From a virus: a stretch of 35,420 nt of DNA. Both the position numbers and the translations under genes were made by a program. The stretch spans positions 1-35,420 of IMG/VR virus record IMGVR_UViG_3300012920_004997. One strand, written 5' to 3'. Of this stretch, positions 1 to 35,420 are shown in pieces (positions within the stretch are counted from its first letter, which is position 1; every line of letters begins with the position of its first letter). Below the pieces are notes generated by a model, which did no database searches, was not told the origin of the DNA, and was given only the letters and a program-made list of their open reading frames with translations.

Positions 1-228
1 GTTGCAAGAATGAAGAACTCAGTGAATACTAACTTATTGATATTAGACGAAGTTTTCGATTCTTCATTAGACTCACAAGGAACAGACGATTTCTTAAAAT
101 TACTAAACACCTTGACGGAAAAGACGAATGCATTTATCATATCTCATAAAGGAGAAACATTATATGATAAATTTAATGACGTTATTAGGTTTGAGAAATA
201 CAAAAACTTCTCAAGAATTGCAGAATAA
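1..228 (+). CDS. 46: Gp46 recombination endonuclease subunit, C-terminal end (partial)
   Basis: This is the last 75 codons of an SbcC/Rad50-type ATPase; the start lies upstream of the window. The visible part holds the Walker B and D-loop region (LLILDEVFDSSLDSQG) and the H-loop (AFIISHK) that close an ABC-type nucleotide-binding head. In T4, Gp46 pairs with the nuclease Gp47 to resect DNA ends for recombination-dependent replication. The family call is firm despite the short piece, because this C-terminal signature is highly conserved and other T4 replication genes follow. Reading is open from base 1 in the same frame. Confidence 0.9.
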   Translation, partial: VARMKNSVNTNLLILDEVFDSSLDSQGTDDFLKLLNTLTEKTNAFIISHKGETLYDKFNDVIRFEKYKNFSRIAE

Positions 229-236
229 TATAAATA
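229..236 (+). promoter_or_regulatory. T4-type late promoter box TATAAATA
   Basis: This is a perfect TATAAATA immediately after the gene 46 stop. With T4 spacing (box about -13 to -6), transcription would begin at about 242, which is the A of the next ATG. No Shine-Dalgarno sequence is present, so the transcript may be leaderless. Confidence 0.75.
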
Positions 237-241
237 GTAAT

Positions 242-1744
242 ATGAAATCATTCTCACAATTTACTAATCCAACATACGAAGGGGTCAAATTAGACTTACC
301 TAAAGTTATATCTGAAGGGTCTAAAATGTCTAAAGGTGATTTATTTAAAAGACAAAATAGACAAGGATTCATTAACAAAGCAGAAGACGGAGTATTACTG
401 GATAAAGACGGGAATGAATTAAAGATAAGAGATAAAGACCTTTGGAATGAATTGTCTAGTGAACTTGCAAGAGCAGGTGACGAAAAAGATTTAACACTAT
501 GGACACCTAAGAACTTCAAACAAGTGTTTGGAACTACATTAGGAAATGTTCTAAAAGGTGGTAATGGTTTCTCACCCGTAAATCAAAAAAATCCAACTGG
601 TGAAGATTGGGAAGCTGGTATTGCAGTAGGTCTTCAAAAATTAGGAAAAGGTATCGACTACAACTCACCCGAGTGGCAGAGATTCGATAAGTATTGGACT
701 GATTGGGAAGAGTCTGCAATGAAAACTGCGATAGATTTCAAAAACAAATTAGGTATAACAGAACTCAAACAAACTGGTTCTATGAAAGTGGGTGGACTTA
801 CTAAAGAATGGAAAGGAACAAACACTACACCTAAAACCGACCTTATGGATAAGAGTGGTAAGATTAGAGTATCACTTAAAAAATCGGGTGGTTCTCAGTT
901 AATGTCTGCTGGTAAATCAGAAGCAATATCTACAGTAGAAGCTGCAATGAGAGCATATGGAAATTCTTCCAGTGGTCAAAAAGAAGCACAAAAGTTAGTC
1001 AAAGAACTAGAAGATAAAATGATTAAGTTATCTCATAAAGGTGCTGTAGGTGATTTAGAACAACTAAAAGGTAAAGACGATATATCAAGAGAAGAACAAG
1101 AGAAACTTGCAGAATTAGATATTGGTCATAACTTTGCAAAAGAATTAAATGAAAGAATTGAAAAAACTTTCAACAATAATGACGAACTGAAAAAACTATT
1201 TTGTTATGAAGCAGCGACAGGTCATGCAAAGTTTGGTAAAGATACTTGGCCGACTGCTACAATGATTGCAACCTTCTATGAAGGTGGTGGTCTATCTCAT
1301 GTTCAGAAATTAACAGACCCAATAAAACATGGTGGAGCACTTGCTAGTGGTAATGATTTTTATGTATCATTTAAATCAAGTGGTAAAAGTTCACCATACT
1401 TATCTTTAAGAAGTAAGAAAGCAAAACAAAAACTAAACATGGACACCCTCTCAGACATTGTATATAACGAGTGTGGTAATTCGAATCTATTTTTAACAGA
1501 AGAGGTTGAAAATCTCACTGAATCTCAGTTGATAAATAAACTTATAAAAATGTCAAAAGACTTTTCTTCAAAAGTTGCAAGAGCAGCTAAAAAGATTCTT
1601 GGAGAAATAACTAAGAGAATACAAAGTGCATTCAACTGGATTAAGAAACAAGGTCAAAGAATATGGAATGCAATATTGTATTTCTTTGGATTCGAAATAT
1701 CAAATGTGCAAGTCAAAGGAGGAGGGGTTTACCCGTTAGTATAA
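242..1744 (+). CDS. Hypothetical protein, possible PD-(D/E)xK nuclease with basic amphipathic C-terminus
   Basis: This is a 500-residue protein I cannot name with certainty. The ATG at 242 is chosen because it follows gene 46 directly and sits just after a late promoter; the frame stays open upstream to 128 inside gene 46. Near residues 200-220 there is a stretch reading TPKTDLM, then RVSLKKSGGSQLMS, which resembles the D...(S/E)xK core of PD-(D/E)xK nucleases. An upstream EAGIA helix could supply the other acidic residue. The last ~50 residues are rich in Lys/Arg and aromatic residues (SKVARAAKKILGEITKR, then AILYFFGFEI) and look like a membrane- or DNA-associating amphipathic helix. It could instead be a virion protein. 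Nuclease function is inference only. Confidence 0.8.
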   Translation: MKSFSQFTNPTYEGVKLDLPKVISEGSKMSKGDLFKRQNRQGFINKAEDGVLLDKDGNELKIRDKDLWNELSSELARAGDEKDLTLWTPKNFKQVFGTTLGNVLKGGNGFSPVNQKNPTGEDWEAGIAVGLQKLGKGIDYNSPEWQRFDKYWTDWEESAMKTAIDFKNKLGITELKQTGSMKVGGLTKEWKGTNTTPKTDLMDKSGKIRVSLKKSGGSQLMSAGKSEAISTVEAAMRAYGNSSSGQKEAQKLVKELEDKMIKLSHKGAVGDLEQLKGKDDISREEQEKLAELDIGHNFAKELNERIEKTFNNNDELKKLFCYEAATGHAKFGKDTWPTATMIATFYEGGGLSHVQKLTDPIKHGGALASGNDFYVSFKSSGKSSPYLSLRSKKAKQKLNMDTLSDIVYNECGNSNLFLTEEVENLTESQLINKLIKMSKDFSSKVARAAKKILGEITKRIQSAFNWIKKQGQRIWNAILYFFGFEISNVQVKGGGVYPLV

Positions 1745-1745
1745 T

Positions 1746-2372
1746 ATGTTAGAATTGATAGACGAGGCTTCAAGAGTCTTACGAACACCACCACCTGAAT
1801 TCGACTTCGAGAATCCACCCGAAGACCCAAAAGAAATTGAAAAGAACCTTGCAACTGCAATGGAACAATTTGGTGGTATTGGATTATCTGCAAACCAAGT
1901 TGGATTAAACTACAGAGTTTTTGTTATGAGAACTGCAGATAAAGGAATCGTTGCATTCTTTAATCCCGAAATAACTAAAGTATCACAAGAAACAGATTTA
2001 ATGAAAGAGGGTTGTCTATCTTTCCCCGACCTTTACTTAATGATAAAAAGGTCAAAAGAGATAGAATTTAAATATCAAGATGCAGAAGGTGAAGAACATA
2101 CACTTTATCTAAATGGTTTAGGTGCAAGGTGTGTTCAACATGAGTGTGACCACTTGAATGGTATCCTATTCTTACAACGTGCATCTAGACTCAAATTAGA
2201 ACGTGCAATGAAAGTTCGTCCTAAAGAGAGGAGAAAAAGAATTGAATATGAACAAAGAATGGCCTATGCAAGAGCAATCGCAGAACGTGAATCTAATCAG
2301 ACTTCCGAACCTGATAACGGAGAAGGAATCGAAGAGTCTGATACAGTGGTTCAAGAATCACAAGCATCTTAG
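1746..2372 (+). CDS. def: Peptide deformylase
   Basis: This metalloenzyme removes the N-formyl group from nascent proteins. All three family motifs are present: GIGLSANQ (residues 44-51), EGCLS (88-92, metal ligand C90) and QHECDH (131-136, ligands H132 and H136, catalytic E133). The catalytic domain ends near residue 155. A charged tail of about 50 residues follows, and its last 125-131 nt also encode the start of the next gene in another frame. Phage-encoded deformylases are known in marine T4-like phages and are thought to keep host or phage translation products processed during infection. The start is one base after the preceding stop. Confidence 0.95.
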   Translation: MLELIDEASRVLRTPPPEFDFENPPEDPKEIEKNLATAMEQFGGIGLSANQVGLNYRVFVMRTADKGIVAFFNPEITKVSQETDLMKEGCLSFPDLYLMIKRSKEIEFKYQDAEGEEHTLYLNGLGARCVQHECDHLNGILFLQRASRLKLERAMKVRPKERRKRIEYEQRMAYARAIAERESNQTSEPDNGEGIEESDTVVQESQAS

Positions 2373-2904
2373 ACAAATCGGAGATGGTTCGGACTATCGA
2401 GGAATTGACCTCATTCATATACACACGAACTGGGTAAGAGATATTTTCAACAGAGTTGGTCATGACGTGACCAGTGAAATATATCATGCAGTGGGAACTA
2501 GAGTATATCCCGAAATGGCTGCAGTCAATGAATGGGAAATCGGTGGTGTTCAAGAACCACACTTAGACACTTATTCTACAGTCGAAATAGAAAACGAAGT
2601 AATAGAAGAATCACCTAGTAGAGAATGGACTGTTATTCTTTATTTAAATGGTCATGAATCATTTAGAGGTGGTGAAACCTATTTTCCCGAGATGGGGCCG
2701 ACTGGAACTGTTATTGAACCAGTTGCAAATGAAGGAATCATATTCAAAGGTTTAGAACTAAAACATGGAGTCTATCCAGTTCGTAGAGGTTCTAGATTTA
2801 CAATTGCAATGTGGTTTTCAAACAATAGAGAAAATATCCTTACAGACGATAGAACAAAAGACTTCTCTTTTGACCATTACAAAATAAGACAAGTTAATCC
2901 ATAA
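2248..2904 (+). CDS. 2-oxoglutarate/Fe(II)-dependent oxygenase (prolyl 4-hydroxylase-like)
   Basis: This is a double-stranded beta-helix dioxygenase of the P4H type. The iron-binding triad is visible as HLD (EPHLDTYS) and a distal His in ELKHGVYPV; the Arg in RRGSRFTIAMW is the likely 2OG-carboxylate ligand. FRGGETYFP is also typical of the fold. The substrate is unknown; related phage enzymes are suspected of modifying proteins or nucleobases. The ATG at 2248 lies inside the deformylase tail. A TTG at 2242 is in frame and sits 8 nt after a GGAG at 2230-2233, so it may be the true start. The N-terminal LIRLPNLITEKESKSLIQWF looks like genuine P4H sequence, so the long overlap is real. Confidence 0.9.
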   Translation: MNKEWPMQEQSQNVNLIRLPNLITEKESKSLIQWFKNHKHLRQIGDGSDYRGIDLIHIHTNWVRDIFNRVGHDVTSEIYHAVGTRVYPEMAAVNEWEIGGVQEPHLDTYSTVEIENEVIEESPSREWTVILYLNGHESFRGGETYFPEMGPTGTVIEPVANEGIIFKGLELKHGVYPVRRGSRFTIAMWFSNNRENILTDDRTKDFSFDHYKIRQVNP

Positions 2905-2910
2905 AAAAAT

Positions 2911-2940
2911 TTGACAATGACCCTCACTTTTTAGTATACT
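2911..2940 (+). promoter_or_regulatory. Sigma70-type early promoter, copy 1 of 3
   Basis: TTGACA (2911-2916) and TATACT (2935-2940) are separated by 18 bp. The spacer (ATGACCCTCACTTTTTAG) is almost identical to those at 3202 and 5831. The predicted start near 2947 leaves a 22-nt leader containing GGAG (2960-2963) before the ATG at 2969. Confidence 0.85.
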
Positions 2941-2968
2941 AGTATAGTAGAAAAAAAAAGGAGTAAAT

Positions 2969-3193
2969 ATGTCAAATATCTATAATGACCAAATAATGGA
3001 CGGAATCGTGCAAGACGTGGATTCTATGTCCGATATTGATGTGGTTTCTGCACTCAATATAGTAAACGTATATAAAGTATCTAAATTCACTGGAGATGAC
3101 GTGCATGGTGCTAATATCATAGACTATGCAAGAAGTATCTTAGTATCTCAAATGTGGGACGATGTGGTGGACATGGGAGGCCCCTGCGGATAA
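2969..3193 (+). CDS. Hypothetical small acidic protein
   Basis: This is a 74-residue acidic protein that I do not recognise. The start is supported by a good Shine-Dalgarno (GGAG, 2960-2963) and a strong promoter just upstream. It contains DVVSALNIVNVYKVSKFTG and ends with DDVVDMGGPCG, with no membrane segment and no clear motif. It is the first gene under the repeated early promoter that also precedes the VWA and AAA+ genes, so it may belong to that module or be an early host-takeover protein. Both ideas are inference from position. Confidence 0.7.
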   Translation: MSNIYNDQIMDGIVQDVDSMSDIDVVSALNIVNVYKVSKFTGDDVHGANIIDYARSILVSQMWDDVVDMGGPCG

Positions 3194-3201
3194 TCTAGGG
3201 G

Positions 3202-3231
3202 TTGACAATGACCTTCACTTTTTAGTATACT
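3202..3231 (+). promoter_or_regulatory. Sigma70-type early promoter, copy 2 of 3, abutting a start codon
   Basis: TTGACA (3202-3207) and TATACT (3226-3231) have an 18-bp spacer that differs from copy 1 by one base. The predicted start is about 3238, the A of the next ATG, and there is no Shine-Dalgarno, which suggests a leaderless mRNA. Confidence 0.85.
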
Positions 3232-3237
3232 TATATT

Positions 3238-5583
3238 ATGACAAATCAAATTAGAAATCAAAAAGACTCACTTGCCAAGTTAATGGCTACGGAAAACCTT
3301 ACTATAGTTCATAAGAAGGTTCCAACTGCATACTTCGATTTAGAGAATAGAATACTTTGTTGTCCTATTCTTAAAGACGAAATATCACCCGAACTTTATG
3401 ACTTGTTTATGGGTCATGAAGTATCTCATGCACTGAATACACCATACGAAGGTGTTCACTCTGCAGTGACAAAAAACAGAACACTTAAAGGATATCTTAA
3501 TGTTGTTGAAGACGTTAGGATTGAGAAAATGATTAAGAACAAATATCAAGGTCTTAGAAAATCATTCTACAAAGCTTACAACGAATTAATGGATATGGAT
3601 TTCTTTGGAATCAAAGATAGAAATTTACAAGAACTTTCATTGATTGACAAAATCAACCTTATCACAAAATGTGGTTCAAGGGTTAATATCACACTTACTA
3701 AAGAAGAACAATTCTTCCTTGACTGGTCTAACAAATGTCAGACTTGGGAAGAGGTTGAAGAGTGTGCAACTGCAATCTACGAGTGGTCAAAAGAAAACGA
3801 AACAAGAACTGAGGAAGACGAAAAAATGGTTCCTCAAATGTTTGACATTGGTGACGAAGAAGAAGGTGACGAAGAAGAAGAGTCAGAAGAGTTCAACAAT
3901 GACTTCGGTGATTCAGACGAAGATTACGAAGACGAAGACAACCTTCCCGAACTAGATTCAGAAGAGTCTGAAGGTGGTGAAGAAAAAGAAGAAGGTGAAG
4001 AAGAGTCTGAAGACGAAACTGAAGACGAAGGTAAATCACAAAGAAAAATGACTGGTGGTAAAGATGCTTCCAGTGGTGAGTATGATGATGAAGATGGTGC
4101 AAGGGAATCTATTACAGAACAAAATGCACATAACAACGAAGGTAAATTATACTCAGATGAAAACATTCTCAAACTCAGTGTTGACCTAGGTAAAAAGTTC
4201 AACAAAGAAAATGACATGATGAGAAGTGTCAAAGTGTCTTACAAAGATTTACTAAAAGATATGAGAGGTTCATTCTTTGTTGACGGAAAAGAAAAAAACA
4301 AAGAAGTTGCACTTCACACTATGAACAAACTAGATGCAAAAAACAAAAAGATTGTGAATCATATGGTGAAGGAATTCGAAATGAAACAATCTGCAAAAAG
4401 AGCTGTTCATGCATTCAGTGGTAAAACTGGTAAACTTGATATGAATAGACTTGCAAAGTATCAGATTGTTGACGACATTTTCAAAAGAGTGACTTACTTA
4501 CCTGAAGGTGAGAACCATGGTGTTAACGTATTGATTGACTGGAGTGGTTCTATTTCAAGAGAAGTTCTTGACCTTCTAGAACAAGCACTTATCCTAACAA
4601 TGTTCTGTAGAAAAGCAAACATTCCTCATAGAGTGTATCTCTTCTCAGACGTTTACAATAGACAAGACGAAGACTGGACTAGAGAAGACGGACAATTACT
4701 TGAACTATTCTCAGACAAACAAAACAATAGAGAATACAAAGAAATGTTCATGTATGTTTCTCAGATTTGGAATGACTACTTTGCAGATAGACTAAGTGGT
4801 TATGGAAGAAAATTTGAGAAGTCTTTAGAGATTTGGAATGACTGGTTCGAAGGAACACACTATGTGCAAAACTATGACGGGTATTACATTTACCTACCAA
4901 GTCATTCAATTCCACATAGATTCAATCTTGGTGGAACACCTCTTGACCATACACTATTTGCAATGAGAACACTTCTAAGAGATTTCAGAAAAGACTATGG
5001 TATTGAGAAATCAATTCTAACAGTTATCACTGATGGGTATTCTCATGGTTCAAGTATCTTATCTTCAGACGAAGGTATGAGAGAACAAGAAAAAGAACAA
5101 TTGAATGGTGAAGATTCTTGGGACTTTGAAAGACATATAGAAATCATTGACCCTTATTCAAGAAGAGTCTATCCTATTTCTCAAGGAAGATACTACAGAG
5201 GTGGTGACTTCAAAAGAACTCAGAATATCCTTGACTGGATTGCACAAGAAACTGGTGTGATTGTCACTGGATACTTCGTTGTTGGTAAGAAACAAGACTT
5301 TGTTCAAATCTACAGTGAAGTGAAAAATGAAAATGACTACTACAGAGATTACAAATCTGAGTGGTTGGAGTGTAGAAAAACTGGTATGGTTGTGAAGTGT
5401 CATGGATACAACAAACTCTTCATTACCGCTGCTAGTGCAATCGGAACTGAAGGAACTGATGAGTTAGACGATGAGTTTATCGATGCGAAAAAAGTTAGAG
5501 TTTTAGCTGCTTTCAAAAGAAATCAAAAGTCTAAAACAACTTCAAGATTTTTAACTAATGAATTTATTAAGGAGATAGCATAA
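3238..5583 (+). CDS. CobT-like protein: HExxH zinc-peptidase-type N-terminus plus VWA domain
   Basis: This 781-residue protein has two recognisable ends. The N-terminus carries a gluzincin-like motif (GHEVSHALN, H60-E61-H64) followed by NVVEDVRIEK (about 88-97), a plausible third metal ligand. Residues ~203-265 are a very acidic linker. The C-terminal half is a von Willebrand A domain with a complete MIDAS: DWSGS (434-438), T567 in GGTPLD and D599 in ITDG. This architecture matches proteins paired with MoxR/CobS AAA+ ATPases, and such an ATPase follows at 5903. The partner likely remodels or loads a metal or protein target. A role in cobalamin synthesis is only the name's legacy. The start is defined by a promoter that ends 6 nt upstream. 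Confidence 0.88.
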   Translation: MTNQIRNQKDSLAKLMATENLTIVHKKVPTAYFDLENRILCCPILKDEISPELYDLFMGHEVSHALNTPYEGVHSAVTKNRTLKGYLNVVEDVRIEKMIKNKYQGLRKSFYKAYNELMDMDFFGIKDRNLQELSLIDKINLITKCGSRVNITLTKEEQFFLDWSNKCQTWEEVEECATAIYEWSKENETRTEEDEKMVPQMFDIGDEEEGDEEEESEEFNNDFGDSDEDYEDEDNLPELDSEESEGGEEKEEGEEESEDETEDEGKSQRKMTGGKDASSGEYDDEDGARESITEQNAHNNEGKLYSDENILKLSVDLGKKFNKENDMMRSVKVSYKDLLKDMRGSFFVDGKEKNKEVALHTMNKLDAKNKKIVNHMVKEFEMKQSAKRAVHAFSGKTGKLDMNRLAKYQIVDDIFKRVTYLPEGENHGVNVLIDWSGSISREVLDLLEQALILTMFCRKANIPHRVYLFSDVYNRQDEDWTREDGQLLELFSDKQNNREYKEMFMYVSQIWNDYFADRLSGYGRKFEKSLEIWNDWFEGTHYVQNYDGYYIYLPSHSIPHRFNLGGTPLDHTLFAMRTLLRDFRKDYGIEKSILTVITDGYSHGSSILSSDEGMREQEKEQLNGEDSWDFERHIEIIDPYSRRVYPISQGRYYRGGDFKRTQNILDWIAQETGVIVTGYFVVGKKQDFVQIYSEVKNENDYYRDYKSEWLECRKTGMVVKCHGYNKLFITAASAIGTEGTDELDDEFIDAKKVRVLAAFKRNQKSKTTSRFLTNEFIKEIA

Positions 5584-5825
5584 TGAAGACATATCAAGTA
5601 GACCCTGCTTACTATATTTCAAGTGTAAATGATTATAGTAAATTTGCAGATGCAGTTATGGACGTGGGGCCTTCACCTTGCGTCAGATATGATTGTCCTA
5701 TGTTCAATGAATGTAAGACTGAAGAAAAAGAATGTTTTGCATTTAGAATATGGGTCAATAATGGTGGTGAGTTGAATGAGAAACAACAAGCTAAAATGGG
5801 AACTAGGTTTGAAAATATTAAGTAA
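5583..5825 (+). CDS. Hypothetical small four-cysteine protein
   Basis: This is an 80-residue protein with four Cys in CVRYDCPMFNECKTEEKEC (residues 33-51), spaced as a possible zinc- or iron-binding knuckle. FAFRIWVNNGGEL follows. The ATG shares one base with the preceding stop (TAATG), and GGAG lies just upstream, so it is translationally coupled to the VWA gene. I recall similar small cysteine proteins in marine T4-like phages but know no function. The position between the VWA and AAA+ genes suggests, without proof, a role in the same module. Confidence 0.75.
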   Translation: MKTYQVDPAYYISSVNDYSKFADAVMDVGPSPCVRYDCPMFNECKTEEKECFAFRIWVNNGGELNEKQQAKMGTRFENIK

Positions 5826-5830
5826 TGGGG

Positions 5831-5860
5831 TTGACAATGACCCTCACTTTTTTATATAAT
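5831..5860 (+). promoter_or_regulatory. Sigma70-type early promoter, copy 3 of 3
   Basis: TTGACA (5831-5836) and TATAAT (5855-5860) are 18 bp apart. The first 16 bases of the spacer match copy 1. The predicted start near 5867 leaves a 36-nt leader with AAGGAG at 5892-5897. Confidence 0.85.
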
Positions 5861-5902
5861 AATAACTGATGAGAAATTTAACAACTTTTAAAAGGAGAAA
5901 AT

Positions 5903-7147
5903 ATGGATAAAAGAAGTTATGACAGAAGTGAGTCGATAGACATATGTGGGAAACCATTTCACTTCACACCCGATAGGAAGGAATTCTTGGACGCATTGTC
6001 TAAGACGTTTCCCGAACAATCGGTTTTTACGAAGGAAGAAATTGAAACAGTGGGTTCATTCCCATATTGGGTCAAGTCTTCTAGATACAATTTTAGAGAT
6101 AATGGGGTATTTAATTTAACCCAAGTTCTCAGTGGATACAATGGTGGATATTCTGAAAATGCAGTTGTTCCTCCAGTTGCACCTCAAGTGGTTTCTATTG
6201 CACCACCAGTTGCTCCACAAAACATGCCAGTTGCCGCTGCGACTGAGTCTGTTAATCTGAATGACAATGTAAAAATCATTCCCGAGAAAATGTCTAATTA
6301 TGTTCCTTTTGGACACTTCAAAGATGTCAAGAACATAATCAAGTCTAAAATCTTCTTCCCAGTATTCATTACTGGATTGAGTGGTAATGGTAAAACATTA
6401 ATGATTGAACAAACTTGTGCTCAATTGAAGAGAGAACTTTTCAGAGTTAATATTACTATTGAAACTGATGAAGACGACCTAATGGGTGGTCATACTCTAG
6501 TCAATGGTAATGTAGTCTTCAGAGAAGGCCCTGTTATCAAAGCTATGAGAAAAGGTGCTGTCCTTCTCTTAGACGAAGTTGACTTAGGTTCTAACAAACT
6601 TATGTGTCTACAATCAGTTCTTGAAGGTAAAGGATACCTAATCAAGAAAACTGGTGAGTGGGTGACTCCAAAACAAGGTTTCACAATTCTTGCAACTGCA
6701 AACACTAAAGGACAAGGTTCTGAAGATGGAAAGTTCATTGGAACTCAAATCATGAACGAAGCTATGTTGGAAAGGTTTGCAATCACAATGCAACAAGAAT
6801 ATCCTCCAGTGACTACTGAGAGAAAAATTCTTTCAAAAGAAATGGAGTTGACTGGAGAAGTTGACGAAGAGTTCGTGACCAAACTAGTAGATTGGGCAGA
6901 CATAATCAGAAAAACCTTCTACGAAGGTGCGATTGATGACGTTGTCACTACTAGAAGACTGGTTCACATTGTGAATGCATACAGAATGTTTGGTGACAAA
7001 CTGAAGTCAATCCAAATGTGTATTTCAAGGTTTGACGAAGAAACTAGAAATAGTATCCTCGACCTTTACACTAAGATTGACGCAGGTGTCGATTTAAATG
7101 CTGAAAACCCAGTTGACGAAACTGAAACCTCAGAGTATAATGACTAG
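5903..7147 (+). CDS. cobS: MoxR/CobS-like AAA+ ATPase
   Basis: This is a 414-residue AAA+ ATPase of the type annotated cobS in T4-like cyanophages. Motifs: Walker A GLSGNGKT (158-165), Walker B VLLLDEVD (220-227), sensor 1 LATANT (263-268) and a likely arginine finger in LERF (R291). An N-terminal domain of about 85 residues is joined by a proline-rich linker (about 88-112, PPVAPQ twice). The VWA protein upstream is its probable partner, as in MoxR-VWA and CobS-CobT pairs. It has its own promoter and a good Shine-Dalgarno (AAGGAG). The target is unknown; I would not infer cobalt insertion from the family name alone. Confidence 0.9.
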   Translation: MDKRSYDRSESIDICGKPFHFTPDRKEFLDALSKTFPEQSVFTKEEIETVGSFPYWVKSSRYNFRDNGVFNLTQVLSGYNGGYSENAVVPPVAPQVVSIAPPVAPQNMPVAAATESVNLNDNVKIIPEKMSNYVPFGHFKDVKNIIKSKIFFPVFITGLSGNGKTLMIEQTCAQLKRELFRVNITIETDEDDLMGGHTLVNGNVVFREGPVIKAMRKGAVLLLDEVDLGSNKLMCLQSVLEGKGYLIKKTGEWVTPKQGFTILATANTKGQGSEDGKFIGTQIMNEAMLERFAITMQQEYPPVTTERKILSKEMELTGEVDEEFVTKLVDWADIIRKTFYEGAIDDVVTTRRLVHIVNAYRMFGDKLKSIQMCISRFDEETRNSILDLYTKIDAGVDLNAENPVDETETSEYND

Positions 7148-7448
7148 TATGTTTGGAAAAAACAAGAAGATTGACTACAAATATAACGAGGGTGAACTCA
7201 TTAAAGAGTTCTCCTCGTATATTGATTCAACTTACGACAAACACTATAGTTTAAACAAATACCAGTCCACTGAATTCATTATTGACAGTGGACATGGGGA
7301 AGGATTTTGTATCGGAAACATAATGAAATATGCACAAAGATACGGAAAAAAAGATGGTAGGAATAGAGCAGACCTTTTGAAGGTTTTACATTATGGTCTA
7401 TTCATGCTTCATGTTCACGATAAGGCAGAAAAGGAGGCTAAAAAGTGA
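7140..7448 (+). CDS. DUF3310-type small protein
   Basis: This 102-residue protein shows the DUF3310 pattern: HYSLNKYQSTEFI, then EGFCIGNIMKYAQRYGKKDG, then DLLKVLHYGLFML. The family is common in phages, is often called a nucleotide-kinase-like protein, and has no proven activity. The start at 7140 gives an 8-nt overlap (ATGACTAG) with the cobS stop, the same junction geometry seen at eight other places in the window. The ATG at 7149 is an alternative and would lose only MTS. The gene ends one base into the clamp gene start (TGATG). Confidence 0.8.
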   Translation: MTSMFGKNKKIDYKYNEGELIKEFSSYIDSTYDKHYSLNKYQSTEFIIDSGHGEGFCIGNIMKYAQRYGKKDGRNRADLLKVLHYGLFMLHVHDKAEKEAKK

Positions 7449-8113
7449 TGAAAATTAGTAATGAAACGAGAGATGTGTTGAAGAACTTTTCAACAATCAA
7501 CCAAGGTATAAAGGTTGGTCAAGGAAACACACTTCAGACAATCTCAAATATGAAAAATATTCTTGCAGTTGCAACTGTAGAAGAATCATTCCCAACGGAT
7601 TTTTCTATCTACAACTTACCTGAGTTTTTGGGTGCAACGTCTTTATTGGAAGACCCCGATTTTCAATTCGGTGATGCAAGTCTAACAGTTGCAGACAACA
7701 ATTCCAGTCTTGCTTATTTCTATGCAAGTGAAGGTATGGTGACTGCACCCGAGAAAATGATAACAATGCCTGATGCAGAAATCGGTATTGATATCTCATC
7801 TACACTATTGAATGAGTTGCAGAAAGCAGCTAGTGTGTTAGGTGTTGGTGATTTGGTTCTAAGTTCAGACGGAACTGTAATCAAATTGGAAGTGACAGAT
7901 AAGAAGAATACAACTTCAAACACATTCTCAAGAATCGTGGGTGAAGGAAATGGTGTTTCATACACTATGAACTTTAAGATTGAGAACCTTAAAGTGTTAG
8001 ATGGAAACTATGAAGTCTTAGTTTCGTCTAAAGGTATTTCACACTTCAAGAACAAAGATATTGACTTGGAGTATTTTATTGCATTGGAGCCTGATTCTAA
8101 ATACAATGTTTAA
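7448..8113 (+). CDS. 45: Sliding clamp (Gp45)
   Basis: This is a 221-residue DNA polymerase processivity clamp of the T4 Gp45 family. The recognisable N-terminal region is RDVLKNFSTINQGIKVGQGN, followed by LAVATVEESFP and IYNLPEFLGA, close to the T4 pattern. In T4 the trimeric ring holds polymerase on DNA and also couples late transcription to replication through Gp33/Gp55. The ATG at 7448 is preferred over the adjacent GTG (7445) because AAGGAGG lies at the proper distance upstream. The clamp loader genes 44 and 62 follow, as in T4. Confidence 0.93.
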   Translation: MKISNETRDVLKNFSTINQGIKVGQGNTLQTISNMKNILAVATVEESFPTDFSIYNLPEFLGATSLLEDPDFQFGDASLTVADNNSSLAYFYASEGMVTAPEKMITMPDAEIGIDISSTLLNELQKAASVLGVGDLVLSSDGTVIKLEVTDKKNTTSNTFSRIVGEGNGVSYTMNFKIENLKVLDGNYEVLVSSKGISHFKNKDIDLEYFIALEPDSKYNV

Positions 8114-8227
8114 CCTATATATTAGTGTAAGTATTGTGCCAGCCTTTTACAATGCATACGGGAGTAGTCCTTCTCATCAATCTTCAAGGGTGGATTACAC
8201 TGTAGTTTCGGAGGGGATTCTGCAACC
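8114..8227 (+). other. 114-nt leader between clamp and clamp loader genes
   Basis: This is a non-coding gap, unusual in this compact region and richer in G+C (about 43% by my count) than the surrounding genes. It holds a 17-codon mini-ORF (8152-8205), short inverted repeats (ATTGT/ACAAT around 8134-8154), and a strong GGAGGGG Shine-Dalgarno (8210-8216) before gene 44. I recognise no known riboswitch. Translational control of the clamp loader is possible. Confidence 0.45.
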
Positions 8228-9172
8228 ATGAGTGAATTTTTATTCGTAGAAAAGTATCGTCCTCAAACAATTGAGGACACGATACTACCTCAGAGCCTTA
8301 AAGACACTTTCAAAGAATTCGTCAATCAAGGTGAGATACCTAATCTTATGTTATGTGGTTCTGCTGGTGTAGGTAAAACTACAGTTGCAAAAGCATTATG
8401 TAATGAAATGGGTGCCGACTTTATCGTTATCAATGGTTCTGATGAGGGTAGATTGATTGACACACTAAGAACCAAAATCAAAAACTTTGCATCTACAGTA
8501 TCCCTAAGTGGTGGTGCAAAGGTTGTGATACTGGACGAAGCAGATTATATTTCTGCAGACTCAGTTCAACCTGCGTTGAGAAACTTTATTGAAGAGTTCT
8601 CTTCTAACTGTAGATTCATATTCACTTGTAATTACAAGAATAGAATAATCAAACCACTACATTCAAGAACAACTGTAATAGATTTTAAACTAACACCAAA
8701 AGACAAACAAACACTTGCTGGTGTTTTCCTCACAAGACTCAAAGAGATTTGTGATTTGGAAGATATCAAATATGACGAAAAGGTTTTGGTCGAACTTATT
8801 CTAAAGTTCTTCCCCGATTTCAGAAGGTGTATCAACGAAGTCCAAAGATATGGTGTTGGTGGTGTTATTGACACTGGTCTTATTGCAACACTAGCCGAAG
8901 AAAAACTTACACCTCTCATTGATATGATTGCAGACAAGAACTGGAAAGGAATGAGAAAGTGGGTTGGTCAGAATAGTGATAATGACTTTGATACACTATA
9001 TAGAAAAGTTTTCAATGCATTGGAACAAAGACTAGAACCTTCTAGTGTTCCAGCTGCAGTTTTGTTTATTGCAGACTATCAATACAAGTCTGCCTTTGCA
9101 ATGGATTCAGAAATCAATTTCGTTGCATGTCTAACAGAAATTATGTCGGAGTGTAAATTTAAAAATGGGTAA
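8228..9172 (+). CDS. 44: Clamp loader large subunit (Gp44)
   Basis: This is a 314-residue AAA+ ATPase that, with Gp62, opens and loads the Gp45 clamp. Motifs: Walker A GSAGVGKT (44-51), Walker B VVILDEAD (99-106) and SRT (146-148) at the place of the SRC arginine-finger motif. The N-terminus FVEKYRPQTIEDTILP is typical of RFC-like loaders. The length matches T4 Gp44 (319 residues). A strong GGAGGGG precedes the ATG. The stop overlaps the next small gene by 8 nt (ATGGGTAA). Confidence 0.95.
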   Translation: MSEFLFVEKYRPQTIEDTILPQSLKDTFKEFVNQGEIPNLMLCGSAGVGKTTVAKALCNEMGADFIVINGSDEGRLIDTLRTKIKNFASTVSLSGGAKVVILDEADYISADSVQPALRNFIEEFSSNCRFIFTCNYKNRIIKPLHSRTTVIDFKLTPKDKQTLAGVFLTRLKEICDLEDIKYDEKVLVELILKFFPDFRRCINEVQRYGVGGVIDTGLIATLAEEKLTPLIDMIADKNWKGMRKWVGQNSDNDFDTLYRKVFNALEQRLEPSSVPAAVLFIADYQYKSAFAMDSEINFVACLTEIMSECKFKNG

Positions 9173-9290
9173 ACTTAGACAATGGTTTTTTAGGTGGTTT
9201 GACAGACAAATCGAAAAGTCTTTTCAAAGACAAGCAGATAGATTGTTTGACAAATCAAAAGTTAAATATAATGACGGAGATAATACATGA
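9165..9290 (+). CDS. Hypothetical 41-residue basic amphipathic peptide
   Basis: This very short gene reads MGKLRQWFFRWFDRQIEKS and continues with further charged residues. It starts with an 8-nt overlap (ATGGGTAA) on the gene 44 stop and ends with a 4-nt overlap (ATGA) on the next gene, so it fits the tight coupling of the cluster. Aromatic and basic residues alternate so that an amphipathic helix is likely. No function is known. Reality is inferred from the junction geometry and the absence of any other gene in the interval. Confidence 0.6.
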   Translation: MGKLRQWFFRWFDRQIEKSFQRQADRLFDKSKVKYNDGDNT

Positions 9291-9469
9291 GAGCATTATT
9301 AAGTAAAGAAGATTACGAAACATTTACTGAGAAGGTGGACATAGCTTCAAGTAAAGGTGTATCAATCCCATATTCAGTTGAATATGGTGGAACTGTAGGT
9401 GAACCCACTTTTGAAGTGACACTTCTTGACGAAAATCAAGATTTAAATTTATTGGATAAAATAACATGA
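9287..9469 (+). CDS. Hypothetical small protein
   Basis: This is a 60-residue acidic protein (MRALLSKEDYETFTEKVDIA...) with no recognisable motif, membrane segment or signal. It overlaps both neighbours by 4 nt (ATGA at each end), which supports translation within the 44-62 operon. Position between the clamp loader genes could mean a replication accessory role, but nothing in the sequence shows it. Confidence 0.65.
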   Translation: MRALLSKEDYETFTEKVDIASSKGVSIPYSVEYGGTVGEPTFEVTLLDENQDLNLLDKIT

Positions 9470-9735
9470 CACAATATGATGAGAGAGTTCAATATCAAAG
9501 GGACTTACTAGCAGCTGAAGAGTGGGCAAAAGGTATTAAATCAGTTCATGCACATTCACTTAATTCAATGTGGTATGATACAAGACCACAAGATACTGAA
9601 GACGGGAAATCCGTAATGGATACACAATACTTCAGTGGACTCATTAAAAGAGAAACCAGTGACGGGTATACACTTTACTTTGGAGAAGAACTCAAAGGTG
9701 AAGAACTTGTTTACGAGTATCTTAGACAAAATTAA
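9466..9735 (+). CDS. Hypothetical small protein
   Basis: This is an 89-residue protein, not recognised. It is soluble in appearance, with AEEWAKGIKSVHAHSLNSMWYDTRP near the N-terminus and GEELVYEYLRQN at the end. It begins with a 4-nt overlap (ATGA) on the previous stop and ends with a 1-nt overlap (TAATG) on gene 62. The coupling supports expression with the clamp loader; no function can be assigned. Confidence 0.68.
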   Translation: MTQYDERVQYQRDLLAAEEWAKGIKSVHAHSLNSMWYDTRPQDTEDGKSVMDTQYFSGLIKRETSDGYTLYFGEELKGEELVYEYLRQN

Positions 9736-10127
9736 TGAGTAAACGAAATCCATTCGATTTTGTAAAGTCGGTTTCTTACGACAAAAAAAACCTCATGGTT
9801 GATGAGGTTGAAGAAAAAGCATATCAACCATTCTTAACTAATAAAGCATTATCTTATCACCAAGATTCTGTTTTTCTTACTAACGAGATGAACGTCAGAC
9901 ATGGTGCTGACAATCGTCTTCAATACCTCTTTTTCCTAAATACTCTTAGGAAAAGACAAAGGTTTTCCAAATGGAGTAAACCTTATGTTAGTAAAAAACT
10001 CGATACTTTAAAAGAGTATTATCAGATATCAACGAGAGAGGCAAAAGAGTATGTCAACCTACTATCTGATAAACAATATCGTGAATTGAAAAACAGAATG
10101 AAAACTGGTGGTAAAGATGATAGATGA
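9735..10127 (+). CDS. 62: Clamp loader small subunit (Gp62)
   Basis: This 130-residue protein has the Gp62 pattern: NPFDFVKSVSYDKKNLM near the start, then YQPFLTNKALSYHQDSVFLT, then RLQYLFFLNTLRKRQRFSKW. In T4 one Gp62 joins four Gp44 to form the clamp loader. It is shorter than T4 Gp62 (187 residues), as I recall for other marine T4-like phages. Its place just before regA matches T4 order (45-44-62-regA). The end overlaps regA by 11 nt. Confidence 0.9.
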   Translation: MSKRNPFDFVKSVSYDKKNLMVDEVEEKAYQPFLTNKALSYHQDSVFLTNEMNVRHGADNRLQYLFFLNTLRKRQRFSKWSKPYVSKKLDTLKEYYQISTREAKEYVNLLSDKQYRELKNRMKTGGKDDR

Positions 10128-10530
10128 CCAAGATAATATAGTCAAAGACCTAGTAGAGGTCACATTCCCCGAAAAAGAAGATTTCTTAAAGATAAGAGAA
10201 ACACTCTCACGTATTGGTGTAGCTTCTCGTAAAGATAAGGAATTATTTCAATCATGTCACATACTTCACAAACGTGGTAAGTATTATATAACACATTTCA
10301 AAGAATTATTCTTGTTAGACGGGAAACCTTCTAACTTAGACGAATCAGATATTGCAAGAAGGAACACTATAGTGTCACTTTTAGAACAATGGAACCTAGT
10401 TTCAGTAGTTCATGCGCACCAAGTATCTGAACCCAAAGCACCCTTAAGTCAGATAAAAATCATTCCATTTAGAGAAAAAAACGAGTGGAAATTGACAACA
10501 AAATACTCAATTGGGTCAAATAATACCTAA
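10117..10530 (+). CDS. regA: RegA translational repressor
   Basis: This 137-residue protein closely follows T4 RegA: FLKIRETLSRIGVASRKDK, LFQSCHILHKRGKYYITHF and EWKLTTKYSIGSN. RegA binds the start regions of several early mRNAs, including those of 44, 45 and regA itself in T4, and blocks translation. Here it is about 15 residues longer, mainly at the N-terminus. The ATG at 10117 is preferred over a GTG at 10108; it overlaps the gene 62 stop by 11 nt. The following late promoter marks the end of this early replication operon. Confidence 0.95.
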   Translation: MIDDQDNIVKDLVEVTFPEKEDFLKIRETLSRIGVASRKDKELFQSCHILHKRGKYYITHFKELFLLDGKPSNLDESDIARRNTIVSLLEQWNLVSVVHAHQVSEPKAPLSQIKIIPFREKNEWKLTTKYSIGSNNT

Positions 10531-10540
10531 ATATAGGGAT

Positions 10541-10548
10541 TATAAATA
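10541..10548 (+). promoter_or_regulatory. T4-type late promoter box TATAAATA
   Basis: This is a perfect box between regA and a small membrane gene. AGGAGG (10553-10558) precedes the ATG at 10563; the predicted start near 10554 lies at the edge of that ribosome site. Confidence 0.8.
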
Positions 10549-10562
10549 TAACAGGAGGAACT

Positions 10563-10769
10563 ATGTTCTCAGCTATCATAGATTTCATTATGGGGATTTG
10601 GAATTTACTTATGGTAATTCCAGTGGTAATATCAATCTGTAGTGTGATTGTTGCTTTAACACCAACACCAGCAGATGATAAACTTTGGGCTAAAGTGTAT
10701 AAATGGTTAGAAGTCCTTGCACTAGCGATAGGTAAAGCAAAAGACAAAAACCCTTTGTTAGATAAATAA
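10563..10769 (+). CDS. Small membrane protein
   Basis: This 68-residue protein has one strong hydrophobic segment (about residues 4-32, MGIWNLLMVIPVVISICSVI) and a short C-terminal region with LTPTPADDKLWAKVYKWLE and LALAIGKAKDK. I recall that TPTPADD and the following amphipathic helix recur in marine phage proteins of unknown role, sometimes near lysis genes. A late promoter and a perfect AGGAGG support late, strong expression. A holin-like or membrane-scaffolding role is possible but unproven. Confidence 0.75.
   Translation: MFSAIIDFIMGIWNLLMVIPVVISICSVIVALTPTPADDKLWAKVYKWLEVLALAIGKAKDKNPLLDK
10761..10768 (+). promoter_or_regulatory. Late promoter-like box GATAAATA
   Basis: This is a GATAAATA variant overlapping the end of the preceding gene. 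The predicted start near 10774 leaves a 13-nt leader before the ATG at 10787. Confidence 0.5.
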
Positions 10770-10786
10770 ATTAGAGGTAATAAATT

Positions 10787-11032
10787 ATGGAAATTATCGG
10801 AATTATAGTTGTAGTTCTAGTAGTTGCTTACTTTGTTTCAAACAACAAAAAAGATAAAAAGGTAAAGGTTCAAGCACCAGTTGCAAAACCAAAACCAAAA
10901 AAACCAAGTGTTGCAGAATTAAAGAAGTTAACTAAGAACCAATTGATTGAACTTGCAGAAAAGAAAAATCTGAAAGTCAAGAAGAGTGGTGCTAAAGCTG
11001 CAGTTATTTCAGAAATTCGTGACCAACTTTAA
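10787..11032 (+). CDS. Membrane-anchored protein with C-terminal SAP/Rho-N-like domain
   Basis: This is an 81-residue protein with an N-terminal transmembrane helix (residues 2-18, EIIGIIVVVLVVAYFVS), a Lys/Pro-rich linker (KKDKKVKVQAPVAKPKPKKP) and a C-terminal helix-extension-helix. The C-terminal domain reads SVAELKKLTKNQLIELAEKK and LKVKKSGAKAAVISEIRDQL, which fits a SAP or Rho N-terminal domain that binds nucleic acid. It could tether phage DNA or RNA to the inner membrane. A strong terminator lies just downstream. Confidence 0.75.
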   Translation: MEIIGIIVVVLVVAYFVSNNKKDKKVKVQAPVAKPKPKKPSVAELKKLTKNQLIELAEKKNLKVKKSGAKAAVISEIRDQL

Positions 11033-11055
11033 TTAGTTGACAAAAAGTCATTTTA

Positions 11056-11077
11056 GGGGGACAGTGTCCCCCTTTTT
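11056..11077 (+). terminator. Rho-independent terminator
   Basis: A 7-bp perfect G/C stem (GGGGGAC at 11056-11062 with GTCCCCC at 11066-11072, loop AGT) is followed by TTTTT (11073-11077). It insulates the upstream small membrane genes from the late curli cassette. Confidence 0.92.
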
Positions 11078-11079
11078 AT

Positions 11080-11087
11080 TATAAATA
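11080..11087 (+). promoter_or_regulatory. T4-type late promoter box TATAAATA heading the curli cassette
   Basis: This perfect box begins 2 nt after the terminator's T-run. The predicted start near 11093 lies one base before the ATG at 11094. No other convincing promoter is visible up to 18045, so the whole curli/cyclase cassette may be one late transcript. Confidence 0.8.
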
Positions 11088-11093
11088 GAAGGT

Positions 11094-11390
11094 ATGGAAG
11101 AAGTATTTAATTTGATAGGTGACGTTGGAGTTCCCATTGCAATGGCATTGATAATGGGATTCTTTATATTTTTAGTTATCAAACAAATCTTCGAAGGGAT
11201 AGTTGATAATATTAAGACACTTACAATGTTTTGTGAATCGTTAGAGAATCGTGCAAGAACAATGTCTAACGAAATGGTAAAGATTGATATGCTAGTGTCA
11301 AGTGCATTAGAGTTAAGACCTGATATAGAGAGAGTTGCAAGAGCAGAGAACTTTATAGAGGACGGGAAACTTGATGTAAGAAGGGATTAA
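11094..11390 (+). CDS. Small membrane/coiled-coil protein, first of a tandem pair
   Basis: This 98-residue protein has a short N-terminal periplasmic or cytosolic segment, a transmembrane helix (about 12-33, GVPIAMALIMGFFIFLVIKQI) and a helical charged C-terminal region. It resembles the next protein in plan and around the membrane helix (GVPIAMALIMGFF versus GFPVVMMIGLGYF), so the two look like distant paralogues. The topology resembles BhlA/UviB-type holin-like proteins, but that is only a similarity of plan. It is the first gene of the late cassette that carries csgF and csgG. Confidence 0.75.
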   Translation: MEEVFNLIGDVGVPIAMALIMGFFIFLVIKQIFEGIVDNIKTLTMFCESLENRARTMSNEMVKIDMLVSSALELRPDIERVARAENFIEDGKLDVRRD

Positions 11391-11391
11391 C

Positions 11392-11673
11392 ATGGAAGCC
11401 GAAGTCCCCTTTATTGTCGAACTAATAACCGATTACGGATTCCCAGTTGTAATGATGATTGGACTAGGATATTTCGTATATTATGTATGGTGGTTTATTG
11501 GTGAAAAGATAGACCCCGAAATTGAAAAAATGCATTTTGCATTAATCCGAGTAATTGACCAAACTAGAATGCTAGACCAAGACTTAATACGTCTTAAAGA
11601 AAAGGTTGACGTAGTTCTAGAATATCGTGAGAATGAAAAGAAAAAGATTTCGGCAGACCATAATAATGATTAA
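11392..11673 (+). CDS. Small membrane/coiled-coil protein, second of a tandem pair
   Basis: This 93-residue protein has a transmembrane helix at about 16-37 (GFPVVMMIGLGYFVYYVWWFI) and a predicted coiled coil after it (EIEKMHFALIRVIDQTRMLD, RLKEKVDVVLEYRENEKKK). It begins 1 nt after the preceding stop and overlaps csgF by 8 nt (ATGATTAA). It may oligomerise in the inner membrane. Roles to consider are holin-like function or an inner-membrane helper for curli export; neither is shown by the sequence. Confidence 0.77.
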   Translation: MEAEVPFIVELITDYGFPVVMMIGLGYFVYYVWWFIGEKIDPEIEKMHFALIRVIDQTRMLDQDLIRLKEKVDVVLEYRENEKKKISADHNND

Positions 11674-12163
11674 ATTTATTTTACCAATTTCAATTTTACT
11701 ATCATTCCAAGTTCACGGAACGGAGATAGTTCATAAGTTTAAAAACCCCTCATTCTCAGGCGTTGGAACGGGTGCTCATTATCTTACAATTGAGAACCAA
11801 GAGTCCAGCCGTAAGAAAGCAATAGAAGACGCATTAGAGTCTGCAAGGAAAGCTGCTGAAAGAGAAGCAGAGAACACTACACTTGCAAAATTTATTAGGA
11901 ACCTAGAAAGCAGAATCTATGCACAGCTATCTAAACAATTAGTTGAATCAATGTTTAGTAATGATAATGCATCAAACTTTGGTTCATTTACACTTGAGGG
12001 AAGTGTTATAACATGGGAAGTTATAACAGGTGAAGACGGAACTGATTTTATAAAGATGACTATTGTTGATACGAATGGAACAACAACAGTTATAGAAATT
12101 CCAGTCGGAACAGGAAACTTTGGACAAGACCCTGATACGGGAACTGGTGGTGGAGATGGTTAA
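11666..12163 (+). CDS. csgF: CsgF-like curli assembly factor
   Basis: This is a 165-residue exported protein. The signal peptide is MIKFILPISILLSFQVHG, with the mature protein starting near TEIVHKFKNPSFSGVGTG. That N-terminus matches the CsgF signature (F+NPxFxG), the segment that in E. coli CsgF plugs into the CsgG channel. The C-terminal half (FGSFTLEGSVITWEV, IKMTIVDTNGTTTVIEIP) matches the CsgF beta-sheet domain, including the final T-x-T-x-I-E pattern. A helical, Ala/Glu-rich middle part is typical. A glycine-rich tail ends the protein. The start overlaps the previous stop by 8 nt. It lies directly before csgG. Confidence 0.88.
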   Translation: MIKFILPISILLSFQVHGTEIVHKFKNPSFSGVGTGAHYLTIENQESSRKKAIEDALESARKAAEREAENTTLAKFIRNLESRIYAQLSKQLVESMFSNDNASNFGSFTLEGSVITWEVITGEDGTDFIKMTIVDTNGTTTVIEIPVGTGNFGQDPDTGTGGGDG

Positions 12164-13106
12164 GTATTTACTTGCACTAACCCTTCTAATAAGTGGTTGT
12201 GCATCCGTCCCAAAGTTCACGGAAACACCCCAAGATTGTAGAAACTGGGAACAAGGTGTCCGAAAGGATATGGCAACTGGAATAAAGAAACCAGTCACAA
12301 GAGATTATATTTGTGTAGAGTTTCCCGAAGTTGTTAAATTACCTTCATACGTAGAACTTTTAAATCTTCCCCCTGCCGAAGAAAGACCTATTGTTGCAGT
12401 GTATAACTTCAATGATAAAACTGGTCAGAGAAAAGCAAGGGAAGGTATTGCAGATTTCTCTACTGCAGTCACCCAAGGTGGTGTCGAAATGGTTATCGAT
12501 GCACTTAAGACTGCTGGTGGTGGAACATGGTTTAGAGTTGTAGAAAGAAATGGAATCGATGCGTTAGTTAGAGAAAGACAGATTATTCGTTCTGCAAGAC
12601 AAGATTTTGCGAAAGCAACGGACACTGAGGCAAAAGGTGTCCAACCCTTACTATTTGCTGGAATTATAATTGAAGGTGGAATAGTAGGATATGATACTAA
12701 TATTCAAACTGGAGGTTCAGGCGCAAGAACCCTCGGCTTAGGATATAGTCAACAATATCGTCAAGATGTTGTGACCATTTCAATGAGAGCAGTTAGTGTT
12801 CTCACTGGAGAGGTATTACTTAATGTGCAAACTCGGAAATCAATACTATCCGTTGGTGGTGGTGCAGACTTGTTTAAGTTTGTAGAACAAGGAACCCAAC
12901 TAGTAGAGATTGAAGACGGAGTGGGAAATAATGAATCAGTGACTTATGCAGTGAGAACTGCTATAGAAGCTGCAGTGCTGGAATTAGTTTACCAAGGACA
13001 CGATAGAGGTTTTTGGAAAATAACAGATGGACATCGTCACCCTCATCAGAATGATGGGACTAACGACCTCCATGATTTAAATACAGAGGAAAACGAAAAT
13101 GAATAA
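12156..13106 (+). CDS. csgG: CsgG curli secretion channel, outer-membrane lipoprotein
   Basis: This is a 316-residue lipoprotein of the CsgG family, which forms the nonameric outer-membrane pore that exports curli subunits. The lipobox is LISGC (C15). Family hallmarks: IVAVYNFNDKTGQRK, ADFSTAVTQGGVEMVIDALK, FRVVERNGIDALVRERQIIR, GIIIEGGIVGYDTN, GGSGARTLGLGYSQQYR and VSVLTGEVLLNVQTRKSILS. These follow E. coli CsgG almost region by region, including the transmembrane hairpin segment near GVGAR/GSGAR. A His/Asp-rich tail follows DRGFWKI. It overlaps csgF and the next gene by 8 nt each. Finding it inside a T4-like phage is remarkable. Confidence 0.95.
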   Translation: MVKYLLALTLLISGCASVPKFTETPQDCRNWEQGVRKDMATGIKKPVTRDYICVEFPEVVKLPSYVELLNLPPAEERPIVAVYNFNDKTGQRKAREGIADFSTAVTQGGVEMVIDALKTAGGGTWFRVVERNGIDALVRERQIIRSARQDFAKATDTEAKGVQPLLFAGIIIEGGIVGYDTNIQTGGSGARTLGLGYSQQYRQDVVTISMRAVSVLTGEVLLNVQTRKSILSVGGGADLFKFVEQGTQLVEIEDGVGNNESVTYAVRTAIEAAVLELVYQGHDRGFWKITDGHRHPHQNDGTNDLHDLNTEENENE

Positions 13107-13836
13107 ACTTATTAGTTTTTGCTTAATTGCAATAATGTCGACACCAATTCTTTTCGCACAATCCGCTGATGACAACGAGATTAAGATTACCCAAACAGGT
13201 GATACTTTAGACTTGTATATAGACCAAATAGGTTTCGGTAATAAGATAGGTTCTGATGCTTCTGCTTCAGGTGCTATGACTATTACTGGTGCAACTTTGG
13301 ACTTTGATTTGGATTTTATAGGAAATTCAAATAAACTGTTCGGTTCTGTTGAAGCAGATAGTTCAGTGTATAAACTAGACTTTACTGGTGATTCCAATAG
13401 TATAGACTGGTTAATCGGAGATGTAGGAAGTGCAGATTCATCGGACATTAACTTTGATGTGACAGGAAGTAGTAATACTTTTGACTTAGACCAAGGTAGT
13501 GTTTATAGTGCAGAAAGACTTAATTCAGACTTAATACTAATCGGTAGTTCGAATGTTTTTGATATTGATTGGGAAAGTGATGACTTAACTTGGGACTTTG
13601 AAGTCACGGGTTCAAGTAATAACATTAATACACTTCAGTCAGACGGAGAACAATCTTTGGTTGTTGACCTAGACGGAGATAGTGCTGATGTAGATATTAC
13701 ACAAATTAGTGGAACATGTGTAAGTGGAGCTGGAAACAGTTGTGCTTCACCTAATGCACTAATCACACTGGATATTACAAGTGATAATGCAACAATTCAA
13801 ATTAATCAAAAAGATTCATCTAGCGATAGTAATTAA
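13099..13836 (+). CDS. Curlin-like repeat protein 1 (acidic, secreted)
   Basis: This 245-residue protein has a signal peptide (MNKLISFCLIAIMSTPILFAQ, cleavage near residue 22) and an acidic, Ser/Asp/Asn-rich mature part. ITQTGDTLDLYIDQIGFGN resembles a curlin repeat (QxGxxN). Five G-x-S-N units follow at 75-78 (GNSN), 97-100 (GDSN), 123-126, 149-152 and 171-174, spaced 22-26 residues, close to the 22-23-residue curlin repeat. The end has ATIQINQ. It is placed directly after csgG with an 8-nt overlap, so it is the likely cargo of the pore. It lacks some conserved Gln, so strict CsgA homology is uncertain; a beta-solenoid amyloid is inferred. Confidence 0.82.
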   Translation: MNKLISFCLIAIMSTPILFAQSADDNEIKITQTGDTLDLYIDQIGFGNKIGSDASASGAMTITGATLDFDLDFIGNSNKLFGSVEADSSVYKLDFTGDSNSIDWLIGDVGSADSSDINFDVTGSSNTFDLDQGSVYSAERLNSDLILIGSSNVFDIDWESDDLTWDFEVTGSSNNINTLQSDGEQSLVVDLDGDSADVDITQISGTCVSGAGNSCASPNALITLDITSDNATIQINQKDSSSDSN

Positions 13837-14938
13837 TCTCATGTTTATCAGTGGGGTCATACATAGTGACCCCATTGGTGATATTGTAGAGTCAGTCGGA
13901 CTCGGAAAAATTACACGTCAAAATACAGATTTCGTATCACCCGAAGTGGGTTATGATATTGAACTTTATGACGTTGCAGAAACAGTCAACGGAAGAATGA
14001 AGATTGAGATCTTAGACGAAGAAGAACTTGATTTAATTGAACACACTATCGTATACATTGACGAAGTGTATTACGACCCTAATCCGTCCAAATCAAAAAT
14101 GGCTATGAGAATGGTTCAAGGGACGGCACGATTTGCTTCAGGAACAGGTAAAAAAATAAAGAAAGCAAATATAGACATATCAACACCAACAGCACAAATT
14201 GCAATTAACGGAACAGATTTCACAACTACAGTTGACGAGCTAGGAAGAACACTCGTTATACTTTTGCCTGACGAAGACGGAATTACACCTTCAGGTGAGA
14301 TTAGAGTTTATAATGACGGAGGTGAAACTATACTGAATAAGGCATATCAAGCAACAATGGTATCAAGTGTTGACCAACCACCAACAGGTTCAGTAGTTAT
14401 ACAAAACTTAACAACTTCAATGATTGATAATATGTTTATTGTCAATCCACCAACAGAGGTCAGAGAACAAATAGAAGAAGAAGCACGGGACGACCAAAAT
14501 CAAGACCAAGGAATACTAGACGTAGACTTCTTAGAATTTAATGAGTTAGAAGCAGATGCACTTGAGGATACACTTGAAGAAGATTTTAGTGAATTAGATA
14601 TAGACCTATTAGACGTAGATTTCCTTCGTGACTTACTAGACGTAGTAGAAGAATTAGAATTAACAACTGCAAAATTAGGAGATGCACAAAAGTCAGGTGG
14701 AACTGGTGACATTAGTTTACAAGGTGCCGTATTAGGATTTAACAAAGATTCACAATATAACGTGTTCATACAAGACGGAGATTTATATCTTTACAGAAAT
14801 GTGAATGGTGTAATCGAAATTATAGTGACACAAGGTGGAAGTGGATTTATTGAAACAAATGTCGAAGGTTATCAAGGTATTATTGAGTTCGGAAATGGTG
14901 ACCCAAGTATACGTATCTTTATCAACCAATCTAACTAA
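13787..14938 (+). CDS. FecR-domain exported protein
   Basis: This 383-residue protein begins inside the end of the previous gene (50-nt overlap). The ATG at 13787 gives a full signal peptide: basic FKLIKK, hydrophobic HLAIVINLMFISGV, cleavage near IHS-D. A shorter start at 13841 would remove it, so 13787 is preferred. Residues ~45-170 form a FecR-type domain (SPEVGYDIELYDVAETVNGR, GTARFASGTGKK, ISTPTAQIAINGTDF). A very acidic segment (~240-300) contains LDVDFL twice. In bacteria FecR domains sense or regulate at the periplasmic face and, as I recall, often sit next to CHASE2 cyclases, as happens here. Confidence 0.85.
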   Translation: MQQFKLIKKIHLAIVINLMFISGVIHSDPIGDIVESVGLGKITRQNTDFVSPEVGYDIELYDVAETVNGRMKIEILDEEELDLIEHTIVYIDEVYYDPNPSKSKMAMRMVQGTARFASGTGKKIKKANIDISTPTAQIAINGTDFTTTVDELGRTLVILLPDEDGITPSGEIRVYNDGGETILNKAYQATMVSSVDQPPTGSVVIQNLTTSMIDNMFIVNPPTEVREQIEEEARDDQNQDQGILDVDFLEFNELEADALEDTLEEDFSELDIDLLDVDFLRDLLDVVEELELTTAKLGDAQKSGGTGDISLQGAVLGFNKDSQYNVFIQDGDLYLYRNVNGVIEIIVTQGGSGFIETNVEGYQGIIEFGNGDPSIRIFINQSN

Positions 14939-14959
14939 ATAATACATAGGAGGCAACTT

Positions 14960-15106
14960 ATGGATATTTTACTAAAAGTCTTTAAGTGGCATGAGAGAAG
15001 AACAGATTGGTGGATAGACCAGTTTGGAATTTCTCAATATCAAGCCATGTGGTTTGCATGGTGCAAAGGTATATTAACAGTATTAATATTACAATGGATA
15101 TTTTAA
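14960..15106 (+). CDS. Small membrane peptide (48 residues)
   Basis: This short gene has a strong Shine-Dalgarno (AGGAGG, 14948-14953) 6 nt before the ATG. It reads MDILLKVFKWHERRTDWWID, then a region with QYQAMWFAW, and ends with a hydrophobic GILTVLILQWIF. It is probably membrane-bound and rich in Trp. Its stop codon lies 10 nt inside the next gene. No family is known to me. It could be an accessory of the cassette or a lysis-type peptide. Confidence 0.7.
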   Translation: MDILLKVFKWHERRTDWWIDQFGISQYQAMWFAWCKGILTVLILQWIF

Positions 15107-15897
15107 AGAAAATATTTCTTATCATAGGGATTTCTATAATCCCTATGTTTTCCTATGCAGACGATAATCACGTTCATGTAGAACAAGTCAATGGTGGTGA
15201 CAATGCAGATTTATCAATTGACCAAATAGGTTATAACAACCTCGTAAATTTTTCTTTTGACCACCAAAACAATACAATAGACCTCATACAAAAAGGAAAC
15301 AATATGTATTTTGGTTATACGGATACATGGGGTTCAGGTAAAGCATGGGGTGGTGATGTAGACGGATATAATAATGAAATAGAAGTTAGACAAAGATGTT
15401 CTGCTTCAAGTTGTAATGATAATGATTTTGGTTTACATGTATGGGGTAATCATAACCAAATTGTCTTTGGTCAAGGATATGAATTAAATAATTCACTATC
15501 TCCAACGTGGAGTTGGGACGGAAACGAGCCTGGTGGAAACTATGTAAGATTAGATATACATGGTGACTACAATGATTTTAAAGGAAGTCAGAAACAAGAT
15601 AATGATACTATCGAACATAGAATGATTTGGAACATTTATGGTGATTATAATGATGTCTTTTCAAAACAATTACAGAATGGAGATAAGACACTTACAGGAA
15701 CAATCAATAATGATTACAATGAAGTTAGTGTAGTTCAGAAAAAGACTGGAGCTCACACTGCAACAATAACACTAGGTGGAACATACGGAACAGATTTAAC
15801 TTTAACACAAACAGGAAGCACAGCACAAACATATACACTAACTCAAACTTGTCATACAGTTGGGGGTTGCACTGTAAACGTCACTCAAGGTAATTAA
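15094..15897 (+). CDS. Curlin-like repeat protein 2 (secreted)
   Basis: This 267-residue protein has a signal peptide (MDILKKIFLIIGISIIPMFSYA, cleavage near residue 22) and a mature part rich in Asn, Gln, Asp, Gly and Tyr. Curlin-type units G-x-x-N-x-(4-6)-Q recur: QIGYNN (44-49), GYNNEIEVRQ (91-100), GNHNQIVFGQ (118-127), GDYNDFKGSQ (157-166), GDYNDVFSKQ (183-192) and NDYNEVSVVQ (206-215). LTLTQTG and TQTC repeats end the protein; two Cys pairs are present (102/107, 253/259). It shares IDQIG with repeat protein 1. A minor or nucleator subunit like CsgB is possible. The ATG at 15094 is chosen because it yields the signal peptide. Confidence 0.85.
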   Translation: MDILKKIFLIIGISIIPMFSYADDNHVHVEQVNGGDNADLSIDQIGYNNLVNFSFDHQNNTIDLIQKGNNMYFGYTDTWGSGKAWGGDVDGYNNEIEVRQRCSASSCNDNDFGLHVWGNHNQIVFGQGYELNNSLSPTWSWDGNEPGGNYVRLDIHGDYNDFKGSQKQDNDTIEHRMIWNIYGDYNDVFSKQLQNGDKTLTGTINNDYNEVSVVQKKTGAHTATITLGGTYGTDLTLTQTGSTAQTYTLTQTCHTVGGCTVNVTQGN

Positions 15898-17741
15898 TGT
15901 ATTCGTGGAAAACAGTTGTAATAACCATAGGGTTATTATTCGGTCTTAAGATATGGAATCCCTATTTCATAGAAAATATATCATGGTCTTATTTTGATTA
16001 TCTACACCAATCTCAGGAAGTAGTTCAGGTAGATAATATTGTCTTAGTAGATATAGACGAACCTTCACTTGAAGTGTATGGTCAGTATCCTTGGCCAAGG
16101 TCTATTTACAGGGATTTAATGTTAGACACTTCATACACTAATACACATGTTTTCACTCAACTCTTTAAAGAACCTGATAGATTTCAGGGTGACGAAGAAT
16201 TTGCAGAAGGTTTAGTTAACCGATTATCAATTCTATCTTCTGCACCAACAGTTCAAAAAGATACTGGTTCTGCACCTTTTGTAAGAACTAGTGTTTTCGG
16301 TGGAGGAAATATAGACGACCATATATGGAGTTTCTCAGGAATTTCTTCACCGATTCCAATACTAGAACAAAATTCATATGGTTCAGGTGTGACAATTACT
16401 ACACCACCAATCAGTGGAACTGCAAACTTTGACGGGACAGTTCGTTCTGCACCATTAATTGTTTCTGCAAATGGTGTAGTGTATCCCTCAGTTGCACTAG
16501 AAGTTTTACGTGCAATGTATGACCAACCTAATTATCAAACTCGTGTGACACCCGAAGTTGGAATCGAATGGATTCGTATTGGAAGACAACCCCCAATCGA
16601 AACCACTCCAACTGCAGATATCCTTATAGGATATTGGAATGACTTCGAGAGGGTGTCTGCAAAAGATTTACCAAACTCTAACCTAGAGAACAAGATTCTA
16701 ATTTGGGGTCTGACGGCTGAAGGTCTGAATAATCCAGTTTCAACCCCAGTGGGTGTAAAGTATCCTCACGAAGTTCAAGGTGCAATCCTCCACTCCGTCG
16801 CCACAGGAGTTCAAATACAACAATCCTACTATCTTGAATTCTTAGAAGTCGTTCTTCTATTGACAGTCCTTTTAGGAATAATGGTATCGGTCTACACACT
16901 TCCCACAATTTTCTCGGGGATAGTGAGTCTAGGTATCGTTGGATTTCAGGTGGGTTTGGGTTTCTATTTGTGGACTTCAAGTTTCGTTCTTTTCGATATT
17001 TTCTACTCATCGATGGCCTCCATAATAGTTTTTGGACATGCTTCCTTCAACAAATATTATAAAACTTATCAACTCAAAGAACAAATTAAGAAGCAGTTTC
17101 AAAAGTATTTATCTCCCGACATGGTTGACCAACTTGCAGAGAATCCCGAATTATTGAAACTAGGTGGTGAGAGAAAAGAAATGACATTCATGTTCATGGA
17201 CATATGTGGATTCACACCCATAAGTGAACACTATAAAAACAATGACGACCCCGAAGGATTGGTCGAACTCATAAACAGATTTTTGGACATGCAAACTAAG
17301 ATTATCCTAAATAATAAAGGAACCATAGACAAATATATGGGCGATTGTATCATGAGTTTTTGGAATGCTCCTTTGGATTGTGAAAACCATGCTGAACTCG
17401 CAGTAAAAAGTGCAATAGAAGTATTAGAAGCTACTAAGGAATTAAATGAAGAACTTTCTCCTCTCAATCTGCCTCCTATTAACGTTGGTATTGGTATCTC
17501 CACAGGCGAATGCATCGTTGGAAACATGGGGTCAGAAGTTAGATTTGACTATTCCGTCATTGGAGATGCAGTCAACTTGGGTGCTAGACTCGAAGGACAA
17601 ACACGTAATTACGATGGGGTTGACGTGTTGTTATCATCAGAAACATATAGACAGTGTCCAAACAGAAAATTTTCTGAAGTCGATAGAATACTCGTCAAGG
17701 GAAAAAGTGAGAAAGTCACTATCTACACTCCGCTTAGTTGA
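15897..17741 (+). CDS. Membrane adenylate cyclase with CHASE2 sensor domain
   Basis: This 614-residue receptor-type class III nucleotide cyclase has an N-terminal helix (~6-20), an extracytoplasmic CHASE2 domain (~40-310, with VLVDIDEPSLEVYGQYPWPR), three membrane helices (~315-382) and a cytoplasmic cyclase domain (~425-600). Catalytic residues are intact: metal ligands D435 (MDICGFT) and D483 (KYMGDCIM), K479 for adenine, S553 at the second base-recognition position (Asp or Thr in most adenylate cyclases), and N560 and R564 (VNLGARLE) for the transition state. It should make cAMP in response to a periplasmic signal. Its stop/start with the upstream curlin gene overlap by 1 nt (TAATG). I know of no well-studied phage homologue. 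Confidence 0.93.
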   Translation: MYSWKTVVITIGLLFGLKIWNPYFIENISWSYFDYLHQSQEVVQVDNIVLVDIDEPSLEVYGQYPWPRSIYRDLMLDTSYTNTHVFTQLFKEPDRFQGDEEFAEGLVNRLSILSSAPTVQKDTGSAPFVRTSVFGGGNIDDHIWSFSGISSPIPILEQNSYGSGVTITTPPISGTANFDGTVRSAPLIVSANGVVYPSVALEVLRAMYDQPNYQTRVTPEVGIEWIRIGRQPPIETTPTADILIGYWNDFERVSAKDLPNSNLENKILIWGLTAEGLNNPVSTPVGVKYPHEVQGAILHSVATGVQIQQSYYLEFLEVVLLLTVLLGIMVSVYTLPTIFSGIVSLGIVGFQVGLGFYLWTSSFVLFDIFYSSMASIIVFGHASFNKYYKTYQLKEQIKKQFQKYLSPDMVDQLAENPELLKLGGERKEMTFMFMDICGFTPISEHYKNNDDPEGLVELINRFLDMQTKIILNNKGTIDKYMGDCIMSFWNAPLDCENHAELAVKSAIEVLEATKELNEELSPLNLPPINVGIGISTGECIVGNMGSEVRFDYSVIGDAVNLGARLEGQTRNYDGVDVLLSSETYRQCPNRKFSEVDRILVKGKSEKVTIYTPLS

Positions 17742-18045
17742 ACCACCTTCACATATTGATTGGACTATTTTTGTAGGATTACAAGTTGCAGATGTCTACA
17801 CCACATATCGTGGACTCAAATATGATTGTGTAAGAGAAATGAATCCACTCATAGGTGAAAGACCTTCAGTCAGTGATATGGTCTTTACTAAGAGTGTAAT
17901 ACTTATTCCAGCCTTACAATATGATTTAAGACAAGGTAATCTAACCAAAAAAGGAATAAGACAGATAAATGGATTTATGTCTATGGTTGTAGGAAATAAT
18001 TACAATGTTTGGCATAATTCTGAAAAATATTGCAAAAAAAGATAA
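17707..18045 (+). CDS. Small membrane protein, last gene of the curli cassette
   Basis: This is a protein of about 112 residues if it starts at the GTG at 17707, which has AAGGGA just upstream and overlaps the cyclase by 35 nt. It has a membrane segment with DWTIFVGLQVADVYTTYRGL, then CVREMNPLIGERPS, a second hydrophobic stretch SVILIPALQYDL, and a basic end. The pattern D-x-x-T-T-x-x-G-L with E-x-N-P-L resembles small DUF5658-like membrane proteins. The frame is open upstream to an ATG at 17446, which encodes a signal-peptide-like start within the cyclase gene; I consider the shorter form more likely. Function is unknown. Confidence 0.65.
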   Translation: MRKSLSTLRLVEPPSHIDWTIFVGLQVADVYTTYRGLKYDCVREMNPLIGERPSVSDMVFTKSVILIPALQYDLRQGNLTKKGIRQINGFMSMVVGNNYNVWHNSEKYCKKR

Positions 18046-18053
18046 AAACCCTC

Positions 18054-18083
18054 TTGAAAAAACCATAAAAGACCCTATATAAT
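18054..18083 (+). promoter_or_regulatory. Sigma70-type promoter for the Hsp20 gene
   Basis: TTGAAA (18054-18059) and TATAAT (18078-18083) are 18 bp apart. The predicted start near 18090 produces an unusually long leader of about 120 nt before the Hsp20 ATG. Confidence 0.8.
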
Positions 18084-18089
18084 ATAGTA

Positions 18090-18210
18090 GAGAACTTAAA
18101 AAGAGCTCGGATTATCACTCGGAGAAATAATCTTCAAAAGAGCTCGGTTCTCACACCTAATGCTCAAATGAGGTTAGGATATATTAACTTGCTAAAATTA
18201 GGAGAAAAAT
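18090..18210 (+). promoter_or_regulatory. Long structured 5' leader of the Hsp20 mRNA
   Basis: This leader contains a direct repeat AAAAGAGCTCGG (18099-18110 and 18136-18147), an inverted repeat GATTAT/ATAATC between them, and CCTAA (18155-18159) that can pair either with TTAGG (18174-18178) or with the TTAGG of the Shine-Dalgarno TTAGGAG (18198-18204). A temperature- or ligand-responsive switch is possible; no known class was recognised. Confidence 0.45.
18099..18147 (+). repeat. 12-nt direct repeat in the Hsp20 leader
   Basis: AAAAGAGCTCGG occurs at 18099-18110 and again at 18136-18147, 37 nt apart. Each copy contains the palindrome GAGCTC. It may be a regulator site or part of an RNA structure. 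Confidence 0.8.
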
Positions 18211-18621
18211 ATGACGCATTTAGATATATTTGGTCAATTCAGACCGCTCACAATTGGATTCGATAGATACTTTGATGAACTTAATCGTCTATCTAATCAT
18301 ACAACAACAAACTACCCACCTTACAACATTGTAAAGGAAGATTCAGAGAATTACTGTATCGAACTTGCAATCGCAGGGTTCGGTAAAAAAGACATTGAAA
18401 TCACTAAAGAAAGAAATGTCTTGACTATCGAAGGTAAAGTTGATGAAGACTCAAAAGACTTTGTCCATAAAGGACTTGCTTCAAGAGCCTTCAAAAGAAG
18501 TTTTACACTTGCAGACGATGTTGAAGTCAAGGGTGCCGACATGGTAGACGGAATTCTACATGTCAAACTGGTAAGAATTATTCCCGAAGAGGATAAACCA
18601 GTTTCTATTAAAATTAAATAG
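18211..18621 (+). CDS. hsp20: Small heat shock protein (Hsp20/IbpA-like)
   Basis: This 136-residue alpha-crystallin-type chaperone binds unfolded proteins in the cytoplasm. Signature regions: PPYNIVKEDSENYCIELAIA, GFGKKDIEITKERNVLTIEG, and LASRAFKRSFTLADDVEVKG followed by DGILHVKLVRIIPEE. The IbpA-like FKRSF and I-x-P end are typical. Hsp20 genes are a common feature of T4-like marine phages. Shine-Dalgarno AGGAG (18200-18204). It has its own promoter and a long leader, so it is regulated separately from the preceding curli cassette. Confidence 0.95.
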   Translation: MTHLDIFGQFRPLTIGFDRYFDELNRLSNHTTTNYPPYNIVKEDSENYCIELAIAGFGKKDIEITKERNVLTIEGKVDEDSKDFVHKGLASRAFKRSFTLADDVEVKGADMVDGILHVKLVRIIPEEDKPVSIKIK

Positions 18622-18630
18622 AAAACCCCC

Positions 18631-18660
18631 TTTACGTATACACCCGTTATATAGTATAAT
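18631..18660 (+). promoter_or_regulatory. Sigma70-type promoter for the peroxiredoxin gene
   Basis: TTTACG (18631-18636) and TATAAT (18655-18660) are 18 bp apart. The start near 18667 leaves a 24-nt leader with AAAGGAG (18677-18683). Confidence 0.8.
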
Positions 18661-18690
18661 GGGTGTATCTTTATATAAAGGAGATTTATT

Positions 18691-19212
18691 ATGTTAACAG
18701 TTGGACAACAATTCCCTGCGTTCTCACTGCAAGGAATAAATGAAAACAACGAGTTTGTGAGAGTCGGTGTAGACGAAAACTATCAACCATTAAAACATGA
18801 TTGGTCAGTAGTTTACTTTTATCCAAAAGACTTTACCTTTATATGTCCTACAGAGATTGCTGGTTTTGACACTTTAGTTGACTATGCAAACGTGATAGGA
18901 ATTAGTGGAGATAATGAGTTCTGTAAATTAGCATGGAAACAAGATAATGAACTGATAGGTAATATCAGACATACACTTGCAGCTGATTGTGGACTAGGAT
19001 TATCTTCAGTATTAGGTATTGTTAATGAAGAAGAAGGTGTATGTTATCGTGCAACCTTTATCTTTGACAAAAACAGAATCATTCAACATGCTTCAGTCAA
19101 TGCATTAGACACTGGAAGAAACCATACAGAAGTTCTAAGAACTTTACAGGGTTTACAAGCAGGTGGACTAACAGGTTGTGCATGGAACGATGGGGACGAG
19201 TTTGTCGGATAA
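18691..19212 (+). CDS. Peroxiredoxin (2-Cys, AhpC-type)
   Basis: This 173-residue thiol peroxidase reduces hydrogen peroxide and organic peroxides in the cytoplasm. The peroxidatic Cys is in FTFICPTE (C52) and the resolving Cys in LTGCAW (C163), so it is a typical 2-Cys form. Other family features: SVVYFYPKDFTF, NVIGISGDNEF, YRATFIFDK (conserved Arg) and RTLQGLQ. It is slightly shorter than bacterial AhpC (about 187). A phage copy probably protects the infected cell from oxidative stress. It has its own promoter and a good Shine-Dalgarno. The reductant would have to come from the host. Confidence 0.95.
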   Translation: MLTVGQQFPAFSLQGINENNEFVRVGVDENYQPLKHDWSVVYFYPKDFTFICPTEIAGFDTLVDYANVIGISGDNEFCKLAWKQDNELIGNIRHTLAADCGLGLSSVLGIVNEEEGVCYRATFIFDKNRIIQHASVNALDTGRNHTEVLRTLQGLQAGGLTGCAWNDGDEFVG

Positions 19213-20626
19213 ACTATACCAAGTCCTTAAAGACAATGCAAATGAGAAGGGTTTACCCATTATTGAGGGTGAACTCTTCGATGCATTAACAGAAGAATAC
19301 GGAAGGGAAAAGTTCCGTGAGGTTCTTGCAGATTACATAGAAAAAGAAAGACCCGAATTCCCACTCAAACCTATTTCTCACGAAGAAATGAGAAATACCT
19401 TTATTAGACTTCTAGAGTATGACGTATGGAAGTTTATATATCCACACGAAAATTTAGAACAAGAAGTTGTAGAAAAGTATGACGATTACAAATATCCATA
19501 TTCAGAATGGGGTCATGGAATGGTCAATGCACCTTCTACTTTTAATGATGCAAGTGATTACTTTATGCAACACTTAAGACTTGCTTGTGATTCATATGGA
19601 CATAGAGCTCCATTGAATGCATTCAAAGAATCAACTGCACAACAACTTAAATCACCATTGGGTGCAATATGGAGAGGTGTAAATGATATCAAAAAAGAGA
19701 TATCAACAGACGTAAACGGAAACGAAATAGTTAAGTTAGTAGGTGGTTCACTTAAAGAAGACACTTACAGAATGGCATTTAGATTGGGTGCCTATATTGC
19801 AACACAATTCAAACCAGTTGTTGCAAAATGTTTTTATGAAATGACTGATGCAAAAACAGTTTTGGATACCAGTTGTGGTTGGGGAGATAGACTATGTGGA
19901 TTCTTTGCAACCAAAGGAACAGAAATCTATATTGGTTGTGACCCGAACCCAAACACTTTTGAAGTGTATAAACAACAATGTGTAGAATATGAAAAGATTC
20001 TTACAGGTCATGCACCAAAGATTACAGAAACCAAAGATAAGTTTATGTCAGTTGGTGAGAAAAGAGTTATAATCTATAGAAGTGGTGCTGAAGATATTCC
20101 TTATGGTCAGTTCCCACCAATAGATTGTGCATTCACTTCACCACCTTATTTCTCTACAGAAACATATAACAAAGGTGGAGAACATGAAGAAGACCAATCA
20201 TGGAGTAAGTTTTCAGAATATGATTCTTGGAGAGATGATTTCTTTTTACCAGTTTCTTCAAAATCATTCGAAGTGTTATCAGAGAATGGACACTTATTGA
20301 TAAATATAATGAACCCAAAGGTTAAGGGAAAAATGTTTCCTTCGTGTGACGAAGTTGTAGATTTACTTAGACCATATTTCAAAGGTCAGATTGGAATGAG
20401 AATTATGCAACGACCTCAATCTTCTGAATCATTCTTAGAGAAATGGTCAGACGTGAAAGGTGATAGTGACGAGAATCAAGTATCAGACAAAGAAGGAATT
20501 GATAGAACTGCAATGCAAGATTTCATGAAAAAATTATACATGGAAAATGTATGGTGGTTCTCAAAAGAGGATAAGGATTTATTCTTACCTAATAGAAGAA
20601 ATACATTGGAGAGTTTTTTTGGATAG
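19190..20626 (+). CDS. DNA methyltransferase (N4-cytosine/N6-adenine type) with clamp-binding-like C-terminus
   Basis: This 478-residue amino-methyltransferase has the catalytic motif IV FTSPPYF and an SAM-binding motif I region TVLDTSCGWGDRLCGFFA. SPPY is more common in N4-cytosine enzymes, but adenine cannot be excluded. Order: a long N-terminal domain (~1-210), motif I (~225), motif IV (~320). The last residues, NTLESFFG, match the DNA polymerase end SLDSFFG, which in T4-like polymerases is the clamp-binding tail. This suggests recruitment to the Gp45 clamp. ATG 19190 gives a 23-nt overlap with the peroxiredoxin; TTG 19202 (11-nt overlap) is an alternative. Confidence 0.9.
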   Translation: MGTSLSDKLYQVLKDNANEKGLPIIEGELFDALTEEYGREKFREVLADYIEKERPEFPLKPISHEEMRNTFIRLLEYDVWKFIYPHENLEQEVVEKYDDYKYPYSEWGHGMVNAPSTFNDASDYFMQHLRLACDSYGHRAPLNAFKESTAQQLKSPLGAIWRGVNDIKKEISTDVNGNEIVKLVGGSLKEDTYRMAFRLGAYIATQFKPVVAKCFYEMTDAKTVLDTSCGWGDRLCGFFATKGTEIYIGCDPNPNTFEVYKQQCVEYEKILTGHAPKITETKDKFMSVGEKRVIIYRSGAEDIPYGQFPPIDCAFTSPPYFSTETYNKGGEHEEDQSWSKFSEYDSWRDDFFLPVSSKSFEVLSENGHLLINIMNPKVKGKMFPSCDEVVDLLRPYFKGQIGMRIMQRPQSSESFLEKWSDVKGDSDENQVSDKEGIDRTAMQDFMKKLYMENVWWFSKEDKDLFLPNRRNTLESFFG

Positions 20627-20936
20627 TCTAACACCATTATTTGACGAGGGAGTTTATTGTGTCGTAGACAATAATAAGCTTGACATGTCGGGTATTCAAA
20701 TTCTCAAAGGAGAATGGAAGGACGTTATCTATGTTTATGGTAAAGTTGGATTCGAAGAAGGAAAACCAAATATAAATTTTCAGAGAGATATTGTTGTCAT
20801 TCCCGAAAATCATGACTTAGACGAACTCCTAAATAATAAGGAATTAAATAACCTTATGGGTGATATACTCGTAGAATTACTACAGGAACAAATGAGGAAA
20901 GAGAATGAACAAGGAATTACTGAAGGAACAGATTAA
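20619..20936 (+). CDS. Hypothetical acidic protein
   Basis: This protein is 105 residues from a TTG at 20619, which lies 7 nt after GGAG (20608-20611) and overlaps the methyltransferase stop by 8 nt (TTGGATAG), the usual junction form here. It reads LTPLFDEGVYCVVDNNKLDM, then GEWKDVIYVYGKVGF, IVVIPENHDLDELLNNKELN and a helical end. A mixed alpha/beta fold is likely; no family is recognised. An ATG further upstream (20547) is in frame but lies well inside the methyltransferase. The end overlaps the lysozyme start by 32 nt. Confidence 0.7.
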   Translation: MDSLTPLFDEGVYCVVDNNKLDMSGIQILKGEWKDVIYVYGKVGFEEGKPNINFQRDIVVIPENHDLDELLNNKELNNLMGDILVELLQEQMRKENEQGITEGTD

Positions 20937-21369
20937 AAGACACGAAGGTGAAGTTTTAGAAATTTACGAAGACTCACTAGGATATTTAACGTTTGGTGTT
21001 GGACACTTAGTTAAAGAAGACGACCCCGAATATGGACAACCAGTAGGAACACCAGTTTCACAAGAGAGAGTAGACGAAGTTTACGAACATGATTTTGAGA
21101 AACACTTAAAAGAAACTATACACTTGTATACAACAAAAGGTGGTTCAGAAGCTGGATTCCAAACACTACCCGAAAACATTCAACACGTATTAGTCAATAT
21201 GACTTTCAATTTAGGTATCACTAGATTTGGTAAGTTTAATAATATGTGGAAAGCAGTTATTCAAGAAGACTGGTTAAAAATGGGTGAGGAAATGGAAGAC
21301 TCACGTTGGTTTGGACAAGTAGGTAGAAGGTCAGTAGAACTACAAGAAATGGTGTGGAAACATGCCTAA
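20905..21369 (+). CDS. T4-type lysozyme (GH24 endolysin)
   Basis: This 154-residue muramidase cleaves peptidoglycan at lysis. The catalytic triad has exact T4 lysozyme spacing: E14 (RHEGE), D23 (YEDSLG) and T29 (YLTFGVGHL). The C-terminal lobe shows VLVNMTFNLG and FGKFNNMWKA followed by DSRWFGQVGRRS, all typical of the family. There is no signal peptide, so a holin or another membrane breach must release it; candidates here are the small membrane proteins at 10563, 11094, 11392 or 25285. The start overlaps the previous gene by 32 nt and its stop overlaps the next by 8 nt (ATGCCTAA). Confidence 0.95.
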   Translation: MNKELLKEQIKRHEGEVLEIYEDSLGYLTFGVGHLVKEDDPEYGQPVGTPVSQERVDEVYEHDFEKHLKETIHLYTTKGGSEAGFQTLPENIQHVLVNMTFNLGITRFGKFNNMWKAVIQEDWLKMGEEMEDSRWFGQVGRRSVELQEMVWKHA

Positions 21370-21643
21370 AGTTCAATGTATCAGACTCGATACAGGAGAA
21401 GTGATAATCGGGTTTGTAGAAAAAACATTATGGGGTAATTACAAAATCCAAGAAGCACAACTTTGTATTACAGATGTGCAAGACGGAAAGTTTGAAGTAA
21501 AACTTGCACCATGGATTCCATATGCAAAAGAATATAACTTTGTTATAAACAAAGATTTAGTGCAAACAGTTTTTGAACCAAGACCACAATTAGAAACAAA
21601 TTTTAAGGTTGCAACTGGTAATAATAACCAAAGAGGTAAATAA
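21362..21643 (+). CDS. Conserved marine phage protein, possible SH3/LSm-like fold
   Basis: This 93-residue protein starts CIRLDTGEVIIGFVEKTLWG and continues YKIQEAQLCITDVQDGKFE, then LAPWIPYAKEYNFVINKDLV, ending VFEPRPQLETNF. I recall this pattern (GExIIG, PW.P.A, P.P.LE) from many T4-like marine phages, where it remains uncharacterised. Short beta-strands suggest a small barrel such as an LSm or SH3-like fold, which is a guess. The 8-nt overlap with the lysozyme stop and TAATG with the next gene support translation in one unit. Confidence 0.78.
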   Translation: MPKVQCIRLDTGEVIIGFVEKTLWGNYKIQEAQLCITDVQDGKFEVKLAPWIPYAKEYNFVINKDLVQTVFEPRPQLETNFKVATGNNNQRGK

Positions 21644-21882
21644 TGAAAGATATGACTAATGATATTTTGCAAGCTGTTGTTGCACATGCAAACGGACAAA
21701 TTGCAAAACACAAAACTAACATTTTAGTTCAATGTAAAAATTCAGTAGGGGTTGCAGAACATGGTGACCACGTTGAAACAATCGAAAAGGAACTAGAACA
21801 AATTGCACATTACGAAGATATAAAAGACGTAGTAATAAATCATTTCTCAGATTATACTGATAAAATCACATTGACAGAATAA
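21643..21882 (+). CDS. Conserved marine phage protein
   Basis: This 79-residue protein reads LQAVVAHANGQIAKHKTNIL, then KNSVGVAEHGDHVETIEKEL, then YEDIKDVVINHFSDYTD. I recall the pattern KHxxN...GV.EH.D..E.IE.EL..I from other T4-like marine phages, where no function is known. The two conserved His regions could bind metal. It is coupled by TAATG to the preceding gene. The promoter for DNA polymerase overlaps its end (TTGACA at 21871-21876). Confidence 0.75.
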   Translation: MKDMTNDILQAVVAHANGQIAKHKTNILVQCKNSVGVAEHGDHVETIEKELEQIAHYEDIKDVVINHFSDYTDKITLTE

Positions 21883-21900
21883 CCCCGATTGTAGTATAAT
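21871..21900 (+). promoter_or_regulatory. Sigma70-type promoter for DNA polymerase, abutting the start codon
   Basis: TTGACA (21871-21876) and TATAAT (21895-21900) have an 18-bp spacer. The predicted start is 21907, the A of the polymerase ATG. There is no Shine-Dalgarno, so the polymerase mRNA from this promoter should be leaderless. Confidence 0.85.
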
Positions 21901-21906
21901 AACTAC

Positions 21907-24423
21907 ATGGATTTCTATACAAATGTTTGTAGGACTAGGGACAAGATTCTAGTCAAGGGTTATAAGAACGGAAAACAACAAAAACTTTCTGTTGCATATA
22001 GACCCAATCATTTCATTCCTTCAAAGAAAGGAGAAACCCCATTCAAGAGTTTAGACGGAAGGTCACTAGAAGCAGTGAACCTCAACTCTATGGGTGGTGC
22101 AAGAAAGTTCAGAGAGAGATACAGTGGTGTCGAAGGATTCGAAATCCATGGATACGACAGATATATCTACACTTACATTGCAGATAAATTTCAAGGTGAT
22201 ATCAAGTGGGACTTGAAACACATAAAGATTGCAACACTTGATATTGAGTGTGAGTGTGAAGACGGATTCCCCGAACCAATCTATGCAAATGAAAAGGTCA
22301 ATGCAGTATCAATCAAACCTATTGGTGAAGATACACAAGTGTTTGGTATCGGCCCTTGGGAACACAACAGAACAGACGTAGTTTATCACAACTGCAAAAA
22401 CGAATCAGAACTCTTACTCAAGTTTATAAAATACTGGAGAACAGAAAACTTTGATATCATTACTGGTTGGAATGTAAACAGTTTCGATATCACATATCTT
22501 TGTAATCGTATCGACAGAATACTTGGTGAAGGAGAACACAAGAAACTTTCACCATGGAATCAATGTGACGTAAGAGAATTCCACTCAGGTTTTGGTCAGA
22601 AACAAATGATATTCAATCTCTATGGTATCAATGTTCTTGACTATCTTGAACTCTATCGTAAACACACTTTTGTAAATCAAGAATCATACAAACTAGAAAA
22701 CATTGCACAAGTAGAACTTGGTAAAGGTAAGATTGATTACTCAGAGTATGGTAATCTACATACACTATACAAACAAGACTATGGAAAGTTCTTAGACTAT
22801 AATGTTAAAGACGTTGTCCTTGTTGAAGAACTAGAAGAGAAACTAGGACTGATTGAATTGACTTGTGCAATGTCATACAATGCAAAGTGTAATTACAATG
22901 ACACTTTCGGAATGGTGAAGTATTGGGAAACCATAATCTACAATCACCTCAAAGAACAAAACATTCAGACACCACCACAAAGACTAAAGACTGGTAATGA
23001 TAAGACACACCAAATCGTTGGTGCATATGTCAAAGACCCAATCGTTGGAGGTCACAACTGGGTAGTGTCATTCGACTTGAACTCACTGTATCCACATATT
23101 ATTATGCAATACAATATCTCACCTGAGAAAATGGTAAAAGGAAACAGACAAGATATCAATGTAGATAGAATGTTAACCAAACAAGCAGACTTATCTTATG
23201 TTTATCAATGTGGAAATACAGTCACACCAAATGGTGTAATGTATTCTAAAGACAAACAAGGTTTCCTTCCTGAACTTATGGAACGACTCTATGACGAGAG
23301 AAAAGAGTGGAAGAAGAAAATGATTGGTTATCAGAAAGAAAGAGAAGTCTGTAAAGAAACCAAACGTAAGAAAGAACTTGATACACTTATCAAACGTGCA
23401 TACAACAATCAACAGGTTCGTAAGATTGCACTTAACTCAGCATATGGAGCTCTTGCAAATCAATACTTTGCATTCTTTTCTATTGACCTTGCAGAGTCAA
23501 TCACTACTAGTGGTCAGTTGATTATCAAGTGGTCAGAGAAAACTATTAATGAATTCCTAAACAAAACACTTGGGACAGAGAACGAAGACTATGTGATTGC
23601 AATGGATACTGATTCAGTCTATATCACTATGGATAAATTGGTCAAACAAGTTTTACCCGAAGAAACAGACAAGACCAAGATTGTGGATTTTCTAAACAAA
23701 TCTGAAGGAATGATTGAACAGGTTCTTGCAAAAGGATTCAAAGAACTTGCAGAATACACCAATGCATTCCAACAGAAAATGCAAATGGGACGTGAGGTGA
23801 TTGCAGACAGAGGTATATGGACTGCAAAGAAAAGATATATTCTAAATGTTCATGACAACGAAGGTGTCAGACTTGCAGAACCTAAACTCAAAATGATGGG
23901 AATTGAAACTGCAAAATCCTCTACACCTCAATGGGTCAGAACAAAACTAACAGACGCCTTGAAGGTGGTTATGAATGGAACTGAACAAGAATTGTGGGAG
24001 TTCGTAGAAACTGCAAGAAAAGAGTTCAGAAACCTTCCACCCGAAGAGGTTGCATTTCCAAGAGGTATAAAAAATCTTGCACAATACTCTTGTCCTACAA
24101 ACATTTATTCTAAAGGAACACCAATTCATGTTCGAGGTTCTCTACTACACAACCATTTATTGAAATCCAAGAACCTCGACATGAGATATGAAATGATTAA
24201 GAACTCAGATAAGATTCGTTTTTCATATCTCACAACACCAAACCCAATCAATGAAAATGTAATATCATTTATCAGTTCACTTCCTAGAGAACTAGATTTA
24301 CATAGATTCATTGATTATGATATGCAATTTGACAAAGCATTTGTTGAACCACTCAAAAATATTGTCAATCTTATTAACTGGAATGTTGAACCAGTTGCAA
24401 GTTTAGATTCATTTTTTGGATAA
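21907..24423 (+). CDS. 43: DNA polymerase, family B (Gp43)
   Basis: This is the 838-residue replicative polymerase with proofreading. Exonuclease motifs: DIE (112-114), NSFDITYL (D194) and YNVKD (298-302). Polymerase motifs: SFDLNSLYP (D390), KIALNSAYG (506-514) and MDTDSVY (D567, D569). The length is near T4 Gp43 (898). The C-terminus ASLDSFFG corresponds to the clamp-binding tail of T4-like polymerases. The start directly follows a sigma70-type promoter without a ribosome site, unlike T4 where RegA and Gp43 itself act on a leader; autogenous control by leader binding would not be possible on a leaderless transcript. A late box overlaps its stop. Confidence 0.97.
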   Translation: MDFYTNVCRTRDKILVKGYKNGKQQKLSVAYRPNHFIPSKKGETPFKSLDGRSLEAVNLNSMGGARKFRERYSGVEGFEIHGYDRYIYTYIADKFQGDIKWDLKHIKIATLDIECECEDGFPEPIYANEKVNAVSIKPIGEDTQVFGIGPWEHNRTDVVYHNCKNESELLLKFIKYWRTENFDIITGWNVNSFDITYLCNRIDRILGEGEHKKLSPWNQCDVREFHSGFGQKQMIFNLYGINVLDYLELYRKHTFVNQESYKLENIAQVELGKGKIDYSEYGNLHTLYKQDYGKFLDYNVKDVVLVEELEEKLGLIELTCAMSYNAKCNYNDTFGMVKYWETIIYNHLKEQNIQTPPQRLKTGNDKTHQIVGAYVKDPIVGGHNWVVSFDLNSLYPHIIMQYNISPEKMVKGNRQDINVDRMLTKQADLSYVYQCGNTVTPNGVMYSKDKQGFLPELMERLYDERKEWKKKMIGYQKEREVCKETKRKKELDTLIKRAYNNQQVRKIALNSAYGALANQYFAFFSIDLAESITTSGQLIIKWSEKTINEFLNKTLGTENEDYVIAMDTDSVYITMDKLVKQVLPEETDKTKIVDFLNKSEGMIEQVLAKGFKELAEYTNAFQQKMQMGREVIADRGIWTAKKRYILNVHDNEGVRLAEPKLKMMGIETAKSSTPQWVRTKLTDALKVVMNGTEQELWEFVETARKEFRNLPPEEVAFPRGIKNLAQYSCPTNIYSKGTPIHVRGSLLHNHLLKSKNLDMRYEMIKNSDKIRFSYLTTPNPINENVISFISSLPRELDLHRFIDYDMQFDKAFVEPLKNIVNLINWNVEPVASLDSFFG

Positions 24424-24426
24424 ATA
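24419..24426 (+). promoter_or_regulatory. Late promoter-like box GATAAATA
   Basis: This box overlaps the stop codon of gene 43. The predicted start near 24432 is one base before the ATG at 24433, and no Shine-Dalgarno is present. Confidence 0.55.
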
Positions 24427-24432
24427 ACTATA

Positions 24433-24855
24433 ATGGCATATAGTAAAGAAGTAGTAAAACGATTTGAATCCGTTTTAAATAACCCCGAAAAACATGCTGT
24501 TGGAAGATTCGACCCTAACGACCCTATGGTTGCAACAGGAATGGAAGGAGCTCCAGCATGTGGTGACGTTATGAAACTTCAGTTGAAATTAGATTTAGAC
24601 GAAAGAATCATTGACGTAAAATTCAAAACCTATGGGTGTGGAAGTGCAATTGCAAGTTCTACTACTTTTGTAGAAATGCTTAAGGGTAAAACTATAGAAG
24701 AAGCAAAACTTATCAAGGATAAAGACATTGCAGCTATATTAGATTTACCACCAATTAAATTGCATTGTTCTGTTCTTGCAGAAGGTTCGATTAGAAAAGC
24801 AATCGAAGATTGGGAACAGAAGTCTGCACATAGGAAACACAATCAAAATGTATGA
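24433..24855 (+). CDS. iscU: IscU/NifU-like iron-sulfur cluster scaffold
   Basis: This 140-residue scaffold protein has all the cluster ligands of IscU: C43 and D45 (APACGD), C69 (TYGCGSAIASS), H111 and C112 (KLHCSVLAE). The SAIASSTTFVEMLKGKTIEEA segment is diagnostic. IscU receives sulfur from a cysteine desulfurase and builds Fe-S clusters for transfer to client proteins. The LPPIKLHCS segment corresponds to the LPPVKLHCS loop recognised by Hsc66/HscA in E. coli. The phage carries no desulfurase in this window, so it would rely on host IscS or SufS. Clients are unknown; the YkgJ-like protein at 33671 is a conceivable one. Confidence 0.95.
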   Translation: MAYSKEVVKRFESVLNNPEKHAVGRFDPNDPMVATGMEGAPACGDVMKLQLKLDLDERIIDVKFKTYGCGSAIASSTTFVEMLKGKTIEEAKLIKDKDIAAILDLPPIKLHCSVLAEGSIRKAIEDWEQKSAHRKHNQNV

Positions 24856-25288
24856 GTATAAAGTATCAGTAGTAAAAGTGGTCGATGGTGACACTGTAGA
24901 CGTAGATATCGATTTAGGATTCGGTATGGTTTATAAGAAACAACGTGTTAGAATGTTAGGAATCGACACGCCAGAATCTAGAACTAGAGATTTAACTGAA
25001 AAGAAATTCGGTAAAGCAAGTAAAAAACATCTCAAAAAACTATTAGAGGAGTGTGAAAGTGTATCCCTTGTATCACATGACAAAGGAAAATTTGGTAGAA
25101 TATTGGGTGAATTATATGCTCACCATATCGAAGGACACCCAGTCTTTGGACACAAAGTCAACATAAACGAACAAATGATTTTAGATTATCATGCAGTAAA
25201 ATACACTGGTGGTAATAAAGAAGAAATCGAAGAAGGTCATTTAAAAAACAGAGAAAAATTAATCCAATTAGGTGAGGTAGTGTTATGA
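24848..25288 (+). CDS. Staphylococcal nuclease-like (SNase) endonuclease
   Basis: This 146-residue protein has the SNase fold signature VVKVVDGDTVDVDIDLGFG and the catalytic set R35 (QRVRMLG), D40-T41 and E43 (GIDTPES), and R84 (KFGRILGE), in the right order and almost with Staphylococcus numbering. Such nucleases cut DNA or RNA with calcium. No signal peptide is seen, so it should act in the cytoplasm, perhaps on host DNA for nucleotide recycling. The ATG at 24848 overlaps the IscU stop by 8 nt (ATGTATGA). The stop overlaps the next small gene by 4 nt (ATGA). Confidence 0.92.
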   Translation: MYEYKVSVVKVVDGDTVDVDIDLGFGMVYKKQRVRMLGIDTPESRTRDLTEKKFGKASKKHLKKLLEECESVSLVSHDKGKFGRILGELYAHHIEGHPVFGHKVNINEQMILDYHAVKYTGGNKEEIEEGHLKNREKLIQLGEVVL

Positions 25289-25455
25289 TTATAACACCTA
25301 TGGATTGTTTCTATATCTTAATGATTGGTGTAATCTTTGCATTTATCATACACTTAGAAGTCAAAGTATCTTCCTTAGTTTCTATGATGGAAGAACATGT
25401 CAGAATAGACGACAGACTTTGTGATATTTCTAAAAAATTAGACGAAACCCACTAG
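25285..25455 (+). CDS. Small membrane/coiled-coil protein (56 residues)
   Basis: This short gene starts with a 4-nt overlap (ATGA) on the nuclease stop. The protein has a hydrophobic helix (about 9-23, FYILMIGVIFAFIIH) followed by a helical region (LEVKVSSLVSMMEEHVRIDD) and a charged end. Its plan matches the two small proteins at 11094 and 11392: one N-terminal membrane helix then a coiled coil. A lysis- or membrane-related role is possible. The stop lies within the uvsX promoter. Confidence 0.68.
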   Translation: MIITPMDCFYILMIGVIFAFIIHLEVKVSSLVSMMEEHVRIDDRLCDISKKLDETH

Positions 25456-25481
25456 ACAAAATCTAACATAGATACTATAAT
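25453..25481 (+). promoter_or_regulatory. Sigma70-type promoter for uvsX
   Basis: TAGACA (25453-25458) and TATAAT (25476-25481) are 17 bp apart. The start near 25488 leaves a 20-nt leader with GGAG (25497-25500) before the ATG at 25508. Confidence 0.75.
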
Positions 25482-25507
25482 GTATATAAACATTATGGAG
25501 AAGTGTT

Positions 25508-26560
25508 ATGTCATTTATTAAAGACTTAGTGAAATCCTCGGGAAACGAGTATGCAAATATCGTTTCTGAAGGGGTTGCAGCTGGGGACGTAGATACCTTT
25601 GTTGATACAGGTTCTTATGTCTTCAATGCATTACTCAGTGGTTCACTTTATGGTGGACTTCCTAAAAACAAAATTACTGCAATCGCAGGTGAATCAGCAA
25701 CTGGTAAAACATTCTTTGCATTAGGAATGGTCAAACAGTTTCTAGAAGATAATCCTGAGTCTGCAGTTATCTACTTCGAATCCGAATCAGCAATCAGTAA
25801 ACAAATGATTGAAGAGAGAGGAATCGATTCAAACAGAATGGTTATCGTGCCTGTGGTCACTGTTCAAGAATTCAGACAACAGGCAATATCTATACTTGAT
25901 AAGTATCTCGAAACTCCAAAAGATAAGAGACCACCTATGATGATGTGTCTTGATTCACTTGGAATGTTATCGACTACTAAAGAAATCGAGGATACTGCAG
26001 AGGGTAAAGAAACTCGTGACATGACTCGTGCTCAAGTTGTTAAAGGTGCATTCAGAGTTCTAACACTTAAGTTAGGACGTGCTGGTGTTCCTATGATTGT
26101 GACTAATCACACTTATGACGTGATTGGTTCAATGTTCCCACAAAAAGAAATGGGTGGTGGAAGTGGTCTTAAATATGCAGCCTCTTCAATTATCTATCTT
26201 TCAAAGAAGAAAGAAAAAGAAGGAACAGAAGTCATTGGAAATATCATTCATTGTAAGAATGCAAAATCAAGACTTACAGTTGAGAACAGAATCGTAGACG
26301 TAAGATTGTCATACGATAGTGGTCTTGATAGATACTATGGTCTTCTAGACCTTGCACTTGCAAGTGGTATCTTCAAGAAGTCTTCAACAAGAATTGAATT
26401 ACCAAATGGTAAAACAGAGTTTGGTAAAACTATTAACAACAACCCCGAGAAATACTTTACTGATGAAGTAATGGAAAGACTCGAAAAGGTCGTAGAAGGA
26501 TACTTTAAATATGGAAACGAGAATAGAACAGACAATACTGAAGAATCTGATTCAGAGTGA
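25508..26560 (+). CDS. uvsX: UvsX recombinase (RecA-like)
   Basis: This is a 350-residue strand-exchange protein of the T4 UvsX family. Walker A is GESATGKT (61-68) and Walker B lies in MMMCLDSLG (144-152). Further family features: [51 protein letters not shown] and [18 protein letters not shown]. It coats single-stranded DNA and drives recombination-dependent replication and repair with UvsY and the Gp46/47 nuclease. It has its own sigma70-type promoter. The C-terminal tail is acidic (TEESDSE), as in many RecA-like proteins, and overlaps the helicase start by 50 nt. Confidence 0.96.
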
Positions 26561-27899
26561 AGAGTTTACACGGAAGTGTGTTCCTTTCATTAAATCAGAG
26601 TATTTTGCCGATACTGAAGAAAGAACTATATTCAATGAAATATTTGAATACTTTCAGAAGTATACTAAACCACCAACAGTAGAAGCACTTCTCATAAACC
26701 TTGATAACAATACCTCATTAAATGAGAATATTGCAAAAGGTTCAAAAACTATTGTTGAGAAAATTGGTAAAGAAAAAGACCAAACCCCTAGTGATTGGTT
26801 AATAGACGAAACAGAGAAATGGTGCAAAGATAGAGCAATCTATATTGCAGTCATGGACTCTATCGAAGTTATAGATAAAAAATCACAAAGGTCTACTGGT
26901 GAAATACCTGAGTTATTGAAGGACGCACTTTCCGTGTCCTTTGACACTCATATTGGACATGACGTGTTAGAGGATACAGACGAAAGGTTTGAGTTCTATC
27001 ATACGGAAGAAGAGAAGATTCCTTTTGATTTGGAATACTTCAACAAAATTACAAAAGGTGGTTTACCTAATAAAACACTTAACATTGTTCTTGCTGGAAC
27101 AGGTGTTGGTAAATCATTGTTTATGTGTCACCAAGCAAGTTCTTGTTTAATGATGGGTAAGAATGTTCTATACATTACACTAGAAATGTCAGAGGAAAGG
27201 ATTGCAGAAAGAATTGACTCTAACACTATGAATGTTCCTATGAAAGAACTTCCCGATTTATCTAAGAAAATGTATGATAAGAAAGTTGAGAAACTCAAAA
27301 ACAAAACAAAAGGTAAATTGATTGTAAAAGAATATCCAACTGCAGCTGCTCATGTTGGACACTTCAGACACTTATTACAAGAATTGGATATCAAAAAAGA
27401 TTTTCAACCCGATATCATTTTCATAGATTATCTAAACATATGTGCTTCTCATAGAATCAGGCCAGGAAGTGGTGCAAACTCATACACATTGGTGAAGAGT
27501 ATTGCAGAAGAACTCAGAGGTCTTGCAGTCGAATATGACGTTCCATTGGTAAGTGCAACACAAACAACCCGAAGTGGTTATGGTTCCACGGATATTGGAC
27601 TCGAAGACACTTCGGAATCTTTTGGACTGCCTGCAACTGCAGACTTAATGTTTGCATTGATTACCAGTGACGAACTAGAAGAACTAGACCAACTTGTAGT
27701 CAAACAGTTGAAGAATCGATACAATGACCCTACAATCTTCAAAAGATTTGTGATTGGTATTGATAGAAGTCGTATGAAACTCTATGATTGTGAACAAGAA
27801 GCACAAGAAGAGTTATTCGATAGTGACGATTATGATGACGATACACCAGTGTTTGATAGAAACAGAGGTGCAGAAAAATTCAATGATTTTAAAGTTTAA
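26511..27899 (+). CDS. 41: DnaB-like replicative helicase (Gp41)
   Basis: This 462-residue hexameric helicase unwinds DNA ahead of the fork and recruits primase. An N-terminal helical domain (~1-150) is followed by the RecA-like motor: Walker A AGTGVGKS (195-202), Walker [10 protein letters not shown] (about 296-304), the [11 protein letters not shown] motif and the arginine finger region GIDRSRMK. The length is close to T4 Gp41 (475). The start at 26511 overlaps uvsX by 50 nt, so its N-terminus [14 protein letters not shown] is encoded within the uvsX tail. An acidic C-terminal tail is present. Confidence 0.95.
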
Positions 27900-27907
27900 A
27901 AACCCAC

Positions 27908-27936
27908 TTTACAGGACACATAAATAATGATATACT
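27908..27936 (+). promoter_or_regulatory. Sigma70-type promoter
   Basis: TTTACA (27908-27913) and TATACT (27931-27936) are 17 bp apart. The predicted start near 27943 is 7 nt before the ATG at 27950. A late-type box lies within the spacer. Confidence 0.65.
27919..27926 (+). promoter_or_regulatory. Late promoter-like box CATAAATA
   Basis: This box lies inside the spacer of the sigma70-type promoter at 27908-27936, so the same gene could be read early and late. The predicted late start is near 27932. Confidence 0.55.
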
Positions 27937-27949
27937 GGTAAGTTAGATT

Positions 27950-28126
27950 ATGAAAAAGACTCTCAAAAGTCAAGACGTGATATCCTCTATCTCTAAGAAG
28001 ATAGAATTAAAGAAGGCCTTAAGACAGGCACGTTCTGATAAAGACAAAAAAGAAATCGATAAAATAACTAAAAAAATTGATAAAATAGAAACAAAATTGT
28101 CTTCCTCACCCCTCTCAAAATCCTAA
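27950..28126 (+). CDS. Small basic coiled-coil protein (58 residues)
   Basis: This short gene encodes a Lys-rich helical protein: MKKTLKSQDVISSISKKIEL, then KKALRQARSDKDKKEIDKIT and KKIDKIETKL, ending in Ser-rich residues. Heptad-like I/L spacing suggests a coiled coil that could bind nucleic acid or a partner. It is preceded by both an early-type and a late-type promoter but has no clear Shine-Dalgarno. I do not recognise a family. Existence rests on codon openness, promoter placement and the lack of any other gene here. Confidence 0.62.
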   Translation: MKKTLKSQDVISSISKKIELKKALRQARSDKDKKEIDKITKKIDKIETKLSSSPLSKS

Positions 28127-28153
28127 ATAATAGTATAAAATCACGGAGATACT

Positions 28154-28570
28154 ATGTCTAGAGCAGACTCAAAAACACAATTACAGAGTAAAATTGCACA
28201 AGTGCAAAAAGATATTGACTGGAACACTAACGTAAATGGTGATTACAACATGGTTGAAACAACTAATCCTTATTCTTCAAGGGTTGACTACACTGGTATT
28301 GACGGATATAAAGGTTGGTTAATACAGTGGCAGTCTGATAACTCAGGTGTTAGTTATGACGCAGATTTTTCATTCACTGATACTGAATGGGACAGTAAGT
28401 CAGATGACGAGAGAAATCAATTCTTTTCACATGCACATAAAGAGATTGTGACAGACGGAACTGTTCCTAATATCGACTCTTTCAACACTGAAAAAGCAAC
28501 ATTACAAGCTGACCTTGACGATTTAATCGCAGGTGAAGAAGCTGGTGATGTTGACCAAGTTTCAGGTTAA
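28154..28570 (+). CDS. Hypothetical protein
   Basis: This is a 138-residue acidic protein. The N-terminus is helical (SKTQLQSKIAQVQKDIDWN), the middle has aromatic Gly/Asp-rich sequence (RVDYTGIDGYKGWLIQWQSD), and the end is a second helix (FNTEKATLQADLDDLIAGEE). The helical ends could pack as a hairpin. Shine-Dalgarno GGAG (28145-28148) is 5 nt before the ATG. No family was recognised; a virion-associated role is possible because genes downstream are late. Confidence 0.72.
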   Translation: MSRADSKTQLQSKIAQVQKDIDWNTNVNGDYNMVETTNPYSSRVDYTGIDGYKGWLIQWQSDNSGVSYDADFSFTDTEWDSKSDDERNQFFSHAHKEIVTDGTVPNIDSFNTEKATLQADLDDLIAGEEAGDVDQVSG

Positions 28571-28577
28571 AAATTCC

Positions 28578-28585
28578 CATAAATA
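28578..28585 (+). promoter_or_regulatory. Late promoter-like box CATAAATA
   Basis: This box lies 38 nt before the ATG at 28623. A TATAAT at 28610-28615 with a weak -35 (TAGTAT, 28587-28592) may give a second start at 28622-28623. There is no Shine-Dalgarno for the gene. Confidence 0.55.
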
Positions 28586-28622
28586 GTAGTATTACCACCA
28601 AGATTGTGGTATAATTACTATT

Positions 28623-29828
28623 ATGGGTGCAAAAAATCTACATTTAGAACACTTAGAAGACGAGATAATCAATCAAGGTATTGACGGAGGTCGTGGAGCT
28701 ATAAACTTCTTACAGGGTCTTAGGGACATGTTGAAGGGTAATTCCAAATCAAGTGTTAACATGACTGTCAAGTGGGACGGAGCTCCTGCTATTTTTTGTG
28801 GTTTACACCCCGAAACCAATCAATTCTTTGTTGCAAAAAAATCATTGTTCAATAAAACAGGTGCAATGTTTTACACTTCAGAATCAGAAATCAAGAATGC
28901 AAGTGAGTTATCAGGAACACTTCAGGAAAAATTCTTAACTGCATTTCAATGTTTATCTAAATTATCTTGGAATACAATCATGCAAGGTGATTTAATGTAT
29001 ACTAATGATAAGAAAATGCAGAAGATTGACGGAAAATCATTTGTCACATTTCAACCTAATACAATCATGTATGCAGTCAATATAGAATCAGACTTAGGTA
29101 AAAAGATTGCAAACTCTAAAATGGGAATCGTATTTCACACTACTTATAGTGGTTCAACCATAGAAGACCTATCTGCAAGTTTTGGTGCGAACATATCCAA
29201 ACTAGGAAACAGTTCAGACGTATGGATTGACGATGCAACGTATAAAGATGTCAGTGGTAAAGGTTCAATGACTGCAAAAGAAACACTTGCACTTACACAA
29301 GAATTATCTAAAACAGGTAAAGCCTTTCATGGAATCAAAAGAAAAGACTTAGTCAAGTTCATGGAAATACAAGGTGAGATTGCAAGGAAAGGTGCTGGTG
29401 CAACATATAAAACATATTGTAATACACTTATCAGAGGTGGTTCATATAAACCAACCTATGACGGATACATGAAACACTTTGAGAACTATTGGAGAGATAA
29501 GGTAGTTGGTAAAGTCAAAACAGAAAAGACAAAAGAAATCAAAAGAGAAATCGGTGAACAACTCTATAACGAACTTAGAAGTTTAAAGAAAATGATTCAG
29601 AATCTTACTTCATTTATGGGACACTTGGTCGTTGCAAAACAACTTATCATAAATGCACTAAATAGAGTAAAGAGTATCGGAACTTTCAAAAAGACTGCTA
29701 ATGGTTTCGAAGTGGTCAATCCCGAAGGATACGTTGCAATCGATAAAACAGGAAGTGCAGTCAAACTTGTAGATAGAATGGAGTTTGCATACAATAACTT
29801 TACTGCACAAAAGAATTGGGATAAGTAA
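28623..29828 (+). CDS. Ligase/nucleotidyltransferase-like protein
   Basis: This 401-residue protein has KWDG (50-53, in TVKWDGAPAIF), the active-site motif I of covalent nucleotidyltransferases such as RNA and DNA ligases, where the Lys is adenylylated. Near the C-terminus EGYVAI (368-373) and VKLVD (380-384) resemble motifs IV and V. I recall a conserved, uncharacterised family of this kind in T4-like marine phages (possibly DUF6267). It could seal or cap nucleic acid. The gene that follows, coupled by TAATG, has nucleotidyltransferase and kinase domains, which suggests a joint end-processing role. It is transcribed close to its ATG, with no ribosome site. Confidence 0.82.
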   Translation: MGAKNLHLEHLEDEIINQGIDGGRGAINFLQGLRDMLKGNSKSSVNMTVKWDGAPAIFCGLHPETNQFFVAKKSLFNKTGAMFYTSESEIKNASELSGTLQEKFLTAFQCLSKLSWNTIMQGDLMYTNDKKMQKIDGKSFVTFQPNTIMYAVNIESDLGKKIANSKMGIVFHTTYSGSTIEDLSASFGANISKLGNSSDVWIDDATYKDVSGKGSMTAKETLALTQELSKTGKAFHGIKRKDLVKFMEIQGEIARKGAGATYKTYCNTLIRGGSYKPTYDGYMKHFENYWRDKVVGKVKTEKTKEIKREIGEQLYNELRSLKKMIQNLTSFMGHLVVAKQLIINALNRVKSIGTFKKTANGFEVVNPEGYVAIDKTGSAVKLVDRMEFAYNNFTAQKNWDK

Positions 29829-31108
29829 TGAAAACGTTTAACGGATTTTTAGTAGAAGCAAAAGAGAAAGGTGCAGTATTTACCTTTGGTCGTTTCAATC
29901 CACCTACTACAGGTCATGCAAAGTTAGTAGATAAACTCAAAAAAGAATCAAGAGGTGATGACGTTCTGTTGTTCACTTCACACTCCAACGACAAACAAAA
30001 GAATCCACTCAATCATAGAGATAAAATTAAATACCTTAGAAACTTTTTTGGAAAGATTGTTGCAGACGTAAACGCAAGAACAGTATTCGAGATTGCAACA
30101 GAATTACATAAAAAGAAATACACTAGAATCAAAATGGTTGTTGGGTCAGATAGAGTGAGAGAGTTTGATACACTTCTAAACAAATATAATGGTGTAAAAG
30201 CAAGACACGGATTCTATAAGTTTGACGAAATCAATATAGTATCAGCTGGTGAACGTGACCCTGATGCAGATGATGTCAGTGGAATGTCTGCAAGTAAACT
30301 CAGAGGATATGCAGAAGCAGGTGACTTTGATAATTTTAAACAAGGTGTTCCTACAAAGAATAAAGGATTAGTTCAGAAACTTTATAACGATATCCGTAAA
30401 GGAATGGGTATTGCAGAATCAACACTACCACACTACATGGTCGAAGATTTGATAGACGAAGGTGTTTATGACCCAGGCACCTTTAAAGCAGTTTTCCTAA
30501 TGGGTGGGCCAGGTTCAGGTAAATCAACAGTTGTAAAGAAATTAGGATTAACTGCACTTGGTTTAAAAATGGTTAACACTGATAAAGCATTCGAAACAGG
30601 ATTAAAGAAAGCAGGATTAGGATTAGATTTAAGAAACATGCCTGCAGATTTACGTGACCCAATTAGAAAACGTGCAAAAGATATCACCAAAAAGAATATG
30701 GATTCATATATCAATAACAGACTTGGAATGATATTTGACACTACAAGTGCCGATTCAAACAAGATTAAGAACTACAAAAAAATGTTAGATAAAATTGGAT
30801 ACGAATACAAAATGATATTTGTTAGTGCAAGTCTTGAAAATGCACAAAAGAGAAATGAAATGCGTGCAAGAAAATTACCACCCGAAATAGTTAAAAAGGA
30901 TTGGGAAGCTTCTAGAAAGAATGCAGATTTATTTAAATCTATGTTTAAAAAAGATTTTGTCGAAGTGACAAATGACGATGATTTAGGAACATTAGAGAAG
31001 AAAGCAAACAAACTCTACGCAAAACTATTGGGTTGGTCTACTTCATTCCCTAAAAACAAAATTGCACTTGCATGGAAACAAGCAGAGTTAGACGCAAAAA
31101 GGTCATAA
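29828..31108 (+). CDS. Nucleotidyltransferase-kinase fusion (NadR-like plan)
   Basis: This 426-residue two-domain protein has an N-terminal (~14-165) HIGH-superfamily nucleotidyltransferase with GRFNPPTTGH (21-30) and SGMSASKLR (151-159), the signature pair of NMN or pantetheine-phosphate adenylyltransferases. The C-terminal part (~218-400) is a P-loop kinase with Walker A GGPGSGKST (226-234) and FDTTSAD, closer to Zeta-toxin or polynucleotide kinases than to NadR's ribosylnicotinamide kinase. NAD salvage or nucleic-acid end repair are both possible. Coupled by TAATG to the ligase-like gene upstream. Confidence 0.85.
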   Translation: MKTFNGFLVEAKEKGAVFTFGRFNPPTTGHAKLVDKLKKESRGDDVLLFTSHSNDKQKNPLNHRDKIKYLRNFFGKIVADVNARTVFEIATELHKKKYTRIKMVVGSDRVREFDTLLNKYNGVKARHGFYKFDEINIVSAGERDPDADDVSGMSASKLRGYAEAGDFDNFKQGVPTKNKGLVQKLYNDIRKGMGIAESTLPHYMVEDLIDEGVYDPGTFKAVFLMGGPGSGKSTVVKKLGLTALGLKMVNTDKAFETGLKKAGLGLDLRNMPADLRDPIRKRAKDITKKNMDSYINNRLGMIFDTTSADSNKIKNYKKMLDKIGYEYKMIFVSASLENAQKRNEMRARKLPPEIVKKDWEASRKNADLFKSMFKKDFVEVTNDDDLGTLEKKANKLYAKLLGWSTSFPKNKIALAWKQAELDAKRS

Positions 31109-31111
31109 ATA
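31104..31111 (+). promoter_or_regulatory. Late promoter-like box CATAAATA
   Basis: The box overlaps the previous stop. The predicted start at 31117 coincides with the ATG of the next gene, which lacks a Shine-Dalgarno, giving a leaderless transcript. Confidence 0.6.
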
Positions 31112-31116
31112 GTAAT

Positions 31117-32484
31117 ATGATAAGTAATAGGTTAGACGAATTAGAAATGATAAGAGAAAAGTTGAGAAGAACTCAACAGGATAAAGATATTGAGGGCAAG
31201 AAAGGAACTCAACCTAAGAAATATTATGCAAAAGACGCAGACGGGGACGAAATGTCTAAGTCTACAAAAGATAAACGTGCAGCTCACTTTGCTAAAAACG
31301 CAAAGAAAGATGACGATAATGATAATGCATATGAACCTGCTCCAGGCGATAAGTCTGCAGAAACTAAACCTTCACAACACACTAAGAAGTATAAGAAAAT
31401 GTTCGGAGAGAATGCAGACACTTCACTAAAGAAAAAAGCAGAGAAGACTGGAATGCCTTTTGGTATTCTAAAACAAGTCTATAATCGTGGAGTTGCAGCT
31501 TGGAAATCAGGTCACAGGCCTGGAACTACACCTGAACAATGGGGACATGCACGCGTGAATTCCTTTGTGACTAAATCAAAAGGAACATGGGGTGGTGCAG
31601 ACCAAGACCTTGCAAGAAAAGTTAGAGGAGAATCAATCGAAGAGTCAGTTGATATCAAAAAACAACTCAAAAAAGTTAAAGGTCTTACAAAGAAACAATT
31701 GCAAATGTTAGCAACATTACCTTCACCAGTATTAACCAGTATGATTCAACAATTATCAGGTTTAGTTATGGGTGAAGAAATCAAAGAAGGTAAATACGTT
31801 GCACCAAGACTTGAAGTGTTATCTTATGTCTTGAAAATGATTGAAAAGAAAGTCACCAAAGAAATAGAAAAGAATCAAGAACGTGGAATTGCAATTATAA
31901 ATCAATTAGGTTCATACGTAAATGCAAAAGTCACTGATAAGAAACAAAAGGATAATAAACTATTCCTTAAGTTTGGTGATAATTTAGAAGGAAATGATTT
32001 ATCAGAAAATGCAGCTGAAGACGCTGCAATTCTAAAAGCAAAACAAGTTGAAGAACTTGAAAGAATGAAACAAAGACATATTGACGAGTTAGAAGCACTT
32101 CAAGATAGACACGAAAGAGAAACAGAAAAAGTCAACAGACAAAAAGAAAAGGAAACTCTCGACAAACAAATCAAAGCAAAACGTGACGCAGAAAGAAAAG
32201 CTGCAGAGAAACAACAACAATCTGAAGAAAGAGATTATAAAAAAGAGTATAAGAATTATCACTCTAAACCTGAACAAATCAAAAGACGTGCAAAAAGAAA
32301 TGAAGCACGTAGAAGTTTAAAAGACAGAAAAGATATAAAAGGAAAGGACGTTCACCATAAAGATAACAATCCTATGAATAATGATAAGTCTAATCTTTCA
32401 ATTGTATCACAAAAATACAATAGAACAGAACCAAGACTAAGAAAATTGAAAGAGAAAGGACTACTTCCAAATGGCAGGAAATAA
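31117..32484 (+). CDS. DUF5824-like domain plus C-terminal HNH-type domain
   Basis: This 455-residue protein has two recognisable regions. Around residues 105-160, KKKAEKTGMPFGILKQVYNR, AAWKSGHRPGTTPEQWGHAR and FVTKSKGTWGGADQDLA form a conserved domain that I recall as DUF5824, common in marine phages. At the end, GKDVHHKDNNPMNNDKSNL followed by SIVSQKYNR is a classic HNH-type metal/nuclease core (H-H...N...N). A long charged coiled coil (~310-400) separates them. It may be a virion-associated or packaging nuclease. The ATG at 31117 follows the late box; an earlier in-frame codon at 31072 lies inside the previous gene. Confidence 0.8.
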   Translation: MISNRLDELEMIREKLRRTQQDKDIEGKKGTQPKKYYAKDADGDEMSKSTKDKRAAHFAKNAKKDDDNDNAYEPAPGDKSAETKPSQHTKKYKKMFGENADTSLKKKAEKTGMPFGILKQVYNRGVAAWKSGHRPGTTPEQWGHARVNSFVTKSKGTWGGADQDLARKVRGESIEESVDIKKQLKKVKGLTKKQLQMLATLPSPVLTSMIQQLSGLVMGEEIKEGKYVAPRLEVLSYVLKMIEKKVTKEIEKNQERGIAIINQLGSYVNAKVTDKKQKDNKLFLKFGDNLEGNDLSENAAEDAAILKAKQVEELERMKQRHIDELEALQDRHERETEKVNRQKEKETLDKQIKAKRDAERKAAEKQQQSEERDYKKEYKNYHSKPEQIKRRAKRNEARRSLKDRKDIKGKDVHHKDNNPMNNDKSNLSIVSQKYNRTEPRLRKLKEKGLLPNGRK

Positions 32485-33145
32485 ACACGACAACGGAGTT
32501 CACGAACAGGGAACAGACGAAACTAGAAAGGCATATCAAGAAGATACGCCTGGTCAAAAAGTAGAGAAATACGTTAAAGAGAATCAAAAAGCATATCACA
32601 ATTCAAAGAAAACATTCTCTCAAATTGCAATAAACGAAACACTCGATACACTTCAACAAGAAAAAATTAACATACTTGATAATCCATTTCGTTTAGGTTC
32701 AATGATGTATTTTGAAACAATTAATGAAGTCCGTAGATTAGTTGCAGAAGACCGATATAAACTCACTGAAGTAGATAAGAACATTTTAGATACAGATATA
32801 GGGGAATTCGAAGTATATGAGGGGGAGTTAGTCCCACTTGATTGTCCACAATACGAATTAATCGAAGAAGAAGAACCCGAACTCAACAGTCCTAAGAAGG
32901 GAGGCCCAAAGAAATACTATGTGTATGTTCGTGACCCCCAAACAAAGAAAATCAAAAAGGTCACATGGGGTGACACTACAGGTTTAAAAGTCAAATTAGG
33001 AAACAAAAAAGCAAGAAAATCCTTTGCAGCTAGACATAAATGTGACCAACAAAAGGATAAGACTACTGCATCATACTGGGCATGTAGATTACCTCATTAT
33101 GCAAAACAATTAGGTCTTAGTGACGGAGGAAACTTTTACTGGTAA
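32471..33145 (+). CDS. Conserved marine phage protein with C-terminal basic domain
   Basis: This 224-residue protein has a strongly conserved-looking C-terminal domain (~140-224): SPKKGGPKKYYVYVRDPQTK, KKVTWGDTTGLKVKLGNKKA and KSFAARHKCDQQKDKTTASY, then WACRLPHYAKQLGLSDGGNFYW. I recall this domain at the ends of several T4-like marine phage proteins of unknown role. C-terminal Cys and His could bind zinc. The N-terminal part is helical and acidic. The start overlaps the HNH gene by 14 nt. Confidence 0.8.
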   Translation: MAGNKHDNGVHEQGTDETRKAYQEDTPGQKVEKYVKENQKAYHNSKKTFSQIAINETLDTLQQEKINILDNPFRLGSMMYFETINEVRRLVAEDRYKLTEVDKNILDTDIGEFEVYEGELVPLDCPQYELIEEEEPELNSPKKGGPKKYYVYVRDPQTKKIKKVTWGDTTGLKVKLGNKKARKSFAARHKCDQQKDKTTASYWACRLPHYAKQLGLSDGGNFYW

Positions 33146-33155
33146 GGAGTATATA

Positions 33156-33401
33156 ATGTTAGTAAGTGAATACTGGGATAATGACAGAAGAGCAGTTATC
33201 CGAAAAGAAAAAGAAGGATTCGAAGTTGACCTTTTCAAAAACAACTACAAAGAAACAAGAAAAGTCCACAAACATTCTGAATCATATGCAGAAGACGTTG
33301 CTGAGAACTTTGTGCAAGGGTTATTTGACATAGAAGAGGAAGGAAGTTTCTATGGATATAAAGAAAAAACAGACAATTTTGACCCCGAAGTAGATGACTA
33401 G
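33156..33401 (+). CDS. Hypothetical acidic protein
   Basis: This 81-residue protein from ATG 33156 has AAGGAG (33144-33149) at proper distance, so the longer in-frame reading from 33120 is not used. It reads MLVSEYWDNDRRAVIRKEKE and continues with FEVDLFKNNYKETRKVHKHS, ending acidic. A small beta-rich fold is likely. It overlaps the next gene by 8 nt (ATGACTAG). I do not recognise a function. Confidence 0.75.
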   Translation: MLVSEYWDNDRRAVIRKEKEGFEVDLFKNNYKETRKVHKHSESYAEDVAENFVQGLFDIEEEGSFYGYKEKTDNFDPEVDD

Positions 33402-33681
33402 ACCATATATTGATACAGAATATACCCAACACGGGACTGAACGTAAATACGTCATTAGAACGTTTCTAAGGGACGTAGACGAACAGGAATTGGTGTGGCA
33501 TAGGGACGATAGTAATAGAACTGTTCATGTTTTAAGAGGTTCGGGTTGGAAATTACAGAAAGATGACGAACTTCCTTTAGATTTAGAAACAGGAAAGGAT
33601 TATTACATACTTAAAGACCAATATCATAGATTATTAAAAGGTGAAGAGGATTTAGTCCTCAGAATAGAGAATGGAACCTAA
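33394..33681 (+). CDS. Cupin-like conserved phage protein
   Basis: This 95-residue protein reads DEQELVWHRDDSNRTVHVLR, GSGWKLQKDDELPLDLETGK and YHRLLKGEEDLVLRIENG. The succession of WHRD, GW.LQ..DELP, a G-x-x-Y turn and YHRLIKG fits a small cupin barrel, as seen in proteins of other T4-like marine phages that I recall. Two His (in WHRD and YHRL) could hold a metal. The role is unknown. It is coupled by an 8-nt overlap upstream and an 11-nt overlap downstream. Confidence 0.75.
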   Translation: MTRPYIDTEYTQHGTERKYVIRTFLRDVDEQELVWHRDDSNRTVHVLRGSGWKLQKDDELPLDLETGKDYYILKDQYHRLLKGEEDLVLRIENGT

Positions 33682-34096
33682 TCTTTGTCTTGATTGTGGA
33701 TTGTGTTGTAAAGGAGTCGTCTTTAGAGCTCTATCTTTAGAACAAAAGGAAATAAGAAAGTTCTCTAGGCAAGTCAAAAGAGGGTTTGATATAATTCCTA
33801 CGCATTCAATATACCCCACTAGAAAGACTATAAACAGGATTGCATACCCGTTTGAGGCAGGTTGTGAACACTTACAAAAGGATAATAAATGTAAGATTTA
33901 CGAGGACAGACCTACAAATTGTCAAAGATATGAGTGTCCAATGTTGATAAGATATAGGAACAAAGAAATCTCTTATGAGGTTGCACTAAATAAAATTAAA
34001 GAAATTAAGAAATTGAAGGTGACTTCACTTAAAAATTCTCCACATGGAGGAGTGTTAGGATACCCTGATAAAATTCACGCTATAATGAAGGCGTGA
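33671..34096 (+). CDS. YkgJ/UPF0153-like cysteine-cluster protein
   Basis: This 141-residue protein has the YkgJ-type cysteine pattern: CLDCGLCCKG near the N-terminus, then C in GCEHLQKDNKCKIYEDRPTN and CQRYEC. These eight Cys probably bind an iron-sulfur cluster or zinc. The family is widespread in bacteria and its function is not established. In this phage the IscU-like scaffold at 24433 could serve it, which is inference. It overlaps the cupin-like gene by 11 nt. Confidence 0.88.
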   Translation: MEPNLCLDCGLCCKGVVFRALSLEQKEIRKFSRQVKRGFDIIPTHSIYPTRKTINRIAYPFEAGCEHLQKDNKCKIYEDRPTNCQRYECPMLIRYRNKEISYEVALNKIKEIKKLKVTSLKNSPHGGVLGYPDKIHAIMKA

Positions 34097-34108
34097 CCTT
34101 TTAAATAT

Positions 34109-34116
34109 TATAAATA
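34109..34116 (+). promoter_or_regulatory. T4-type late promoter box TATAAATA
   Basis: A perfect box in a 28-nt gap. The predicted start near 34122 is 3 nt before the ATG at 34125; no Shine-Dalgarno is present. Confidence 0.75.
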
Positions 34117-34124
34117 ATACTGTT

Positions 34125-34700
34125 ATGAGTTATAAGTCAGAAAACTGGAAAGAGAAACTAGAACAAGTCCGTGGACACATTGCCTTAAAGGAAGGGAGTG
34201 TAGAGAAGTCTGCAGACGAGATTCTAAATGACCAAATTGAAGAAGAACTTTCAACTTTCTTCCAAGAAGAAGAGGTTATTGAAGAAGAATTAGTTTTAGA
34301 AGCCTCTATGGGTGATATGATTAAGAAAGTATTCAATACAGATAGTGAAACAGAAGCTATGGGTATTGCAAAACTTCTTAATATGACAGACGTTAAGGTT
34401 GCACTTGCAATGCAAAAACAAAACCCTGCTGGATTTAAGAAAACAACATTCGGTATGGGTGCAGACAATAAGAACAGAGATATGATTAAGGATAAAGACC
34501 TTATGAAAATGTTCAAGAAAGCAGGAGTCAAACCATTACCTGAAGGTGTCGAAGAACAATCAGAAGAGTCAGTTGAAAAGACTACAGAAAAACTCGTAGA
34601 AAGAAACATGTTAGGTCGTCTTGCAAAACAGTTAAGACTTAACGAAGAAGGTAAACAAAAAATGTTTGCATATTTTGAAAAAGGGGAATTAGAACAATGA
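34125..34700 (+). CDS. Hypothetical late protein
   Basis: This 191-residue protein is mainly helical and acidic: ENWKEKLEQVRGHIALKEGS, IEEELSTFFQEEEVIEEELV, then MGDMIKKVFNTDSETEAMGI and AKLLNMTDVKVALAMQKQNP. It ends RNMLGRLAKQLRLNEEGKQK. The late promoter directly at its start suggests a virion or assembly role. I do not recognise a family. A long antisense reading frame exists over the whole gene but has no promoter or ribosome site of its own and is discounted. Confidence 0.78.
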   Translation: MSYKSENWKEKLEQVRGHIALKEGSVEKSADEILNDQIEEELSTFFQEEEVIEEELVLEASMGDMIKKVFNTDSETEAMGIAKLLNMTDVKVALAMQKQNPAGFKKTTFGMGADNKNRDMIKDKDLMKMFKKAGVKPLPEGVEEQSEESVEKTTEKLVERNMLGRLAKQLRLNEEGKQKMFAYFEKGELEQ

Positions 34701-35143
34701 TACACGACCTACCTAAATCACTCGTAGAAGATTCAAAGAAAATCTTAAAGATGTCTAAAGAATATGAGGACTTCTTTAAAGCAACACTAAAGAAATTTGG
34801 TGTCACTTCACCTGCTGAATTATCCACTGATAAGAAAAAAGAGTTCTTCGATTATATCGATAAGAACTACAAAGGTGAAAAAGAAGAACAAGTAGAAGAA
34901 GGAACTTGTGATTCCTCTAAGAAGAAAAAATACGAATACGTAGAATTAGACGAAGCAAATGTTTCATTCGTATTTCATGACAAAGCAGAAGCAAAACTAT
35001 TTGCTTCAAAAGTTAAAGGGTTTGTTGACAATGTAGAATTGATAAAGTATTCTACAGTTGGACAAGTTCATGTCAAACTTACAGGGAGTAAAGAAGGTTT
35101 CAAGAAAGCAGTCGCAGTTGCTGTTAAAATGTCAGGGGAATAA
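34697..35143 (+). CDS. Hypothetical late protein
   Basis: This 148-residue protein starts with a 4-nt overlap (ATGA). The N-terminal domain (LPKSLVEDSKKILKMSKEYE, FGVTSPAELSTDKKKEFFDY) resembles a short module that I recall at the N-terminus of several T4-like marine phage proteins. After a Lys/Glu-rich linker, a second domain reads VSFVFHDKAEAKLFASKVKG and VHVKLTGSKEGFKKAVAVAV, like a small alpha/beta RNA- or protein-binding fold. Function is unknown; it is probably co-expressed with the gene before it. Confidence 0.78.
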   Translation: MIHDLPKSLVEDSKKILKMSKEYEDFFKATLKKFGVTSPAELSTDKKKEFFDYIDKNYKGEKEEQVEEGTCDSSKKKKYEYVELDEANVSFVFHDKAEAKLFASKVKGFVDNVELIKYSTVGQVHVKLTGSKEGFKKAVAVAVKMSGE

Positions 35144-35145
35144 AC

Positions 35146-35420
35146 ATGAACCTATTCCATGAAGCCAAGAAAGTATTAGATAAGGACGGGAAAGTCAATG
35201 CACTCGGCCCTTACGGAAAACAGAAACTTACAGGTCGTGAGATTCAAACCTATTTCCGTAGAAATAAAGTCAAAGATAAAACAATCAGAAAAGCAGTAGA
35301 GGTTGCATTAGACCTCGGTGGTGCAATGGATATAGCAATCAAAGCTATCAAAGACTATTACGGAAACAAAATCCTAAAAGCAAAAGAAGTTCAGTATGCA
35401 CTTAAGTTCGCAAACGAAGA
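35146..35420 (+). CDS. Hypothetical late protein, N-terminal part (cut by window end)
   Basis: An open frame of 91 codons and two bases runs off the window. The visible sequence is MNLFHEAKKVLDKDGKVNAL, GPYGKQKLTGREIQTYFRRN, then AVEVALDLGGAMDIAIKAIK. It is helical and basic. It begins 2 nt after the preceding stop, with AGGGGAA (35135-35141) as a possible ribosome site. The product cannot be named from this fragment. Confidence 0.7.
   Translation, partial: MNLFHEAKKVLDKDGKVNALGPYGKQKLTGREIQTYFRRNKVKDKTIRKAVEVALDLGGAMDIAIKAIKDYYGNKILKAKEVQYALKFANE

Follow-up and report, generated by a model that had tools for sequence, protein, structure and literature searches.

What purpose could a block of curli secretion genes, coupled to an adenylate cyclase, serve in a T4-like phage of the open sea? 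The window analyzed here (the whole stretch of DNA, 35,420 nucleotides) is a 35-kb fragment of a marine T4-like phage. Between regA and gp43 it carries, at positions 11094-18045 of the plus strand, ten co-directional and mostly overlapping genes, preceded by a terminator and a late promoter of the T4 type. Pfam matches and open reading frame positions bore out the preliminary description of this block, in that all of the genes it named are present on the plus strand and most of them overlap. We read the locus, with a probability of about 0.6, as a type VIII (curli) secretion cassette borne by phages and kept as one block, at differing places in the genomes of different phages, for which we propose amyloid-like fibres and a sensor as products and whose purpose we infer.

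The gene set and order as such are already known, since they have been published for pelagiphages and are annotated in phages HTVC008M and Melnitz. The complete combination had been thought unreported, but the available text of PMC9599517 gives both set and order for pelagiphage podoviruses and myoviruses. What is new here is the late switch, the misnaming of the two genes that open the block, and a further gene inside the cyclase gene.

Gene content of the cassette

The features are as follows; the starts given for csgF (ATG at 11666), fecR (ATG at 13787) and curlin 2 (ATG at 15094) are better than those used in most of the analyses.

11055..11073, plus strand, intrinsic terminator (8 pairs, 6 of them G-C, then a T-run), marking the cassette off from the replication genes that lie upstream
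11080..11087, plus strand, T4-type late promoter box TATAAATA, beginning 14 nt 5' of the first ATG and conserved across loci
11094..11390, plus strand, tmA, protein of 98 aa with a single hydrophobic stretch (phrog_18771; no match to a kinase domain)
11392..11673, plus strand, tmB, paralogue of tmA (profile comparison, E 5e-12)
11666..12163, plus strand, CsgF (PF10614, E 2.9e-15)
12156..13106, plus strand, CsgG outer-membrane pore lipoprotein (PF03783, E 3.8e-50; LISGC lipobox)
13099..13836, plus strand, curlin-repeat protein 1, signal-like N-terminus (PF07012, E 8.6e-5, 22.8 bits against a cut-off of 20.7)
13787..14938, plus strand, FecR-domain protein, signal-like N-terminus (PF04773, E 2.1e-7; phrog_37870)
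14960..15106, plus strand, 48-aa peptide with a hydrophobic C-terminus (open reading frame)
15094..15897, plus strand, curlin-like protein 2, signal-like N-terminus (weak NCBIfam CsgA match, E 0.026)
15897..17741, plus strand, CHASE2-adenylate cyclase (CHASE2 PF05226, E 1.9e-26; Guanylate_cyc PF00211, E 2.1e-18)
17446..18045, plus strand, DUF5658 protein, signal-like N-terminus (PF18902, 24.5 bits, just under the cut-off of 25.2)

A single gene order fits 274 of 301 viral loci when missing genes are tolerated and fragments and repeated contigs are counted, and homologues of the 48-aa peptide occur in 37 of 83 viral loci. Since this block also occurs, complete with its two flanks, on other contigs (L011 and L013 span the peptidase gene through gp43), it is unlikely that the block in the window is a chimeric assembly.

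Terminator and late promoter

The terminator and late promoter of the preliminary description are both there, and comparison across loci backs the late type of the promoter. Within the window, TATAAATA occurs four times against 2.67 expected, that is, it is not commoner than chance, so that the support is comparative. Across loci, NATAAATA was found within 60 nt upstream of tmA in 109 of 171 distinct upstream regions (4.7 after shuffling), mostly 13 nt before the ATG, and similar hairpins with T-runs precede tmA in many regA-type loci. The remaining 62 tmA upstream regions lack the box, and in HTVC008M it is absent before tmA and present only before csgF. The box precedes csgF in 42 of 162 cases, whereas it is rare or missing before tmB (1/157), csgG (0/155), curlin 1 (3/148), fecR (0/125), curlin 2 (6/96) and the cyclase gene (5/60). 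As judged from these DNA comparisons, the conserved box points to late expression of the cassette.

The first two genes and a possible role in lysis

Neither the 28 tmA nor the 32 tmB members (ca. 95 aa) matched a kinase domain (HisKA/HATPase) at a Pfam E value of ≤0.1. Given their position before CsgF and their shortness, we infer that the “histidine kinases” (“HK”) of PMC9599517, as far as its available text describes them, are probably these membrane proteins of about 95 aa.

What tmA and tmB do match leads to a different idea, namely, a lysis cassette in which both would be holin-like and CsgG with CsgF would open a hole in the outer membrane, aiding lysozyme in the release of progeny; a lysis role (the pinholin idea) has been proposed in PMC9004378. 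Holin family phrog_4898 is matched at E ≤0.1 by 11 of the 28 tmA members (best E, 0.0024) and YvrJ by 4 of the 32 tmB members (best E, 0.044) and a single tmA member of the 28 (E 0.023), the late box would suit such a role, and Phage_lysozyme is encoded in 19 of 36 CsgG phage records, always on the same strand and at most 12.5 kb from csgG. However, the holin and YvrJ matches are weak, and the shortness of many of the 36 records, which are fragments, forces lysozyme to be close. Phage_lysozyme is missing from the other 17 records, including the complete HTVC008M and Melnitz, and the two curlins, the FecR-domain protein and the cyclase are left unaccounted for. Of the 49 distinct loci that include 1 kb of flank on each side, only 9 have a lysozyme within that distance, so lysis is kept as a rival, although an unlikely one.

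Secretion pore and cargo

The preliminary description had assigned CsgF and CsgG to curli secretion, and their PF10614 and PF03783 matches confirm this; positions 12156-13106 fall in the CsgG family with 170.6 bits against a cut-off of 20.8. Structures of E. coli CsgG align with the phage protein (E 2e-45). At the positions of Phe, Asn and Tyr that we take to be the constriction (lid) residues of E. coli CsgG, the alignment shows the Phe kept, the Asn replaced by Asp and the Tyr not kept. A Pfam scan of the ten cassette proteins found no match to CsgE, and pelagiphage curli regions are likewise described as devoid of CsgE in the available text of PMC9599517.

The placement of both repeat proteins in curlin families held for the first, which exceeds the PF07012 cut-off; the second has no Pfam match and only the weak NCBIfam one to CsgA. 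Curlin 1 has seven GxxN motifs against a shuffled mean of 1.5, a number reached in none of 5,000 shuffles, while the count for curlin 2 was equalled in 229 of 5,000. G..N and Q positions of the curlin type are among the invariant residues of 33 aligned curlin 1 copies, a pattern that favors selection acting on the repeat over decay. Structure models of both proteins (that of curlin 2 begun at 15085, with three extra N-terminal residues) are all-beta, with a beta-solenoid predicted, and match beta-helices. Foldseek against the PDB gave no match at E ≤0.001 for either model, and a second structure comparison returned generic beta-helices (SufB/SufD; Z, 14 to 17), so that the support given by the models goes no further than a beta-solenoid. 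A PDB profile search with the curlin 1 alignment gave no match; the matches of the curlin 2 alignment were weak and unrelated and were discarded.

The FecR-domain protein and a possible role in uptake

FecR anti-sigma regulators have a cytoplasmic anti-sigma N-domain ahead of the membrane segment. In the phage protein, PF04773 is the sole family over the cut-off, and a hydrophobic, signal-like segment lies already at residues 7-25, too close to the N-terminus for such a domain to precede it; this layout does not fit a FecR anti-sigma regulator. A general pairing of FecR with CHASE2 cyclases in Alphaproteobacteria was also considered. Using a FecR profile built from phage sequences and Hyphomonas, we searched 30 fetched loci (taken from 67 matching genomes of 142), and in 3 of them FecR is no more than about 1.5 kb away from the cyclase; such pairs do occur, but they are the exception in this sample.

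These data bear on the suggestion, made in PMC7029224 and PMC9599517, that CsgG without its CsgE gate lets in larger nutrients or cofactors while infection proceeds. The cassette proteins indeed show no CsgE match, and a FecR-domain protein is present. Against this, the promoter is of the late and not the early type, the curlin cargo is conserved, and PF04773 alone together with the segment at residues 7-25 makes no case for a FecR-type iron regulator. We consider an uptake pore improbable.

The cyclase and the search for a cAMP receptor

The CHASE2 cyclase claimed from the sequence was recovered with matches to both of its domains. All six catalytic residues of class III adenylate cyclases are present in the window protein. 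Among 43 viral sequences and one from Hyphomonas, each of the two metal Asp residues is found in 44/44 and the adenine-site Lys in 44/44; in the sequences with letters at those positions, the second adenine-site Asp (42/42), the transition-state Arg (42/42) and the transition-state Asn (41/42) are nearly as constant. The roles given here to the two metal Asp, the adenine-site Lys and Asp, and the transition-state Asn and Arg are presumed ones.

A cAMP-binding domain (PF00027) was found neither in 111 of 121 genomes of the Pelagibacter group, the presumed host, which may be incomplete, nor in any of 16 phage records, of which 14 may be fragments. A conserved cyclase set against missing cAMP receptors is a specific, testable puzzle, and it bears on what the sensor would act upon. 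Both observations would also suit a cyclase that uses up ATP or exports cAMP in place of classical signalling, e.g., as a late switch acting on the energy state of the host. Yet the Pelagibacter group is a presumed host, gaps are possible in the genomes and in most of the phage records, a receptor of another family than PF00027 is conceivable, and a single cyclase is an unlikely ATP sink; we hold this explanation to be about as doubtful as the uptake pore. Control of the cassette by a periplasmic sensor is plausible.

A gene overprinted on the cyclase

The last 98 codons of the cyclase are overprinted in the +1 frame by the first 98 codons of the DUF5658 gene, whose product, to judge from its N-terminus, is probably exported in the clade of the window. 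As a check on circularity, a search with only the DUF5658 part beyond the cyclase stop retrieved 31 loci, 29 of which had served in model building. In the two outside the model set, the frame is likewise open into the cyclase. The 29 came from a search with the full-length frame, so a very divergent, nonoverlapping DUF5658 gene could be missed.

We consider it likely that the exported DUF5658 protein of this clade arose by overprinting, whereby the stretch that codes for the cyclase's catalytic end came to supply, in its +1 frame, a signal peptide and the first ca. 98 residues. A late, movable amyloid-export cassette would thus make a sensor enzyme and an exported partner from the same nucleotides, with the cAMP having no recognized receptor in phage or presumed host. 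The overprinted gene is a specific puzzle that can be tested.

Proposed function

That ocean phages make curli is a published idea and still a proposal; holding cells together and blocking superinfection have both been put forward in PMC7029224 and PMC9599517. In the secretion cassette that we favor, tmA and tmB would enter the inner membrane late in infection, and CsgG with CsgF would form a pore in the outer membrane. The two curlin-like beta-solenoid proteins would cross the inner membrane by Sec, leave through this pore and assemble into amyloid-like fibres on infected cells or their debris. In the periplasm, the FecR protein may pair with the cyclase's CHASE2 domain as a sensor that reports the state of the envelope or of the fibres via cAMP. 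The most likely benefit, and the least certain step, is that host cells or released virions would be held close together in very dilute water. Two corrected points can steer experiments: the “histidine kinases” match no kinase domain, and Melnitz does carry curlin-repeat genes.

Comparison with known systems

The curli genes of E. coli are csgBAC and csgDEFG. The cassette shares with this system homologues of CsgG and CsgF and the curlin repeats, but its proteins show no match to CsgC, CsgD or CsgE, and a FecR-domain protein and a cyclase are added.

The pelagiphage type VIII secretion module (PMC9599517) has one or two short genes, CsgF, CsgG, CsgA/B, FecR, a second CsgA/B and adenylate cyclase, in the same order as here. 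The window adds the 48-aa peptide and the overprinted DUF5658 gene, neither of which is named for the module in the available text, and its short genes match no kinase domain.

In Pelagibacter phage HTVC008M (6900-13807), the order tmA-tmB-csgF-csgG-curlin-fecR-curlin 2-cyclase is the same. However, the cassette lies between gp32 and tail genes, the regA-gp43 gap of that phage has no cassette, and there is no DUF5658 match; the two CsgG proteins are 46.6% identical over 78% of the query. Methylophilales phage Melnitz (PMC9004378) also has this order. The available text of that paper describes csgA/csgB as missing, yet the GenBank record labels two curlin-repeat proteins. In the Melnitz cyclase, Ser replaces the transition-state Asn, and its cultures show no clumping according to the same paper.

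Among bacteria, Hyphomonas sp. TMED17 has csgF-csgG-curlin-fecR-CHASE2 cyclase in the same order (L090:7366-13389, on a 705-kb contig of a metagenome-assembled genome), where flanking genes resemble bacterial metabolic genes by eye. It differs in having one 504-aa curlin-like protein without a Pfam match and, in the genome, no tmA/tmB match at E ≤1. Within the fetched flanks of the best 80 of 318 CsgG loci from genome contigs, only L090 had fecR and cyclase without tmA/tmB. Nine of these 80 (L084-L089 and L091-L093) contain both tmA and tmB and resemble phage contigs that were binned with bacterial genomes, as L095 and L097 probably are. A search with the Hyphomonas CsgF hit 41 of the 398 genomes of the order, its own among them, with a next-best E value of 9.7e-12 against 3.5e-103 for its own; the 30 loci fetched for operons of this type did not extend far enough to show FecR or cyclase. 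In a CsgG tree (quick method, long branches), L090 groups with the phages with a support of 98, which does not fix the direction of transfer. In Hyphomonas, the core operon thus has a relative among bacteria.

A curli cassette between regA and gp43

The window, a virus record of 35,420 bases that is likely a fragment, has a T4-like backbone in the order peptide deformylase, peptidase, CobS, sliding clamp gp45, clamp loader gp44 and gp62, and RegA; 3' of the cassette come Hsp20, lysozyme, and then DNA polymerase gp43 and UvsX. The nearest gp43 relatives in the annotated phage collection were marine cyanophage and single-cell marine virus polymerases (about 48% identity).

10563-11032: pair of small membrane proteins, downstream of regA and ahead of the cassette
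11080-11087: late promoter box of the cassette
11094-18045, plus strand: the cassette
17446-18045, plus strand: DUF5658 gene, the last of the cassette
20905-21369: phage lysozyme
24433-24855: NifU-like N-terminal protein, right after the DNA polymerase

The cassette genes that the preliminary description had read from sequence alone are present. CsgG was unmistakable by profile (E 3.8e-50), CsgF was a clear family match (E 2.9e-15), as were FecR, CHASE2, and the cyclase, and neighbouring genes mostly share a few bases or nearly adjoin. The curlin assignment stood for curlin 1, which scored above the Pfam cut-off, and less firmly for curlin 2, which we assign because of a weak NCBIfam CsgA similarity (0.026), conserved glycine, asparagine, and glutamine positions, and a predicted beta-solenoid (mean pLDDT, 75.6). 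Among 33 aligned copies of curlin 1, the G..N and Q positions were among the invariant residues, and none of 5,000 shuffles reached its count of seven GxxN motifs, compared with 229 of 5,000 for the count in curlin 2. Sequence comparison thus gives stronger support to the identity of curlin 1.

The order tmA-tmB (the two short first genes)-csgF-csgG-curlin 1-fecR-(48 aa)-curlin 2-cyclase, with gaps at most, was found in 274 of 301 viral loci, counts that are not independent because fragments and repeated contigs are included. The exceptions were one rearranged locus (L303), two with repeated matches, and 24 in which a tmA match lay between csgF and csgG rather than before tmB, possibly a profile cross-match. 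In 13 of the 301 loci, no curlin 2 match was found between fecR and the cyclase. Three loci had tmA or tmB without csgF or csgG; two end right there, and the third is L303.

The block forms a single unit whose place differs among phage genomes. In HTVC008M, the regA-gp43 site lacks the cassette, which lies instead between gp32 and tail genes; other loci carry it beside lysozyme or after uvsX/helicase genes. Two loci (L296 and L298) are on contigs of 216,820 and 339,794 bases, which may be jumbo phages or joined assemblies. Of 49 distinct related loci, 9 had a lysozyme homologue no more than 1 kb from the cassette, on one side or the other. The two membrane proteins next to regA were present in 44 of 83 viral loci, equal to regA's count, and the first has its own TATAAATA box upstream, at 10541. 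The NifU-like gene has a late-type box 14 nt upstream.

Late promoter boxes

The proposed late promoter was supported by comparison across loci. Of 171 distinct sequences upstream of tmA, 109 had the box NATAAATA in the last 60 nt (4.7 in shuffled sequence), and the commonest spacing was 13 nt before the ATG, with 67 occurrences. For csgF, the count was 42 of 162 (8.3 in shuffled sequence). Values for the other genes were 1/157 (tmB), 0/155 (csgG), 3/148 (curlin 1), 0/125 (fecR), 6/96 (curlin 2), and 5/60 (cyclase). In HTVC008M, csgF is the sole cassette gene with a late box, and 10 of 33 hand-listed gene starts in the structural region had one, three of them at -13. These upstream boxes support late expression of the cassette. 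In T4, late transcripts start by a rule that puts the box at about -13 to -6; if it holds here, many of the box-led messages would be leaderless.

The short first genes

The products of tmA and tmB, about 95 aa each with one hydrophobic stretch, are paralogues (profile comparison E, 5e-12). Holin-like matches to tmA were weak (11 of 28 members; best, 0.0024). In annotated phages, tmB matched six records, namely, HTVC008M (two records) and four Melnitz strains, and CsgG matched these six plus a 1,499-base Salmonella phage record. The available text of PMC9599517 describes short genes, "HK, sometimes two," at this position, which we infer to be tmA/tmB. No kinase domain was found at E 0.1 or better in 28 tmA and 32 tmB members, so the "histidine kinase" label likely needs correction.

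The cyclase and the gene overprinted on it

Across 44 cyclase sequences, three catalytic residues were kept in 44/44 and two in 42/42 with letters there, while the catalytic Asn was kept in 41/42, the exception being Melnitz. Because these residues are kept, the cyclase should be active. In the Melnitz cyclase (L003:13526-15577), Ser replaces this transition-state Asn, and the C-terminal tail is kept and by eye resembles that of the Hyphomonas cyclase. The output is a puzzle, with no candidate cAMP receptor in most of the genomes or in any of the phage records scanned: of 121 genomes (completeness not told) from the genus group to which a MAG titled Candidatus Pelagibacter belongs, 10 encoded a cNMP-binding domain, always in an 870-aa frame and not a CRP-sized protein, and none was found in 16 phage records, 14 of which may be fragments.

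The DUF5658 gene, a 199-aa frame read in +1 relative to the cyclase, overlaps the last 98 cyclase codons; its start lies inside the cyclase gene, 296 nt back from the end of that gene's stop codon. From cyclase residue 530, this frame had no stop in 28/28 distinct cyclase genes followed by DUF5658, compared with 2 to 14 stops in 51/51 without it, counts raised by the longer ends of some of these controls. When the window's cyclase was shuffled synonymously, the frame stayed open in 1 of 2,000 cases. Fourfold-degenerate differences fell to 0.384 in the overlap from 0.573 in the adjacent upstream stretch, and controls showed no such fall (0.593 versus 0.558); third-position diversity was 0.351 versus 0.475, with bootstrap intervals apart (controls, 0.551 versus 0.538). 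Searching with the part downstream of the cyclase stop gave 31 loci, none with a frame ending short of the cyclase. These patterns indicate that the last gene is overprinted on the cyclase end, in related sequences whose counts are not independent events, since about three changes suffice on the FastTree tree. The literature search found no paper joining DUF5658 with phage, and a text search of the available parts of PMC9599517 and PMC9004378 found no mention of it.

Comparison with known cassettes

A Hyphomonas sp. TMED17 MAG carries, on a 705-kb contig (L090), csgF-csgG-curlin-fecR-CHASE2 cyclase, like the phage core, and its genome had no tmA/tmB match. Within the fetched flanks of the best 80 of 318 genome loci, it alone had fecR and cyclase without tmA/tmB. 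In a quick CsgG tree, it groups with phages, away from other bacteria (support, 98), on long branches and with a topology that does not fix the transfer direction. Nine other contigs (L084 to L089 and L091 to L093), with cassette and tmA/tmB, are apparently phage sequences binned into genomes of unrelated bacterial groups.

No paper in the literature searched names CsgG, FecR, and CHASE2 together. The complete combination, which the preliminary description had considered unreported, already appears in the available text of PMC9599517, which describes the entire set for podoviruses and myoviruses among the pelagiphages, with FecR, adenylate cyclase, and a "histidine kinase" in it. The parts seen of PMC7029224 give csgF and csgG in pelagimyophages and propose "sibling capture," and those of PMC9004378 propose a lysis role for the Melnitz cassette and call csgA/B missing, whereas the Melnitz record labels two curlin-repeat proteins. 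New here are the regA-gp43 site, the late promoter, the likely "kinase" correction, the Hyphomonas operon, the missing cAMP receptor, and the overprinted gene. The annotated records of HTVC008M and Melnitz have a cassette order identical to the window's, and we regard the block, as judged from its sequence, as a genuine phage curli cassette, conserved and led by a late-type promoter, of a kind already described.
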